64,000 bases of DNA. Origin: Blastocatellia bacterium (lineage in GTDB: Bacteria > Acidobacteriota > Blastocatellia > Chloracidobacteriales > Chloracidobacteriaceae). Location: contig JAIBAN010000032.1 of assembly GCA_019695185.1 (NCBI GenBank), forward strand, positions 1-64,000, given 5' to 3'. Below, one piece after another: positions 1 through 64,000 of the stretch; within the stretch, counting starts at the first letter, position 1, and each line of letters opens with the position of its first letter. Under the pieces are notes generated by a model. The model was given only the letters and a program-made list of their open reading frames with translations. It did not search any database and had not been told where the DNA came from. The position numbers and the translations under genes were made by a program.

Positions 1-300
1 CCTCGTTTCCAGGTCCAAGGTGTGGAGGCCGTGGAGCAGTAAAACCCCGGAGGTCAGGTGGTCTGCGCCAAACCGGTCAATCAGTTCCCTGCCCGCTGGC
101 CCCGTCTCAAAAACAATTTCCAACATCCGTTCCAGGGCCGTTCCATGCAGCTCCAGCAACGTCTGCATCAGTTCCAGCATGGCCGCCCGGATTCTTGGGT
201 CGGAGGCTGTTTCCACCGCATTGACCAGCACCTCAATCCGTTGCAGTCGCCTTTGAAAGTCCTGCCGGTCACTGGTTGGTTTACTGGACGGATGGCTCAT
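1..300 (-). CDS. NifU-family hydrogenase-associated protein, N-terminal part (runs off window)
   Basis: An open frame of 100 codons starts at the ATG complementary to 298-300 and continues past base 1 without a stop, so only the N-terminus is visible. It is helical, with RRLQRIEVLV near the start and ending LLLHGLHTLDLETR. That pattern is what I recall from the N-terminal region of NifU-family proteins encoded beside group 1h [NiFe]-hydrogenases; the C-terminal NifU (Fe-S scaffold) domain would lie outside. An in-frame TAA just upstream limits the start. It lies 114 bases downstream of hhyL on the same strand, so cotranscription is likely. The role (Fe-S or electron-transfer partner of the hydrogenase) is inferred from context. 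Confidence 0.6.
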   Translation of the reverse strand, partial: MSHPSSKPTSDRQDFQRRLQRIEVLVNAVETASDPRIRAAMLELMQTLLELHGTALERMLEIVFETGPAGRELIDRFGADHLTSGVLLLHGLHTLDLETR

Positions 301-414
301 GTTCGCGTTTTATCCCTCATTTCCTGAAGTTGAGATATTGTGCTTCAGTTCCTGCCTGCACCCCAGCAGACTCAATACGTTTGGGGCAGGTAAAGGCGGA
401 ATTCTTTCACCTGT

Positions 415-2214
415 TTACCCGATGACTCTTCCAAAGGTTGGGGAATGATGGGTTTCGATGATTTTCCCATTTCCCAGATACATGTGAACCCCGCACGGCA
501 GGCAGGGGTCAAAACTCCTGACTGTTCGCATGATGTCAATCCCTTTGAAGGTGTCGGGGCCATTTTCCTCAAAAATGGGAGTTCCCTGGACGGCATCCTC
601 ATAGGGCCCAGGTGTTCCATAGATGTCTCGGGGACTGGCATTCCACGGGGTCGGAGGATAGGGATGGTAATTGGCAATCCTCCCTTCCCGAATTACCAGA
701 TGGTGGGACAACACGCCTCTTACCGCTTCGTGAAACCCACATCCAATCGCTTCCTCAGGCACTTTGAAATCGGTCCAGGTTCGGGTGTGGCCGGCGTGCA
801 GTTCCGTCATGGCCTGTTCCACAAAATACAGGGCGCAGGCTGCGGCATACGCCTGGAAATAGGTGCGGGCACGGTTGCGTTCAAGGGCATTGCTCCATTT
901 TGGAATGCTCCATTCGAATTCCACTGCCGGCAAAGTAGCGGTTTTCGGCAGGTTGATTTTGACGCTCCGGCCAGTCGCCCTGACTGTGCCGATGTCCACC
1001 AACCCTGCCAAAGCCGTAGACCACAACCGGGCAATGGCACCGCCTCCGGTATCAAGGGCCAGATGGTCGCCAGTCCGGTTATCCAGCCACCGGGGCGACA
1101 TAACCCAGGTGTAATTGCCGTTAAAATCCCGTTTTTGGGGTAGGGGAACAGTGGTCTGGTTCCAGGGATGTTTCCGGTCCACTGGATTCCCCAGCGGGTC
1201 CTTGGTTACAAACATCTCACCCTGGTCCCAATCCTGGTAATAGGAACTGCCCAGTAAGATCCGGATTTGCAGATTGATGTCAACCAGGTCGGTGGTCACC
1301 AACTGGCCGTCCACGACCACCCCTGGAGTCACATACATGGCCCGGCCCCACTCGCTCATCCGCTGATAGGTATAATCACAGCTATCCGGGTTGTTGAACG
1401 ATCCCCAACAACCCAGCAACACCCGTCGTTGTCCGACTTTTTCATAACCGGGGAGGGCTGTATAAAAAAAGTCAAACAGGTCGTCATGCAGCGGAACCAC
1501 CTTCTTCATGAATTCAACGTACCGCATGAGCCGAACCAGGTAATCGGTAAATAACTGAATGGTTGGAACGGTGCCCACCCCGCCCGGATAAAGGGTGGAG
1601 GGGTGAACGTGTTTGCCCTCCATCAGACAGAACATTTCGCGGGTATAGCGGCTGGTTTGCAAAGCTTGCCGGTAAAACTCCCCGGTAAAGGGGTTGAGCG
1701 CCGTCATGATATTGGCAATGGTCCGATATCCATGCAGATTGGCGTGGGGCGCTTCGGTGGTTTTGGCTTTTTCCCACACGCTCGGATTGGTTTCCCGCAC
1801 CATTTGCTCACAGTAGTCAACTCCGACCAGATTATCCTGATAAATATTATGGTCGAACATGTATTCAGCCGCTTCACCCAGGTTGACAATCCATTCAGCC
1901 AGTGGCGGCGGCTGGACTCCAAAGGCCATGTTTTGGGCATAGGTCGCACAGGTGGCGTGATTGTCGCCACAAATGCCGCAGATGCGGCTGGTGATGAAAT
2001 GGGCGTCACGCGGGTCCTTCCCCTTCATGAACATGCTGTATCCACGAAAGATGGAAGAAGTGCTGTGACATTCGACAACTTCCCGATTTTCAAAATCAAT
2101 TTTGGTGTAAAGACCAAGACTCCCCACAATCCGTGTGATGGGATCCCAGTTCATTTCCACCAGTTTGCGATTGGTAACCGGCTTACCGGTTTGGCTGTCC
2201 AAGGGTATCGGCAT
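415..2214 (-). CDS. hhyL: [NiFe]-hydrogenase large subunit, group 1h-like
   Basis: 599 residues, the usual size for the large subunit that carries the NiFe active site of uptake hydrogenases. The N-terminal Ni-binding motif is RICGICGDNH (Cys79, Cys82, His86). The C-terminal motif is DPCLPCGVH (Cys571, Cys574, His577), followed by a 22-residue tail that would be the cleaved extension in this family. The overall sequence resembles group 1h (actinobacterial-type, high-affinity) enzymes, which oxidise atmospheric H2 for survival energy. The start is well set: AAGGAG lies six bases before the ATG. Oddity: the small-subunit gene normally found directly upstream is absent; the next gene upstream is a histidine kinase. 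A NifU-family gene follows downstream. Identity as a hydrogenase is very secure, the 1h assignment less so. Confidence 0.93.
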   Translation of the reverse strand: MPIPLDSQTGKPVTNRKLVEMNWDPITRIVGSLGLYTKIDFENREVVECHSTSSIFRGYSMFMKGKDPRDAHFITSRICGICGDNHATCATYAQNMAFGVQPPPLAEWIVNLGEAAEYMFDHNIYQDNLVGVDYCEQMVRETNPSVWEKAKTTEAPHANLHGYRTIANIMTALNPFTGEFYRQALQTSRYTREMFCLMEGKHVHPSTLYPGGVGTVPTIQLFTDYLVRLMRYVEFMKKVVPLHDDLFDFFYTALPGYEKVGQRRVLLGCWGSFNNPDSCDYTYQRMSEWGRAMYVTPGVVVDGQLVTTDLVDINLQIRILLGSSYYQDWDQGEMFVTKDPLGNPVDRKHPWNQTTVPLPQKRDFNGNYTWVMSPRWLDNRTGDHLALDTGGGAIARLWSTALAGLVDIGTVRATGRSVKINLPKTATLPAVEFEWSIPKWSNALERNRARTYFQAYAAACALYFVEQAMTELHAGHTRTWTDFKVPEEAIGCGFHEAVRGVLSHHLVIREGRIANYHPYPPTPWNASPRDIYGTPGPYEDAVQGTPIFEENGPDTFKGIDIMRTVRSFDPCLPCGVHMYLGNGKIIETHHSPTFGRVIG

Positions 2215-2478
2215 GAAAAGCTCCTTATGAGCCCCGTTTGAGGAAGGTACTGCCGGTTCCCTGGGAAGCCGAAGGCAGCAAGAAATGGTTTCGGATGCTC
2301 CTCCAGGATACCAAAAAAACTAGGAAAGTGAGGTTGTATTCTTAGGGAATGAGCCGAATCGGTCAATACACTTGATTCCTGAATAAGGCATCAGGAAATT
2401 CCCGATACCCTGAGCCTAGGGCATGGGCAGATGGGGCCGGGCGGCTTGGCCCTGTCACAAGCTGCAACAGTGGCAACT
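2215..2478. other. Intergenic gap upstream of hhyL
   Basis: 264 bases between the histidine kinase stop and hhyL. No reading frame here resembles a hydrogenase small subunit, and the space is far too short for one. It must hold the hhyL ribosome site (AAGGAG) and perhaps its promoter; I see no convincing -35/-10 pair. Confidence 0.5.
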
Positions 2479-3486
2479 TTACGATTGATTTACAGTGGCT
2501 TCCTGGGCTGGCAGGGTCAGCCGGGCACAGGCCCCACCCAGGTCAGAGTCCACAAAGGCAAGGTTGCCACCATGAATCTCGGCCAAGTCACGGACAATCG
2601 CCAGCCCCAGCCCTGAACCCTGGGCTGCCTCGTCGGCCCGCATCCCCCGTTGCATGACGACCTCCCGCAACCGGGGTTCAATTCCCGGACCATCATCATC
2701 AACCACAATCACAAGCTGTTCTCCAACTTTGGTACTGGTCAGGCGGACTTCTTTCCGGGCCCATTTACAGGCGTTATCCAAGAGGTTTCCCAGCATTTCC
2801 TCCAGGTCTTCGCGTTGTCCGCGAAAGGCATGCGTCGAGGGCGAATTGACTTCAATGTGGAGGTCTCTTTCGGCGTGAATCCGTTGCAGGACCCGGACGA
2901 GCCCTTCGACGGCAATCGCCACCGGGGTGCGGGCGGCAACCGCCGGATTCCCGGCTCTGGCGTGGGCCAAATGGTAGTCAACCTGACGCCGCATGATTTC
3001 CAGTTGCTGTTCAATCGCTGAGGCCAGGTGTTCGTGCCCGGCTGCACGGGCCTGTTGTGCTTCGTGCGACAGGACTGCCAGAGGGGTTTTCAACCCATGC
3101 GCCAGGTCACCGGCCTTGGCAATGGCCCGTGTGATCCGGCGGGCCCGTTCCTCCAGCAATGAGTTCAGATCATCAACCAATGGCTGGACTTCAACCGGAT
3201 ACTGGCCTTCCACCCGTTCCTCAGCCCCCTGGTGCATGGCATTCAACCGGTCGCGCAATTGGTTGATCGGAGCGAGGGTGTGCCTGACATGCAAAAACCC
3301 CAGGATTAAACAGGTAATTCCGCCCAGGGCGATCAATCCTCCATAACGGGTTGCCACCTGAAAAAAAACTGCGGCAGCCGGATGGGGAAGCCGAAAATGA
3401 AGCAGTAGAAATGAAAACAGCAAGAGGCCCAAGGTCCACAGGATGGCCCCTAACAGGATTCCGGTTTTAAGCGAACGGAGTTTCAT
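2479..3486 (-). CDS. Sensor histidine kinase, PhoQ/OmpR-system type
   Basis: 335-residue membrane sensor kinase. Two membrane segments (about residues 9-29 and 48-65) are separated by a very short periplasmic loop, then a HAMP-like linker. The H-box is AHGLKTPLAVL with His130, the N-box is NLLDNACKWA (about 234-243), and the G-boxes are DDDGPGI (263-269) and GSGLGLAIV (290-298), so the ATPase is intact. The H-box form HGLKTPL is typical of PhoQ-like kinases. Its start overlaps the end of the response regulator gene by four bases (ATGA), showing translational coupling with its cognate regulator. With almost no periplasmic domain, it may sense the membrane or work through the neighbouring exporter; that is inference. 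Confidence 0.92.
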   Translation of the reverse strand: MKLRSLKTGILLGAILWTLGLLLFSFLLLHFRLPHPAAAVFFQVATRYGGLIALGGITCLILGFLHVRHTLAPINQLRDRLNAMHQGAEERVEGQYPVEVQPLVDDLNSLLEERARRITRAIAKAGDLAHGLKTPLAVLSHEAQQARAAGHEHLASAIEQQLEIMRRQVDYHLAHARAGNPAVAARTPVAIAVEGLVRVLQRIHAERDLHIEVNSPSTHAFRGQREDLEEMLGNLLDNACKWARKEVRLTSTKVGEQLVIVVDDDGPGIEPRLREVVMQRGMRADEAAQGSGLGLAIVRDLAEIHGGNLAFVDSDLGGACARLTLPAQEATVNQS

Positions 3487-4136
3487 TCAATTCGGTAACC
3501 CAGCCCGCGCACGGTTTCAATGAAAGAATTCCCCAGTTTGCGGCGTAACCGGGCAATAAAAACCTCGATGGTGTTTGAGTCACGGTCAAAATCCTGGGCG
3601 TAAATATGTTCAATCAGCTCCATCTGTGAAACGACCCGACCGCGCTGGTGCATCAAATATGAAAGTACCCGGAACTCGTGACTGGTCAACCGCACCAGCG
3701 CGCCGTCAAGGGTGACCCGTGCCTGACGCGGGTCCAGAGTGACCTTTCCGGCCCGGAGTTCCGGCGTCAATTGGCCCCCGGCCCGGCGCAGCAATGCCCG
3801 CAACCGGGCCAGCACTTCTTCCATCCGAAAGGGCTTTGATACATAGTCATCCGCTCCGCTGTCAATTCCCTGGACTTTTTCGTGCCAACTGCCCCGCGCC
3901 GTGAGGATTAACACGGGCGTCACCAACCCCGCCTCCCGCCACTTGCGCAACAGTGTCAAGCCATCAATTTTGGGTAACCCCAAATCGAGCACCACCAGGT
4001 CATACTGTTCGGTTTGGGCCAGAAAATCAGCCCGCTCTCCCTCCACAGCCGAGTCAACCGCGTACCCAGCTTCGGTCAGAGCGGCCCTGAGTTGCTGTGC
4101 CAGTGAAGTTTCATCTTCGACAACCAGGATTTTCAT
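3483..4136 (-). CDS. Response regulator, OmpR/PhoP family
   Basis: 217 residues, standard for the family. The N-terminal receiver domain has acidic residues Glu8/Asp9, phosphoacceptor Asp51 in VVLDLGLPKIDG, and Lys101 in YVSKPF. The C-terminal winged helix (about 125-217) contains the recognisable LTSHEFRVLSYLMHQRGRVVS and RGLGYRIE patterns. It is encoded first in the operon with the sensor kinase, overlapping by four bases. The ABC exporter genes start 270 bases away on the other strand, so the regulator plausibly controls both directions from the shared spacer. Oddity: a heptamer tandem array begins one base before the start codon, and no ordinary Shine-Dalgarno sequence is visible. Confidence 0.95.
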   Translation of the reverse strand: MKILVVEDETSLAQQLRAALTEAGYAVDSAVEGERADFLAQTEQYDLVVLDLGLPKIDGLTLLRKWREAGLVTPVLILTARGSWHEKVQGIDSGADDYVSKPFRMEEVLARLRALLRRAGGQLTPELRAGKVTLDPRQARVTLDGALVRLTSHEFRVLSYLMHQRGRVVSQMELIEHIYAQDFDRDSNTIEVFIARLRRKLGNSFIETVRGLGYRIE

Positions 4137-4137
4137 C

Positions 4138-4172
4138 GGGTTCAGGGTTCAAGGTTCAGGGTTCAGGGTTGC
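4138..4172. repeat. Heptamer tandem array (GGGTTCA type), five units
   Basis: Consecutive heptamers GGGTTCA, GGGTTCA, AGGTTCA, GGGTTCA, GGGTTGC. It fills the 5' leader of the response-regulator gene, starting one base from its ATG, where the ribosome site should be. Confidence 0.9.
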
Positions 4173-4250
4173 TCTGCCTCCTGTAACAGCAAGGCGGTAC
4201 CCAATCGAGGAAACTACCAGACCGTTCGCCACAGGCAAAGAAAACAAGCT

Positions 4251-4278
4251 CGGTCCTGAGTCTTCAGTCCTCGGTCCT
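4251..4278. repeat. Heptamer tandem array (GGACTGA type, complement), four units
   Basis: CGGTCCT, GAGTCTT, CAGTCCT, CGGTCCT: a degenerate copy of the GGACTGA family read on the other strand. It lies in the same divergent spacer as the GGGTTCA array, so both repeat families sit within 140 bases of each other. Confidence 0.75.
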
Positions 4279-4406
4279 GCTTGCCTGTCAACCGGGTTAT
4301 ACCACCTTTGAAGCTGAACGGCACCTGAACAACCCATTCACCTGTTGTTCAGCAAAGCCCGGTTACAGTGTGTCCCTTTACAAAGCCAATTGGTAAAGGG
4401 GACACC

Positions 4407-5168
4407 ATGAAACCGTCAGACGGAAATAACAATCCTAACCGGTCAGTCAACGATGCGCCGCTGGTCAGCCTGCGGCAGGTGGGAAAAAACTATGCCACCC
4501 CGGCGGGTCGCTTTACTGCCCTGCAAAACATTGACCTGGACATCCAGGCCGGAGAATTTGTGGCTCTGGTGGGGAAATCCGGCAGTGGGAAATCAACCCT
4601 CCTCAACCTGATGAGCGGAATTGACCGCCCCAGTCAGGGGGAAGTGCGGGTGGGTGGGGCGGAACTCCACCAGATGTCGGAAACCGGATTGGCCCGCTGG
4701 CGTGGCCTGCATGTCGGTGTGGTCTTTCAGTTTTTTCAGTTATTGCCCACCCTGACGGTGGTGGAAAATGTCATGCTGCCGATGGATTTCTGTCATGTCA
4801 GGGCACCCCGGCAGCGTCGTGAACGCGCTTTGGAATTGTTGAAACTGGTCGGAATAGTCGAACAGGCCGAAAAACTGCCAGCCACACTTTCGGGTGGACA
4901 ACAACAACGGGCTGCAATTGCGCGTGCTTTGGCCAACGAGCCACCGCTCATTATTGCCGACGAGCCGACCGGCAATCTGGATACCGGAACCGCCGAGGCA
5001 GTGCTGGACCTTTTTCGGAATCTGGTCGGGCGGGGAACTACGCTTGTGATTGCCACGCACGAACGAAACCTGGCCGGAATTGACCGCACGGTTGAATTGG
5101 TTGACGGAAAAATTGCCAATAGCGCCAGGATACCGACTGCCCAATTGACCCAGGAGGTGCTGGCATGA
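4407..5168 (+). CDS. ABC transporter ATP-binding protein, MacB/LolD type
   Basis: 253 residues. Walker A is GKSGSGKST (56-64), the signature is LSGGQQQR (161-168) and Walker B runs LIIADEP, followed by the H-loop in IATHERN. VVFQFFQLLPTLTVVENV is the typical Q-loop region of the LolD/MacB/FtsE class, which powers mechanotransmission rather than classical import or export. I chose ATG 4407 because AAAGGGGA precedes it; an in-frame GTG at 4368 is the alternative. The gene ends in a four-base ATGA overlap with the permease gene, so the two form one exporter. It is divergent from the two-component genes, a common arrangement for regulated antimicrobial-peptide or lipoprotein exporters. Confidence 0.93.
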   Translation: MKPSDGNNNPNRSVNDAPLVSLRQVGKNYATPAGRFTALQNIDLDIQAGEFVALVGKSGSGKSTLLNLMSGIDRPSQGEVRVGGAELHQMSETGLARWRGLHVGVVFQFFQLLPTLTVVENVMLPMDFCHVRAPRQRRERALELLKLVGIVEQAEKLPATLSGGQQQRAAIARALANEPPLIIADEPTGNLDTGTAEAVLDLFRNLVGRGTTLVIATHERNLAGIDRTVELVDGKIANSARIPTAQLTQEVLA

Positions 5169-7621
5169 CCTCCTCCTGGTCCAAGGTGTGGCGCGATTTC
5201 AGACAGGAACGGACCCGCACTTTTTTTGTCGGGCTGACAATTGGCTTGGGCATCGCTGCATTTTTTGCGGTCATGGCCAGTTACGCAATTCTCACACGCG
5301 AATTGAATCATGGTTGGCTGGAAACCAATCCCGCCTCAGCGACCCTGCGCACCCGACCACTGGATGACAACCTGTTGGCCGCCATCTCCGGCAGTCCGGG
5401 GGTGCAGGATGCCGAAGCCCGCCGCACGCTGGCGGGGCGAATCAAGTCAGGGCCAGTGGAATGGCGCAATCTGACCCTCTTTGTGGTCAAGGATTTTGCC
5501 CGCCTGCGGGTCAGCACCCTGAAACCTCAAGAGGGAGCCTGGCCGCCAGCCACTGGGGAAATCCTGCTCGAACGCGATGCGGTTCAAGTGGCCAAAGCCC
5601 GGCTGGGAGATTGGGTCACCATCAAGACCGCTTCGGGCGGCGAACAAAAATTGCGCTTCAGCGGAACCGTCAAGGATGTGGGGCAGGCCCAGGCCCGCAT
5701 GGAAACTTCTGTTTACGGATACATCACCCTTGCGACTCTGGAACAATTGGGGGAGGAACTCTTTTTTGACCAAGTGAAACTCGTTGTTTCAGGTAACAAA
5801 CTGGACGAGGGCCACATTCGGGACGTTACCGCCAACTTGCGCCAACTGATTGAAGCCAAGGGAAACCAGGTGTTGCGCGTGGAAATTCCCGAACCGGGAA
5901 AACATCCCCACGCCGACCTGATGGGACTGTTTCTGCTGGTGATGGCCAGTTTCGGACTCTTTGCCCTCCTCTTGAGCGGAATCCTGGTGGTGAATTTGAT
6001 GACCGCTTTGATGGCTGCTCAGATAAGACAGATTGGCGTGATGAAAGCCTTGGGCGGAACCCGGTGGCAGATTGCCCGGATTTATCTTGGTCAGGCGTTG
6101 TTGTTGGGAATTACGGCGGTGTTGGGTGCCTTGCCGGTGGGTTTGTGGGGCAGTCGAGTGCTCTGTCGGTATTTTGCGGTCTTTCTCAACTTTGACATCA
6201 CCAGTTTTGCGGTACCGCTGTGGGTGTACGTTCTGGTCACGGTAGTCGGCTTGCTGGTCCCCCTGCTGGCGGCTGGGTTTCCTGTCTGGCGGGGTTGTGG
6301 GGTGCCTGTTCGGATTGCCCTGGACGATTATGGAGTTGGCCGAACCTCCTTTGGCACCAGTCCCTTTGACCGTGTGCTGGCAGGGCTTGGAGGCTTGACC
6401 CGACCGGTTTTGCTGGCCATCCGCAACAGTTTCCGCCACCGCACCCGGACCATCCTCACCACCACCACCTTGATGCTGGCAGGACTGTGCTTTATGGCCG
6501 CCCTGAATGTCCGCGCTTCATTGATAAACACTTTTGACCATTTGTTTGATGCCATGCGCTATGACCTGACGGTCCAGTTGGGGGGAATGTATGACTTTGA
6601 AAAGGTGCAAAGCGCCATCCGGAAAACGCCCGGGGTCCTACAGGTTGAAGGCTGGCTGGCCACCGAAGGCTCGCTCATCGAAGGTCAGCAACCCGGTGCG
6701 GATGATGCCCACCCGGCCCATCACCTTCCCCCCCAGACTGGACCTGGCGGCGGGCATGGGGGGAGTGCTCTTGAAGCCAAACGATTCAAGGTAATTGGGT
6801 TGCCGGTAGGAACCAAGCTGTTCCAGCCACTTCTCCTGAATGGGAGACGGCTGCAACCGGGTGACACAAACGCTCTGGTGGTGAACACCCGAATGGCAGC
6901 CTACTGGCCGCTCCTCAAAGTGGGTGACGAGGTGCAATTGCAAATCGGTCCCGTTGCCACTTCCTGGCAGGTGGTCGGCATCATCCGTGACCCTTTGGCT
7001 GGCCCGACTGCTTATATTCCCCTCAGTTTTTTTGAGCAGGCCGGACATGTGGGGATGACCAACAGCCTCAGATTGGTGCTCTCAGAATCGAATGCCAATG
7101 GGTTGAACCTGCTCAAAGCCAACCTTGACCGGAACCTGGAGGAAGTTGCAGTCCGGTCCCTGAACAGTGTCAGCAAACTTGATTCGCGGGTGAGCTTCGA
7201 CCAGCACATGCTGATGATCTACATCTTCCTGCTCGTCATGGCCGGCATTTTGGCCGGAGTTGGCAGTCTCGGATTGGCCACAACCATGAGCCTCAATGTC
7301 TCTGAACGCCGCCGGGAGATGGGCGTGTTGCGGGCAATGGGGGCGACTCCCGCCGTTGTCTGGTTGATTGTCATAGCCGAAGGGCTGGTCATGGCTATGG
7401 CAAGCTGGCTGGTCGCCGTGCTGCTTTCCTGGCCCATCAGTCAGCTTCTGGGTTCTTTTTTGCTCCGCCTGATGTTCAAAATCGGGCTGGATTTCCGGTT
7501 CGACCCGGTTGGGCCGGTTCTGTGGCTGGTGTTGGCAATCGGCTTGGGGGCCGTGGCCAGTTTTCTGCCCGCCTGGCAGGCTTCCCGACGCTCGGTCCGT
7601 GAAGCCGTCGAATACGAATAA
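5165..7621 (+). CDS. ABC transporter permease with two FtsX/MacB domains
   Basis: 818 residues, the duplicated form of the FtsX family. An N-terminal membrane helix (about 18-40) is followed by a MacB-like extracytoplasmic core (about 45-240), then an FtsX three-helix block (about 255-380) containing the typical IRQIGVMKALGGTRWQIA. A second helix near 425-445, a second core and a second FtsX block (about 690-810) containing RRREMGVLRAMGATPAVVW complete the pattern. The gene is translationally coupled to the ATPase gene. No membrane-fusion (MacA) gene accompanies it, so the pair may work alone, as Bce- or Lol-like systems do. The substrate is unknown; the divergent PhoP/PhoQ-like pair suggests an envelope stress role. 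Confidence 0.92.
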   Translation: MTSSWSKVWRDFRQERTRTFFVGLTIGLGIAAFFAVMASYAILTRELNHGWLETNPASATLRTRPLDDNLLAAISGSPGVQDAEARRTLAGRIKSGPVEWRNLTLFVVKDFARLRVSTLKPQEGAWPPATGEILLERDAVQVAKARLGDWVTIKTASGGEQKLRFSGTVKDVGQAQARMETSVYGYITLATLEQLGEELFFDQVKLVVSGNKLDEGHIRDVTANLRQLIEAKGNQVLRVEIPEPGKHPHADLMGLFLLVMASFGLFALLLSGILVVNLMTALMAAQIRQIGVMKALGGTRWQIARIYLGQALLLGITAVLGALPVGLWGSRVLCRYFAVFLNFDITSFAVPLWVYVLVTVVGLLVPLLAAGFPVWRGCGVPVRIALDDYGVGRTSFGTSPFDRVLAGLGGLTRPVLLAIRNSFRHRTRTILTTTTLMLAGLCFMAALNVRASLINTFDHLFDAMRYDLTVQLGGMYDFEKVQSAIRKTPGVLQVEGWLATEGSLIEGQQPGADDAHPAHHLPPQTGPGGGHGGSALEAKRFKVIGLPVGTKLFQPLLLNGRRLQPGDTNALVVNTRMAAYWPLLKVGDEVQLQIGPVATSWQVVGIIRDPLAGPTAYIPLSFFEQAGHVGMTNSLRLVLSESNANGLNLLKANLDRNLEEVAVRSLNSVSKLDSRVSFDQHMLMIYIFLLVMAGILAGVGSLGLATTMSLNVSERRREMGVLRAMGATPAVVWLIVIAEGLVMAMASWLVAVLLSWPISQLLGSFLLRLMFKIGLDFRFDPVGPVLWLVLAIGLGAVASFLPAWQASRRSVREAVEYE

Positions 7622-7957
7622 CCGCTTTTTGCTCCCACCAGGAGTCAATGCCGCCAACCAAATCCCTGACTCGCCCTTGGGCAACCGAACCCGGCAAGGG
7701 GAAATCCTTCCCCGGCAGAAGGCTGAAATTTCTTACAGGGATTGCGTTAGACTCCCGGTCATGGCTACCATCATCTGTTCTTGCCAAGGGGAACCCCCAG
7801 CCTGTGTGGTCAAATGACAGATTTAACCTCGGTTTTTGCTTTGGGTCTTCCTTTGGCAGGCATTCAGAAGCGCCGCCGGTTTCCCTCTTCATGCAGTCAA
7901 TCATTGGACTTCATCAAGTGGTGAAAGCAAAGGCCGGTCAGTGAAAACGGGGGGAGC
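7622..7957. other. Intergenic spacer, nothing recognised
   Basis: 336 bases between the permease and the phosphatase. Short open frames exist on both strands but none has a convincing start or family resemblance, and no strong hairpin is visible. The last bases hold the ribosome site of the next gene. Confidence 0.4.
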
Positions 7958-8602
7958 ATGATCATCAAACTGGTCCGTCATGGGGAATCGAGGGCAAATT
8001 CCGGAGAAGTTCAGCCGACCCAGGTGGGCGACCACACAGTGGGCTTGACCCCTTTGGGGTTTGAGCAGGCTCGCATGGCCGGTCAGCGCATCGGACCAGA
8101 GTTTTTGCGCGGAGCTTTGGTCTATTGTTCGCCCTTTCTGCGAGCCCGCGAAACAATGCGCGAAATCATCACGGGCGCTGGACTGGAACCTGGAACCGTG
8201 CGGGTTTTTGAGGACCCTCGCTTGCGGGAAGTGGACCACGGCTATGTGGATGCCGCTTCCCAACTGGAACTGCGCCGGACCCACGGATGGTTTTACTATC
8301 GTTTCGCCGGTGGAGAGAGCCCTGCGGATTGTTACGACCGGACTTCGACCTTCCTTGAGAGCATGGTCCGGCAAGCAACTCGGAAGCAGACAAAAACCGT
8401 GCTGGTCGTGGCTCATGGCCTGACTATCAGGTGCTTTGTGATGCGGTTCCTGCATTTGAAAGTTGAAGACTTCGACCGCATGGCCGGAATCCCCAACGGT
8501 TGGGTGGTGACGTTGGCACCCCGCGCCGAACTGAGGGAGCCGGTTTTCACATCAGGCCGATGGGGAGTGGAGGATTTACCATTACGGTCCGAATCCGAGT
8601 GA
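7958..8602 (+). CDS. Histidine phosphatase superfamily (phosphoglycerate-mutase-like) protein
   Basis: 214 residues. The catalytic LVRHGES motif places His8 as the phosphorylated residue, with Arg7 beside it. A second Arg lies in the SPFLRARET segment, the acid in LREVDHG (Glu91), and the second catalytic His in VVAHG (His153). This is the complete active site of branch 1 of the family, which includes cofactor-dependent mutases and many broad phosphatases. The length and sequence do not identify a substrate. The start follows GGGGGAG closely. The gene stands alone, convergent with the desaturase-like gene downstream. Confidence 0.9.
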   Translation: MIIKLVRHGESRANSGEVQPTQVGDHTVGLTPLGFEQARMAGQRIGPEFLRGALVYCSPFLRARETMREIITGAGLEPGTVRVFEDPRLREVDHGYVDAASQLELRRTHGWFYYRFAGGESPADCYDRTSTFLESMVRQATRKQTKTVLVVAHGLTIRCFVMRFLHLKVEDFDRMAGIPNGWVVTLAPRAELREPVFTSGRWGVEDLPLRSESE

Positions 8603-8675
8603 ATTTTTTGCCACCGTTTGCCTGCATCGCCCAACCACGCCTGGCCAATCAACAGCCTGCCGGGGCTGGCGGGGT

Positions 8676-9449
8676 TTAGATTTTCCAAACCTCCCACCAG
8701 GAAATTGGCGGTTGCTGCGGGCGGGCAGGTACCGTTCCATAAACCACAGATTCCAGCCCACTTGATGGTCGAAAGGTCCGCCCCAGCCGATCCCACATCG
8801 AAAACAAATTGGCGTAATTGGAATGGTCCTGATTTTCCAGGGTGGCGTGATGCAGTTTGTGCATGTTGGGGGTCACCCAGACCCACCGCAATATCCGGTC
8901 AACCGGTTCGGGGAGGAGAAAATTGGCGTGCTCAAACTGCGCCTGCAAAGCTGAGAGGGTTACATAACCGACAAAAACTCCCGGTGAAACACCAAGTATC
9001 ACCCCTCCCCCAATCTGAAATCCCACCCGGATCAATGTTTCACCCGGATGTTGCCGCAGTGCCGTGGTGACATCCACGTGGGTTTCAGAATGGTGCAGTT
9101 GGTGGCAGCGCCAACCCAAACCGTTCCGGTGCATGGTGACATGGGCCAGATAGGCACATCCGTCCAACCCGCAAATCCCAAGCAGGGCAGCCCCCCAGCC
9201 GGAAAAACCCAGCCAGGAAAGCATTCCCCAGTGCAGGTCCTGCGCCATCCTGAGGAGCCAGAAAATTACACCCGCCAGAATAAAGTTAATCACCAGCACC
9301 AGAGCTGTTAATGCCAGGTTGAATTTATAGATTTGCGCCCTTCTCGTTGGTCGCGGTTGAAGGGGGTAAACGGATTCAACCACCCACCAAAGCAAACCCA
9401 TCCCCAACAAGAGTTCCAATTGAACGGTTTCAGACCATCCGCTTTCCAT
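8676..9449 (-). CDS. Sterol desaturase / fatty acid hydroxylase superfamily membrane protein
   Basis: 257 residues, with hydrophobic segments near 10-27, 45-67 and 80-100 and a further pair around 145-170. It has the histidine clusters of the di-iron membrane hydroxylases: HVTMH (His103, His107), HQLHH (His116, 119, 120) and HKLHH (His197, 200, 201), plus isolated histidines at 124, 134, 174 and 209. The family hydroxylates or desaturates lipid-like substrates using O2. The actual substrate cannot be read from sequence; in bacteria relatives act on carotenoids, sphingolipids, ether lipids or hopanoids. AGGAAAG stands before the ATG. It has no close partner gene; its neighbour is the phosphatase on the other strand. 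Confidence 0.9.
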   Translation of the reverse strand: MESGWSETVQLELLLGMGLLWWVVESVYPLQPRPTRRAQIYKFNLALTALVLVINFILAGVIFWLLRMAQDLHWGMLSWLGFSGWGAALLGICGLDGCAYLAHVTMHRNGLGWRCHQLHHSETHVDVTTALRQHPGETLIRVGFQIGGGVILGVSPGVFVGYVTLSALQAQFEHANFLLPEPVDRILRWVWVTPNMHKLHHATLENQDHSNYANLFSMWDRLGRTFRPSSGLESVVYGTVPARPQQPPISWWEVWKI

Positions 9450-9832
9450 ATTGTTTCACTTTCCTGACCGGATGACCCAATCACTTGAAATAAAATCAAA
9501 TTTCGATTATCTTTCAATTGTAAGAATTTTCATTTATAGAAATAGCACAAATGGCATAAATTTCAATTCTTTTATTCCCACCTTTGGCAGACATCACAAA
9601 GGGTCCAAACAGCGGAGGTGTTTTCTTGAACTGATGGGGGTAATGGATTTGAGGCAGCTCCATGTGGTAATGACCCATTGCCATTCCCCTGTTCCTCAAT
9701 GACAGGGGAAGGCGAAATGCCACGAAATGGAATCGTGGAACGAAACCAACCTTGAGTGAACCAACTGAATTCGGTGAAGGAACAGTTGGCCCCAATGGCC
9801 GTACCGAATTCCTTGGATGAAAGTACCTAACC
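9450..9832. other. AT-rich intergenic region, probable promoters
   Basis: 383 bases between two divergent genes. Bases 9480-9580 are strikingly AT-rich compared with the surroundings and probably carry promoters for the desaturase-like gene, the superoxide dismutase gene, or both. I cannot assign exact -35/-10 elements, and no gene is visible. Confidence 0.4.
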
Positions 9833-10564
9833 ATGAAAAACAGTACACGGCGTGAGGCTTTGAAAACCATGCTGGCAGGTGGCGCGGGCCTGCTCGCAAC
9901 AGTAAACCCATTAACTGCCCAAACCCCGCCAATCCCATCCGGAGTTCGCGCTTTTCAAGGTAAGCATCAACCCAAACAACTCCCATTTGATCCGGCCAAA
10001 CTGAACGGAATTTCTGAAAAACTGATTCGTTCCCACTGGGAAAACAATTATGGCGGAGCCGTGAAAGCTCTCAATGTGATTGAACAGCGGCTGGAAACGA
10101 CCCTCAAGGAAAAAGACCTGCCTGCTTTTGTCTATGGTGACCTGAAACGGGAAGAACTGCTTCGGACCGGTTCAGTTGTTCTGCACGAACTGTACTTTGG
10201 CAACCTCGGCGGGGACGGAAAAGTGGCTGGACCCGTGACTGAGACGCTCACCACTTGGTTTGGCAGTGTCGGACAATGGGAAGCTGAATTCACTAAAACC
10301 GCAATGGCCCTGAGTGGTGGGTCCGGTTGGGTAGTGCTGGCGGCCAACCTGCACACCGGGGAATTTCATAATTATTGGGCCTGGGACCATATGCACCAGC
10401 CTCCCGGCAGCCTGCCGTTGCTGGTGTTGGATCTGTATGAACATGCCTACCAGATGGATTACGGGGCTGCGGCAGCCAAATATGTGGAGGCATTTTTCAA
10501 AAACATCAACTGGGAGGTTGTCAATCGGCGGGCTCAGGCAGCCCTCAAGTTCAAACTGGATTGA
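9833..10564 (+). CDS. Exported Fe/Mn superoxide dismutase
   Basis: 243 residues. The Fe/Mn SOD metal ligands are all present: His68 (SHWENNYGG), His118 ([12 protein letters not shown]), Asp200 and His204 (VLDLYEHAY). It converts superoxide to O2 and H2O2. Unusually for this enzyme, residues 1-30 form an export signal with a basic RREAL start and a hydrophobic [11 protein letters not shown] core ending near LTAQ, resembling a Tat signal although only one arginine pair is seen. The enzyme therefore probably acts in the periplasm, fitting export after metal loading. The gene is monocistronic, with an AT-rich spacer upstream and a heptamer array downstream. Metal preference (Fe or Mn) cannot be decided here. 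Confidence 0.92.
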
Positions 10565-10583
10565 AATCAGCTTGCGCTGACCT

Positions 10584-10604
10584 GAACTGAGAACTGAGGA
10601 CTGA
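10584..10604. repeat. Heptamer tandem array (GGACTGA type), three units
   Basis: GAACTGA, GAACTGA, GGACTGA, lying 20 bases after the superoxide dismutase stop in the spacer before the transporter gene. Confidence 0.8.
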
Positions 10605-10740
10605 GCCTGTTTTCATTCCTGGTGCTGTGCGCTGGCTGCCTGAAGTCTGACCTGCAAGGTGAGGATGCCTTCAGCAGCTCGGGCGGCAGGTTGCCCGCCG
10701 CCCAGCCCATTGCAACCCTTCGTTCCCAAGACGGACAGCC

Positions 10741-11973
10741 ATGCTTTCGTTTCTGACGCTGGATGGAAAACTTCTTTTTGTAACGCGCATGGTGCGTTTG
10801 TTTGCCTACGGCGCACTGTCGGTGGTCCTCACCTTGTATTTGTCCAGCCTTGGGTTTTCAGATTGGCAAATCGGTTTGTTGCTTAGTTTGACGTTGGTTG
10901 GGGATACTGGAATTTCCCTCTGGATTACACTGGCGGCGGACCGTCTGGGACGCCGCCGGATGCTCGTGCTGGGGTCCGGGTTGATGGTCCTGGCGGGCAT
11001 GGTTTTTGCGTTCACCGGGAATTTCCTGTTGTTGCTGGCCGCCGCTATGGTTGGAACCATCAGCCCAAGTGGCGGCGAAGTGGGCCCATTTCTTTCCATT
11101 GAACAGGCCATTCTGTCCCAAACCATCACAGACGAGCACCGGACCCGGCTGCTTGCCTGGTATAACCTGGTAGGCTCAATGGCAACGGCGGCCGGAGCCT
11201 TGGCTGGTGGAAGCCTGACCGGTTGGTTGCAAAATGCAGGGAGTTCCCCGCTCCAAAGCTACCGGGTGGTCCTCATCGGCTACGGAATGTTGGGAATTGT
11301 ACTGGGTTGCAGCTTTGCCGGATTGTCGGCTGCGGCTGAGGTCACTCAACCCATTCAAAGTGCGGCGACCACGCGCTTTGGCCTGCACCGTTCCCGGCCA
11401 GTGGTGGCCCGGCTGGCGATGCTCTTTATGGTTGACTCCTTTGCCGGGGGCCTACTGGTGCAAAGCCTGCTGGCCTATTGGTTTACGGTCCGGTTTGGGG
11501 CCGGTCCGGGAACGCTCGGCGGAATCTTCTTCGCAGGAAACCTCCTGGCCGGGTTGTCCGCCCTGCTTGCAGCGCGCCTCGCCCGGCATTTTGGACTGGT
11601 CAACACAATGGTGTTCACCCATATTCCATCAAACCTGCTGTTGCTGCTGGTTCCCCTCATGCCGAGCCTGGGTTGGGCAGTGCTGGTGCTGCTCCTCCGG
11701 TTTACTATCTCCCAAATGGATGTGCCCACGCGACAGTCCTACATTATGGCTGTGGTTGCCCCGGATGAACGGACCGCCGCCGCCGGGATTACGTCGATTG
11801 TCCGCACGGCTTCAAGTTCTCTGGCTCCGTTCGTGACAGGATGGTTGCTGACCAATTCCTGGTGGAGCACGCCCTTCTTTTTGGCAGGAGGGCTGAAAAT
11901 CATATATGACATCGCTTTATATCGGAGCTTTCGAAACCTGAAACCCCCGGAAGAACAAGCCACAGAAGCCTGA
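10741..11973 (+). CDS. Major facilitator superfamily transporter
   Basis: 410 residues with about 12 hydrophobic segments, the standard MFS size. The loop between helices 2 and 3 carries the family signature as DRLGRRRMLVLGSG (about residues 60-75). A central cytoplasmic loop near 205-225 divides the two halves, and the second half starts at VARLAMLFMVDSFAGG. MFS proteins are secondary transporters; this resembles drug/metabolite efflux members, but the substrate cannot be inferred. The start at 10741 is a choice with only a weak ribosome site. The stop lies inside a short palindrome that may end transcription. Confidence 0.88.
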   Translation: MLSFLTLDGKLLFVTRMVRLFAYGALSVVLTLYLSSLGFSDWQIGLLLSLTLVGDTGISLWITLAADRLGRRRMLVLGSGLMVLAGMVFAFTGNFLLLLAAAMVGTISPSGGEVGPFLSIEQAILSQTITDEHRTRLLAWYNLVGSMATAAGALAGGSLTGWLQNAGSSPLQSYRVVLIGYGMLGIVLGCSFAGLSAAAEVTQPIQSAATTRFGLHRSRPVVARLAMLFMVDSFAGGLLVQSLLAYWFTVRFGAGPGTLGGIFFAGNLLAGLSALLAARLARHFGLVNTMVFTHIPSNLLLLLVPLMPSLGWAVLVLLLRFTISQMDVPTRQSYIMAVVAPDERTAAAGITSIVRTASSSLAPFVTGWLLTNSWWSTPFFLAGGLKIIYDIALYRSFRNLKPPEEQATEA

Positions 11974-11984
11974 GTTCAGGCTTC
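11965..11984 (+). terminator. Short palindrome overlapping the MFS stop codon
   Basis: The arms AAGCCTGA and TCAGGCTT are perfect complements around a two-base centre and include the TGA stop. There is no following T-run, so function as a terminator is uncertain. Confidence 0.35.
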
Positions 11985-12059
11985 AACGAATGACGATGGT
12001 TGTTTGATCTTTCTCTAGTGCGAGCTGTTGCATTCTTGGCTGCAAGCAACAGGCTGATG

Positions 12060-12583
12060 TTCTCAAGCCGATTTTTGTTTTTGTGGAATTTCCGGACCAC
12101 CTGCATCAGTCTGACGGCAATTCCCCTTTCGTTGCTCGCGGCGGTGCCAACGATGGACTATTTCGGATTGAGCATCAACACCATGAGGCTGGGCGGTATG
12201 GCCATCGCCATTGGGGAACTGGTGGACGACGCCATTGTGGACCTGGAAAGTGTGTTCCGCCGGTTGAAACTCAACACCAAGCTGCCGCACCAGGAACCGG
12301 TCGTCCGGGTTATTTTCACCCCATCAAGCGAAATCCGAAACTCGATTGTCTTTGCAACACCTATCATCGTGACCCTTTCGGTGGCTCCCCTGGTTGGGTT
12401 TATCACGCTCGTTGGCAACGCCACCGCAACGGAATCATGCTCATCACTCACTATCTTCATTTGATGCATGAAGAAGCGGTCAGCTTTCGTGCGGCTATCG
12501 TGCAAGGTTCGCTGGAGCGACATTTTCAGGAGCAGCCACACCCACGGCGGGCGGAGGATGGAGTGAAACGGAGCAGGTGACAC
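12060..12583 (+). pseudogene. Remnant of a CusA/CzcA-type heavy-metal RND pump
   Basis: The first part (to about 12,425) encodes a stretch typical of the fourth to sixth membrane helices of heavy-metal RND pumps: LFLWNFRTTCISLTAIPLS, then GGMAIAIGELVDDAIVDLE, where the paired aspartates are the proton relay. The frame then changes and encodes NGIMLITHYLHLMHEEAVSF, which in intact pumps lies several hundred residues later. So most of the central porter domain is deleted, and the join has also lost one base: ATRNGIML would need ACC CGC AAC but ACC GCA ACG is present. No N-terminal 300 residues or true C-terminus remain. This is a decayed gene, unrelated to the intact RND operon at 48-54 kb. Confidence 0.88.
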
Positions 12584-12871
12584 CGTGAACCAAGCAATGA
12601 AACCCGAACGGCCAAGGGTAGAGAACGGAAGCCTTGGATTGCTATTTCAGAACCAGTGTGGTGCCCCAGACGGTTCCCGGCGTTGAGAAAACCGGCGGTT
12701 GGCGGCGGCGTTGTGTGCCATTCGGAGGGAAGGCTTGCGACCCTCAACTTTTTTACTTTCGGGTTTCCCGTCTTGTTTCAGATTGAGACAGGTATGGCCC
12801 GCTGGCTCTTGGCAACCAGAAATCGTCGTTCCTGGGTAGCCGTGCGGAGGTTTGTTCCTTTTTTCAGGGCT
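12584..12871. other. Spacer after RND remnant, nothing recognised
   Basis: About 290 bases without a supportable gene, lying between decayed pump sequence and a convergent DUF4350 gene. It may be further degraded remnant, but I recognise no family in any frame. Confidence 0.35.
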
Positions 12872-13858
12872 TCATGGATGTGCTTTGGGATGGCTTGAGG
12901 GTTTGGGTTCGGATTTTCCTGCTTCAGGAAGCAACCCCGAAAGCCAGTGAACCAAATTCAACAGAAACTGAGGGTTTTGAGCTGCGAGCGGTGCATTCAT
13001 CCCCATTGGATTTTTGTTGGGTCCGGCCAGTTGAGCCGAAAACATGGCTGCCTCGCCAAAAACGGCAACCTTCCCCTTGCCAAACTGAAAAACAGCTCCC
13101 TGGTACCAACCCTCTAGCGGAATCCGAGGGGTTTTTTCAGAAAACTCCCAGGCCTTTTCCGGAAGCAGACAATTGACGGTGGAAGCAAAAACCAGCAATG
13201 GTTGGGCCGGTCCCACAATCTGGAAGGCAGAGCCTGTAAAAGTAACCACCGCATCCACCTTTTCATGTTCTGAGCGGCCACTCAGGATGGGATGGTCTTT
13301 CAAGGTACCGTCCGCCAGCCTGAAAACCAGGGTCCCTCCTTTGGCTTTTTGGTCAAGGGCATATCCATTACTAAAGCGAACCCCCAGGGCTGCCCCCAAA
13401 TCAGTAGCCGCTCCGGCAAAGGGCATATGGTCAGCAATCAGAAGCAAGGAACCACCATTGTTCACCCAGGAGCAAACTGATTCAATCTCTGCTTTGGTAA
13501 AAGCCGAGGGATTGGGCAAGCTCCAATCTGATTGGTTCTGTTCCGCCAGAGCATTGGCAATAACCAGTATTTTTCCTTGGTCCAGCGTACTTTTTTGAAA
13601 TTTTGAACGGGATGGGGTGACCACGTATCCGTCCCGGCGGAGCAAATCGGCAAAAGGTTGATAGCGGCCATCAGCGGTGTGAAAGTTAAAATGGGCTTCG
13701 TCAAGGAGGACCACCGGTCCTTTATGCTCCGGGAAAGCCGGAGATTTGACTGCCGGTTTGAAGGCTGTATCAGAAACCTGCTGGGGATTGGCCAGTGAGA
13801 TGGACCAACCTGCAAGCCACGCCATCAGGACCACCAGGGTCAATTTCATTCGGGACAT
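12872..13858 (-). CDS. Secreted DUF4350-like protein
   Basis: 328 residues with an N-terminal signal peptide (basic SRMKLT, then a hydrophobic LVVLMAWLAGWSISLA core, predicted cut near residue 24). The mature part begins GPVVLLDEAHFNFHT, then has a Rossmann-like alternation with ILVIANALAE and SLLLIADHMPFAG, resembling the class I glutamine-amidotransferase-like fold of DUF4350 proteins; no catalytic Cys-His-Glu triad is obvious. GKVAVFGEAAMFSAQL near the C-terminus matches the end of that fold. AGGTGAG precedes the ATG. Family members of this kind often sit in envelope-associated operons, but this one is alone. Function unknown; a ligand-binding or regulatory role is more likely than catalysis. 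Confidence 0.7.
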   Translation of the reverse strand: MSRMKLTLVVLMAWLAGWSISLANPQQVSDTAFKPAVKSPAFPEHKGPVVLLDEAHFNFHTADGRYQPFADLLRRDGYVVTPSRSKFQKSTLDQGKILVIANALAEQNQSDWSLPNPSAFTKAEIESVCSWVNNGGSLLLIADHMPFAGAATDLGAALGVRFSNGYALDQKAKGGTLVFRLADGTLKDHPILSGRSEHEKVDAVVTFTGSAFQIVGPAQPLLVFASTVNCLLPEKAWEFSEKTPRIPLEGWYQGAVFQFGKGKVAVFGEAAMFSAQLAGPNKNPMGMNAPLAAQNPQFLLNLVHWLSGLLPEAGKSEPKPSSHPKAHP

Positions 13859-14145
13859 ATGCTCACCTGCTTGGGTTTGCCAATCCGTTCTCGGATTTTG
13901 GGGGAATGGCTCAAGGTACCGGGCTGGGGGATTGTACTCCCTCTGTGATAAAGGAAAAAGGGAAGTTCCAGTTCAGCTTCACCAGCTTTTGTTCCAGCCC
14001 TCGCTTTCGGCCAAGTAAACCGGTGGCTTGTCCCATCAGCAAAGGGTGTGCGTCCCAAGCCCCCAAATTCGGTATTGCCGGCAACCATCTCTCATATCGA
14101 ACTCAATCGGACCACACAACATTGGAACACTTTGCCATTTTATTC

Positions 14146-14231
14146 TCACCGCAGAGGCGCAGAGAAGACGCAGAGGATGTGTAGGGGAAAAAACAGAAAA
14201 ACTCTGCGAAAACTCCGCGCCTCTGCGGTGA
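14146..14231. repeat. Long palindromic element, copy 1
   Basis: The arms TCACCGCAGAGGCGC (14146-14160) and GCGCCTCTGCGGTGA (14217-14231) are perfect 15-base complements, with inner CAGAG/CTCTG segments. It is closely similar to the element at 25211-25303. Such elements are often mistranslated as small proteins ending in LCASAV; I reject those frames. Confidence 0.9.
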
Positions 14232-14317
14232 AAGGATAAATTCAAAATGTTCCCATCTGTGGTGGACCGCTTTCGTCAGCCAGCACCCTTTCCCGGCCTG
14301 TGTTCCCCTTCCCAATG

Positions 14318-14340
14318 AGCCGAACCGTCGGAGTTCGGCT
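14318..14340 (-). terminator. Hairpin directly after the first giant gene
   Basis: The arms AGCCGAAC and GTTCGGCT form an eight-base stem with a seven-base loop, three bases beyond the stop codon of the giant gene on the minus strand. The T-run is weak, so termination is likely but not certain. Confidence 0.55.
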
Positions 14341-14343
14341 TTG

Positions 14344-17300
14344 TTACCGTTTCGTGAGGTTCATGTAAATATCCTCCGAGCCGGTGTGTGTGCCGGTCCA
14401 AAAGACCAGCAGGCCATCTTTGCCGGAGGGGATGAGCCCCAGATGTTCCCCATAATTGGCGGCCCAGGTGCGCCCCGGATTTGAAACGGAGGTATTGGAA
14501 GGCAGGTCAGACACCTGCCGGGCAGTAAAATCCACTCCTCCATTGGTTGACCAAGCCACGTAAACGTGGGCTGTTTCGCCGGTGGGGTCATGGCGTGTGT
14601 CATAAAAACCAAGTGAGACAGTTCCGCCTGAATCTACGGCAAGACTGGGAAGGAACCGTTCCCCCTGAACGGCAGCGGCGATGGCCTGGGGAGTCGTCCA
14701 GCTTTGCCCGTAATTGGTGGAACGACTGAACCAGACCTCCATGCGGTCGTTTTTGACATCGGCAAACAGAGCCAAAAAGGTGCCGGGGCGGGTGTTGTCG
14801 GCGGCGATGGTCAGATTGGGAGTGGCAACCGTGTCAGCCAGAGCGCTGATTTTTCTGCCGGACCCGATTTGCGTGGGGGAAATCACCACCGGAGCCCCAA
14901 AACTCAGGGAATCAGCCCCAAATCGGCACATCAGGCGGCTCTGCCCATCATCATTCCATCCAATCATCAAACCTCCCGTGGAAGGGACGCACAGGGTTGG
15001 ATGGGAAACCTGACCGGCGGCTATTTCAAGCAGCCTTCGCGCCGCCAAATCGTAAAACCGGATGTGGTGAGTGTTGCCTGCAACCGTCTGGTCTTCCCAG
15101 GCAAGGTAGGGCCGCCCTCCGGCCACGGCAATCACCGGGCGACCAAGGGCCACAAATTCCGCTGCGCCATGAGTTTCCAAGGCAACCGGAGGCGCAAACG
15201 TCACCCGGTCGTTCAGCTTTTGGGAAAGAACCAAGGCAGTTGCATTGTTATCCACATCAGCCACCACATAAACCACCATCAGGTTTCCATTTTGGTCATA
15301 AGCCGCTGCTGGTTCAAAAGCGGTGTGGTACGTCTTGCCGCCAACCGTCCGGCTCAGGTTCACCTGCCGCCAACTGCCGCCGTCCTCCGTGTATTTCACC
15401 ACCACGTTTCCACTGGCGTAATCGTTGGCCACCACTGCCATCCGGCGCGGTTCGTTCGGGTCAACCGCCGCCTGCACCCCGGCCTGCAAACCGGCTCCAC
15501 CAATAAACAAGGACTGAGGACTGAGGACTGAGGGCTGAGGATTTTGCTCTTCGAAACCCGAATTTTGATTCCCCAGTTTGAAGGTAAAGCTGCCCACCGG
15601 TTTTGCCACCGGAGAGGTGTTTGTCGCAGCGTAGAAATCGGCCACAAACTGGAACTGGGCACGGTTGGTCTGGTCCACCGCAATCCGGAAATCCACCGGA
15701 ATTGAATTTCCGGGAGCCAAGGGCGCGGAAACCGATTGCTGGGCGCTGCCCCCGGCGGGCGTCCCGCTGTTGCGGGAATCAAGATAATAGGGGCGCGGGT
15801 CGTTGGGAATTTCCGGAATCTTGGCCAATTGGCGGACCTGCCAGTACAACGGAGCCTGCAAGGTCTGGCCGGAAGTGTTGGTCATCATGCCCTGGATGGT
15901 AAAGGTTCCGTAACTGGTATCAACCGGATTGGAGGGCGGCGTGCTGCCCGTGTAGCTGGTTCCCGTCACTGAGAGCGAAACCAGGCTGGTGGCCTGAATA
16001 GCCACCTGCGTGCTGGCGGTGCCGGTGCAGCCGCCGGTTGGGTTGGTGATGGTGACGGTATAGGTTCCGCTCATGGCCTGGGTTGCTCCCAGCCGGACCG
16101 GGTTTTGTTGGGTTGAAGTAAACCCGCCCGGACCAGTCCAACTGTAGGTATAGGTTCCGGCCAATCCGGGGGTGGCCAGCAGTTGGAGCGGGCCGTTCAG
16201 CAACACCGGTCCATTGTAGGAAGCGGCCACTGTCGGAGCCGGAACGACTGTAACCATGACCGGAACCGTCTGAAAACTGCACCCTCCCACCGTTACCCGA
16301 CAGAAATATGAGTCACTGGCCGAAACAGTGATGGCTTGCGTGGTGGCCCCGGTATTCCACAGATAGGTGCTTCCCCCACCCGCAGCATTGGCCGTGAGGG
16401 TGACGGCTCCGCCCTGACAGAAGGTGGTCGGCCCGCTGGCGGCAACAGTGGCGGTCGTGGCCAGAGTGACCGTCACATTGGCGCTGCTGGAACATCCGGA
16501 AATGCTGTTGGTGACGGTCCAGCGCAGGATGAACGGAGAGGTGGTTCCACCCGTGTGCTGGAATGTCGCATTGGGTGTGGTTGAGGAAAAGAAATTCCCG
16601 CTGATTCCCGGCGTGACGATACTCCATTGGCCGGTTTCATTGGCTCCAGGCGAGTTGCCGCCCAATCCGAAAATGCCGTTGCCGCTGCACATGGTGAACG
16701 AACCTGGGGCAGTTGCGACTGGTGGAATAAACACCGTGAAAACCTCACCGGTAAAGGGCAGGAAGGCAATTCCCGGTGTAACACCGGTTGTGTTCGTCAG
16801 GTTGAGGCCAAGAGTTCCGGCACCACTTCCAACCGTGGCGGTCACCGTGTAGGTTGTCCCGCTGCCGGTAATGCCGGTCAAAGCCGGGCCGGTCAGACCC
16901 GAATTCGCCAGAGTAAAATTGGAAAGGGATAACCCGGTTACCGAATTGGCGAGAACCAGATTCCAACTGACGGAAACTCCCGTGTTGCACACGACTGCAC
17001 TTCCAAGGCGGGCCAGGGAAAGAACCTTGAGCGGGATATAAAACAATCGGACCGAATCGAAAATGGCTCCGGTCAGACAGTTGCGCGAGTTCCTTCCCAA
17101 TCCCCGCACCCGAACAAAAAGATTTTGATTGACTGACAGGGCCAGTCCGGTCAATTGCCAGCCACCTGAAATCCGGGTTCCGTTCCCCAGTGCCGTGTAG
17201 GTGATTCCATCGCTTGACCGCTCAAAGGTCACCTGTTCGACTTCGGGGCTGGCACCGCTGCGCAGCCAGGTCAGCGTGGTCCCGGTGGCATTGACCGACA

Positions 17301-19611
17301 CATCCTGGAAAGCGGTCGTGTCATTTCCCAGCCTGCCGAGCCGGGAGCAGGTCTGTCCGGCCAGTGTGTTGAATCCTCCGCCGGCCACCATGCCTCCATC
17401 GGTTTGCAGGGCCACGGCCAGCACAAAATCATCCGTGTTGGCCACAAAAGCCGGGTCCAGCGAACCGGTGCCGGTAATCCGAACCAACCCGGTGCGGGCC
17501 TGTCCGTTGACGTTGGTAAATGAACCAGCCACCAGAATTTTACCATCTGTTTGGACGGTCATGCCCAGCACATCATTATTGGGAGTGAAGGTCAATCCGG
17601 CGTCCCCGGTGCCATCACTGTTGAGGCGAACCAGATTGGTCCGGGCCAGACCTCCAATAGTAGTAAAGGTGCCCCCGGCCAGGATTTTTCCGTCGGATTG
17701 GACCACCAGCGTCCGAATGGTGCCGTTGGCAGCGGCATTAAAGGCGGGGTCCAGGGTTCCATCCCCGTTGAGCCGCACCAGACCTCTGGCAGTTTGACCA
17801 TTGACCGTATTGAATTGCCCCCCCACCAGGATTTTTCCGTCCGACTGCAAACCGATGGTTTGGACCGCGCTATCGGTGTTGGCGGTGAAAGCGGTTTCCG
17901 GCGTGCCGTTACTGTTGAGCCGGGCAATGTTGGCGTGGCCTTCACCACCAATTTGATTGAACAAACCTCCGACCAGAATTTTTCCGTCCGGTTGGATAAC
18001 CAGCGAAAGGACTTGATTATTGGCATTGGGATTAAAGGCGGCGTCAATCGTCCCGTTCGCGTTGAGGCGGGCGATGAAATTGCGGCTTTGACCGGCAATG
18101 GTGACAAAACTGCCACCCACCAGAATTTTTCCATCGGTTTGGACCACGATGGCGCTGACTCTGCCGGACGGATTGGGCAGAAACGTGGCATCAAGAGTTC
18201 CATCCGGATTGAAGCGGGCCATCCGGCTGCGGGGTTGTCCGCTGATGGTGTTGAAATCCCCGCCCACCAGAATTTTCCCGTCCGGTTGCACCGCCAGACT
18301 GGTAATGATGTTGTCGGGCGCAGGAATAAAGGCTGGGTCCAGCTCAATGGTCAAATTGAGCCGCCCCAGGCAGGTGACCGCCACCCCTCCCAAGTTGGAG
18401 AAATTGCCTCCGGCCAAAATTTTTCCATCGGCCTGCAAGCCCAACGTCAACACCGTGTTGTCGGCTCCCAGGCTGAACAGGCCGTCCAGGGTTCCATCCG
18501 GGTTGACCCGTGCCAGCCGGTTCCGGGTTTGTCCGCCAACACTGGTAAAACTCCCGCTTGCCACCACTTTTCCATCCGGCTGCACGGCGATTGCGTTCAC
18601 CGTGCCATTGGCATTGGGATTGAAAGTCGGGTCTATTCCTCCGTTTGAATCCAGCCGGGCCAGCCGATTCCGGGTATTTCCCGCCACGCCGGTAAAGCTG
18701 CCACCCAGCAGAATTTTCCCGTCTGCCTGAAGTGCCAGACACCCAACCTCGCCGCCGGAAGCCCCCGGATTGAAGGCCGGGTCCGCCGTTCCGTCACTGT
18801 TGAGCCTTGCGATTGCAATGCGGGATTGTCCTCCGATATTGGTGAAAAAACCGCCTGCCAGAGCTTTTCCATCCGGCTGCACCGCCACCGACAGGACTAA
18901 ACTGTTTGCATTGGGGTTGTAACCGGTGTCCAGAGTTCCGTCCGGATTCAGCCGGGCGATATTTCTTCGGGTTTGGCCTCCCACCGAAGAGAATGTGCCG
19001 CCCAAAACGATTTTCCCATCGCCTTGGAGGGCGAGCGTCAGCACCTGACTATTGGGATTGGGATTAAACGAAAGGTCCACCGACCCGTCGCTGTTGAGGC
19101 GGGCCAGACCGGTGCGGGATTGACCTCCAATGCCGGTATAAAAACCTCCCACCAGGATTTTCCCGTCGGGCTGCACCAGGATGGCGTTGACAGACGCTGA
19201 TGTCCCGGTGACATTGGCGGTAAAAATGGTGTCAAGGGTCCCGTTGCTGTTTAAGCGGGCCAGATTGCCGCGCGATTGACCGGCAATGGAACCAAAAGTC
19301 CCACCCACCAGGATTTTCCCATCCGGCTGCACCGCCACCACATTCACGGCCCCATTCGGATTCGGGGTAAACCCGGTATCCGTCGGAAGCCCTTCCGGAT
19401 TGAAGCCAACCCGGTTGACCTCTGGTTCCGCAGGTCGGGGCGCATCAATCTGCCTGGTCTGAAAGAACATCGGTTGTTTTGGTATCATTTTCCGGGCAGC
19501 CGAGGTTGGAACCACCAGAATCTGCCCCAAGGCGAACAAACCAACCAGCGCCAGCAAGCTCATCAAGTTCCGAACAGGCACCAAAGGCAAAGAATTTCCG
19601 GGCTTCAACAT
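14344..19611 (-). CDS. Giant secreted delta-60-repeat protein A (two propellers, Ig-like, sialidase-like end)
   Basis: 1755 residues with an N-terminal signal/anchor (hydrophobic LMSLLALVGLFALGQILVV, about 16-34). From about residue 80 to 750 there are 14 repeats of roughly 50 residues, each centred on VQPDGKILVGG-type strands followed by ARLNSDGTLD: the delta-60 repeat, a beta-propeller blade. Fourteen repeats suit two seven-bladed propellers, and the seventh repeat is divergent (CLGRLN). Then come a region with Cys pairs and Ig/PKD-like domains (about 800-1250, for example SGTYTVTITNPTGGCTG), and a C-terminal sialidase-like segment with Asp-box-like turns such as STNYGQSW. Near residue 1362 a heptamer array is translated in frame. 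GGAGGT precedes the ATG. Likely a surface adhesin or binding protein; ligand unknown. Confidence 0.9.
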   Translation of the reverse strand: MLKPGNSLPLVPVRNLMSLLALVGLFALGQILVVPTSAARKMIPKQPMFFQTRQIDAPRPAEPEVNRVGFNPEGLPTDTGFTPNPNGAVNVVAVQPDGKILVGGTFGSIAGQSRGNLARLNSNGTLDTIFTANVTGTSASVNAILVQPDGKILVGGFYTGIGGQSRTGLARLNSDGSVDLSFNPNPNSQVLTLALQGDGKIVLGGTFSSVGGQTRRNIARLNPDGTLDTGYNPNANSLVLSVAVQPDGKALAGGFFTNIGGQSRIAIARLNSDGTADPAFNPGASGGEVGCLALQADGKILLGGSFTGVAGNTRNRLARLDSNGGIDPTFNPNANGTVNAIAVQPDGKVVASGSFTSVGGQTRNRLARVNPDGTLDGLFSLGADNTVLTLGLQADGKILAGGNFSNLGGVAVTCLGRLNLTIELDPAFIPAPDNIITSLAVQPDGKILVGGDFNTISGQPRSRMARFNPDGTLDATFLPNPSGRVSAIVVQTDGKILVGGSFVTIAGQSRNFIARLNANGTIDAAFNPNANNQVLSLVIQPDGKILVGGLFNQIGGEGHANIARLNSNGTPETAFTANTDSAVQTIGLQSDGKILVGGQFNTVNGQTARGLVRLNGDGTLDPAFNAAANGTIRTLVVQSDGKILAGGTFTTIGGLARTNLVRLNSDGTGDAGLTFTPNNDVLGMTVQTDGKILVAGSFTNVNGQARTGLVRITGTGSLDPAFVANTDDFVLAVALQTDGGMVAGGGFNTLAGQTCSRLGRLGNDTTAFQDVSVNATGTTLTWLRSGASPEVEQVTFERSSDGITYTALGNGTRISGGWQLTGLALSVNQNLFVRVRGLGRNSRNCLTGAIFDSVRLFYIPLKVLSLARLGSAVVCNTGVSVSWNLVLANSVTGLSLSNFTLANSGLTGPALTGITGSGTTYTVTATVGSGAGTLGLNLTNTTGVTPGIAFLPFTGEVFTVFIPPVATAPGSFTMCSGNGIFGLGGNSPGANETGQWSIVTPGISGNFFSSTTPNATFQHTGGTTSPFILRWTVTNSISGCSSSANVTVTLATTATVAASGPTTFCQGGAVTLTANAAGGGSTYLWNTGATTQAITVSASDSYFCRVTVGGCSFQTVPVMVTVVPAPTVAASYNGPVLLNGPLQLLATPGLAGTYTYSWTGPGGFTSTQQNPVRLGATQAMSGTYTVTITNPTGGCTGTASTQVAIQATSLVSLSVTGTSYTGSTPPSNPVDTSYGTFTIQGMMTNTSGQTLQAPLYWQVRQLAKIPEIPNDPRPYYLDSRNSGTPAGGSAQQSVSAPLAPGNSIPVDFRIAVDQTNRAQFQFVADFYAATNTSPVAKPVGSFTFKLGNQNSGFEEQNPQPSVLSPQSLFIGGAGLQAGVQAAVDPNEPRRMAVVANDYASGNVVVKYTEDGGSWRQVNLSRTVGGKTYHTAFEPAAAYDQNGNLMVVYVVADVDNNATALVLSQKLNDRVTFAPPVALETHGAAEFVALGRPVIAVAGGRPYLAWEDQTVAGNTHHIRFYDLAARRLLEIAAGQVSHPTLCVPSTGGLMIGWNDDGQSRLMCRFGADSLSFGAPVVISPTQIGSGRKISALADTVATPNLTIAADNTRPGTFLALFADVKNDRMEVWFSRSTNYGQSWTTPQAIAAAVQGERFLPSLAVDSGGTVSLGFYDTRHDPTGETAHVYVAWSTNGGVDFTARQVSDLPSNTSVSNPGRTWAANYGEHLGLIPSGKDGLLVFWTGTHTGSEDIYMNLTKR
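15511..15540. repeat. Heptamer tandem array (GGACTGA type) inside giant gene A
   Basis: Units GGACTGA three times then GGGCTGA, read in frame on the minus strand as QPSVLSPQS. A single GAAACCC unit follows at about 15551. It sits at the boundary between the Ig-like region and the sialidase-like domain. Confidence 0.92.
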
Positions 19612-19700
19612 AACGACCTCCGCAGGATTTTAAGGGTGGGAGTTGCTTCACCCACCACATGCGCAAAGACTTGGTGAATTCACTCAGAGGCGAAAGAATT
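19612..19700 (-). promoter_or_regulatory. Leader of giant gene A, shared with gene B
   Basis: Read on the minus strand, this leader ends TGCGGAGGTCGTT then ATG, identical to gene B over that stretch. Further up it can form a GGTGGG/CCCACC hairpin with a ten-base loop, followed upstream by GCGCATG, AGTCT and ATTC blocks also found before gene B. Common regulation of the pair is inferred. Confidence 0.5.
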
Positions 19701-19701
19701 T

Positions 19702-19804
19702 GTTTTGAGTTCCGTCTTCAGGCGGCTCTTTTCTTCCCAACCAAAAGGACAGGCTGAAGCCTGGACTCCAAGCGAAGGAGCGGCCTGAAGGCGGAACTCA
19801 AAAC
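19702..19804. repeat. Imperfect inverted repeat between the giant genes
   Basis: Bases 19702-19724 and the complement of 19782-19804 agree at about 21 of 23 positions (core GTTTTGAGTTCCG). An inner CAGGCT/AGCCTG pair lies between. The right arm abuts the gene B stop codon, so the structure could end its transcription. It also resembles a small non-autonomous mobile repeat. Confidence 0.75.
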
Positions 19805-22800
19805 CTATCTGGTGGCTGCAAAGAAAATGTCTTCGGACCCGCTGCGGGTATCGGTCCAAAAGACCAGCACGCCTTCTTTCCCCCGTGAAAGCACACTCAT
19901 TTGTTCACCGTAATTGGCGGCCCAGGTCCGCCAAGGATTGGCAGCCGAGGTGTTGGAAGGGATGTCGGTTGTCTGCAGGAAAGTAAAGGTGATGCCTCCG
20001 TCGGTGGAGCGGGCGGTGTCAACATGGGCTGTTTCGCCGCTGGCGTCGTGGCGTGTGTCATAAAATCCCAGGGCTAAGAATCCGCTCCAGTCCGCTGAAA
20101 GACATGGCAGGAACCGGTCGCCCGCAGCCCCTCCGCCCATCGGCTGAGGGGTGCTCCAGCTTTGGCCGTTATCAGTGGAGCGGGTGAAATAGACTTCCAG
20201 ATTTGAACCGTTGACATCGGCAAACGTCGCATACAGGGTATTTTTTCGGGTCGGGTCAAAAACCAACGTTAGATTCGGGGTAGCCACTGTGTCGGCCAGG
20301 GCATTGATTTTCCGGCCATAACCGATTTGAGTCGCGGTAACCACCACCGGCTGTCCAAAACTGGCAGAGTCGTCTCCGAAACGACACATCAGTTTGCTTT
20401 GGCCGCTGTCATTCCAGCCGACAGCCAGATTTCCGGTGGAAGTCAGCGTCAGAGTCGGGTGAGAAACCTTGCCTGCTGCAATTTCCACCAGCCGCCGCGC
20501 CGCCAAATCATAAAGCTGGATGGAGTGAGTGGTTCCCGCTAGCGTTTGTTCCTCCCAGGCAACGTAGGGCCTGCCGCCAGCCACTGCCAGCACGGGACGC
20601 CCCAAGGCCACAAATTCTGCCGCCCCGTGGGATTCCATTGCCACCGGAGGTGAAAAGGTCAACCGGTCGTTCAGTTTTTGGGAGAGCACAAGCGCGTTGG
20701 CATTGGTGGTGAAATCAGCCACCACATACACCACCATCAAATTGCCGTTCTGGTCGTAGGCAGCCGAGGGTTCAAAAGCGGTTTGATAGGTTTTGCCGTT
20801 CACCGTCCGGCTCAAGGCCAGTTGTCGCCACCCAACGCCATCCTCAGTATATTTCACCAGCACATTTCCGGTGGCGTAGTCATTGGCAACCACCGCCATC
20901 CGGCGCGGTTCTTTGGGGTCAACCGTTGCCCGCACCCCGGCCTGCGAACCACTGCCGCCGAAAAATGAGGACTGAGGACTGAGGGCTGAGGACTGAGTAT
21001 TTTCCTCATTGAAACCCGAAACCCGAAACCCGAAACCCGGATTTTGATTCCCCAGACTCCCTAGATTGTAAACGAAGCTCCCAAGCGGTTTTTCTATGGG
21101 TGAGGCGTTCGTGGCTGCGTAGAAATCAATGTAAAACTGAAACGAGGCCCGGTTGGTCTGGTCCACTGCCACGCGGAACTGGACTGGCACATTTTGTCCC
21201 GGATTGAGCGTTCCCGAAACCGTTTGCCGGGCATTGACAGCGGCTGGCGTTCCGGCATCCCGTGAATCCAGGTAGTACGGTCGAGGGTCATTTGGAACAT
21301 CGGGAATTTTGTTCAGTTGGCGAACCACCCAATACATCGGTGCCTGCAGGGTCTGCCCGGAGGTGTTTGTCATCAGGGTTTGGATGGTAAATGTTCCATA
21401 ACCCGTATCCACCGGGTTGACCGGCGGCGTGCTGCCCGTGTAGGTGACTCCAGTCAAACCAACCGAGACTGTTCCGTTGGCCTGAACCGCAACCGTCGTG
21501 GAGGCAGTTCCGCTGCATCCGGTCACCAGGTTGGTGAGGTTCACCGTGTAGGTGCCGCTCATTGCCAGCGTCGCACCCAGCCGGATTGGGTTTTGCTGGG
21601 TTGAGGTAAAGCCGCCGGGACCGTTCCAATTGTAGGTGTAGCTGCCGGGAATGCCCGGTGTGGCATACAATTCCAACGGGCCGTTTTGCAGAACCGGTGC
21701 ATTGTGCGCAGCCGTCACGGTTGGCGCAGGCGTCACCGTCACTGTCACCGGAGGCGTCAGAAACTGGCATCCTCCCGCTGTCACCTGACAGGAATAGGTC
21801 CCGCTGGCGGCGGCGGTTATGGTGCGGGTGGTGGCCCCGGTGTTCCACAGGTAAAGCGCACCTGGAATGCTCGCGGTCAACTGGACGTTTCCACCCTGGC
21901 AGAACGTTGTCGGTCCGCCTGGGGTAATGGTCGCACTGCTTACCAGTGTAACCTGAAAATCAGCCGGGTTGGTGCAACCGGCAATCGTGTTGGTGACGGT
22001 CCAGCGGAGGGTAAAGGGACTGGCGCTCCCACCCGTGTGGCGGAAAACGGCATTGGGGTCATTGGCAACTGAAAAGGTCCCGGTAATGCCGGGTGTGACG
22101 ATGCTCCAAGACCCGTTTTCATTCGGACCCGGTGTATTGCCACCCAAACCAAACACAGCGCCGCCGCTGCAAATCTGGGCGGCACCGCCGGTGGTTGCGG
22201 TGGGTGGTGCCAGCACTGTGTAAGCCTCGCCGGTGAAGGGCAGAAAGGAAACTCCGGGGGTTATGCCGGTGGCATTGGCCATATTGAGGCCCAGGCTTCC
22301 GCTGCTCGTGCCGGTCGTGGCCGTCACGGTTCGGGTCGTTCCACTGCCTGAAATTCCGGTCAGGGCCGGGCCTGTCAAACCCGAATTGGCCAGGGTAAAA
22401 TTGGAGGTCGTGACCCCGCTGACCGCGCCTGCAAAGGTCACGGTCCAACTCACGGTGGCGCTGTTGCAGGCTTGGGGAATCCCGTTCCGGGTTATCGAAA
22501 GGACCGGCAAAGCCTGATAGAACTGACGGACGGACTCGGCCACGCATCCAGTGCCGTTTGCCCCGGAACAGTTATAAAATCCACGTGCCCGAATAAAGAG
22601 GTTTTGAAAAAAACCGAGCGAAACCCCGGTCAGTTGCCAGCCTCCGGAAATGCGGGTGCCATTCCCCAGAGGGGAAAAGTTGACGCCGTCGGCGGATTGT
22701 TCAAAGGTGACCCGGTCCACTTCGGGGCTCGCTCCGCTTCGCATCCAGGTGAGCGTCGTTCCTGTCACATTGGCTGAGAGGTTTTGCTGCGCCGCCGTAT

Positions 22801-25087
22801 CATTGGCCAGCCGCGCCAAGCCGGAGCGGGGTTGGCCGTTGAGGGTGGTGAACTGGCCAACCACCACAATTTTTCCATCCGGCTGCATGGCCACGGAATT
22901 GATGGTGTTATTCGCATCCGGAATGAAAGTGGCATCCAGATTGGCGTCGCTCGCCAGTCGGATGAAGCGGTTGCGCGTCTGCCCACTCATGACAGTGAAA
23001 GCCCCCCCAATCAGGATTTTTCCGTCGGTTTGGAGAGCCACTGAAAACACACTGCCGTTTGCAATCGGGTTGAAACCACCATCAGTTGTTCCATCGGCAT
23101 TGAGGCGTCCAATCTGGTTGCGCGCCTGGCCATTCAATTGGGTGAAATCCCCGCCAATCACGATTTTTCCGTCTGTCTGGATGGCCAGTGCCCGCACCTC
23201 GGCATTGGCATTGGGGTTGAACCCGGCGTCAGCCACTCCATCCGGATTCAGGCGGGCCACCCGGACACGGGTCACGGTGGAAATGGTGGTGAATGCTCCG
23301 CCGACCAGGATTCTGCCGTCCGTCTGGATGGCCAGAGTGGTGACGAAGCCGTTTGGCTGGGGAACGAAACTCCCGTCCCGTGTTCCGTCACTATTGAGCC
23401 GGGCCAGAAACGTGTGAGGAACACCGCCAAAAATTTGGGTGAAATTTCCACCCATCAGGATTTTTCCGTCCGATTGGATGGCGATAGTCCCGACCACCCC
23501 GTTGGCATTTGGATCCAGGGAATCCAGCGTTCCGTCCGGATTGAGTCGGGCCATACGGCCACGCGCCTGCCCCCCCATGGTGGTGAATCTGCCGCCCGCC
23601 ACAATTTTTCCATCCGGCTGCACCGCCAGACTGAGCACCGTGTCATTGGCATTTGGGTTGAACGTTGCATCCGCCGTTCCATCGGGGTTGAGCCGGGCAA
23701 TCCGGTTGCGGGCCAGCCCGCCGATCATGGTGAAATCACCGCCCACCAGGATTTTTCCGTCTGGTTGAATCGCAAGGGCTGAAACCCCGCCGTTCGGATT
23801 CGGATTGAACGGCCCATCCCCATCGCCGGTGGCGTAGGCGCGTCCGAGAAATTGGGCCGGGGCGGCAGCGAGTGATGTAAAATTTCCACCCGCCAGAATT
23901 TTTCCATCCGCCTGCACTGCCACTGCATTCACCCAACCGCCGTTGCTGACAGAACACGAGAATGACAACTGAATCGTCCCGTCCGGGTTAAGCCGGGCAA
24001 GGCCCACCCGTCCAATCCCGCCAAACGCAGTGAAGAAGCCGCCCACCACAATTTTGCCATCGGCTTGCAGGGCGAGGCTGCTGACCGACCCGTTGACATT
24101 CAAATTGAAAGGATTGTCAAAGCTGCCATCACTGTTGTAGCGGGCCAGAAACCGGCGGCTTTGTCCGCTGATGGTGAGAAAATTGCCTCCCACCACGATT
24201 TTTCCATCGGGTTGAACGACAAGGGCCGTGACAATATCACTTGCATTCGGGTCAAAAAGCGTATCAAGAGTGCCATCGGCGTTGACTCGGCCCATCCGGT
24301 TACGGGTTTGACCGCCCAGATTGGTAAAGGCTCCGCCCAGCAGAATTCTTCCATCAGGCTGCACGGCCAGAGCCTGGACCGTACTGTTGGCGTTGGGATT
24401 GAACGCCGTGTCAAGTGTCCCGTCAGCATTCAACCGGGCAATCCGGTTGCGGGTTTGTCCTGCGATGGCGGTCAAGTCACCGCCTGCCAGAATTTTTCCG
24501 TCAGATTGGAGCGCCAGCGTCAAAACGGTGTTGTTGGCATTGGGATTAAAGGCTGTGTCCAGCGTCCCGTCAGCATTCAACCGGGCAATCCGGTTGCGGG
24601 TTTGTCCGTTCAGGCTGGTGAACGTGCCGCCCACCAGTATTTTTCCATCCGGTTGCGCCAGCAGAACATTGACCTGTCCTCCTGAAACTGTGGGATTAAA
24701 GGCTGTGTCGAGCGTTGCGTTCGGGTTCAGTTGAGCCAAACCAGTGCGGGCCTGCCCGGAAATGGAAGAAAACGCTCCGCCCACCAGGATTTGTCCGTTT
24801 ACCTGCACGGCAACGCACGTAATCATGCCGTTGGGATTAGGGGTAAATCCGTCATCGGCATAGAGTCCTTCAGGGCGGACCACCCTTTGCTGGGAGGAAA
24901 CCGGGAATAGTGACCGGAGGGTGCTTTCCGCTGCCTCAACCGGCGGTGAATTCAGTTTGGAAACAGGCGCGTCTGCCTGAACCGTGCGGCGGGTTGGTGG
25001 ATGCCCCAACAGGCACAAACTGAAGACCGAGAAAAAAACGACCACCAACCGGGGAAAAAAGGGGATAAATCTTCCGGGATGCACCAT
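19805..25087 (-). CDS. Giant secreted delta-60-repeat protein B, paralogue of A
   Basis: 1760 residues, colinear with protein A throughout. A signal segment (about 8-28, hydrophobic) is followed by 14 delta-60 repeats between about residues 80 and 750; the seventh is again aberrant (FLGRAY with no normal ARLN), marking the likely join between two seven-bladed propellers. The middle has the same Cys-containing and Ig/PKD-like domains (WSIVTPGITG, SGTYTVNLTNLVTGCSG). The end is sialidase-like, with STDNGQSW and EDIFFAATR. The heptamer insertion at about residue 1362 is longer than in A and adds GFGFRVSGF. GGAGGTCGTT precedes ATG exactly as in A. The pair clearly arose by tandem duplication. Probable cell-surface or secreted binding protein; ligand and export route unknown. 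Confidence 0.9.
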   Translation of the reverse strand: MVHPGRFIPFFPRLVVVFFSVFSLCLLGHPPTRRTVQADAPVSKLNSPPVEAAESTLRSLFPVSSQQRVVRPEGLYADDGFTPNPNGMITCVAVQVNGQILVGGAFSSISGQARTGLAQLNPNATLDTAFNPTVSGGQVNVLLAQPDGKILVGGTFTSLNGQTRNRIARLNADGTLDTAFNPNANNTVLTLALQSDGKILAGGDLTAIAGQTRNRIARLNADGTLDTAFNPNANSTVQALAVQPDGRILLGGAFTNLGGQTRNRMGRVNADGTLDTLFDPNASDIVTALVVQPDGKIVVGGNFLTISGQSRRFLARYNSDGSFDNPFNLNVNGSVSSLALQADGKIVVGGFFTAFGGIGRVGLARLNPDGTIQLSFSCSVSNGGWVNAVAVQADGKILAGGNFTSLAAAPAQFLGRAYATGDGDGPFNPNPNGGVSALAIQPDGKILVGGDFTMIGGLARNRIARLNPDGTADATFNPNANDTVLSLAVQPDGKIVAGGRFTTMGGQARGRMARLNPDGTLDSLDPNANGVVGTIAIQSDGKILMGGNFTQIFGGVPHTFLARLNSDGTRDGSFVPQPNGFVTTLAIQTDGRILVGGAFTTISTVTRVRVARLNPDGVADAGFNPNANAEVRALAIQTDGKIVIGGDFTQLNGQARNQIGRLNADGTTDGGFNPIANGSVFSVALQTDGKILIGGAFTVMSGQTRNRFIRLASDANLDATFIPDANNTINSVAMQPDGKIVVVGQFTTLNGQPRSGLARLANDTAAQQNLSANVTGTTLTWMRSGASPEVDRVTFEQSADGVNFSPLGNGTRISGGWQLTGVSLGFFQNLFIRARGFYNCSGANGTGCVAESVRQFYQALPVLSITRNGIPQACNSATVSWTVTFAGAVSGVTTSNFTLANSGLTGPALTGISGSGTTRTVTATTGTSSGSLGLNMANATGITPGVSFLPFTGEAYTVLAPPTATTGGAAQICSGGAVFGLGGNTPGPNENGSWSIVTPGITGTFSVANDPNAVFRHTGGSASPFTLRWTVTNTIAGCTNPADFQVTLVSSATITPGGPTTFCQGGNVQLTASIPGALYLWNTGATTRTITAAASGTYSCQVTAGGCQFLTPPVTVTVTPAPTVTAAHNAPVLQNGPLELYATPGIPGSYTYNWNGPGGFTSTQQNPIRLGATLAMSGTYTVNLTNLVTGCSGTASTTVAVQANGTVSVGLTGVTYTGSTPPVNPVDTGYGTFTIQTLMTNTSGQTLQAPMYWVVRQLNKIPDVPNDPRPYYLDSRDAGTPAAVNARQTVSGTLNPGQNVPVQFRVAVDQTNRASFQFYIDFYAATNASPIEKPLGSFVYNLGSLGNQNPGFGFRVSGFNEENTQSSALSPQSSFFGGSGSQAGVRATVDPKEPRRMAVVANDYATGNVLVKYTEDGVGWRQLALSRTVNGKTYQTAFEPSAAYDQNGNLMVVYVVADFTTNANALVLSQKLNDRLTFSPPVAMESHGAAEFVALGRPVLAVAGGRPYVAWEEQTLAGTTHSIQLYDLAARRLVEIAAGKVSHPTLTLTSTGNLAVGWNDSGQSKLMCRFGDDSASFGQPVVVTATQIGYGRKINALADTVATPNLTLVFDPTRKNTLYATFADVNGSNLEVYFTRSTDNGQSWSTPQPMGGGAAGDRFLPCLSADWSGFLALGFYDTRHDASGETAHVDTARSTDGGITFTFLQTTDIPSNTSAANPWRTWAANYGEQMSVLSRGKEGVLVFWTDTRSGSEDIFFAATR
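20969..20996. repeat. Heptamer tandem array (GGACTGA type) inside giant gene B
   Basis: GGACTGA, GGACTGA, GGGCTGA, GGACTGA: four units, translated in frame as QSSALSPQSS at the same protein position as in gene A, but with the variant unit in a different place. Confidence 0.92.
21011..21038. repeat. Heptamer tandem array (GAAACCC type) inside giant gene B
   Basis: Four perfect GAAACCC units. Gene A has only one at the equivalent place. The difference of three units is 21 bases, so the frame is kept and seven residues are added. Confidence 0.93.
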
Positions 25088-25175
25088 AACGACCTCCGCA
25101 GATTAGGATGTGTGGGAAAAAGTTCGTCTGCATCCACCCCATGCGGAAAAGTCTGTGGCATTCACTCACCAGCAA
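25088..25175 (-). promoter_or_regulatory. Leader of giant gene B
   Basis: Carries the same TGCGGAGGTCGTT-ATG junction as gene A and similar upstream blocks (CCGCATG, GGTGG, CCCAC), with a longer loop in the possible hairpin. No -10/-35 can be fixed. Confidence 0.45.
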
Positions 25176-25210
25176 CGAAAAATTTTCAACCTAAAATATT
25201 TTGGTACTGA

Positions 25211-25303
25211 TTTTTCACCGCAGAGGCGCAGAGAAGGCGCAGAGGATGCGCACAGAAAGAAAAGAAAAACTCTGCGAAAACTCTGCGCCTCTGCGGTGAA
25301 AAA
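25211..25303. repeat. Long palindromic element, copy 2
   Basis: The 23 bases at 25211-25233 are the exact complement of 25281-25303, with core TCACCGCAGAGGCGCAGAG. It matches copy 1 at 14146-14231 in arms and in the A-rich centre. The two copies bracket the giant paralogues. Confidence 0.93.
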
Positions 25304-25340
25304 AAAGAAACGTGACAGCACTGCATGGCAGCATCACTTC

Positions 25341-26291
25341 CTACCGTAATTTTGAAACAACCAAAGGAACGGTCACCAGAAAAGGTGAGCCGGGTTTGGC
25401 CGCCACTCGGAATATGGTTTGGGGCAAGGGGTCGCCCTGGTCCAAAAACCGCAAAGGGTCGGTCCCGGCCTGTTTTTCAGCCTTGGTGTAGGTTTGGCCG
25501 CCACCCTCAATCAAATCCAGCTTTTCCGTCATGACATTCCATTTTTCCCAGGCTGCCATTTGTTCAGCGGTCAGTTTCAGAACCCGGCGGGGGATTTCAA
25601 ACCCGGTCAGTGGTTGGGGAGTGATGAGCAAGGTCAACATATCCCCGGCGAGAGTCCGACCTCCGGTTGTTTGCTTGAGGCGAATGGTATAGAAAGAATT
25701 GCGGTCAGTCTGGCCCGGAATTTCTATCACGCTGCCCGCCTTGACCCGGTTGTCACCGCCGTGGGTCTGGGTATTGGGAAAAATCAGGTACGGTTCTCCC
25801 AGGGTGCCGTCAGTGTATTGTTCGCGGTCAATAATATAGAGAAACCCGCTTTGGGCGGCTTCAATACTCAACCGAACCCGGTCACCTTCACGGAGCTGCG
25901 TTGTACCGTCCAGCCGTTCGGCGGTCAAACCCTTTGGCTTGGCATCCGGGCTGGCTTCTTCGTCGGCCTGGTCCAAAAACCGAAGTGCCACATCGTCTTT
26001 TTCCGTTGCCGGACGCAGCCGCCAGATGGTAACCCCCAGCTCCACCCAGGGGTGAGCGGGAGCGCCGGTTCCTGCAGGTGTCAAAATTTTATATCGGCGG
26101 CGTAACCGGGAGGGTTTGCGGGCCTTTGGGCGTTTTGAAACCAGGCTCAGACCTGTGTCTTCAACAATCCGAAGGCCCGATTCCTGAATCTGAGCCCCTT
26201 GGCCGTTTGAAATTTTGGGTGCTGCCAGGAACCCCAAGGCAATGCAAAATGCCACGAACCAACGTACTGAGACTCTGAAATTTGAAGGCAT
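25341..26291 (-). CDS. Secreted DUF4384 protein
   Basis: 316 residues from the ATG at 26291, chosen because CAGGAG precedes it; the open frame continues upstream without support. The signal peptide is clear (basic NFRVSVR, hydrophobic WFVAFCIALGFLAA, cut near NGQG). The DUF4384 fold occupies about residues 120-240: REGDRVRLSIEAAQSGFLYIIDRE, YLIFPNTQ and SVIEIPG are its typical strands, ending TLLITPQPL. This domain is often fused to caspases and kinases and is thought to bind or sense surface ligands. Residues RFLDQADEEAS (about 100-110) recur almost unchanged in the CHAT protein. It lies 44 bases downstream of the kinase gene, so the two are probably cotranscribed, and both carry the same sensor-type domain. 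Confidence 0.85.
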   Translation of the reverse strand: MPSNFRVSVRWFVAFCIALGFLAAPKISNGQGAQIQESGLRIVEDTGLSLVSKRPKARKPSRLRRRYKILTPAGTGAPAHPWVELGVTIWRLRPATEKDDVALRFLDQADEEASPDAKPKGLTAERLDGTTQLREGDRVRLSIEAAQSGFLYIIDREQYTDGTLGEPYLIFPNTQTHGGDNRVKAGSVIEIPGQTDRNSFYTIRLKQTTGGRTLAGDMLTLLITPQPLTGFEIPRRVLKLTAEQMAAWEKWNVMTEKLDLIEGGGQTYTKAEKQAGTDPLRFLDQGDPLPQTIFRVAAKPGSPFLVTVPLVVSKLR

Positions 26292-26335
26292 TTGGAAAAC
26301 TCCTGAAAGGTTGTTACAAGCCGCGCGGTGGTTCT

Positions 26336-28252
26336 TTACCTGCGTTCTATTTTGAGCGGTATCACACCCAGGTTTCCCGAAATTTCCAGAAAGTTTTGCC
26401 CATTGGAAACCTGCCCCAATCCTGGTGGCACACCCACCTGTCCAGACAGAAAATCCCTCATTTTTTCGGTTTCGGAAGGGCGTAACTTGCCCACGGGCAG
26501 ATTTTCCAGCTCCGGCTGGGGCTCCCTGGACCACACCAGCCAAAAAATTTCGGTCCCGGTGCCCCCTTTGAACTCCAGCCAGGATTTCTCAGGAATGGAA
26601 ACCAAACGGTGGGCTTGGATTTCAGATTGGTTTTGGTTTGCCGTGGGAGTGGGGAACACCTTGACATATTCGGTGGCAGCCATCTCTCCCGGCCCCTGGT
26701 TGATAACATACAGGTGTCCAGCCTGGGTGGCGGTCAGGTTGAGCCGTACCAGAAAATCCTCCGAACGGGAGAAAACCGGTTCCTGAAAAAGTGAAAAAGG
26801 TGCTCCAGCCGGTTTTCCCTGGATCTTTTTCTGAACCACCAAAGACCAACCGACCTGATTCTGCCTGACGGTTGGTGGTGGCGGTTGAACCAAAGGGACG
26901 GAACCATTTCTGTCCGGTACTGCCATTTGCCGCCAAAACCCAAAGCCCAGCATGGCAACGGCCAGGAACCCCACGAGCCACCCCTGCCAATGCAATGCAA
27001 GTCCGGATTGGGGTGCCGCCGGGTTCGTGGGGGAAAGGTTCGTGTCAAATGGATTCACCCCGAGCGTCTGTGAAGTTTCAACCGGAGCAGGCAAGGGTGA
27101 TTCAGATTCTGGAAGCGCATTGGCAAATGCTTTTTCCAAATTGATTTGAAACTCCAACGTGGTGGCCCAGCGGTCCTGCATCGAGACAGCCAAAGCCCGG
27201 CTGACTGCGTCATTGACGGCAGGCGGAAGGTCCGGTCGCAGCATTGCCAGGGATTGGTGCGGCCCCCGCTGGTGCTGTTCGGACAATTCCCGGCTGACCG
27301 CAAATGGGGTGGCAGCGTTTGAATCGAAAGGTCTTTGGCCGGTCAGGATTTCAAAAACGATGATTCCCAAAGCAAAAATATCACTTTGGGGGGATGTTAC
27401 CCCGTCCAGCATTTGTTCCGGGGCCATATATTTCAAGGTACCGGCTCCAACCGGTTGCTGGGTGGTTGCCCCAATTTGCGAAACACTCAGTTTGGCAATT
27501 CCAAAATCAATCAGTTTGGCCTGGGTTTCTCCGGTTTGAGCCGTCAGCAGCATGACGTTTTCAGGTTTCAGGTCCCGGTGAATGATTCCCTTGGCATGAA
27601 CGGCTGCCAGCGCGTTGCACAAATGCCGAATCAACTGCATGGCTTTGGCAGCTTCCATTCCCGGTGGTTTTATGACCGTCCGAAGGGTGTTCCCGTCGAT
27701 AAAAGGCATCACCAGAAAGGGCTGGCCGCTGGCCAGGCGGCCCACTTCCAACAATCCGACCACGCCAGGGTGGTCGATAACGGAAAGGGCTTCGATTTCG
27801 TGTTGGAATTTCTGATGATGCCAGGCGGATTTGATGGTTTCCGACAGCAGACACTTGATGACCACCGGGCGGGATATGGGCGGGCCTCCAGCGGCTTGAT
27901 ACAGTGTTTCCCGTGCCAAATAGACGATGCTAAAGCCGCCTCTTCCCAGTTCCCGTTCAATGTGGTACCGATTTTGGATCACCTCACCCAAGGAAAGTTC
28001 AGCTTTTCCGGGCATGGTTTTTTCATCAGAGGTGGCAAAGCCGGTCGGTGTCCGGGTTGCTGAATTGGATTCAAGAGGTGCCAGAAAATCATCTTCAATC
28101 TGATTGGCGCATTCCAGCAAAGACTCGATTTCCCGGCGTAAATCATCATCTTCACGACAGGTCTGGTCCAGAAACTCCTGCCGCTGGGGGGCGGGATGGT
28201 CCAACACCTTATCAAACAGGGTTTTGATCTGGAGCCATCGTTCGGGTGTCAT
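26336..28252 (-). CDS. Membrane serine/threonine protein kinase with C-terminal DUF4384 sensor
   Basis: 638 residues from ATG 28252 (MTPERWLQIKTLF, the usual opening of this kinase group, with GGCAGG before it); ATG 28267 is an alternative. The N-terminal helical region (1-60) resembles that of many acidobacterial kinases. The kinase domain (about 95-375) is complete: GRGGFSIVYLA loop, Lys133 in VVIKCLL, HRDLKPEN (225-232), DFG (249-251) and APEQM. A proline-rich linker leads to one membrane helix (about 420-440). The outside part (about 465-625) has DUF4384 strands (EDFLVRLNLTATQAGHLYVIN, KVFPTP, VSIPE), so signals perceived outside would control phosphorylation inside. The substrate is unknown; the divergent ECF sigma factor is the obvious candidate. 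Confidence 0.9.
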   Translation of the reverse strand: MTPERWLQIKTLFDKVLDHPAPQRQEFLDQTCREDDDLRREIESLLECANQIEDDFLAPLESNSATRTPTGFATSDEKTMPGKAELSLGEVIQNRYHIERELGRGGFSIVYLARETLYQAAGGPPISRPVVIKCLLSETIKSAWHHQKFQHEIEALSVIDHPGVVGLLEVGRLASGQPFLVMPFIDGNTLRTVIKPPGMEAAKAMQLIRHLCNALAAVHAKGIIHRDLKPENVMLLTAQTGETQAKLIDFGIAKLSVSQIGATTQQPVGAGTLKYMAPEQMLDGVTSPQSDIFALGIIVFEILTGQRPFDSNAATPFAVSRELSEQHQRGPHQSLAMLRPDLPPAVNDAVSRALAVSMQDRWATTLEFQINLEKAFANALPESESPLPAPVETSQTLGVNPFDTNLSPTNPAAPQSGLALHWQGWLVGFLAVAMLGFGFWRQMAVPDRNGSVPLVQPPPPTVRQNQVGWSLVVQKKIQGKPAGAPFSLFQEPVFSRSEDFLVRLNLTATQAGHLYVINQGPGEMAATEYVKVFPTPTANQNQSEIQAHRLVSIPEKSWLEFKGGTGTEIFWLVWSREPQPELENLPVGKLRPSETEKMRDFLSGQVGVPPGLGQVSNGQNFLEISGNLGVIPLKIERR

Positions 28253-28732
28253 CACATTGCCTGCCATTGCTGCAAAGCCACCGGTTGGCCTGCGTTGGCG
28301 ACCAAAAGGCTGCCATGGGGAGAAGGGTGAAACACTACACTGCTTCACCAGTGGATTCCAAGGTCCGGAGGACTGCTGGCCGGCTCCAGGATTCAATTTC
28401 AGTTCTGGAAGCAGGCGGATTCGGGACGTTCTCTTTTTCATGTGCGGCGGGCAGGGTTGGGTGTCTGCGCTGGATGCCATCTACGTTCCCTCAACCTTTC
28501 ACGGTTTGTTGTTCCTGACCATTCCCTGGCGGGTTTTTCCGTTTTTGGCAGGAAACCAATTTCTGAAAACCAAAAAGTGAGCTAGAGTCTGCTCAAAAGA
28601 AATTGCACCCCTACATGCGCAGGAACCCCTGCATTTCACTCAAACTAAAAAAATTTTTGCGGGTCTTTTCTGACGGAACCGTCAGGAACCCTTCAGGCGG
28701 CAGCCACAATTCTGCCGGGAACCGTTCAGCTT
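28253..28732. promoter_or_regulatory. Divergent control region between kinase and ECF sigma genes
   Basis: 480 bases without a supported gene. Bases 28670-28685 form a perfect palindrome, CTGACGG-AA-CCGTCAG. GGAAC, the usual -35 core of ECF-sigma promoters, occurs at 28676, 28686 and 28718 just ahead of the sigma gene, so autoregulation is plausible. No matching -10 could be fixed. Confidence 0.45.
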
Positions 28733-29302
28733 ATGGAAGCTCCCGAACCACGGTCGGTGACCCAGCTTCTGGTGGCCTGGAATTCAGGCGATGAACAGGC
28801 GCAGGCGGAACTGATTACCACCATTTATGACGAACTGCGACGGTTGGCGTCTCACTACCTGAGTCGTGAGCGACCTAACCATACCTTGCAGCCAACAGCC
28901 CTGGTCAACGAAGCCTTTATGCGGCTGGTGGACGGCCCACAGGTGAATTGGCAGGGACGGTCCCATTTCTTCGGGATTGCCGCAAACCTGATGCGGCAGA
29001 TATTGGTGGACCATGCCCGCAAACGGCAGGCACTGAAACGAGGCAGCGGCGAGGCACCCCTGGTGCTGGATGAAATGTTTGGGGTTTTTCAACAACGGGC
29101 AATAGATTTGGTCCGCCTGGATGACGCACTGACTGAACTGACCCGGTTGGACCCCCAGCAGGCCCGGATTGTGGAACTCCGCTTTTTTGCCGGCCTGACC
29201 ATTGAGGAGACCGCCGAAACGCTGGGGATTTCTCCTGCCACAGTTGGCCGGGAATGGACCTCCGCCCGGCTTTGGTTGCGAAGGGAGCTTTCACACCTAT
29301 GA
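28733..29302 (+). CDS. ECF-type RNA polymerase sigma factor (Sig-70_X6 / TIGR02999 type)
   Basis: 189 residues. Region 2 runs from about 10 to 90 (LLVAWNSGDEQAQAELITTIYDELRRLA, then TALVNEAFMRLVD and RSHFFGIAANLMRQILVDHARKR) and region 4 from about 130 to 187 (LTRLDPQQARIVELRFF, GLTIEETAETLGISPATVGREW). The HTLQPTALVNEA phrase is the mark of the TIGR02999 subgroup, abundant in Acidobacteriota and Planctomycetota and usually encoded beside serine/threonine kinases rather than anti-sigma factors. No anti-sigma gene is present here. The ribosome site is weak. The stop codon overlaps the CHAT gene start (ATGA), so both proteins are made together. It probably directs transcription of its own operon; control by phosphorylation is inferred. 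Confidence 0.93.
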   Translation: MEAPEPRSVTQLLVAWNSGDEQAQAELITTIYDELRRLASHYLSRERPNHTLQPTALVNEAFMRLVDGPQVNWQGRSHFFGIAANLMRQILVDHARKRQALKRGSGEAPLVLDEMFGVFQQRAIDLVRLDDALTELTRLDPQQARIVELRFFAGLTIEETAETLGISPATVGREWTSARLWLRRELSHL

Positions 29303-32300
29303 ACACAGATTGGGGACTCCAACATTCGAGCTGTCACAGTTTGACATTCAGGCTGCTCTTTGTCGTGGCTTGGTTGACCTGGGGCGGGGCCAGTGTGACA
29401 TTGGCTCAGGCTTCTGAGACGCAAACCAGACCTGCCGGGAATGAAATGGTTCTGACGGTTGGAAAACCAGTCGAGCGAGAACTCAAAGCCGGTGAAGTGC
29501 ATGTTTACCCTTTCACGCTGGCAGGCAATCAATGTCTCAATATCAAGGTCCACCAGCAGAACCTCAATGTCGCACTCCGGGTAATTGACCCAGACGGCAA
29601 GGAAGGTCCCTATGTGAGTGGCTCTGAAGAGACAATCGGACCGGACTATTTGACGCTGGCCACCACTGCACCGGGAACCTATCGGATTGAGATTTGTCCT
29701 GCCGACCCGAAAGCCCAGCCCGGACGCTACACCATCGTGGCCCAGGAACTGCGGCAGGCAACGCCAAACGACCGGGACCGCATGTGGGCGCAGCACCAAT
29801 ATCGGGCCGGAATCGAATTGATGGAAAAGGAATCCGCTGGCGCAATTCAGGAGGCCATGAAGTTGCTGGAAACAGTCAGGGAGGCGTTTCACCGGGTCGG
29901 CGACCCGTTTGGTGAAGCAAACACGATTGACCTGCTGGCTTCGTGCCATCGGGTGCTGGGGGACAAGAAAAAAGCCAAGGAAATCAATCTGGCGGCGCTG
30001 CCGTTGAAAAAAGCCGCCCAGGACCCCATGGGCGAAGCCACCACCCTCAATAATATCGCGGTGGTCTGCCACCAAACCGGTGAATACCCGGAAGCCATTG
30101 CCTATTATGAACAGGCCATCAAACTGTGCTCCGATTACGGAGACCATGCCAGCGAAAGCATCCTCATCGGCAATATTGCCGGGGTCTATGACAAGATGGG
30201 GGAAAAACAGAAAGCTCTGGAGTATTACCGCCGGGCCATCCCCATCAAAAAAGCCTATGCCAGCCAACTGAGCCTCGCCCAAACCTATAACAACATCGGG
30301 GTCACCTACAGCGATTTGTCGGAATACAAACTGGCGGTTGACAATATGACCCAGGGGCTGGAGTTATGTGATGCAAAGATACCGGGAAGCAAATTTCTGG
30401 CCGGGTATCTCTATAACAATCTGGGGAAAGTGACCAATGCCTCCGGTGAGCCTCAAAAAGCACTCGACTATTTGAGACGCTCGCTGGACCTGTTTCAGGA
30501 GGTCGGAAACAAAGATGGCCAGTCAATGGTCCTGACCAATACCGGATATGCCTACATGGGATTGGGCGAAACCCGCAAAGCAATCGAACTCTTTGCCCAA
30601 GCGCTCCCGCTTTGTCAGGCTGCCGGCAGCCAGGCCCGCGAGTGTCAGGTGCTCAACAATCTGGGGTATTCCTATTGCGCCCTGGGCGACATGGGCAAGG
30701 GGCTGGAATCGTTCAACCAGGCTTTTGAGTTGGGGAAAAAACTGACCGACCCGTTTGGACAGGCCGGAACCCTCAACAATCTGGGAAAATACTGGTTGGA
30801 CCGGGGGGATACGCCCAAAGCCCTGGAATACCTCCAGCAGGCCCTCCCGCTCACACGGACCACGGGAAACCGGGGTTCGGAAGCGTTGACGCTGCAACTG
30901 CTGGGGGTCGGACTGAATCGCACCGGGAAAAAAACCGAGGGGCTGGAAGCACTCAACCAATCCGTTCAGCTCTGGCAGGAAATTGGCAACCGGGGAGCGG
31001 CAGCCGACGCATTGGCTACCCTGGCGCAAACCGAACAGGAGCAGGGACGGTTGACCGCTGCCAAAGCCCATATCGAACAGGCGCTGGGACTGATTGAGTT
31101 TATTCGTTCCCGCGTGGGTCGCCAGGAGTTGCGCACTTCCTATTTCGCCACGGCCCAGGCGCAGTTTCAGATATATCTGAACATCCTGCTGGGGTTGCAC
31201 GAGGCTGACCCCCAAGCCGGGTTTGACCGGCTGGCTTTTAATGCCAGCGAACAGGCCCGCGCCCGGTCCTTGCTGGACCTGCTGAACGAAGCCCAGGTTG
31301 ACCTGCGCCAGGGCGTTGACCCCCGCCTGCTGGATGAGGAACAGAACCTCAAAAAACGGATTACCGGCAAATTCGAGGGGCTTTCCAAGTTGTTGGCTGG
31401 AAAACATACTGCTGAACAAAAAAACCGGGCTGAAACAGAACTCCAAACACTCACCGAGCAATACCGCCAGTTGCAGGCCGAAATCCGCCAAAAAAGCCCC
31501 AAATACGCCGCGTTGACCCAGGCCCGCCCCATCACGGTGGAAGAACTGCAAAAAGACCTGCTGGACCCCGAAACACTCCTGCTGGAATATGTTTTGGGCG
31601 AAAAAAAGAGTCATCTGTTTGCTATCACCCAGACAGGGTTTTCCGTTTATGAACTTCCCGCCGGAAAAGACATCTCGCAGCTTGCCCGGCATGCCTATGA
31701 CCTGCTCACAACCCGTGCAACGGGACTCAAGAAATCGGCTCAGGCACAAACACCCGGCAATTCCGAAGCTGAATATCACACCCAGGTGCAACAGGCTGAC
31801 CAGGCATACCCAGCGGTTGCCGCTCGGTTGAGCCGGCTGTTGCTGGGCCCCGTGGCTCCCCAATTACACCGCCAGCGACTGGTCATTGTGGCTGACGGCA
31901 TGTTGCAAATGCTGCCCTTTGCCGCCCTCCCGGAACCGGATGGCGCGGTCCATGAAGCAGGAAACCACAGGCTAAAACCAACTTCCCGTCGCAGGCAACA
32001 GGCCCTGGCCAAACAGGCTGTGAACCAGAGCCCCCTCATGTCCCGCCATGAAATTGTGGTGCTGCCTTCGGCTTCGACCATCAAAGCACTGCGGCGGGAA
32101 ACCGGGGGGCATTCCCAGGTCGCCCATGAGGTGGCAATTCTGGCTGACCCGGTTTTTTCAGCGAGTGATGAGCGGCTGAAAACAAAAGCTCAAGCTGCCC
32201 CTGCCACCCCTGACGGGTCTGGGTTCACCACTCGCTACCTGGACCAGTTTGATGATGAGGCATCGTCCCCAGCCGAACCTGGCACAATCAAACAACGCCA

Positions 32301-32883
32301 ACTGCGGATCCCCCGGCTGCCAGCCACCCGGCTGGAAGCAGAGGCCATCCGGGCAATTTCAGGCAACTCGGCTTCCGTTCGGCTGGATTTTCAAGCCAGC
32401 AAACCGGCTGCGATGGGGGCTGACCTGAGCAGTTTTCGCTATATTCACTTGGCCACTCATGGATACGTGAATGCGGCCCGCCCGGAACTGTCCGCCGTTT
32501 TACTTTCCCTGGTCAACGAAGCTGGCGAACCAGTGGATGGGTTCCTCCGGTTGGAAGACCTGTTCAACCTCAATTGGCCCGCCGAAGTGGTGACGCTCAG
32601 TGCCTGTCAAACCGGACTGGGAGCCGAGGTTAAGGGTGAGGGACTGATTGGTTTGACACGAGGGTTGATGTATGCCGGGGCCCGGCGGGTGGTGGTCAGT
32701 TCGTGGAATGTCAGTGACCAGGCGACCGCCGCTTTTATGACAGAATTTTATCGGGGAATGCTCAAAGATAAACTGAGACCGGCAGCCGCCTTGCAGGCTG
32801 CACAGAAAAAGATGCTGACCGGTACCAAGTGGCAGGCTCCCTTTTATTGGGCTGCCTTTCAATTGCAGGGAGAATGGCGTTAA
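29299..32883 (+). CDS. Secreted TPR-CHAT protein (separase/caspase-like peptidase fold)
   Basis: 1194 residues from ATG 29299, which overlaps the sigma stop as ATGA. A signal peptide (hydrophobic LLFVVAWLTWGGASVTLAQA) is followed by a small beta domain (about 45-150, VERELKAGEVHVYPFTLAGNQ) like the pre-peptidase PPC fold. A long TPR array (about 165-620) has repeated GEATTLNNIAVV, ALEYYRRAI and LNNLGYSY patterns. A coiled region leads to the CHAT domain (about 770-1194) with catalytic His1054 (HLATHG) and Cys1103 (LSACQTG) intact, ending FYWAAFQLQG. CHAT proteins are caspase-clan peptidases or degenerate relatives; TPRs recruit partners. RYLDQFDDEAS near residue 985 matches a segment of the DUF4384 protein. 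Most likely a periplasmic or surface effector made under sigma control; target unknown. Confidence 0.9.
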   Translation: MNTDWGLQHSSCHSLTFRLLFVVAWLTWGGASVTLAQASETQTRPAGNEMVLTVGKPVERELKAGEVHVYPFTLAGNQCLNIKVHQQNLNVALRVIDPDGKEGPYVSGSEETIGPDYLTLATTAPGTYRIEICPADPKAQPGRYTIVAQELRQATPNDRDRMWAQHQYRAGIELMEKESAGAIQEAMKLLETVREAFHRVGDPFGEANTIDLLASCHRVLGDKKKAKEINLAALPLKKAAQDPMGEATTLNNIAVVCHQTGEYPEAIAYYEQAIKLCSDYGDHASESILIGNIAGVYDKMGEKQKALEYYRRAIPIKKAYASQLSLAQTYNNIGVTYSDLSEYKLAVDNMTQGLELCDAKIPGSKFLAGYLYNNLGKVTNASGEPQKALDYLRRSLDLFQEVGNKDGQSMVLTNTGYAYMGLGETRKAIELFAQALPLCQAAGSQARECQVLNNLGYSYCALGDMGKGLESFNQAFELGKKLTDPFGQAGTLNNLGKYWLDRGDTPKALEYLQQALPLTRTTGNRGSEALTLQLLGVGLNRTGKKTEGLEALNQSVQLWQEIGNRGAAADALATLAQTEQEQGRLTAAKAHIEQALGLIEFIRSRVGRQELRTSYFATAQAQFQIYLNILLGLHEADPQAGFDRLAFNASEQARARSLLDLLNEAQVDLRQGVDPRLLDEEQNLKKRITGKFEGLSKLLAGKHTAEQKNRAETELQTLTEQYRQLQAEIRQKSPKYAALTQARPITVEELQKDLLDPETLLLEYVLGEKKSHLFAITQTGFSVYELPAGKDISQLARHAYDLLTTRATGLKKSAQAQTPGNSEAEYHTQVQQADQAYPAVAARLSRLLLGPVAPQLHRQRLVIVADGMLQMLPFAALPEPDGAVHEAGNHRLKPTSRRRQQALAKQAVNQSPLMSRHEIVVLPSASTIKALRRETGGHSQVAHEVAILADPVFSASDERLKTKAQAAPATPDGSGFTTRYLDQFDDEASSPAEPGTIKQRQLRIPRLPATRLEAEAIRAISGNSASVRLDFQASKPAAMGADLSSFRYIHLATHGYVNAARPELSAVLLSLVNEAGEPVDGFLRLEDLFNLNWPAEVVTLSACQTGLGAEVKGEGLIGLTRGLMYAGARRVVVSSWNVSDQATAAFMTEFYRGMLKDKLRPAAALQAAQKKMLTGTKWQAPFYWAAFQLQGEWR

Positions 32884-33018
32884 AACGATTGGTTTGGAAT
32901 TTGAACCCGTTTGCCTTGGGTTTGACCCTGTTGCCTGTCGTTTGGTGCGGTAACGCAAAATCATGCCGGGGTTGGGTGACCACAGGCTTTTTTCCGGCAA
33001 GAGTTCGCCGCCTATCGG

Positions 33019-33063
33019 TAGCTCACACCATCATGTCGAGTTCAATGATTTGGGTGCCGGGTC
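33019..33063. repeat. 45-base direct repeat, copy 1
   Basis: Agrees at about 39 of 45 positions with 33324-33368, including GTAGCTCACACCA at the start and GGGTGCCGGGT at the end. The copies are 305 bases apart. Confidence 0.8.
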
Positions 33064-33323
33064 TGCCAAGTGGGGATTTTGGTTTGGTGACACTGGCCTC
33101 CGAATCCAGGAAAAGGAAGTTCGAGCCCGGAACCTGATTCCACAACGTGGTGATAGGCAGTCCGGACAACGGAAAGGGTATTGGAGCAGCTTGGGGGCAT
33201 CAGCTTCCCAACAGGAAACCTGTTGGTTACCGGGTCCCGGATTTGCCAATTCCATGATAGAGTCCCGGAACAATACCCAGATTGAGAATTGCCATGGACA
33301 TGGCAATGAACAACAATTCCTTC

Positions 33324-33368
33324 GTAGCTCACACCAGGATATGGAGTTCAGTGATTCGGGTGCCGGGT
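33324..33368. repeat. 45-base direct repeat, copy 2
   Basis: Second copy of the unit at 33019-33063. Its right end runs directly into a heptamer array, so the repeat unit and the array overlap. Confidence 0.8.
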
Positions 33369-33377
33369 GCCGGGTTT
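33357..33377. repeat. Heptamer tandem array (CGGGTGC type), three units
   Basis: CGGGTGC, CGGGTGC, CGGGTTT. Related to the CGGGTTC array at 54285. A second short array (GAAACCC, GGAACCC) lies nearby at 33442-33455. Confidence 0.75.
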
Positions 33378-33501
33378 GAAGACCATTTTTCTGGATTCAG
33401 AGGCCGACCTTCCCCGTCCAATGTTCGCCCCCGGCAAACCTGAAACCCGGAACCCGAACCGACCTCCTGGTGTGATTTACCTTCAGGTGGTAACGGACTT
33501 T

Positions 33502-34224
33502 ATGAACATTGGGCAAATCAAGGCTCTTTATCGGTATCCAGTCAAATCCATGGCTGGCGAGCTTCTGCTGACGGCACATCTGGGCTGGCATGGCCTGGCG
33601 GGGGATCGCCGCTTCGCGTTCCGGCGCATGGGAGACAAAAGCGGGTTTCCCTGGCTGACAGCCGGAAAACTGCCCCAGTTGCTGATGTATCAACCCAGCG
33701 GAGCAGATTCCACCACCCTTGAGCGGCTTCCAACCCACGTACGGACTCCAAACGGCAGAGAATTGGAACTTGGCTCGGTGGAGCTGCGCGAGGAAATCTC
33801 CGCACTTTTTGGCAGTGACGTAGAGATGATGAACCTCAAGCATGGCATTTTTGATGAGGCTGCGGTTTCGGTCATCAGTCTCAGCACTGTTGATGGGGTG
33901 GCCCGTGAATACGGGAAAAACCTTGATTTGCGTCGGTTTCGGCCCAACCTTGTGATTGAAACCAATGGGGCCGAGCCGTTCAGCGAAGACGGTTGGGTGG
34001 GCCGCACTTTGACGTTTGGCGATGTGAACAGCGGCCCCGCCATCAGGGTGACCTTGAGGGATGAGCGCTGTGCAATGGTCAATCTTGATCCGGACACAGT
34101 CAACCGGGATGCGGAAGTGATGAAAACCATTGTTCGCCTGAACGGAAATTGTGCTGGTGTGTATGGGACTGTGGTCAGGAGCGGTGAACTGCAAGCCGGT
34201 CAAATCGTGTCGCTGGTGGATTAG
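33502..34224 (+). CDS. MOSC-domain protein
   Basis: 240 residues from ATG 33502; the frame is open further upstream but crosses the heptamer repeats, so that extension is rejected. It begins IGQIKALYRYPVKSM, the typical opening of the MOSC_N beta-barrel (YcbX/MOCOS C-terminal group), and continues GLAGDRRFAF. The MOSC core follows from about 110, with RFRPNLVIE and a single conserved-type Cys in RCAMVNLDPDT. Related proteins bind the sulfurated molybdenum cofactor and act in Moco sulfuration or as reductases of N-hydroxylated compounds with a partner electron carrier. No ferredoxin domain or molybdoenzyme gene is nearby, so its role is open. Confidence 0.88.
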   Translation: MNIGQIKALYRYPVKSMAGELLLTAHLGWHGLAGDRRFAFRRMGDKSGFPWLTAGKLPQLLMYQPSGADSTTLERLPTHVRTPNGRELELGSVELREEISALFGSDVEMMNLKHGIFDEAAVSVISLSTVDGVAREYGKNLDLRRFRPNLVIETNGAEPFSEDGWVGRTLTFGDVNSGPAIRVTLRDERCAMVNLDPDTVNRDAEVMKTIVRLNGNCAGVYGTVVRSGELQAGQIVSLVD

Positions 34225-34381
34225 GCTGGAATCACCGAACGTTGGGCGGCTGGAGGGGGCACCCCCAGAATACCCGGCCTCAGCCCCCACGTTCCCTACG
34301 GTCCTTTTTTGAACCGGATACAACAATCATCCACCTTCAGATTGCGAGTTGCCTCGCTCTAGCAGTGATTCCCACAGGGAG

Positions 34382-36157
34382 TTATTTCGAAGCCGGTGGG
34401 GTGTCCGAATGTTCCGCCAATGCCTTTTTCAACTGTCTCAAAATGGTTACGGCATTGGGATTGTCAGGATTCAACACCAGCGTTTTTTCATAGTTTTTGA
34501 TGGCTTCAGCCAGATTTCCCTGTTTGGCCAGGGCCTCGCCCAGACTGTCATAAACGTTGGCGGACTGGGGAAATGCGGCGACATTCAACTTGAACACAGC
34601 CACCGCCGGTTCCACCCGGCCCTGGTTCAGCAACCGATAACCGAGCGTGTTGACCTGTGCTTCCGCACTCACATAGGCATTGGCCGGATCGGCTTTGAAG
34701 TCCTGTAAATATTTGCCGGCAGTGGCCCAATCATTGACCTGTACGGCCTCGAACATGCGGTCCCCCAGTGATTTTTGGAGGTTGTACCCAAATGCTGCCT
34801 TGAGTGCCGGGTCCAGATTGGCCAGATAGTCCTGCGAGGTCAGTTCAGCGGCAATTTGGGGCGGGGTCCAGCGCCGGTTCTCCCTGGCCAGCATCTGGTG
34901 CCAGAGGGTTGAAATAAAAACCGAAATCCCGCTCCGGGGAAGGTTGATTTGAACATGGTCACCGTAATGATTGGGACTTGCTCCCGTTGGTTCTCCCACA
35001 AACAGCGTGTTGGTATAGCGCTCCAGTTCTCCCACAAAATTCTGTGCGGCAGAAAACGTTGTTCGGCCAATTAGCGAAAACAGGCGACCTCGCTGGTTGA
35101 TTTTGTCAGCTTTGATGATTCCCAGCAGGAGGGGCTTGTTCAAAAACAGGTTTCCCCCGCTGTTCCAGCGCAAATCCAAGATCATCCGCTCGACTTCGTT
35201 CCGGTTGACAAAGTCAAACAACCGGCGGGCAAAAGCCTCGATGGATTCGTCAGGTTTATCCTGAGATTGATTATACTGGACGTATACACACCGGGATTCA
35301 GGCACATACTCAAACCAATAAGCATCCTTGACCGGTTTAAAAGACCAAATGGATGGTTTGGCTGTTTCCGCCCGCATCTCAACCCATTTTTCGGGTATGT
35401 TTAACAAGGAGGGGAATCCGTGACCGGCTCCCGGACCCGATTCGAGTCCGGGAACTTCCATGGTTATTTCGCGGCCATTCTTTTCCACCGTGATATCCAC
35501 TTTTGTGGGGTCATCTGTCAGGCCGAGCCCATGCAGAACCTCAGGAATCGTCAAATAGAAGGGAACCGTGTTTTTGAGGGTCATGTCGTTGTCCCGTGGG
35601 GTCACACCGGAAACTGACCGGAACACTTCCTCCATTGTTTTTTTTCCGAATTTGAGAACCTTCCCACCGACCAGGGGAGCATAGGCCGGTTGGGCGGCCT
35701 GGACAAAAACCCCATCTTTGAAGGAATAAAACAGAAGTGGGAGCCGGTGAAAACCTATCGCCGGGTCAAACCGGGGTGCCATCGCGGTATGCCCATCGCC
35801 AATCATGGCCACAATCCGCATCAACTCGACGATAAATTGGTGGCGTTCCAACGTGGGAATCCGGTCAAAGAGTGTTTTCTCAGCCGCTTCAAGCTGGGCA
35901 GCCGAAACAGCATGGTACGGGTTCTTATGAATTTCCCGGAGTTTGGTCATTAAAAACCGGAGGTCGGCTCTGCGACTTTCAATTTCCTGTGATGAGGGAG
36001 CTTGTCCAGGTTGGTGTCCGTTCGTTTTTTCCTGGTTCGTGTGAAAGGAAAAGGTCGGCTTGCCAGCGGCCTGCACAGTCAAACAGGTCAACAAGGGGAA
36101 CAACAGTGCCCCGAAAAGCAGCCTGGGCAAGGGCGGCGCAAGGATGTGGTTTGGCAT
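34382..36157 (-). CDS. Secreted S41-peptidase-like protein with C-terminal TPRs
   Basis: 591 residues with a signal peptide (hydrophobic RLLFGALLFPLLTCLTVQAA). An N-terminal helical domain (about 60-135) holds MIGDGHTAMAPRF. The S41 core (about 285-420) contains MILDLRWNSGGN and GRTTFSAAQNF, where Ser369 matches the nucleophile position, then FVGEPTGASPN. I see no clear PDZ domain. Residues about 490-585 form TPR-like helices (VYDSLGEALAKQGNLAEAIKNYEKTLVLNPDN). S41 enzymes are periplasmic processing or tail-specific proteases; here the serine is kept but the lysine of the dyad cannot be confirmed by eye. GAGGAG precedes the ATG. It is a single gene between long empty spacers. Confidence 0.85.
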   Translation of the reverse strand: MPNHILAPPLPRLLFGALLFPLLTCLTVQAAGKPTFSFHTNQEKTNGHQPGQAPSSQEIESRRADLRFLMTKLREIHKNPYHAVSAAQLEAAEKTLFDRIPTLERHQFIVELMRIVAMIGDGHTAMAPRFDPAIGFHRLPLLFYSFKDGVFVQAAQPAYAPLVGGKVLKFGKKTMEEVFRSVSGVTPRDNDMTLKNTVPFYLTIPEVLHGLGLTDDPTKVDITVEKNGREITMEVPGLESGPGAGHGFPSLLNIPEKWVEMRAETAKPSIWSFKPVKDAYWFEYVPESRCVYVQYNQSQDKPDESIEAFARRLFDFVNRNEVERMILDLRWNSGGNLFLNKPLLLGIIKADKINQRGRLFSLIGRTTFSAAQNFVGELERYTNTLFVGEPTGASPNHYGDHVQINLPRSGISVFISTLWHQMLARENRRWTPPQIAAELTSQDYLANLDPALKAAFGYNLQKSLGDRMFEAVQVNDWATAGKYLQDFKADPANAYVSAEAQVNTLGYRLLNQGRVEPAVAVFKLNVAAFPQSANVYDSLGEALAKQGNLAEAIKNYEKTLVLNPDNPNAVTILRQLKKALAEHSDTPPASK

Positions 36158-36923
36158 CGTGGGATCTCCTCATGGCTTTTCGGGCAGGATACGTTTCCCG
36201 GTTTGCTTTCTTTTCAGGTTTGCAGCCAATGGCTGTTTTTTGCAGCGAACGGGTTGGCTGGCTCCGCCGCAAACCCAGCTTCCATGAATTTCAGGGAAGA
36301 ACAAACAAAATCGGGAACCAGATGGGGACACCACATTCCAGGTTTGGGGTTCATTCCTGGGAAACCGAAAAACACCGGATTTCCGGTTATTTCCCCGGTA
36401 AAGCTGGGAAAGGCTTTGACGATTGAGTGCAAAAATATCCGGGGAGTTGGAAAACCAGGTGAAGCTGGAAAAACCGGGAACCTGGGGACCGGTCTGGCTA
36501 CGCTCCTTTTAGAGATTTTGTTTTTGGAACCAAACAAAAATCTGGCCCAAGGTGAGGACTGATGAATGCGCTTTTGCTTTTGCCCCCAAACCAGGCTCCC
36601 TTCCTTTGCAGGTTTGAGCCATCGCCCGCGCCGGACCAATTCCGGCCAGACAGCCAACTTTCAGCGGAGTGTTGTATTTTGAGGGAGGGGCAGACAATTC
36701 CACCTCTTTCCCTCACTTTGTACAGCTTGCCTGGTCAAAACCGTTGGGGTATTACCATGGTTCCCTTTGGGGTTGACCCAAAGGGAAAAAACACCGGGAA
36801 CCAGGAAAATGATAGCCATCGGTTCAATTCCGCCCAAGGGGATTGAGCATATTCGGAATGACCAGCCCGCACCTCTCGGTTTCTCTCTGACCATTGAACC
36901 ATCATCGAAGGAAGTCAAAAATT
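36158..36923. other. 766-base spacer with hairpins, no supported gene
   Basis: The longest empty stretch in the window. Several short frames exist on both strands but none looks conserved. It contains an imperfect T/A-rich palindrome at 36513-36543 and a perfect 11-base hairpin at 36761-36787. It may carry small RNAs or be a gene graveyard; neither can be shown. Confidence 0.45.
36761..36787. repeat. Perfect 11-base hairpin
   Basis: The arms TTCCCTTTGGG and CCCAAAGGGAA enclose a five-base loop (GTTGA). There is no T-run on the + side, and in the other direction T's come before the stem, so it is not a standard terminator. Confidence 0.7.
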
Positions 36924-37604
36924 ATGACGGAAAACCACGAGAACCCATCACCAAAACCTTTGGCGGAACCCTACCAAACCTGTTCCATCTGCCGGAATTT
37001 CCCCGACCGGATCAGAGTTTTTTGGAAAATGAACGAACTGGAGTCGGAACCCATGCCACCGGGTTTAGGCAAATTACGTGGGGTCGGCGACCCGTTTTAC
37101 TTCCCGCACATGGCAACTTCGAACCGGGGGTTGGTGGAATGTCCGGAATGCCATACCTGTTACGATTGGAAATTCGAGTATGACTATCTGGCCACCGGTT
37201 CAGAGGATGACCTGGAAGTGACCCGGTTACGGCCTGAAGAAGCGGAAAAACGCAGGCAGGCAGTGGCCCAGGCCATCAAAGACTATCATGCCTGGTTTGC
37301 CGCCAATATTCCGGCCAACCTGCAAACGCTGCGGCAATCCAGGGATTACAACAAAGTCAGTTTGGCAGTCAGGTTTTTCTTAACCGAGGGGATGGAACGG
37401 GGGTGCGACATCGAATGTGCCTTGCCCGAACTGGTGGGAATCCTGCCGCACATTCACCCGGAAAGTATTTCAACCGTCAATATCCGTACCATCCTGCGCA
37501 AGTTTGCAGCCAAAAGCCCGGAACTCAAACAACGGATACTGACCCTCCTCAACGACCATGGCCTGGGTCCGGAACACCCTTTTCACCAAAGCCTGTTGAG
37601 CTAA
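36924..37604 (+). CDS. Unknown protein with N-terminal CxxC pairs
   Basis: 226 residues. I chose ATG 36924 because GAAGGAAG stands about ten bases before it; an in-frame ATG at 36894 has no such site. Cys20/Cys23 (CSIC) and Cys73/Cys76/Cys79 (CPECHTC) form a plausible zinc ribbon, then come an acidic segment and an alpha-helical C-terminal half (about 100-226) with VSLAVRFFLTEGMERGCDIECALPELV and short HEAT-like helices. No signal peptide or membrane segment, so cytoplasmic. I do not recognise the family; length and composition are gene-like and the frame is clean. The neighbour downstream is convergent (end of the arsenic operon), which gives no functional hint. Confidence 0.7.
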   Translation: MTENHENPSPKPLAEPYQTCSICRNFPDRIRVFWKMNELESEPMPPGLGKLRGVGDPFYFPHMATSNRGLVECPECHTCYDWKFEYDYLATGSEDDLEVTRLRPEEAEKRRQAVAQAIKDYHAWFAANIPANLQTLRQSRDYNKVSLAVRFFLTEGMERGCDIECALPELVGILPHIHPESISTVNIRTILRKFAAKSPELKQRILTLLNDHGLGPEHPFHQSLLS

Positions 37605-37706
37605 ACTCTGATTTTTCGAGAACCCATTCGCCCAGAAACCTGGGAACCCAAAACGCGTCCGGCAATTTCCGGTTCCCAGGTTGGGCCTTCCCTGCCCCAG
37701 TCTGGT

Positions 37707-38264
37707 TCAGACAGTCTTTGGCTGCAATTGAGTGAGCGCAGTCCGATATTTCGGCTGCATTAACCAAACGTGAAGGATTCCAATCAGCAGATTCCCCGGC
37801 AACATCTGGAGCGCCACCCAGGTGGAGAATGAAACCTGCGGACCAATTTCCAAGGGAGCCGTCAGACTCCAGGCGGCAAGAGGTCTGGCAGCCAAAGCCA
37901 GTGAAATCGCCACCGTGTGCAGGGTCATGGTAACCACATGGATGGCATACTCGGTGGAGGAAAGACCACCCAAACTGGCCCGGCTTTGGTTTTCCTCCAA
38001 TACGTCGAGCAGGGCAACGCCAAAATCAATCCCGACCAATATCACCGTCAGCCACAACGCCCAACCGCCCGAATTACGGTAAAACAATCCGTACACCACT
38101 GGAAGGAAGAGAAACACCCGCAAGGTGTGCCAGCGGTGTTCAACCAGCGATTCTGCGCGGGTATGGAGCCGGTACTTCCACAAATGGAGGTACAGGCCAT
38201 CGAAAGCTGCCACGACTCCAAAGAGCATCAAGAACACGGTGGCCGGATACATGAGGTTGGGCAT
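37707..38264 (-). CDS. Small polytopic membrane protein, last gene of the ars operon
   Basis: 185 residues with about five hydrophobic segments (near 8-25, 50-62, 70-90, 105-125 and 145-165). Histidines cluster in LHLWKYRLHTR, VEHRWHTLRVF and AIHVVTMTLH, in or near membrane faces, which could suit metal or proton handling, but I recognise no named family. It starts 41 bases after the arsC stop, with AAGGGAA before the ATG, and is almost certainly cotranscribed with arsC, arsM and acr3. The position suggests an accessory role in arsenic handling; that is inference. Confidence 0.75.
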   Translation of the reverse strand: MPNLMYPATVFLMLFGVVAAFDGLYLHLWKYRLHTRAESLVEHRWHTLRVFLFLPVVYGLFYRNSGGWALWLTVILVGIDFGVALLDVLEENQSRASLGGLSSTEYAIHVVTMTLHTVAISLALAARPLAAWSLTAPLEIGPQVSFSTWVALQMLPGNLLIGILHVWLMQPKYRTALTQLQPKTV

Positions 38265-38305
38265 GGTGGGTTCCCTTTCTGCACTGAGGGCGGTTAGGTG
38301 GTGGT

Positions 38306-38734
38306 TTAGCGGGACCTTTCCCGGATGAATTCAGCCAGGTAGGCACGGATTTCATCCCGCACCCGCCGAAAGACCGCCAGCCGTTCCGCATCGGTTCCGA
38401 CGCCTGGAGCCGGCGGGTCTTCAAAACTGTGATGGAGGCGCTCGGTCTGTCCGGGAAAAGCCGGACAGACCTCGTTGGCGTGGTCGCACACCGTCAGGAC
38501 GGCATCAAATTCCTGCCCGGTAAATTCATCCACCGACTTGGAGCGGTGTCCGGAAATGTCAATTCCAATTTCCGCCAGCGCCTGGATGGCTTCAGCCCGG
38601 ACAAAGCCCGGCTTGGTGCCAGCACTGTGAACTTCAAACCCGGCTCCGCCGTCGTGGCGCAACAGGCCCTCGGCCATTTGGCTGCGGGCGGAATTTCCGG
38701 TACAGAGAATCAAGACCCGTTTTGGTTCTGACAT
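38306..38734 (-). CDS. arsC: Arsenate reductase, thioredoxin-coupled low-MW phosphatase type
   Basis: 142 residues, typical size. The phosphatase-like loop is LCTGNSARS with nucleophile Cys11 and Arg17; the redox relay cysteines are Cys83 and Cys90 in VCDHANEVCPAF; the general acid is in FEDPP (Asp106). It reduces arsenate to arsenite, regenerated by thioredoxin, so that Acr3 can expel the product and ArsM can methylate it. AGGAG precedes the ATG. It lies 12 bases after arsM in the operon. Confidence 0.95.
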   Translation of the reverse strand: MSEPKRVLILCTGNSARSQMAEGLLRHDGGAGFEVHSAGTKPGFVRAEAIQALAEIGIDISGHRSKSVDEFTGQEFDAVLTVCDHANEVCPAFPGQTERLHHSFEDPPAPGVGTDAERLAVFRRVRDEIRAYLAEFIRERSR

Positions 38735-38746
38735 GGTGGCTCCTGG

Positions 38747-39619
38747 TTATGGTTTCACCGCAAAAACGCGGACACTGGCGGCAAAGTCATTGACATTGTA
38801 GCGGCGGAGCAGGCCCTGGAGAACCTGGTCAATGGTGGGTTCCACCTGGGCTGGGGCGCAACATCCGCCACCGGAAACGACCCCGGCAGCCGGGGCGGGG
38901 GCACAACAGGAAGCGGTTTCAGCCTGGGCATACACATTGAGGTCTTTCCTGCTGTCAATCACCTGGACATGCGCAAACCCTGCTGCCTGCAATTGCGTGC
39001 GATAATCGTCAATCAGAATGGCCCCGGCCACACAACCAACATAGGCGAGCAGGTTTTGCCCAAGTTCTGCCGGAAGCGGCTGTTTGAGCGCAATGTCGCT
39101 CACGGCCAATCGCCCACCCGGTTTGAGGACCCGCGCCATTTCCCGAAACACAGCGGGTTTGTCGGTGGCCAGATTGATGACGCAATTGCTGATGATGCAG
39201 TCCACCGAAGCATCAGGCAACGGAAGCCGGTCAATCGTGCCCAGATGAAATTCCACGTTCTCATAAGGCTTGCCATCCGCCCCTTTGGCCGCATTGCGAC
39301 GGGCCAGGTCAATCATTTCGGGCGTCATGTCAATGCCGATGGCTTTTCCTTGGGGACCAACTTTGGCTGCCGCCAGAAAAATGTCGAGTCCGCCGCCGCA
39401 GCCCAAATCAACCACGGTTTCACCTTCCCGCAAGCTGGCAAAGGCGGTCGGATTGCCACAGGAAAGCCCCATGTTGGCTTCGGCGGGAATCGAGGTCAGT
39501 TCTTCGGGGCTGTACCCAAAGGCTTCGGCCACGGCTTTGATTCCGGTCTGGTCACTGGAGAATCCGCTGGTGGCAACTGCTCCATAGCGGGACTGCACGG
39601 CTTGTTCGATGGATTGCAT
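38747..39619 (-). CDS. arsM: Arsenite S-adenosylmethionine methyltransferase
   Basis: 290 residues. The SAM-binding motif is [16 protein letters not shown] (about 69-84). The arsenic-binding cysteines are in place: Cys54 (LSCGNP), Cys146 (SNCVINL) and Cys196 (YVGCVAGA). Near the C-terminus there are two Cys-Cys pairs (SCCAPAP and GCCAPAQ), seen in many ArsM proteins and possibly binding As(III). It methylates arsenite stepwise to methylated, partly volatile species. The start has AGGAAAGG before it. It sits between acr3 and arsC; the 170-base gap from acr3 contains a heptamer array. Confidence 0.95.
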
Positions 39620-39756
39620 AGAAAAATTTCCTTTCCTGACAGGTGAGCACCACCCGGTAAAGCATCAAGTGATTGGTTCCAGGAGGAACTTTGAGAAAGC
39701 CCAGCCGCATTTCGACACGAGGATTCCCCGGCCACTTCCCTCGGAAATGGTCTATT

Positions 39757-39784
39757 CCTGAACCCTGAAACCCCGGCCCGAAAC
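39757..39784. repeat. Degenerate heptamer array in the acr3-arsM gap
   Basis: CCTGAAC, CCTGAAA, CCCCGGC, CCGAAAC: the GGGTTCN/GAAACCC family in degenerate form, inside an operon gap. Confidence 0.6.
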
Positions 39785-39789
39785 GTGAG

Positions 39790-40869
39790 TTACCCGTTAC
39801 GGGCTGCCTCCGGTTCGGAGGTTGGCAAAGCAAATTGTTTTTGTTTGAGCCACCAGGCGACATGCACCAGCCCGATGAGGGCCGGAACTTCAACCAAGGG
39901 GCCAATCACGGCAGCCAGGGCGGCTCCCGAATTCAAACCGAAGACCGCCACGGCCACGGCAATCGCCAATTCAAAATTGTTGCCGGCAGCGGTAAACGAG
40001 AGCGTGGCGGTTTTGGCATATCCCGTCCCCAGTTTCCGGCCCAGCCAGAAACTCACGCCAAACATCACCACAAAGTAAATCAAAAGCGGAATGGCAATCC
40101 GGACCACATCCAAAGGCAGTTGGACAATCAACTTGCCTTTCAAACTGAACATCACCACGATGGTGAAGAGCAGGGCCACCAGCGTTACCGGACTAATCCG
40201 GGGTATGAAATTGTGGTGGTACCAATCTTTCCCTTTGGCTTTGACCAAAACGAACCGTGTCACCATGCCAGCCAGAAACGGAATCCCCAGGTAAATAAAA
40301 ACACTTTCCGCAATCTGGCCGATGCTGACCGTAACCGCCACCCCCTGCAAACCGAATACCGGCAACAACCGGGTCAGAAACAACCACGCATACAGACTAT
40401 AAAAAAGGACCTGGAAAATACTGTTAAAGGCCACCAGCCCGGCGGCGCATTCCGTATCGCCCTTGGCCAAATCATTCCAGACAATGACCATAGCGATGCA
40501 ACGCGCCAGTCCAATCAGTATCAAACCGGTCATATATTCCGGTGCATCCCGCAGAAAAAAAATAGCCAGAAAAAACATCAACACCGGACCAATTATCCAG
40601 TTTTGCACCAGTGACAGGGTCAGCAGTTTCCAATCCCGGAAGACCTCGCCCAACTCTTCATACCGGACTTTGGCCAAAGGCGGGTACATCATTAAAATCA
40701 ACCCCACCGCAATCGGCAAATTGGTGGTGCCAACCTGAAACCGGTGGATGAAGGATTCGGTGTCCGGGACGAAATACCCAAGGGCCACCCCCAGAGCCAT
40801 GGCGGAAAAAATCCAAAGCGTCAGGTAACGGTCCAAAAAGGAAAGTTGCCGGGTTACCGATGCTGACAT
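39790..40869 (-). CDS. acr3: Arsenite efflux permease, ACR3 family
   Basis: 359 residues from ATG 40869 (GGGGAG precedes it; the longer open frame is rejected because it lacks a site and the family starts near [11 protein letters not shown]). Ten membrane segments are expected and their hydrophobic pattern is present. The essential thiol is Cys124 in [19 protein letters not shown], and the conserved acid lies in [18 protein letters not shown]. It exchanges arsenite for protons across the inner membrane. First gene of the arsenic operon, divergent from arsR across an AT-rich control region. Confidence 0.96.
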
Positions 40870-41050
40870 GGGTTTGTTTGCTCCCCAATCGTAAGATTGT
40901 TTGGCAAATATTCCGCCGGGAAACACTCTGGGGCTACTGCTTCACAAACCGCGTCATATTTGCTAAAACGTATACAAAGATCATAAACGAAAAAATAAAT
41001 ACGTCAAGACATATTTGATATGTTTTAACGTATATGTTTGGGAGTTTTCC
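40870..41050. promoter_or_regulatory. Divergent ars control region with operator-like palindrome
   Basis: AT-rich spacer between acr3 and arsR. The perfect palindrome ACATAT-TTG-ATATGT lies at 41009-41023, and an AACGTATA block is found both at about 40974 and at 41027-41034. This fits an ArsR dimer site repressing both directions until As(III) binds. Confidence 0.65.
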
Positions 41051-41488
41051 ATGAATGAAGCGAAGACAAAATCCACTCGTCCCGAACTGCTCTTTCAGGC
41101 GCTGGCTGACCGGACCCGGCTCAGAATACTGAACCTGATGGGAAATGCCGAAGTCTGCGTCTGTTTTTTTGTGGTGATTATTGGCCCCAATCAGCCGAAA
41201 ATCTCGCGCCACCTGGCCTATCTGCGCAAAGCGGGCGTGGTGTCATGCCGCCGGGATGGGAAATGGGCACATTACCGCCTGGTCATTCCAGCCGACCCCC
41301 AGATGGCCAAAGTGTTGCAGGATACACTGGAGTGGATTGCCAGTGACCCGGAAATGCAGCGGGACCGGGCCTACCTGACGGAATTCTGCTGTGCCCCGCA
41401 GGTTCCCTTGTTGCTGCGTGGGGCCCCCCTTCCGGTTCCCATACCTGCTCTGGTCAAGTTGGGGGCCAAACTTCCAGCTTCCAATTGA
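41051..41488 (+). CDS. arsR: ArsR-family arsenite-responsive repressor
   Basis: 145 residues from ATG 41051, with GGGAG six bases upstream; the frame extends further but without a site. Winged-helix protein with LFQALADRTRLRILNLM, the recognition helix NQPKISRHLAYLRKAGVV and the wing RRDGKWAHYRL. The metal site is EVCVCFF (Cys36, Cys38), a variant of the usual ELCVCDL, and the helix after it (FVVIIGPNQP) is unusual compared with the common LSQP form. Further cysteines lie in EFCCAP (about 111-115) and may help bind As(III). It represses the divergent acr3-arsM-arsC operon and probably itself. Confidence 0.93.
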   Translation: MNEAKTKSTRPELLFQALADRTRLRILNLMGNAEVCVCFFVVIIGPNQPKISRHLAYLRKAGVVSCRRDGKWAHYRLVIPADPQMAKVLQDTLEWIASDPEMQRDRAYLTEFCCAPQVPLLLRGAPLPVPIPALVKLGAKLPASN

Positions 41489-41501
41489 AGGAAAGAAAAA
41501 A

Positions 41502-41523
41502 GGCCGGTGCAGGTGCTCCGGCC
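41502..41523. terminator. Bidirectional terminator between arsR and the hydrolase
   Basis: The arms GGCCGG and CCGGCC enclose a ten-base loop, with an A-run on the left and T-rich sequence on the right. It lies between two convergent genes, suiting termination from both sides. Confidence 0.75.
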
Positions 41524-41534
41524 CGGTCTTTCGT

Positions 41535-43430
<1,896 letters not shown>

Positions 43431-43761
43431 AAACACCTGCCAGAAGAAATCAAAAATGGAATGTGGTTGAATCAGCGGCGTTGACCCGATTGGGTTAAAA
43501 TATTCAACCGAAGATATTATTGACGGTTAAGAGGGCCGCAGGGTCCATTTGGTTTGGAAATCCTCTAGCCACGCTTTGTTCCATTGCCGTTTTCCGGAGA
43601 ACCCCGCCAATCGTTCAGCCTTACTGGATAAGGCAGACGACGGGATTCAAAGTGGGGTATGATTGCCCCTTCGCGTATGTCCGTCCACGGCTGGGGAGGC
43701 TCCCGCCTGCTTATTCACATTCGTTTTTTTGACAACAACCTGCCCTGAGTTTTCATTGCCT
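43431..43761. other. Intergenic spacer, probable promoters only
   Basis: 331 bases between divergent genes. A TTGACA lies at about 43728, close to the NTF2-like gene, without a clear -10. No gene or strong repeat is seen. Confidence 0.35.
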
Positions 43762-44232
43762 ATGAAATTTCCACTATTTGGATTGAGTCTTCTGTTGATG
43801 TTGCTTCCTGCTTTTTCTGATTGGGGGCTGGGGCAAAAATCGCCGCACAAACCCAATCCGCTGGTTTCCAGACTGACATCCCAGGCCGATGCCTGGGATA
43901 AAGCCATTGTTCACAAGGACCGTTCGGCCATCGCAGCCAATATGTCAGACGCCTTTCGGCATATTGACAGTCAGGGAAATGTCTCCGCGAAACAACAGTT
44001 TATTGACAACCTGACGGCTGAAAAGCTCCAGATTGACCCATACCAGGTTGAGGATTTTGAAGTACGGGTTTACGGAACCGTCGCCTTGTTGACCGGAACC
44101 ACCAAACTCACCGGGCGCTATGATGGGAAAGTCTTTACCACCCATTACCGCTATACCGACATTTATGTGAAAGAAGCCGGTGGCTGGAAAATTGTCCAAG
44201 TGCAGATTACCGAAATTGGCGGAAAACCCTGA
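43762..44232 (+). CDS. Secreted NTF2-like (DUF4440-type) protein
   Basis: 156 residues from ATG 43762; the longer open frame upstream lacks coding character. The signal peptide is FPLFGLSLLLMLLPAFS. The mature part is a single cone-shaped NTF2-like domain: an N-terminal helix with WDKAIVHKDRSAIAANMSDAFRHID, then strands DFEVRVYGTVALLTGTTKLTG, THYRYTDIYVKEAGGWKIVQVQIT. This is the pattern of DUF4440/SnoaL-like proteins, which bind small ligands or act as isomerases; no catalytic residues can be named. Periplasmic location is likely. It is convergent with the DUF4132 gene, 15 bases apart. Confidence 0.82.
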   Translation: MKFPLFGLSLLLMLLPAFSDWGLGQKSPHKPNPLVSRLTSQADAWDKAIVHKDRSAIAANMSDAFRHIDSQGNVSAKQQFIDNLTAEKLQIDPYQVEDFEVRVYGTVALLTGTTKLTGRYDGKVFTTHYRYTDIYVKEAGGWKIVQVQITEIGGKP

Positions 44233-44247
44233 CTGAAACTTGTGGTT

Positions 44248-47200
44248 TCAGTATTCAGATTTCTTCACCCATTCGGGGTCAAAACCGGTTCCCTGGTCGG
44301 CAATCGTGCGGGCATCATTCCAGACTTCACACAACAGGACCGGAGGAATGTCACCCAATTTCAATTTCGCCTGGGAAAAATAGGAATTTTGCCGACCGGC
44401 TTCGGGCAGTTTTTGGAAAAAGACGGTTTGGAGGGCCACCGTCCGGGGCTCCTCCGGCAATGTGTTGCCGGTAAATTCAATCACAGCCTCCAATTTCAAT
44501 CCTGGAAATCTTTTCACGTAGGTGGTAAACCAGCCGCCGTCCTCAGCCTCACCCCGGCTGTATCCCAAAGCCGTGGCCTTGCCCCGCAGTTTCAGGGATT
44601 CGATTAAGAATCCAACAAAATCCTTTAATTCCGTTTCTTCCCGGAGGGTTTCAGGGAGTTCAAACTGTTTGCGGCTCATTTGCGGGAACAGCAAATCCAC
44701 ATCGTAGTCGGCACAGTGCTGTAACCACAACTCGACGGTTTCAAGCGGGAGCACCGCTGCATGAGCCAGCACCACCTGATTGTCGGGTGCCACCTCAACC
44801 TGATTGTCTTCCGCATCGGTCAAGGTGCCGTCCTCCAACGGACGAAAGGTCAAATTGGAGCCTTTGTCGCTTTCAACTATCCAAATCAGACGGGTAACCA
44901 ATTTTCCCATGATTGGATGATTGTGCAGATACCTGTGCCAGTCACCGAATTTCCAGGTGCGCCGCAGACACAGGGCTTCATACAGCCGTTCCTGGAGCAG
45001 CGTAACCGTGGATTTCAATTGTTTTTTTAACTCGCTCAAGGTTTTTTTGGCTTCTCTGGCAAGTGTTTCGTCATCGTCCTTGCGGGGGTCAGGCAGGCTT
45101 TTCAATTTCTCCCCGGATTGATTGCGCAGAATTGGGTTAAACTCAGCCTCCAGTGTGACGAAAAACAACCGATTGCCGTAATCAAGCTCCAGTCTGCCCT
45201 GCTCATTCAAACCCAAGGTGGGAATGGTCCGGTCTGCCATTTCGTCAACCGTCCAATGGTTTCGTTCCGCAATGGCCTGCGCATATTTCTCAGCATCGGC
45301 TTGGAGTGCTTTGGTTTTGAACCGATTGGCCACCGATAAAATCAACTGTATCGCCAAGGGGTCATCCATCCAGGAAATCATCGCCAACAGGCTTTTTGAC
45401 TGCGCGAATTTGGTCCCGCCCCATTCCTTGAGGTACTGTGCCACCTGGGGAATGATTTCCCCGCCTGAGCAGGTGCTGGGAATGGCCAAAATCCCCTTTT
45501 CACTGGCTGCGCCCACGGTTCTATTGAGGTGTTCCCGGACCAATCGTCTAAAACCTTGTTCGACTTCTTCAGGATGTTGTTGGTACCAGGGGCTTGTCCA
45601 CTTGTTCACTGTTGCCCGAGCCATGGCTTCAGCTTCCTGTTGGGTGTAAATCGGGGTGACATCCCGTCCCAGCCAGCTTTCAAAGACAAATCTGCCCAAA
45701 TTCACCCGGTCGTTTGAGCGCATCATGGCCACATACCGGCGCAAAATCGGCCCTGCCTCAGAGGTCTTGAGTTTATAACTTTGCACAATCCACCAGCGCA
45801 AAATATCAGGGTCAATCTCCTGGCCGGAATCCGCCCAATGGACTTTGGGCATGACATTGAAGGGAAACCAGGCCAAGTCCTTGGGGATTCCCTTTTTCAA
45901 CCCGGCCTGGGCTTCCTTCAGGAGTTTTGTCCGGTCCAGATAGTGGTCCAACGGTTCGCCCAATCGTTCCAGGGCCGTCAGGAGCGCCCCCAGCGCGACC
46001 TCATTTTTTTCAGTTTTGATGGCTTCCTGCAAAGCGGGGATACTGCCTCGGTCATTCAAATCAGCCAGCCACAAGGCCGCCGCCGAACGAATCGCAGCAG
46101 AACGATTCTTTAACCCTTCCCGGATGCGTTTTTCCTTGTGGGGCAGATTCCGCAGGCAAAATTGGGCGTTTGCCCGTTCGGTTTTACCTTCGCCCAGAGC
46201 AATGTCCCACAATAAGGGCTGGACCGCTTTGGGGGGAGTGGGAAAAATCCTGAGCAGGTTAAATGCGCCTTCGCGGTCAGCCTTGGCCTGATAGAAATCC
46301 ATGACATCAGTCCGGCTTTGGGGTTCAAAGGCAGCAACCAGGGTTTCAGGGTTTTCGGCAAAATAGGGCCAGATTTTATCAGCGTGAGCATCATTCAGCC
46401 CCAGTCTTTCCCAACCCCAGACGCTGAACGTCTGTTCAATGATTTGCCTCGGACTGAGCCCCAGCGCGGCAATCACCGCCACTGTTTCACGCAGGGAAAG
46501 TTGTTGAGGAAAACCATTCCTGACTTGGAATAACCATGAAAGAGCCCACCAATCAAGCGAATCACTTGTAACCGGGTTCACCTGACCAATCAAAGCCAGA
46601 AACCGCACCATGTGAATCAATTGAATGTCAGGGTGGTTCAAAAAGGTGAGAAAAGGCTTGGCAATTTCGTCAACCTTCCTAAAGTAAGGCAGCATTAACC
46701 CTTCGCAGTAAGCAAAATCTTGACTTTTGCATTTCTCCAAAGTTGTTTCATCCACACAGGCTCTGATTTCTCCCTGTTCTAATAGTTGAAAAAATTCAGA
46801 GAGGCGGGTGAGGTCAATTTGGGGGGGCGGGTTGGCACCCAATTGTTCGAGTTGTATTTGGTGTTTTTCATAATATGTTGTTGAAACCAAATTATAGTTC
46901 TGAGCCATTTCCTGAAAAGCCTGAAAGACCTCGGTTGAAAGGGGTGCCACGGGGTTGACTGCTGGAATCGGGGGCAATTCCAATTCAGGTGGAGTGGCCT
47001 GCAAGGCTCCTGAGGTTTGAAACACGTCTTCAATGGTTTGGAGCACATTGGCGTTGGTTTCAATTTCCATATGGCATTTGAGTAACGGTAAAATGGCTGC
47101 CCGTTTGAGGTTCCAAAGCAACAGGACCGCCAGGTTTCGCTCACTCGCTTTTTTGCTCTGGAGCATCGGTTCCAGCAAGGTCACGCTCTGGTCAGGCGCT

Positions 47201-47946
47201 TTCAGTAACAAGGCCAGAGTGGATTCCCGAACCGTTTTGGATGAATGAACCGACAGCCGTACCAATTCCTCCAGAAACGGTTCAACCGGAAGATTCCATT
47301 TCTGAAAGAACTGAATTCCTCTGAGAATCAGTTTTGTATCCCCTTGGGTTAATCCAGCCCGAACCAGACTTGCGTACTTTTGGCAAGCTGCGTCAAGTCC
47401 TTTGATAAAGTTGAGCCTTTCAAAAAAATTCAGCTCCCAATATTGGAGCGAGGGGTCCAAAAAGGCTTTCTGGAATAACGATTCGGATGGCTGACCTGCC
47501 AATTCGAGGGCTTGTTCCAACAGCTCCATTGTCAACCAGGGAATCTCCCGCTGATCTCCGTAACTTTCATCTGCTAAGTCCAGAAAAGGATTCAACCAAT
47601 CCTGCGGGCCAAACGGCAAGGTCTTGTTCGTAGTAAATTCAATGCACTCATTCAGTGCTGAAAAAAAACGGATGACCCGATACAAAAACCCTGCGTCAAC
47701 TTGTTGGAGTTGGAAAAAAAACGGCGCTTTTTTTTCCAACTCCAAAGAATAGTAGTCAAAGACTTTTTTCTTCGGCGGGTTTGCCAACTCATGTAAAACC
47801 GTTTCCTCATCACCGTCCACCAGATACCGGAGCACCCGTTCGGGAAAGGTCGGATTGAGCCGTCTCAGTTTCGCACTGGACTGAGCCATTGAGGCAAGGA
47901 TTTCTTCAGAAAAACCCAAAGGATTTTGCAGGACAGGCAGAGACAT
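44248..47946 (-). CDS. Giant DUF4132 (MolR-like) protein
   Basis: 1232 residues from ATG 47946; a TTG at 47985 is an alternative and neither has a good ribosome site. The N-terminal 800 residues are alpha-helical, with HEAT-like repeats (for example STLALLLKAPDQSVTLLEPML, RSAAALWLADLNDRGSIPALQEAIKTEK). The C-terminal third (about 950-1230) is the DUF4132 domain: LELDYGNRLFFVTLEAEFNPILR, LPDPRKDDDETLAREA, LRRTWKFGDWHRYLHNHPIMGKLVTRLIW, then HAAVLPLETVELWLQHCADYDVDLLFPQMSR. No signal or membrane segments. E. coli relatives are MolR/YehI, whose function is not settled; the domain often travels with WGR or MoxR-type genes, neither seen here. A cytoplasmic scaffold or regulatory role is the best guess. 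Confidence 0.85.
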   Translation of the reverse strand: MSLPVLQNPLGFSEEILASMAQSSAKLRRLNPTFPERVLRYLVDGDEETVLHELANPPKKKVFDYYSLELEKKAPFFFQLQQVDAGFLYRVIRFFSALNECIEFTTNKTLPFGPQDWLNPFLDLADESYGDQREIPWLTMELLEQALELAGQPSESLFQKAFLDPSLQYWELNFFERLNFIKGLDAACQKYASLVRAGLTQGDTKLILRGIQFFQKWNLPVEPFLEELVRLSVHSSKTVRESTLALLLKAPDQSVTLLEPMLQSKKASERNLAVLLLWNLKRAAILPLLKCHMEIETNANVLQTIEDVFQTSGALQATPPELELPPIPAVNPVAPLSTEVFQAFQEMAQNYNLVSTTYYEKHQIQLEQLGANPPPQIDLTRLSEFFQLLEQGEIRACVDETTLEKCKSQDFAYCEGLMLPYFRKVDEIAKPFLTFLNHPDIQLIHMVRFLALIGQVNPVTSDSLDWWALSWLFQVRNGFPQQLSLRETVAVIAALGLSPRQIIEQTFSVWGWERLGLNDAHADKIWPYFAENPETLVAAFEPQSRTDVMDFYQAKADREGAFNLLRIFPTPPKAVQPLLWDIALGEGKTERANAQFCLRNLPHKEKRIREGLKNRSAAIRSAAALWLADLNDRGSIPALQEAIKTEKNEVALGALLTALERLGEPLDHYLDRTKLLKEAQAGLKKGIPKDLAWFPFNVMPKVHWADSGQEIDPDILRWWIVQSYKLKTSEAGPILRRYVAMMRSNDRVNLGRFVFESWLGRDVTPIYTQQEAEAMARATVNKWTSPWYQQHPEEVEQGFRRLVREHLNRTVGAASEKGILAIPSTCSGGEIIPQVAQYLKEWGGTKFAQSKSLLAMISWMDDPLAIQLILSVANRFKTKALQADAEKYAQAIAERNHWTVDEMADRTIPTLGLNEQGRLELDYGNRLFFVTLEAEFNPILRNQSGEKLKSLPDPRKDDDETLAREAKKTLSELKKQLKSTVTLLQERLYEALCLRRTWKFGDWHRYLHNHPIMGKLVTRLIWIVESDKGSNLTFRPLEDGTLTDAEDNQVEVAPDNQVVLAHAAVLPLETVELWLQHCADYDVDLLFPQMSRKQFELPETLREETELKDFVGFLIESLKLRGKATALGYSRGEAEDGGWFTTYVKRFPGLKLEAVIEFTGNTLPEEPRTVALQTVFFQKLPEAGRQNSYFSQAKLKLGDIPPVLLCEVWNDARTIADQGTGFDPEWVKKSEY

Positions 47947-48078
47947 ATTGGTTTTGGTCAGAAATGAATGGAATGTGGAGAGCAAAAGGCTTTTTTTGCT
48001 TGGGGTTACCTATTATTCAGAAAATAGCTATTTCCGCAAGATATTCACTTTCTTCAGTTTGGGCAGGAAGGCTGGCAT

Positions 48079-51000
48079 TTACTTTCCTGCCCTGAAAGAG
48101 CCGATTCCGGCCAGCAGAACATGGACGGTTGGGGTAACCACCAGCGACAAGAGGAGGGCCACGGTTAATCCTCCAATGACTGCAATGGCCAATGGCTGTA
48201 ACAGTTCTGCGCCGGAACCAAAAGCCAAAGCTAAAGGAAGCATGCCGAGCATGGTTGCCAGGGAAGTCATCAAGACCGGGCGAAACCGGCGGCGGCCTGA
48301 AATCAGCAACGCCTGGGGCAGGCTTTTCCCCTGTTCCACCTGGTCGTCCACCGTATCAAGCAGCAGGATGCCGTTTTTTGAGACAATTCCCACCACCATA
48401 ATCATTCCCATCAACGACACCACATTGAGGGTGGTATGGGTCAGCCACAGAGCCAGCAAGACTCCGCTCAAGGCCAAAACCGCTCCGGCCAGAATGGAAA
48501 CAGGATGAGTAAATGAACGAAATTCCATCAGCAGCACCAAAAACACCAGAGTGACCGCCAGAATCAACACCCAGACCAGTTCCCGAAAACTTTTTTCCTG
48601 TTCGTGGTACAGCCCGCCATACTCGATGGTCATTCCGGGCGGGAATCGCACGGTGCCAGCCAGTTGTTTTTTAATCGCGGCAATGGCGACCCCCAAATTG
48701 GTACCGGTCAGGCGGGCGCGAACGGCTACCATTTGTCGTAACCCTTCCCGTTCAATCTCGGTTTGACCGGGGTCAAACTCCACCGTGGCAACCTGGTCAA
48801 GGCGGAACAGGGTCCCGGCAGCCGACCGAATCGGCAAGGCCCGGATAACCTCCAGCGAGCTTTTGGCCGAAGGCGGCAGCACGACCCGCACGGTAATCAG
48901 TCGGCCTTGCTGGAGCATGGTCGAAGCCGGGTCACCCGTCATGGCCGTTGTGACGGCATTGGCAATATCGGTGGCGGTGACACCGAAACGGGCGGCTTCC
49001 AGAGGATTGACCTTGAAGGTAACCGCCGGGCCGCTCACCACGACTCCGTTAAAAATATCCACCACGCCTGGAACTTTCTTGATGGCCGCCGCCACTTCAC
49101 TGGCTTTTTGGTGCAACTCCTGGGTGTTGTCGCTAAACAGTTTGATTTCCACCGGAGCCGGGGAACTGGTCAAATCGCCAATCAAATCGCTTAAAATCCC
49201 TAAAAACTCGACCCTGAGCGATGGCTCGGAGGATTCGATTTTCTGGCGTAACTCATTGGTGATGTCATCGGTGGAACGCTTGTGACGGGATTTGAGTTTG
49301 ACCAGAAAATCCCCCACATTGGGTTCGGTGATGGTCAGGCCCAGTTCAACACCCGTTCGCCGGGAATAGCTTTCCACTTCCGGGGTTTCCCTGAGCAGGG
49401 TTTCCACCTTGTTCAACATCCGGTTGGTTTCACTCAGTGAAGCCCCCGGCGGGGCGGCATAATCCAGCACAAAAGCCCCTTCGTCAAAACTCGGCAAAAA
49501 CTCCGACCCTAAATTGTTATAAACCAGGAGGGAACCCACCAGGGTACCGGCAGCAATGACCAGCACCACCTGGGGATGGCGCAAAGCCATCAGCAACAGC
49601 CGTTCATACAACCCCAATTGCAGGTGCAGCAGGTTCAGTACCGGAGGACGGTTTTCCAGCGGAGGCGCACCCGTCGGAGTCTTGATGAATTTGTCTGCCA
49701 GGGCCGGTGTCAGGGTTAAGGCCAAAACCAGCGAGGTCAGCAAAGCCACGGCCATCGTCAAGGCCAGTGACCGGAAAAACACCCCGACCACACCGGAAAG
49801 TAAGGTCAAGGGCAGAAAAACCACCACCGGGGTGATGGTGGACCCAATGATGGGAATGGCGATTTCGGCGGTAGCCTCGGAAATGGCTTCAAGGCGCGAC
49901 TGGCCTCCCATCAGGTGGCTGTGAATGTTTTCCACCACCACAATGGCGTCGTCAATCACCAGCCCAATGGCCGCAGCCATTCCCCCCAGGGTCATCAAAT
50001 CAAAACTGAGGCCACCCAGCCGCATCACCAGCACCGTTGCGAGCATGGTGACGGGAATCACAACCACCGCCACCAAAGTCGTTCCCCAATTGCGCAAGAA
50101 CCCATACAGAATGGCCACCGAAAGCAGGAGTCCAATCAAAATCGCATCCCGCACGGAACGCACCGAGTCGCGCACAAGCAGAGACTGGTCATAAAAGGGA
50201 GCGATTCTGACATCTTTGGGAAGTTGACTTTGCAGGGTTTCAAGCTCGGCCCGCACGGCCTCATCCACCTCAACCGTGTTGGCATCCGGCTGACGGGTGA
50301 TGTTGAGCAGCACCGCCGGACGGCCATCCGCCGTCACCAGCACATAGTTTGGAGCCACCCCTTCGGCAATGGTCGCCACCTGCCCCAACCGCACCGGTGC
50401 ATTGTCCACGGTGGCCACCACGATGTCCTGAAGTTCCGCCGGAGTTTCCGCCTGACCACTGACCAGAGCCAGTTCCAGTTGGTGGTTCTCCTCAATCAAA
50501 CCCGGAGAGGCCACGACGTTCGAGTTTTTGACTGCATCCGAAACCTGTTGCAGGGAAACGTCATGGGCGGCCAACAATTCGGGGTCAATTTGGACGTGGT
50601 ATTCCCGCACTGCGCCACCGGCAATCCCCACTCCGGCCACTCCGGGCAGACCTGCCAGCCGGGGTTTAATGGTGTAGGAAGCCAAATCGCGCAACGTCGC
50701 CGGGTCGCGCTGGTCTGAGGTCAGGCTGTAGCCCAGGACTGGAAACACGGCAAACGTCAGCCGTTCCACCTGCCGGACCGTCGCCGTTGGAGGCAGGCTG
50801 GTGGCAAGCTGGGAAAGGCGGGCCTGCACCAGTTGCAGGGTCTGCACCACATCCACCTTCCAGTCAAAAAAAAGATTGATGGCGACCGAACCCCGTGCGG
50901 TCGTTGAATGAACCCGCAGCACACCGGGAATGCCGCGCATGGATTCCTCAATCGGTCGGGTCACGGAAACCAGCATTTTGGTGGCCGGAACTTCGCCGTT

Positions 51001-51150
51001 ATCCACGATGATGACAATCCGGGGAAAGTCAGTCTGGGGAAAAATCGAAGTGGGAATCTGCGTGGCGGCAAACAGCCCCCCGGCACAAAGAACCGTCACC
51101 ATCACGAGGACTGCCCGCCAATGCGTGGCGGCAAATCGGGCCGGGTTCAT
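48079..51150 (-). CDS. RND efflux transporter, inner-membrane pump
   Basis: 1023 residues from ATG 51150, which overlaps the stop of the adaptor gene as ATGA. The first helix (WRAVLVMVTVLCAGGLFAA) is followed by periplasmic porter loops (about 40-330), six helices with the proton relay AIGLVIDDAIVVVENIHSHL (about 400-420), a second porter loop and the last helices including NVVSLMGMIMVVGIVSKNGILLLD. These are the marks of the AcrB/HAE-like and related groups; it is not the heavy-metal type, which has a different relay sequence. With adaptor and outer-membrane genes upstream it forms a complete tripartite exporter. Substrates are not predictable. Confidence 0.92.
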   Translation of the reverse strand: MNPARFAATHWRAVLVMVTVLCAGGLFAATQIPTSIFPQTDFPRIVIIVDNGEVPATKMLVSVTRPIEESMRGIPGVLRVHSTTARGSVAINLFFDWKVDVVQTLQLVQARLSQLATSLPPTATVRQVERLTFAVFPVLGYSLTSDQRDPATLRDLASYTIKPRLAGLPGVAGVGIAGGAVREYHVQIDPELLAAHDVSLQQVSDAVKNSNVVASPGLIEENHQLELALVSGQAETPAELQDIVVATVDNAPVRLGQVATIAEGVAPNYVLVTADGRPAVLLNITRQPDANTVEVDEAVRAELETLQSQLPKDVRIAPFYDQSLLVRDSVRSVRDAILIGLLLSVAILYGFLRNWGTTLVAVVVIPVTMLATVLVMRLGGLSFDLMTLGGMAAAIGLVIDDAIVVVENIHSHLMGGQSRLEAISEATAEIAIPIIGSTITPVVVFLPLTLLSGVVGVFFRSLALTMAVALLTSLVLALTLTPALADKFIKTPTGAPPLENRPPVLNLLHLQLGLYERLLLMALRHPQVVLVIAAGTLVGSLLVYNNLGSEFLPSFDEGAFVLDYAAPPGASLSETNRMLNKVETLLRETPEVESYSRRTGVELGLTITEPNVGDFLVKLKSRHKRSTDDITNELRQKIESSEPSLRVEFLGILSDLIGDLTSSPAPVEIKLFSDNTQELHQKASEVAAAIKKVPGVVDIFNGVVVSGPAVTFKVNPLEAARFGVTATDIANAVTTAMTGDPASTMLQQGRLITVRVVLPPSAKSSLEVIRALPIRSAAGTLFRLDQVATVEFDPGQTEIEREGLRQMVAVRARLTGTNLGVAIAAIKKQLAGTVRFPPGMTIEYGGLYHEQEKSFRELVWVLILAVTLVFLVLLMEFRSFTHPVSILAGAVLALSGVLLALWLTHTTLNVVSLMGMIMVVGIVSKNGILLLDTVDDQVEQGKSLPQALLISGRRRFRPVLMTSLATMLGMLPLALAFGSGAELLQPLAIAVIGGLTVALLLSLVVTPTVHVLLAGIGSFRAGK

Positions 51151-52499
51151 GGTTTTTCTTCCTTTTCGGCTGGTTCCGGTTTGCCTGTCGTTGGGGCCGG
51201 CAGCGTTTCGGACTGGACTTTGGTTCCGTCGGGAAGGGAATAATTCCCCTCCGAAACCACGGTTTCTCCGCCCTGTAAACCGGTGGTAATCTGGCATTTT
51301 TCAAGCGTGTGAATTCCCACCGTCACTTTGGTTTCATGAGCAATGGATTGGTTATCCACCACCATGACCGTTCCTTCATTTTGATTGGTGGCCCGCAGGG
51401 TGACTGCCGACAGGGGAACCACAATGGCTTCCTGAGCCTGAGTGGTGGTGACCGTCACTTTGGCGGCACTGCCCAGCCGCAACTGACCGGCATCGTTTTT
51501 CAGAGTGACCCAGACCTCAACGGTTCGGCTTTGCAAATCACTGTCCTGACTGATGAGCGAGATTTTGCCTTCCAGGTTGGTGCCGCTCCGGTCCAGTGGT
51601 TCAACCACGGCTGGATTCCCCACCTTCAACTGGGCGGCCACCGTGTCGGCAAAGGGGACTTTGACAATGACCTCCCTGGCATCGGCCAGCGTCAGCAGTT
51701 TTCCTCCGGAGGTGGCAAATTCACCTTGAAACTGGAATTGCTCGGTGACGACTCCGGAAAACGGGGCCAGCACCTCCGCATAGCCAAGCTGGGTTTCCAG
51801 GGTGGCAAGTTTCTTTTCCGCCTGTTTGATATGAATTTCAGCCAGAGCCTTGTCATTCGGCGTCAGAGCTTCGGACCGCAGGGCAACCGTGCGTTCGGCC
51901 AACCGCAGATCATTTTCGGCCAGTGTCAGGGAAAGTTGGGCCGCCTCCAGGTCTTTTTGGGCAATTCCGCCTTTGGCGGCCAGTTCCTTGCGCCGCTCAA
52001 CCAGGGTGCGGGCTGTCACCAGATTGGCACGGGCATCGCGGAGGGCTTTTTCATTCTGCTCGGCGGTTTGGGGAATGCCGCCTTTGGTCAACCCCTGCAA
52101 GGTCAAGCGGGCCTCTTCCAGGGCTGCCTGGGCTTCCTCCCGCTGGGACTGCACGTCACGGGCTTCAATTGACAACAGCCGGTCGCCCTGTTGAACCGTC
52201 CGGTTTTTGAGCAGGTCGAGGTGGGTTATCTGGCCCGACAGTTTGGCGCTGATGGTGGCCTGCGTCTTGGGAAAAATATTTCCGATGGCGGAAATCTGGG
52301 CGGCAATCGGTTGTTTTTCGGCTTTGACCGTATGGACACTGACCACGACGGTTTCATTGTTCAGGTCCCCGGATTCCCCACCGCCAGGGCCAAAAATTTT
52401 GAGGGCAATCAATGGAATGGCAGTCAGGACCAGAATTCCACCCAAAACCACACTGACCCGCCACCGTAAGGGTTTGTGTTTCCAGTTTCTTTGGGACAT
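51147..52499 (-). CDS. RND efflux periplasmic adaptor (HlyD/AcrA-like)
   Basis: 450 residues from ATG 52499, with AAGGAG upstream (a TTG nine bases earlier is too close to that site). One membrane anchor (RWRVSVVLGGILVLTAIPLIALKIF) is followed by a lipoyl/barrel half (about 65-100, ISAKLSGQITHLDLLKNRTVQQGDRL), a long coiled-coil hairpin (about 105-225, rich in A, E, L and K), the second lipoyl half (LAPFSGVVTEQFQFQGEF), a beta barrel and a membrane-proximal domain. It links the inner pump to the TolC-like channel. A 187-base gap with heptamer arrays separates it from the channel gene. Confidence 0.93.
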   Translation of the reverse strand: MSQRNWKHKPLRWRVSVVLGGILVLTAIPLIALKIFGPGGGESGDLNNETVVVSVHTVKAEKQPIAAQISAIGNIFPKTQATISAKLSGQITHLDLLKNRTVQQGDRLLSIEARDVQSQREEAQAALEEARLTLQGLTKGGIPQTAEQNEKALRDARANLVTARTLVERRKELAAKGGIAQKDLEAAQLSLTLAENDLRLAERTVALRSEALTPNDKALAEIHIKQAEKKLATLETQLGYAEVLAPFSGVVTEQFQFQGEFATSGGKLLTLADAREVIVKVPFADTVAAQLKVGNPAVVEPLDRSGTNLEGKISLISQDSDLQSRTVEVWVTLKNDAGQLRLGSAAKVTVTTTQAQEAIVVPLSAVTLRATNQNEGTVMVVDNQSIAHETKVTVGIHTLEKCQITTGLQGGETVVSEGNYSLPDGTKVQSETLPAPTTGKPEPAEKEEKP

Positions 52500-52621
52500 A
52501 TCAATCAAAACTCCTTATCCCTCAAATTTTCTTGGAAATCATTCGCTCAGGACGCGATGTTTCCTGTTTTCACATTTCAGACTTCATAACCCGGCAGTTC
52601 ACCATGTTGAATGAAAAAAGG

Positions 52622-52676
52622 CTCAGTCCTCAGTCCTCAGTCCTCAGTCCTGGATTGTGTCCTCAGTTCTCAGTCC
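52622..52676. repeat. Heptamer tandem array (GGACTGA type, complement), 4+2 units
   Basis: Four perfect CTCAGTC units (52622-52649), a 13-base interruption, then CTCAGTT and CTCAGTC (52663-52676). It lies inside the efflux operon between channel and adaptor genes. Confidence 0.93.
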
Positions 52677-52686
52677 TTTTTTCGAA

Positions 52687-54075
52687 TTAGTTTCCCGCCG
52701 TTTGCGCCAGCCGGGCGCGGGCCGTCTGGTAATCAAAAATCGCCTGATACAATGCGGTTCGCTGGGTGACCAATGTCGTTTGCGCATCCGTCACTTCCAG
52801 GATGGACCCTTCCCCGGCTCGGTAACGGGCAATCGAGGTTGCGACATTCCGCTCGGCATCCGTGACCCCGGTGACTCCCCAACCAATTCGTTTTCCCGCA
52901 CTTCTGGCCTGCGCCAGAGCTGCATAAAATTGCTGGGCAAAGGCTTTGAGGGCCACTGTTTTGGCTGATTCCAGGGCTTTGGCCCGGAGGCGGGCCTGTT
53001 GTTCGTGGCTTTTGCTCACGCCCCAGTCAAACAGCGGAATAGTCAGGCTGAAGGTGGCAGAGGCTCCGCTGGCCGGTCCGAGCAGGTCGGCATGCAACGA
53101 CGCAGCATCAAAACCTCCGTTGATGAAATAGGTCAGTTGGGGCAACCGTTCCGCCCGCGCCAACCGTATGTCACGTTCCGCCGCCTGCCGCTCGGCTTCC
53201 AATTGTTTCAATTCCGGACGTTGCTCAATCAGGTCAGCGGTAAACCGGTCCAGTTCACCCGTGATGGGAATCATCTCAAGGATGTTTCCGACTTCGAACG
53301 AAACCCCAAAGTCAAACCCCACCAGGATGCGCAAACCGTCGGCAGCCCCGGTTTCATTTGCCCTGGCGGTTTCCACCTCGCTGCGGCGGGAAGCCGTTTG
53401 TAATCCGGCCCGGACTAAATCCACCGGGGCGGCTTCCCCACCCTTGACCAGAAGGTCGGTAATTCGTTCAAACGCCTCAGCGGCTTCCAGGTTTTGTTCC
53501 GCCAGCCGCCGGTTTCCCACGGCCAGAGCCAGCGTGTAATACGCCTCTTCGGTAGCCCGTACCAGGTCCCGCCGGGCGGCTTCAGTTCCGGCCCCGGCAG
53601 CCGCCAGCAATGCGCGGTTTCGTTTGAGCGTGGTGCGCAAGCGCCCGGCCACATCCAATTCGCCCGCAGCCCCGACAAACCCGACAAATTCATGAATCGA
53701 ATTGGCGGCAATATAGCTGGGAGCACGGGGCGCATCCGGCGGGTTTCCCACAGCCGGCGAAGTGTAAATGTAACTGGAGGAATGCGTCACTTTCGGCAGA
53801 AAACCGGCCTTGGCCTGTTTGACATCCTCAGCCGCCGCAGCTTCGGCCAACTGTGCCTGCTGAAAACCCGAAGCCTGCTGCAACGCCAGCCTGACGGCTT
53901 CCTCCCTGGAAAGATGGGGCAAAGGGGATGGCACAGTGGGCGGACCCGTCTGGGCTGACGGAGTTGGAGGGGACACCTGAACTATCTGCGCCCACACTGA
54001 GGCTGGCACAAGCAACGCCATGACCGGAAGTGAACTGAGGAAACACCATTTCCAGTTCTTGTTTTTTTTGACCAT
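52687..54075 (-). CDS. TolC-family outer-membrane efflux channel
   Basis: 462 residues from ATG 54075 (GTG 54093 is possible; no strong ribosome site). A signal peptide (WKWCFLSSLPVMALLVPASVWA) precedes a proline-rich start and two OEP repeats. Each has a barrel-forming strand region (HSSSYIYTSPAVGNPP; PQLTYFINGGFD) and long coiled helices (EDVKQAKAGFLPKVT; EEAYYTLALAVGNRRLAEQNLEAAEAFERI; RIGWGVTGVTDAERNVATSIARYRAGEGSILEV). First gene of the tripartite operon with adaptor and RND pump. It provides the exit duct across the outer membrane, which also confirms a Gram-negative envelope. Confidence 0.92.
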   Translation of the reverse strand: MVKKNKNWKWCFLSSLPVMALLVPASVWAQIVQVSPPTPSAQTGPPTVPSPLPHLSREEAVRLALQQASGFQQAQLAEAAAAEDVKQAKAGFLPKVTHSSSYIYTSPAVGNPPDAPRAPSYIAANSIHEFVGFVGAAGELDVAGRLRTTLKRNRALLAAAGAGTEAARRDLVRATEEAYYTLALAVGNRRLAEQNLEAAEAFERITDLLVKGGEAAPVDLVRAGLQTASRRSEVETARANETGAADGLRILVGFDFGVSFEVGNILEMIPITGELDRFTADLIEQRPELKQLEAERQAAERDIRLARAERLPQLTYFINGGFDAASLHADLLGPASGASATFSLTIPLFDWGVSKSHEQQARLRAKALESAKTVALKAFAQQFYAALAQARSAGKRIGWGVTGVTDAERNVATSIARYRAGEGSILEVTDAQTTLVTQRTALYQAIFDYQTARARLAQTAGN

Positions 54076-54675
54076 AAGCTGGTTTACACGCACCGGGTTC
54101 GGTTTGGAGCGGGAAGGGCAAAGGACTGATTGAGGTGATTTTGAAGACGAACTTTATCGCCCTGACCGCCAGAATGGAAGAGGTGGACGAAATTGAGAGC
54201 CGCAGAACTATGGCCTGTTGGCTCAGTTTGTTTTCTTTGATTGCGGCAAGCCGTCAAGCGGTACATCAACCCAGGCCGTTAGTTCGGGTTCCGGGTTCCG
54301 GGTTCGGAGGGTGAAACCCTTCTTGCTGGATTGAAGGTTCCAACTTACCAAACCAAAGTTCGACCAAAACCTGCCGAAATCCGAAACCCTAACATGTGTC
54401 CGTCGAAACCGGGTGAAAGTGCTCCTTCAGGGATTAGGGGCAGACGACCAGGACAAAAAACACAAGGCCAGTCCTCGGATTACACTGACCTGTCACCTTT
54501 CGCTTCGGACCTGTCGCAGGGCAATCGGGGTTCCCACCCTGTCACCAACCTTCATTCGCTTTCATTGTTTCCAGGATTGTGATTTGCCTTTATACTGCTG
54601 CCACCTGTCCCGTATCCTTCCCCTTCACCAATTTCCTTCAAACTGAAGGTACCTCTCCCCTCCCAAGAGGTGTCC
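54076..54675. other. 600-base divergent spacer with a heptamer array
   Basis: Lies between the efflux operon and the hybrid kinase. No gene is supported. It carries a CGGGTTC array at 54285-54305 and a TATACT hexamer at about 54592 that could be a -10 for the kinase gene, without a firm -35. Confidence 0.45.
54285..54305. repeat. Heptamer tandem array (CGGGTTC type), three units
   Basis: Three perfect CGGGTTC units followed by a partial one, in the spacer between the efflux operon and the hybrid kinase gene. Confidence 0.88.
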
Positions 54676-57600
54676 ATGAAAGTTCTCGCACCGGTCATGA
54701 TGCTCAGGGAATGGCTGCACAAGGGATGGGTCCCCTGTTTGTGCGGCTGCTTGATTGTGGGTATAACGGCCATCACGTTGGGGGGTTGGGGGACCAATCG
54801 GCCCGGCCTCACATATTGGGTGAGAGGGTTGCCCCGGATGGCTCCCAACACCGCCCTCTGGCTTTTCATTTGTGGCTTGGTACTGGTGCTTTTGAGCCAC
54901 CCAGTGCGGCAGCGGATTGCCCCTTTCTGGGTGAAGACCGGAGGGGTGGCGCTGGGTATGGTGGGTGCCTGGGGGATTGGAACCCTGCTGGATCATAGCG
55001 GGTTGACAGGTTGGGGAGCCGTCAATTGGCTGTCCTGGCTGGTGCATCCTGAGTTGCGTTCAGCGATCAAGCTGCCGGTCCTGCAAACCACCCTCGGGGT
55101 TTTGTTTTGTGTCATCGGGTTGAGTGCCTCAGTGTGGCAGAAACAGCGGTCAGGACGGGTCACCCAATTCATGGCGCTGCTGACGTTTTTTCCGCTGACG
55201 GCAATTTTGCTGGCGTACCTTTATCACATTGGCTCGCTTTATGAATCCGGCAAAGGGGACGGCATTGCCATCAACACCACCATCGCATTGCTGGCTCTGG
55301 CAATTGGCTGCCTGACGCTCTATCCCAATGAGGGGTTTCCAGCCTATCTGGTGTTGGACTGCATGTCCGGAAGAATTGCCCGCTGGCTCCTCCCCACGGC
55401 TTTTCTGGTCTATCCTCTGCTGGGCTGGGGCAGACTGCAGGCAGGGCGGTGGGGTTGGTTTGAGCCGGAAACCGGTGTGGCAATTCTGATTACAGTGGTG
55501 CTGACCAGTTTTCTTATCATCGGTTCCTTTTTCATCAAGTTTGTTTACCAGAATGAAAAAAAATTCCAGCAGGGACAAACCGAGTTACAGGACCGGGAAC
55601 TGAAATTCAGGACCCTCTCCATGCTGGCACCGGTCGGCATTTTTCAGACTGACCAGGAAGGAAATTGCCTGTTTGTGAATGAGGCTTGGCAATCCCTGAC
55701 CAGTCTCACCCAGGAGGAGGCACTGGGTAAAGGCTGGGCCAGAGCGCTCCATCCAGAGGACCGGGAAAGAATCATTTCACAATGGGAGGAGGTCAATGCC
55801 ACCAGTCGGGTTTTCAGTTCGGAATACCGTTTCTTGAAAAATGACGGCCAGGTTGTCTGGGTTTCTGGCCGGGCGGAACCCATGTTGAACCAACAGGGGC
55901 AACCCATCGGATACCTGGGCACAGTGACGGATGTTTCGACCCACAAAGCCTATGAGGCCCAACTCCTCCAGGCCAGTGAGGTGGCCGTGGAGGGGAGCCA
56001 AACCAAATCAGCCTTTTTGGCGATGATGAGTCATGAAATCCGAACCCCACTCAATGGTGTCATTGGGTTCACCAACCTGCTTTTGCAAACCCGGTTGACG
56101 GAGGAGCAAATTGAATTTGTTTCCCTGATTCGGAAATCCGGCGAGTCCCTGCTGGTCGTCATCAATGATATTCTGGGGTTTTCCAAGCTGGAGGCCGGAA
56201 AAGTGGAACTGGAGCGGATTGATTTCAACCCCGTCCAGGTGGTTGAAGATACCCTTGATCTGATAGCGGACCGGTTGCACCAAAAACACCTGGAAGCAGG
56301 CTGTGTGATTGGCCCGGATATACCTTGCCAAATCCGGAACGACCCTACCCGGTTGCGGCAAATTCTGCTCAATATCGTTGACAATGCCATCAAATTTACC
56401 GAGCAAGGCGGCTTTACAATAACCCTCCGGGTGGAAGGTTCTCCCGCTGCTGGCCGCCATTTACGGTTTTTGGTCAGCGATACAGGTCTGGGCCTCACTC
56501 CGGAACAACAACAACGACTGTTTCAGCCATTTTCCCAGGCTGATTTGACCACCACCCGAAAATTTGGCGGAACCGGTCTGGGGCTGGCGATTTGTAAACA
56601 ACTGGTGGACCTGATGGGCGGTCAAATCGGGGTCGAAAGCAAACTGGGTGTAGGTGCGTCGTTTTGGTTTCGTTTTCCCCTTGAAACCGAAGTGACTGGA
56701 AGTGAGGTTGGGGCTCCTTTGCCTGCCAAAGAAATCCGGGCAGTGTGTCTGACCGCCAGTCCGTTCGTCCAAACCACCGTCGAATCAACCCTGACCCGCC
56801 TGGGAATGCAAGTCGTCACCAGAAGGTCCATTGTGGAAGGGGTTGACCTGGGTTTGGGGAAAAAGCTCACAAAAGCAGATGTCAGCCTGGTTGTGGTGGA
56901 TTCCCAAATGGTTGATGGAACGGCTGCGGATTTTGTGGATGCCTGGAGGGCGACAACCACTGATACCACCATCCCGCTGGTCTATTTAACCGAGTACACA
57001 CAGCCGGAAAACCCGATTGCGGCACCGGCTTCCCGCCATTTCTCAATAAGAAAGCCGCTCAAACCATCCCAATTGGAAAAAACCGTGCGCCGCGCTTTGG
57101 CACCTGAACCCATTGCCGCCGCAAAACTGCACGGTGCAGAGAACGGTCAGGGCCTTCCCGTCTGGGATAATTCCTGCCGGATCCTGGTGGCAGAAGACAA
57201 CCCTATCAACCAAAAACTCATGCTTACCTATCTGAAACAACTGGGACTTGCAGGAGAGGTAGCGGTCAACGGCAGGGACGCCTATCAGGCATGGGCTTCC
57301 GGCCCCGCCTATGATTTGATTTTAATGGACTGTCAAATGCCGATTCAGGATGGAATTCAAACCACTCAGGCAATCAGAGAACAGGAAGGCCGGGCCGGCA
57401 GTGGCCGCCATATTCCCATTGTGGCCGTGTCGGCCACTGCATTTGGGGAAAACCGGGAACGCTGTCTGGCAGCCGGAATGGATGATTTTTTAGCCAAGCC
57501 AGTCATATTGCAGGATTTGGCTACCTTGTTACAGCGCTGGCTGGTCAAGCCGGCTGCCACCCAGCCCAAACTCCCCCCCCAGGAATCGGCCATTACCAAC

Positions 57601-57957
57601 GGAGCCGAATTCCCTGTGCTGGATTCGCAGGTGCTGGAACAATTCAGTTTGCTGGGTAAAGGTGACTCCAATTTCATCAACCAGCTTTTTTCCATGTTTT
57701 TTGCTGAGGCCCCTCGCTGTCTTGAGGACTTGCGACAAGCCTCCGAAGTTGAAGATGCGGTGGTGGTAAAACAAAAAGCGCATTACCTCAAAGGAATGTC
57801 TGCCAGCCTGGGGTTGTGCCGCCTGAACCATTTCTGCGAACAATTGGAACTGACGGCGGGCGCAAACCAGCAAAAAGATGGAATACTGGTGAAATTGATC
57901 GAAAAAGAAATAACCAGAGTTGAAACCCAACTCAAACCAAAGGGAGGTTCCGGATGA
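54676..57957 (+). CDS. Membrane hybrid histidine kinase (PAS, HisKA, HATPase, two receivers, HPt)
   Basis: 1093 residues from ATG 54676, with AGAGG before it (GTG 54670 possible). About seven to eight membrane helices fill residues 20-290 and form an integral sensor, possibly MASE-like. Then come a PAS domain (about 308-423), the HisKA box [13 protein letters not shown] with His453, and the ATPase with [16 protein letters not shown] and [13 protein letters not shown] receiver-like domain without the usual MDxxMP site (about 690-810) precedes a full receiver ([31 protein letters not shown], about 830-950) and a C-terminal HPt domain with [12 protein letters not shown]. This is a complete BarA-like phosphorelay. 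Its stop overlaps the start of the next gene (ATGA), so the separate response regulator is its likely partner. Confidence 0.93.
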
Positions 57958-58511
57958 AGGTCCTTGTGGTGGATGATGAACCGATATCCCGTTGTATCCT
58001 GGTAAAAAGGCTTGAAATCATGGGACATGAGCCAGTTGAGGCAAGCGGTGGGGAAGCGGCATTTCAGCTTTACCTCGACCAGGATTTGCGGGTTATTTTG
58101 TGTGACTGGGAAATGCCTGAGATTGACGGCCTCGCCCTTTGCCGCCGCATCCGGACCCATCCGGGTTCAGGATACCCTTATTTCATTCTGCTCACTGGAG
58201 TTCATACTTCCTCTGCCAAGTTTGATGAAGCAATGAATACCGGGGTGGATGATTTTCTGACCAAGCCTGTGGACCCCCTGATGTTGCAAACCAGAATCCG
58301 GGTAGCCGAACGCATATGTACCTTTCAGACCCGGATTCAAAGCCTGGAACAGCTCCTGCCGTTGTGTATGTATTGTAAAAAATACCGTGACCAGGCTGGC
58401 CATTGGCACCGGATTGAAACCTATCTGGCACAGGAGCACGGAACCGAAGTGTCGCATGGCATTTGCCCTGATTGTCTGCTCCAGGCACGGGCGGAGTTGG
58501 GACTGCAATAA
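57954..58511 (+). CDS. Response regulator with C-terminal Cys/His (SHGICPDC) module
   Basis: 185 residues, translationally coupled to the hybrid kinase. The receiver domain (1-120) has acidic Asp7/Asp8, phosphoacceptor Asp51 in LCDWEMPEIDG and Lys104 in FLTKPVD. The C-terminal 50 residues hold LPLCMYCKKYRDQAGHW and SHGICPDC: Cys138, Cys141, His168, Cys171 and Cys174 could bind a metal ion. This module is found at the end of many bacterial sensors and regulators; its role is not established, though a redox- or metal-responsive output is attractive. There is no DNA-binding or enzymatic output, so it may act by protein contact. Confidence 0.9.
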   Translation: MKVLVVDDEPISRCILVKRLEIMGHEPVEASGGEAAFQLYLDQDLRVILCDWEMPEIDGLALCRRIRTHPGSGYPYFILLTGVHTSSAKFDEAMNTGVDDFLTKPVDPLMLQTRIRVAERICTFQTRIQSLEQLLPLCMYCKKYRDQAGHWHRIETYLAQEHGTEVSHGICPDCLLQARAELGLQ

Positions 58512-58693
58512 AAGCCCCTGGCCCGACCAAGGGTTGAGTAACCACTTCTCCTGCCCAGGCTGAAATGGTTGGGGCCTTGACCCAGGGAGACCCCAGCCGT
58601 AATCAAAGGTTCGGGTTTCAAATCCGGGGTCTTTTTCAGCCTTTTCCCCCAATTTGAACCTTGCCGGTTGTGTTCAAAGCCCAACCACGGAAA

Positions 58694-58714
58694 ACCCGTT
58701 ACCCGTTACCCGCC
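58694..58714. repeat. Heptamer tandem array (ACCCGTT type), three units
   Basis: ACCCGTT, ACCCGTT, ACCCGCC, ten bases beyond the stop of the outer-membrane gene. Confidence 0.75.
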
Positions 58715-58724
58715 CCTCTCAGAT

Positions 58725-60098
58725 TCAATGGTCATGCTGGTTCCCCATCCGGGCTGGTCGGATTCGAAAGAAAAACTTGGAGGAAACCGGATTTTGTCCA
58801 TAGAGGGAATCAAGCACGCCCGGTTTGGAATACCAGGTGAGGTCTCCGCCCACCGCCAGGGAATATTTGGCCGTGTTGCGAATTTCCCTGGAATAGCCCA
58901 GGGTATATCCCCCAATCCGAAACTGTGGATGGTGAACCGTCTGACCGTACCCAAGTTGATGGGCTTCTTCGGGTCGTAACAGGTCTTTTTTGTCCACCAG
59001 TTCCAGCCGGGTATAAACATAGTTCCGGTCCAGAAAATTCAGGGTGGATTCAACCAGATAACTGTTTAACCGAAACACTTCGCCACTGGTACGATGTTCC
59101 TCCCGGTTTCTGCCCCACACCACCGTGGAAGCCCAGTTTCCCCGTGGCAGAGGCCGGTTGTATTGGACTGAAGCCGTGATTCGGCGGGTGTCACCGGCAT
59201 GCAGTCGCTCAGGGTTTTTAAGCAGTCCGTAGGAAACCTGGGCCACCCAGTTTTGGTTGGGTGCATACGAAACCCGCACCGAGCGCGAGTTCCAGGCCCC
59301 GACCTCAATATCCTTGCGCTTTTCATCAGGTTCCTTCCCGTTAAAAACCGACCCTTCCAGGCGAAAACCGCGAAAGGAGGCACCCAGCGTCAAAACCCCC
59401 TGTGAAATATGAGTGGAATCCTGCAAATGGTGACTCAGCGGAGCAGCCGGATTTTCCGCAGCCGAGGCCCGGTGCATAAAAGCAACCGGCCCCAGGGCTG
59501 GTTCTCCCGGCCAGCCCACATACGCAAAAACGGAACCGGATTCCCGCACCGGAACTTCATACAGGGCCGCCAACTCCATCATCACGTCATGCGGATGCTG
59601 GGCATCCACGATGGATTTTCCCCGGTAAACCTCACCGGTTTGAAAAAGTTGAGGGGAACCGGCTCCGGAAAAGGTGAATGGCTCCAGACTGAACATCCCC
59701 CGCAGCGTCAGAGTTCCCCTTCCAATTTGCCGCATGGCCATCGGCATAAACCAGTTTTGGGACTCAAATTTGGTTACGCCGCGCGGGCCACCCTGGTGGT
59801 TGAGGCCCAGTTTCGCCTCGTAATGGTACATGACATGCCAGCCTCCCAGCCGGCCATGCACCATGTTGTTGGGACCTGAAGAGGGCTGCCATGAAGTTCC
59901 AGACCCCATCCGATTCATGAGTGTCATGAACCCGGAGGGCATGGCTTGTGCTTTGTGCGGACCTCCGGGTGCTTCATCCACCACCAGAATTGGTTCAGGT
60001 GCGGTTTTGCCAATGCTTGGGTCGTCCTGAGCCGTCACAACCCCGCCCAAAATCAGCAGCCAAAAGAAAATCAAACAGTAGCGATGTAATGTTTTCAT
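58725..60098 (-). CDS. Predicted outer-membrane beta-barrel protein under a MerR-type promoter
   Basis: 457 residues. The signal peptide is YCLIFFWLLILGGVVTAQ. The mature chain is made of alternating hydrophobic/polar strands ending in aromatic residues (GGWHVMYHYEAKLGLN, FRLEGSVFNGKE, VRVSYAPNQNWVAQVSYGLL, FRIGGYTLGYSREI), the pattern of an outer-membrane barrel, and is rich in His and Met (MPMAMRQ, AQHPHDVMMEL, LSHHLQDSTH, GNQHDH at the end). GGAGG precedes the ATG. I do not recognise a named family, but similar proteins occur near copper and metal efflux genes. The promoter matches MerR/ZntR-type elements, so induction by a metal ion is the best supported guess. It stands alone. Confidence 0.75.
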   Translation of the reverse strand: MKTLHRYCLIFFWLLILGGVVTAQDDPSIGKTAPEPILVVDEAPGGPHKAQAMPSGFMTLMNRMGSGTSWQPSSGPNNMVHGRLGGWHVMYHYEAKLGLNHQGGPRGVTKFESQNWFMPMAMRQIGRGTLTLRGMFSLEPFTFSGAGSPQLFQTGEVYRGKSIVDAQHPHDVMMELAALYEVPVRESGSVFAYVGWPGEPALGPVAFMHRASAAENPAAPLSHHLQDSTHISQGVLTLGASFRGFRLEGSVFNGKEPDEKRKDIEVGAWNSRSVRVSYAPNQNWVAQVSYGLLKNPERLHAGDTRRITASVQYNRPLPRGNWASTVVWGRNREEHRTSGEVFRLNSYLVESTLNFLDRNYVYTRLELVDKKDLLRPEEAHQLGYGQTVHHPQFRIGGYTLGYSREIRNTAKYSLAVGGDLTWYSKPGVLDSLYGQNPVSSKFFFRIRPARMGNQHDH

Positions 60099-60142
60099 AA
60101 CCAGCCTCCAGGGTAAGTATGCGGGCTGTCTGCCCCACTCAG

Positions 60143-60174
60143 AGGCTACACCCTGGAGTTAGGTACGGAGTCAA
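60143..60174 (-). promoter_or_regulatory. MerR/ZntR-type promoter with 20-base spacer
   Basis: On the minus strand: -35 TTGACT, a 20-base spacer beginning CCGTACC and ending CCAGGGTG, then -10 TAGCCT. The over-long spacer and the ACTCC...CAGGGTG pattern closely resemble the E. coli zntA promoter bound by ZntR. It lies 45-76 bases before the start codon of the barrel gene. Confidence 0.78.
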
Positions 60175-60689
60175 GCAGTTTTTTGAGAGAGATTCTGACA
60201 ATCCCTCGGACCACCTGACTCCGGATGTTGGATGGCATCATTTCACAATTGTGGGTTTTTCGGTTTTGGCCCGGCGTTCCCGGCGTGAAGGCAGGCACAG
60301 GGGGTATGGGCCGGAGTCGAAAGGTGAGATTGAGTGGTTGACCCTTTCAAGGGCCGGGATAACCTCACATTGATTGGAACAGAAATACCTGGTGAAGCGG
60401 TTCTCGGTTTGGCAACACATGCCCTGGGGAACACTCTTTGCCCAACCACGGACAGCCTTGACTTTCGGTCCGAGTCTTAATTTGCGCTGGCGGAGCAGGC
60501 ACGGGCAGCCCAGGTGGCTGGCCACCCCAATCCGAAATGACCTGAACCAATTTTTCCTGCTGGTTTTCTCCTCACTCAAGGAAATACGGCCAGGTGTGGA
60601 TTGTACCTTAATCACCTCATACATCAGGTTTGGTATATAGGTTTGTTTCAGATTCCTGTCAAACCCACCATCCTTTTTGGTATAGTTGG
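60175..60689. other. Intergenic spacer, nothing certain
   Basis: About 515 bases beyond the MerR-type promoter without a supported gene. A 128-codon minus-strand frame (60238-60624) contains several cysteines but has no ribosome site or family resemblance. Confidence 0.35.
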
Positions 60690-61487
60690 ATGGTGACCGT
60701 TATTGAAAAGGCTTTGATACAGGAAATGGACCACTTTGGGCTGGATCCGGAGACCGGGGTCCTGACCGCCGAACTGACCCGACGCGGATTGCATGTTACC
60801 CGCTTTCGGGAGAAAGCCCTTCTGCGCGGGCGACTTCACTTGCATCCCACCACTTTTGTTGCCGGCAGTCTCCCCGTCATCCAAAGTACCCTAAAACAAC
60901 TTGGAATCCCGGCCCCCGTGCCGATTGATTACCCTCCGGTGCTGAAACCCTGGCTGCACCGCCGCATCTGGGAAGACACCTTGGGTGAGGTCCGGAACCG
61001 GGTTTATGAAGCTGCGCACGTGGATCCTTTTTTCATCAAACCCAAAGGCAAACTCAAGCGCTTTGAAGGCCGGGTTGTGCATGGTTGGAACGACCTCAGT
61101 GACACCTATTTGGTCAGCCGGTATTGCGAGGTGTATTGCGCTGAACCAGTCAAATGGCGTTCTGAATACAGGGTGTTTGTTTTGCATGGTGAAGTGCTTG
61201 GAATCCGCTTGTATGAGGGAAACCCGGCTTTTCAGGTGAATGAAACCACCGTGTGGGAAGCTGTCCGGACCTTTCACGCCACAGGGGAGAGTCCCGCTGC
61301 CTATGCACTTGATTTTGGGGTGTTGTTGAGCGGGGAAACCGCACTGGTAGAAATGAATGATGCGTTTGCCCTTGGCTCCTACAGGTTGGAGCCAGCTTTG
61401 TATACGGACCTGCTGCTTGCCCGCTGGGCTGAACTGGTGAGTTTGCCACCGCCATCCCCTTCCCTGAAACCGGAACCAGTAATCTGA
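60690..61487 (+). CDS. ATP-grasp protein (DUF4343-like)
   Basis: 265 residues from ATG 60690. The N-terminal half (GLDPETGVLTAELTRRGLHVTRF, GSLPVIQSTLKQLGI) resembles the pre-ATP-grasp region of DUF4343 proteins. The ATP-binding part has PFFIKPKGKLKRFEG, where the Lys pair would contact phosphate, then EYRVFVLHGEVLGIRLYEG. The metal-binding end is YALDFGVLLSGETALVEMNDAFALG (Asp, Glu, Asn). ATP-grasp enzymes ligate a carboxylate to an amine; small stand-alone ones like this often modify peptides or tRNA-like substrates, but no precursor peptide is visible nearby. The ribosome site is weak. Confidence 0.8.
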   Translation: MVTVIEKALIQEMDHFGLDPETGVLTAELTRRGLHVTRFREKALLRGRLHLHPTTFVAGSLPVIQSTLKQLGIPAPVPIDYPPVLKPWLHRRIWEDTLGEVRNRVYEAAHVDPFFIKPKGKLKRFEGRVVHGWNDLSDTYLVSRYCEVYCAEPVKWRSEYRVFVLHGEVLGIRLYEGNPAFQVNETTVWEAVRTFHATGESPAAYALDFGVLLSGETALVEMNDAFALGSYRLEPALYTDLLLARWAELVSLPPPSPSLKPEPVI

Positions 61488-61656
61488 TTAAAACGGCGTT
61501 TTCCCAGGGAAGCAATCCAAATTGCTTGGTTCAGGAAAATCCAATTACCTGCGGGTTGAACGCGGCACAACAGGTTTGCTGACGCTCCCTCTGGTGGGTT
61601 CCGAGGGGAGTTGGAATGCTCTTTCGGTACCTGTGAGAGATTCGGTTGCCGCTGCT

Positions 61657-61929
61657 TCAAGATTGATCAAACCGTTTGGCCGAACGTTCCCGTGCCTTGG
61701 CAGCCTCGGTTTCCCGGTCCCGCGGCGGACTGGTGGTGGTCAGTGAATCCAGCAGGATGCGGGAAACAGCCGCAATTTCGTCCACCGCCTTTTGAAAAGC
61801 GGCTTCGTTCGTTTTTGCGGGCTGGTTAAAGCCACTCACCTTGCGCACATACTGGAGTGCCGCCGCGCGGATTTCTGCTTCGGTAACCGGCGGCTCAAAA
61901 TTAAACAGGGGTTTTATGTTGCGACACAC
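61657..61929 (-). CDS. DUF2277 family protein
   Basis: 90 residues, the normal length. It starts at a GTG six bases after AAGGAG and opens MCRNIKPLFNFEPP, the near-invariant beginning of DUF2277, continuing RAAALQYVRKVSGF, NEAAFQKAVDEIAAVSRILLDSL and PPRDRETEAAKARERSAKRF. A small, conserved cytoplasmic protein of unknown function, perhaps nucleic-acid binding given its basic tail. It lies 37 bases beyond the end of the truncated gene on the same strand. Confidence 0.92.
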   Translation of the reverse strand: MCRNIKPLFNFEPPVTEAEIRAAALQYVRKVSGFNQPAKTNEAAFQKAVDEIAAVSRILLDSLTTTSPPRDRETEAAKARERSAKRFDQS

Positions 61930-61966
61930 AAATGGCTCCTTGCCTGGCGAAAATGGAGTTTACCTT

Positions 61967-62615
61967 TCAGTCTTTAGCTTGCCCTGAAAGACAAAGCAAA
62001 GACAAGCCCCTGCTTGTACTCGGAACCGTTTTTTGCGGCAGCGAAAAAACCTGCCGCCGGAATGGGTTTCGTCTGCATTGATCTTCATTCAACCGAAGCC
62101 AGAACCTATGACGAAACCCAGCCACGGCCCGACTGTATGTGGGAGTGGAGGGAAAATTGTGGCAGATGTCGCCAATCTGCTGGGCTAGTTTTGCCTCAAT
62201 GCACTTTTCAAGTTCTGGTTCGGCGGTGTTCACCTCATCCCGAATCCTCTCCAGGCTGCGTTTGGTTGCGTCAATGAACGGATAGCGGTCATAGAGTGTG
62301 GCCAGGTCCACCCGGTCAAGCCACTCGGCGATTGCTGCCAGGGCCTCTTCGCTTGATGGATGTCGTGCATAGGCGACAGTGACCGCATCCTGCTTGAACG
62401 AAGTGAAGTAGTCACAACCATCCGGCAGGTCAAAGCAGTTGATGCGGCATGCCCGCTGATTCTTTCCAACCGTGCAATGCCAATGAACACCGGCCCCTTC
62501 AACGGTTGGTGATTGGTCCGTGAAACGCCGCACCAGCTTGCGGTGGAAATCACGTGCAATGTCTTCTTCCGGATAGTTCATCAAAAATTCGGCGTGGAAA
62601 CCTCGGGCTTCAGGC
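61967..62615 (-). pseudogene. Conserved-looking gene truncated at its 5' end by an IS
   Basis: The open frame continues straight out of the insertion sequence at 62616, so the native start is missing; an internal ATG at 62581 (MNYPEEDIARDF) cannot be excluded as a start. The middle looks genuinely coding: HRKLVRRFTDQSPTVEGAG, then VHWHCTVGKNQRACRINCFDL, EEALAAIAEWLDRVDLATLYDRYPF. After about 62,180 the sequence turns basic and low in coding character, so the 3' end may be frameshifted as well. I do not recognise the family. The four cysteines and two histidines in HWHCTVGKNQRACRINC suggest a possible metal site. Confidence 0.55.
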
Positions 62616-64000
62616 CTAACTATTACCCATAAGTTTTGGCGGACGCAGGACGAGCCAAGTTTCCGCAATATCGGTTAGCCGTTGCCAACCCCGCCAGATG
62701 GTCGTGACATCCGGTTCGCCATCCCCCTTACGAGCTAAAAACCCACCCAATTGTGCAATCCATCTGACGGATTGCCGCACGGTGGGTGGTTGTGGTGGGA
62801 GTTGGGTGGTTTTCTGAACCCGGCAATCCAACGCCAGCCATTCGTGTTCCGCTCAGATGGTGGTGCAGGGTGCTTCCGGCTGTTGCCGATTGAGATGCGT
62901 CAACCAAAACAGCCGCCAGGCCACCACACACATCAGGGTCAGATACCGCATCAAGCGCTCGGCGGTCATCAAGCGACAGGCTTCGACCCGGCAACCGGAT
63001 TTCAGAATCTTATGAAAAATTTCAATCTGCCAGCGCAGACAATACCACTCAATCCGCTCAACCGCGTGCGGGAAACTCAGCACCGGCACATTGGTCAATA
63101 ACATCCATTCCAAGGGTGTTGCCTCCGCCGGAGGGTTGATTTCCGTCGCCCAGACCGCCCACACCGCCACCGCTTTCCACCCGGCCATCCGCAATTCCAC
63201 CGGACGTTGGGGCGGACGCACCGTGACCGGAGCGTACCTCACGGCAAGTCTCGCCTGGCGGGCCGGTTGCCCTGGCCGGGCCGCGACTTCCACCGTCAGC
63301 TCACCAGCCACGGCCTGCTGCTGGAGTTCCTCCCATAAACATGCCGACTGCCCCACCAGTCGCCGGTCTTGGACGGCTCGCACCACGTAGCCAGCTTGCA
63401 GTTGTTGCGCGGTCAACAGAAATTCAAACAGGTCGGCTTCCCGGTCACCGACTGTGATGACCTGCACCCCTTGGGGCACACGCTCCATCGTCGTCTCAAG
63501 CGCCGCCAACCATTTGGAACTTTCCTTCGCGCTGAGCGGTTGCCGTTTGTGTTCGTCGGCCTCCTGGCGCGGCACTTCATCCCGCACCCACCGTTGCTGC
63601 GCCAACACCCCCAACGGAATTCCCTGCACCGTCAGGGCCAAGGTCGTCTGCATCATGATGCCGGCTGCCCCTTCCCGGTAATTCCCAATTGGTCCGAGCC
63701 CGCTCGTCTTGCGATGGGCTGGATCATCCAATTCCGTCGTGTCCTGGATGGCCAGCACTACCTGATGTCCGCGCATCCGCGCTTCAACCCGTTTCCGGTG
63801 TGCCTGGAGAATCTCTTCCCCCCTCACCCGTTCGTTGGCAAAAAACCGAGAGGCGGCTTTGGTGTCGGCCCAATCCTCACTCGCTTGATTGATTGAGGCC
63901 AACGGTTGACCGGAAAAGTCTTCGGCCAGTCGCTTCACTCGCTCATTTAACCGCCGATCACCAAGCTCATTCCCTTCAAATTCCGCGTGACTCCAGCTTC
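62616..64000 (-). mobile_element. IS4-family, IS50/Tn5-like insertion sequence (one end beyond window)
   Basis: The left end at 62616-62634 reads CTAACTATTACCCATAAGT and matches the Tn5 outside end CTGACTCTTATACACAAGT at 14 of 19 positions. The transposase frame fills the rest and leaves the window. The nine flanking bases GCTTCAGGC (62607-62615) are the candidate target duplication, whose partner lies outside. Confidence 0.88.
62616..64000 (-). pseudogene. IS4/IS50-type transposase with in-frame TGA
   Basis: The frame enters from beyond 64000 (SWSHAEFEGNELGDRRLNERVKRLA, the usual DNA-binding opening) and has the DDE features: AIQDTTELD with the first Asp, VGDREADLFEF with the second, and the YREK segment YCLRWQIEIFHKILKSGCRVE supplying Glu. 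At 62853-62855 a TGA interrupts, but the same frame continues for 78 codons with AEHEWLALDC and RWIAQLGGFLARKGDGEPD, TIWRGWQRLTD, the normal C-terminal multimerisation region, ending at the TAG inside the IS tip. So one nonsense change truncates an otherwise complete protein. Other genes here end in TGA, so recoding is unlikely; the copy is probably inactive unless read through. Confidence 0.88.

Follow-up and report, generated by a model that had tools for sequence, protein, structure and literature searches.

Two neighboring giant genes in a 64,000-nucleotide stretch of a Blastocatellia bacterium contig (the window, by which we mean that whole stretch) carry arrays of seven-nucleotide units that are translated in frame at the same domain border of both proteins. 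Do such arrays, three units of which make seven codons, serve to change the length of a linker without a frameshift, or did they reach the two genes by another route? The features on which the question turns are listed here.

14344-19611, minus strand: gene A, a long open reading frame of 1755 aa.
15510-15541, plus strand: GGACTGA array in gene A, the right arm (TCAGTCC on the coding strand; peptide PQPSVLSPQS; TRF and direct reading).
About 15554-15560, plus strand: single GAAACCC unit in gene A, a left-arm remnant (GGGTTTC on the coding strand; direct reading).
19805-25087, minus strand: gene B, a long open reading frame of 1760 aa and a paralog of A.
20966-20997, plus strand: GGACTGA array in gene B, the right arm (peptide TQSSALSPQS; TRF and direct reading).
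21011-21039, plus strand: four GAAACCC units in gene B, the left arm (GGGTTTC on the coding strand; peptide GFGFRVSGF).
4138-4278, no strand assigned: intergenic bracket between divergent genes, with a GGGTTCA arm at 4138-4170 and a TCAGTCC arm at 4249-4278.
52622-52651, minus strand: intergenic GGACTGA arm of 30 bp, 35 nt downstream of the stop codon of the gene at 52687-54093 (minus strand).

Gene A encodes 13 DUF5122 (delta-60 type) repeats, an Ig-like part and a BNR-like C-terminal propeller; gene B encodes 13 DUF5122 repeats and the Ig-like part, the BNR-like match being noted for A. The two proteins are 59% identical over 1770 aligned positions, and the arrays correspond, by arithmetic, to residues 1357-1368 in A and to about residues 1364-1375 in B. 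As a sequence-only reading of this DNA had described, the arrays are translated in frame at the domain border of both proteins (TRF, direct reading and open reading frames), and the GGACTGA array encodes a QPSVLSPQS-type peptide, the coding-strand (TCAGTCC)n being read as NPQPSVLSPQS in A and as NTQSSALSPQS in B. The same reading had counted one GAAACCC unit in A and four in B, and the alignment agrees: B has 21 more nucleotides without a frameshift, and its seven additional residues (PGFGFRV) come from three extra GGGTTTC units. An unrelated 3-residue gap also separates A and B in the linker alignment. A chance origin of the arrays is ruled out, as the two-unit pattern GGACTGAGGACTGA (at most one mismatch) has 12 matches in the window versus 0.02 expected. 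The sequence of the four GAAACCC units of B fits a G3N4 x4 quadruplex motif. In an AlphaFold model of the C-terminal part of A/B (mean pLDDT, 43.4), the linker block scores 21 to 35, a result that carries little weight because most of the model is likewise low. Arrays of 11-base units (AGGCGCAGAGA, AAAACTCTGCG and AAAACTCCGCG) lie at 25224-25287 and 14198-14219 of the window, just upstream of B and downstream of A.

The genome (G000, loci L039-L060) encodes about 20 paralogous giant DUF5122/Ig/BNR proteins. In 38 relatives the A/B family has weak matches only, and a contig scan with the A protein found no relative. Arrays occupy the same linker in six paralogs, with a left arm of GGGTTTC (A and B), GGGTTCA (C189 and C146), a TCAGTCC-like unit (C151) or a 9-mer (C128), while array-free paralogs share the fused architecture and have ordinary linkers. 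In the tree, A, B, C189 and C146 group together as a clade (support, 100/100), and C151 and C128 fall outside a group in which some members are array-free. This topology calls for two or more changes of array state, so that insertion only once, in an ancestor of the A/B family, is uncertain. The TCAGTCC arrays of five paralogs are identical at 24 to 26 of 27 nt, whereas fourfold sites in their flanks are only 35 to 56% identical. Given that these flanking sites are near saturation, we infer that the array was renewed or constrained as DNA. Slippage, copying from other arms or selection may each be responsible.

The same units are abundant throughout the 8.33-Mb draft genome (222 contigs), from which we sampled stretches totaling 1.92 Mb (23%). 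The GGACTGA trimer occurs 1169 times in the genome (overlapping matches counted) and at most 9 times in any one of 396 genomes of the phylum. Perfect heptamer arrays of at least three copies number 474 in the sample, with GGACTGA, GGGTTCA, GAGAATT and GAGTTTT as the main units, and period 7, in several units, is dominant among all tandem repeats of the genome. A search by family yielded 550 arms in the sample. Of these arms, 510 are intergenic, though 82% of the sample was called coding, and 38 (about 7%, a share that may be somewhat high because the sample was chosen partly around contigs known to hold paralogs or composites) lie well inside called genes, with counts at gene edges being approximate under the simple codon-usage script used as gene caller. 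Arms that face a stop codon do so at a median distance of 5 nt in the sample, and brackets between divergent genes are rare (7 of 156, versus 140 of 768 gaps). The arrays are high-copy, mostly intergenic tandem heptamers near sense-strand stops, with a mode of four units for GGACTGA, and as such they belong with the heptameric STRRs.

Their position a few nucleotides from stop codons and their underuse between divergent genes, both as in Rehm et al. (PMC4692102), would suit arrays that are kept for a nucleic-acid structure or for binding, be it as hairpin, G-quadruplex or target of a repeat-binding protein, at gene ends and in mRNA. The conservation of the coding arrays at the DNA level points the same way, as do the four G3 tracts of B and of several GGGTTCA arms. 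By sequence alone, GGGTTCA and GGGTTTC arms fit the G3 motif; the commonest unit, GGACTGA, however, has G2 tracts only, and A is nearly devoid of its G-rich arm. Moreover, the coding composites fold no better than shuffles (z = 0.55 for A, −0.43 for B and 0.24 for RecD2), and the 9-mer paralog C128 is the only case with a strong fold (z = −10.4). We give a structural or binding role some weight but consider it unlikely to be what keeps the arrays in place.

The arrangement of the arms is more regular than their abundance alone would suggest. Outside genes, neighboring arms on opposite strands within 150 bp follow the order (+)(−) in 167 cases and (−)(+) in 3, which makes the inverted doublet a unit, as in REPINs. 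Both arms belong to one family in 135 of 170 pairs (48.5 expected). GGACTGA arms tend to share their start within the unit, 98 of 126 beginning at the identical base, and have a modal length of 30 nt. The cores between arms have a mean GC content of 41%, versus 54% in the sample, and comparing them with one another produced 57 matches at E < 1e−3. When the 14 best core pairs were extended, similarity stopped at the element limits, arm to arm, and the loci were unrelated. Because core similarity was seen for a minority of brackets only, many brackets may be of old date or have formed in situ. For one GGGTTCA-armed element, the whole genome contains about 45 longer copies, several of them at contig ends. 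The contig-end copies, found on contigs C184, C154, C82, C22 and C66 of G000, probably break the assembly.

Because cores recur at unrelated loci and homology is confined to the element, the element behaves like a MITE or a REPIN. It has the terminal inverted repeats and the common core at many unrelated loci of a MITE, but no target-site duplication was seen (2 of 126 pairs, versus 3.6 by shuffling). A link to Y1 transposases was unsupported: Y1_Tnp genes are present, but none adjoins paired arrays, the Y1_Tnp search revealed no mobilizing enzyme, and none of the Y1 transposase genes examined is a RAYT gene flanked by repeats, as REPINs would have. In G003, a same-family relative, there are separate heptamer families (AGTGGTT, CAGTAGT, CATTCTT and GGGTTCA; loci L148-L160), whose few same-family opposite pairs have one polarity per family.

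A tight (GGGTTCA)n-(TCAGTCC)n composite is found at nine places in the genome. Seven of them are in open frames (two A/B paralogs, RecD2, two CHAT proteins, a propeller protein and a candidate AroE-like frame), and the other two are intergenic or doubtful. The RecD2 composite matches a copy on contig C150 at 78 of 81 bp (96%), and the flanks of the two are unrelated. The RecD2 proteins of aligned relatives are without the composite, and most other RecD2 proteins have a short linker there; the RecD2 of the same-family genome G001 (L116, C786) has a different, longer insert at this linker. An element of this anatomy and single polarity is present in many copies, at unrelated loci with unrelated flanks.

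Polymerase slippage, which Rehm et al. (PMC4692102) mention as one proposed cause of heptamer abundance, could in principle have raised each array locally at a permissive site, without mobility of any larger unit, and the prevalence of period 7 in several units fits such an origin. Yet the fixed start phase and length of the arms, the common cores that end at the arms, the inverted pairing within families and the 81-bp RecD2/C150 copy all require that a unit was copied. A purely local origin is in our judgment quite improbable.

Within genes of the sample, the coding strand carries TCAGTCC for each of the 17 GGACTGA arms and GGGTTCA for each of the 15 GGGTTCA arms. The opposite strands of both have stops in every frame, and the orientation is thus partly true by definition, because a stop on the other strand would end the open reading frame. 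These arms are located in loops or linkers of the RecD2 helicase, PEP carboxylase, LarC, CHAT proteins and the A/B paralogs; the array-bearing loops of PEP carboxylase, a LarC-type protein and a metalloenzyme-family protein are variable. The peptides SVLSPQS and GFRVQGS recur in unrelated genes, so that in-frame copies of the kind known for Rickettsia palindromic elements exist here as well. In a CHAT-domain protein (L176, on C81), four TCAGTCC units plus 14 nt form a 42-bp super-repeat in frame. A polyketide-synthase-like open reading frame of 2893 aa (L190, C6:3073-11751), identified by eye only, has GGGTTCA-encoded VQGSG stretches between what appear by eye to be repeated carrier-like domains.

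The sequence-only reading had held that only multiples of three units are tolerated within the genes and that linker length varies stepwise. Under such a scheme, slipped-strand steps of three heptamers would tune linker length in surface proteins as a frame-preserving rheostat. Three-unit steps are supported by the single A/B case (one versus four GGGTTTC units, 21 nt in frame) and by the in-frame super-repeats of 42 nt (14 codons) in the CHAT protein on C81. In-gene arrays, by contrast, are mostly 30 to 32 nt long, or about four units, with three and five units occurring too; the TCAGTCC array has about four units in all five paralogs, and the coding arrays form no three-unit ladder. Multiples of three are not the rule, because the usual GGACTGA arm of 30 nt (10 codons) is itself divisible by three. 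The need to keep the frame does limit which indels an established open reading frame can accept, but the stepwise rule drawn from it was not seen. Instead, the linkers differ chiefly in a swap of left-arm type (GGGTTTC, GGGTTCA, TCAGTCC-like or 9-mer) and in the absence of arrays. Housekeeping enzymes of the cytoplasm, RecD2 and PEP carboxylase among them, contain the same arrays, and we find a rheostat in surface proteins very unlikely. Because elements of the same type are in frame in unrelated enzymes and arrays occur at hundreds of sites, the arrays have the appearance of mobile-type DNA that is tolerated, and not of a dial for tuning length.

That A and B are a fusion of two genes, with the element as their former intergenic region, would agree with the normally intergenic position of such elements and with the domain border in A/B, but we set it aside as highly improbable because array-free paralogs are equally fused and have ordinary linkers; RecD2 and PEP carboxylase, moreover, carry arrays yet are no fusions at that point in relatives, and the tree, at its deeper branches, largely places fused array-free paralogs outside the array-bearing clade.

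We propose that the arrays of A and B are probably the two arms of a dispersed mobile-type repeat element, which was inserted into the ancestral linker and has been kept by tolerance. Such an element, tolerated in linkers and filtered by stop codons, is the most economical account of the data. It would have entered the ancestor of A and B between the Ig-like part and the C-terminal propeller, through transposition or template copying by a putative enzyme, as a left heptamer array followed by a core and an inverted right array. The intergenic form has arms mostly of one family around an AT-rich core of about 60 to 90 bp. In genes, the only arms seen are those with a stop-free sense strand, so that the composites have GGGTTCA or GGGTTTC as the left arm, a short spacer and TCAGTCC as the right arm, the outcome being an in-frame Gly/Gln- and Ser/Pro-rich stretch within a linker or loop. 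Retention would reflect tolerance and not a benefit of linker length, and the arrays may stay near-perfect because slippage or copying from other arms renews them, or through constraint on the DNA. More tentatively, we conjecture that this is a mobile family with heptamer arrays as its inverted repeats, whose stop-free mixed-arm form seeds disordered segments in many proteins and whose arrays are continually renewed.

Heptamer arrays near bacterial gene ends are known in several groups and have no accepted mechanism. The inverted pairs with common cores point to the copying of a unit, which is a concrete and testable idea. RecD2, PEP carboxylase and the giant propeller proteins, with their in-frame copies, offer natural experiments on how repeat DNA turns into protein linker, and genic copies have passed a clear filter, since stop-free arms alone are seen in genes.

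The combination of inverted pairs with heptamer arrays as arms was not found in the open-access literature searched, but several known systems share parts of it. The heptameric repeats of Xanthomonas and Nostoc, of the GGGNATC type, and the cyanobacterial STRRs (Rehm et al. 2015, PMC4692102) prefer four units, lie near sense-strand stops or before starts on the antisense strand and are under-represented between divergent genes. The arrays described here resemble them in placement and unit number and differ in their inverted brackets with common cores, in the coexistence of several unit families, in a main unit, GGACTGA, without G3 tracts and in the in-frame copies within enzymes. The TAACTGA repeats of Beggiatoaceae and others (MacGregor 2015, PMC4679880) have stops in all frames of the forward strand, so that the reverse strand alone is translated, and their copies in open reading frames are mostly at protein peripheries. 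Our arrays obey the same strand rule; however, the TAACTGA repeats are direct repeats mostly before start codons, with one indirect repeat, whereas here we see inverted pairs at gene ends and composites of two unit types. REPINs (Bertels and Rainey 2011, PMC3116915) are inverted doublets with a spacer, extragenic, that replicate as one unit. The element shares the doublet with its spacer, the mostly extragenic location and the behavior as a unit, but its arms are tandem heptamers rather than palindromic REPs, no adjacent RAYT gene was found and some copies are in frame inside genes. The Rickettsia palindromic elements (reviewed in PMC10969869), of about 150 bp, are likewise, by description, short elements in frame in unrelated genes with a recurring peptide, although the review does not describe them as heptamer arrays. 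Finally, the tandem repeats of Borgs (Schoelmerich et al. 2023, PMC9879509) have units divisible by three within open reading frames, nearly all of them unique. Like those repeats, the arrays are translated as probably disordered regions and have one hotspot in a protein family, but here a 7-nt unit is common genome-wide.
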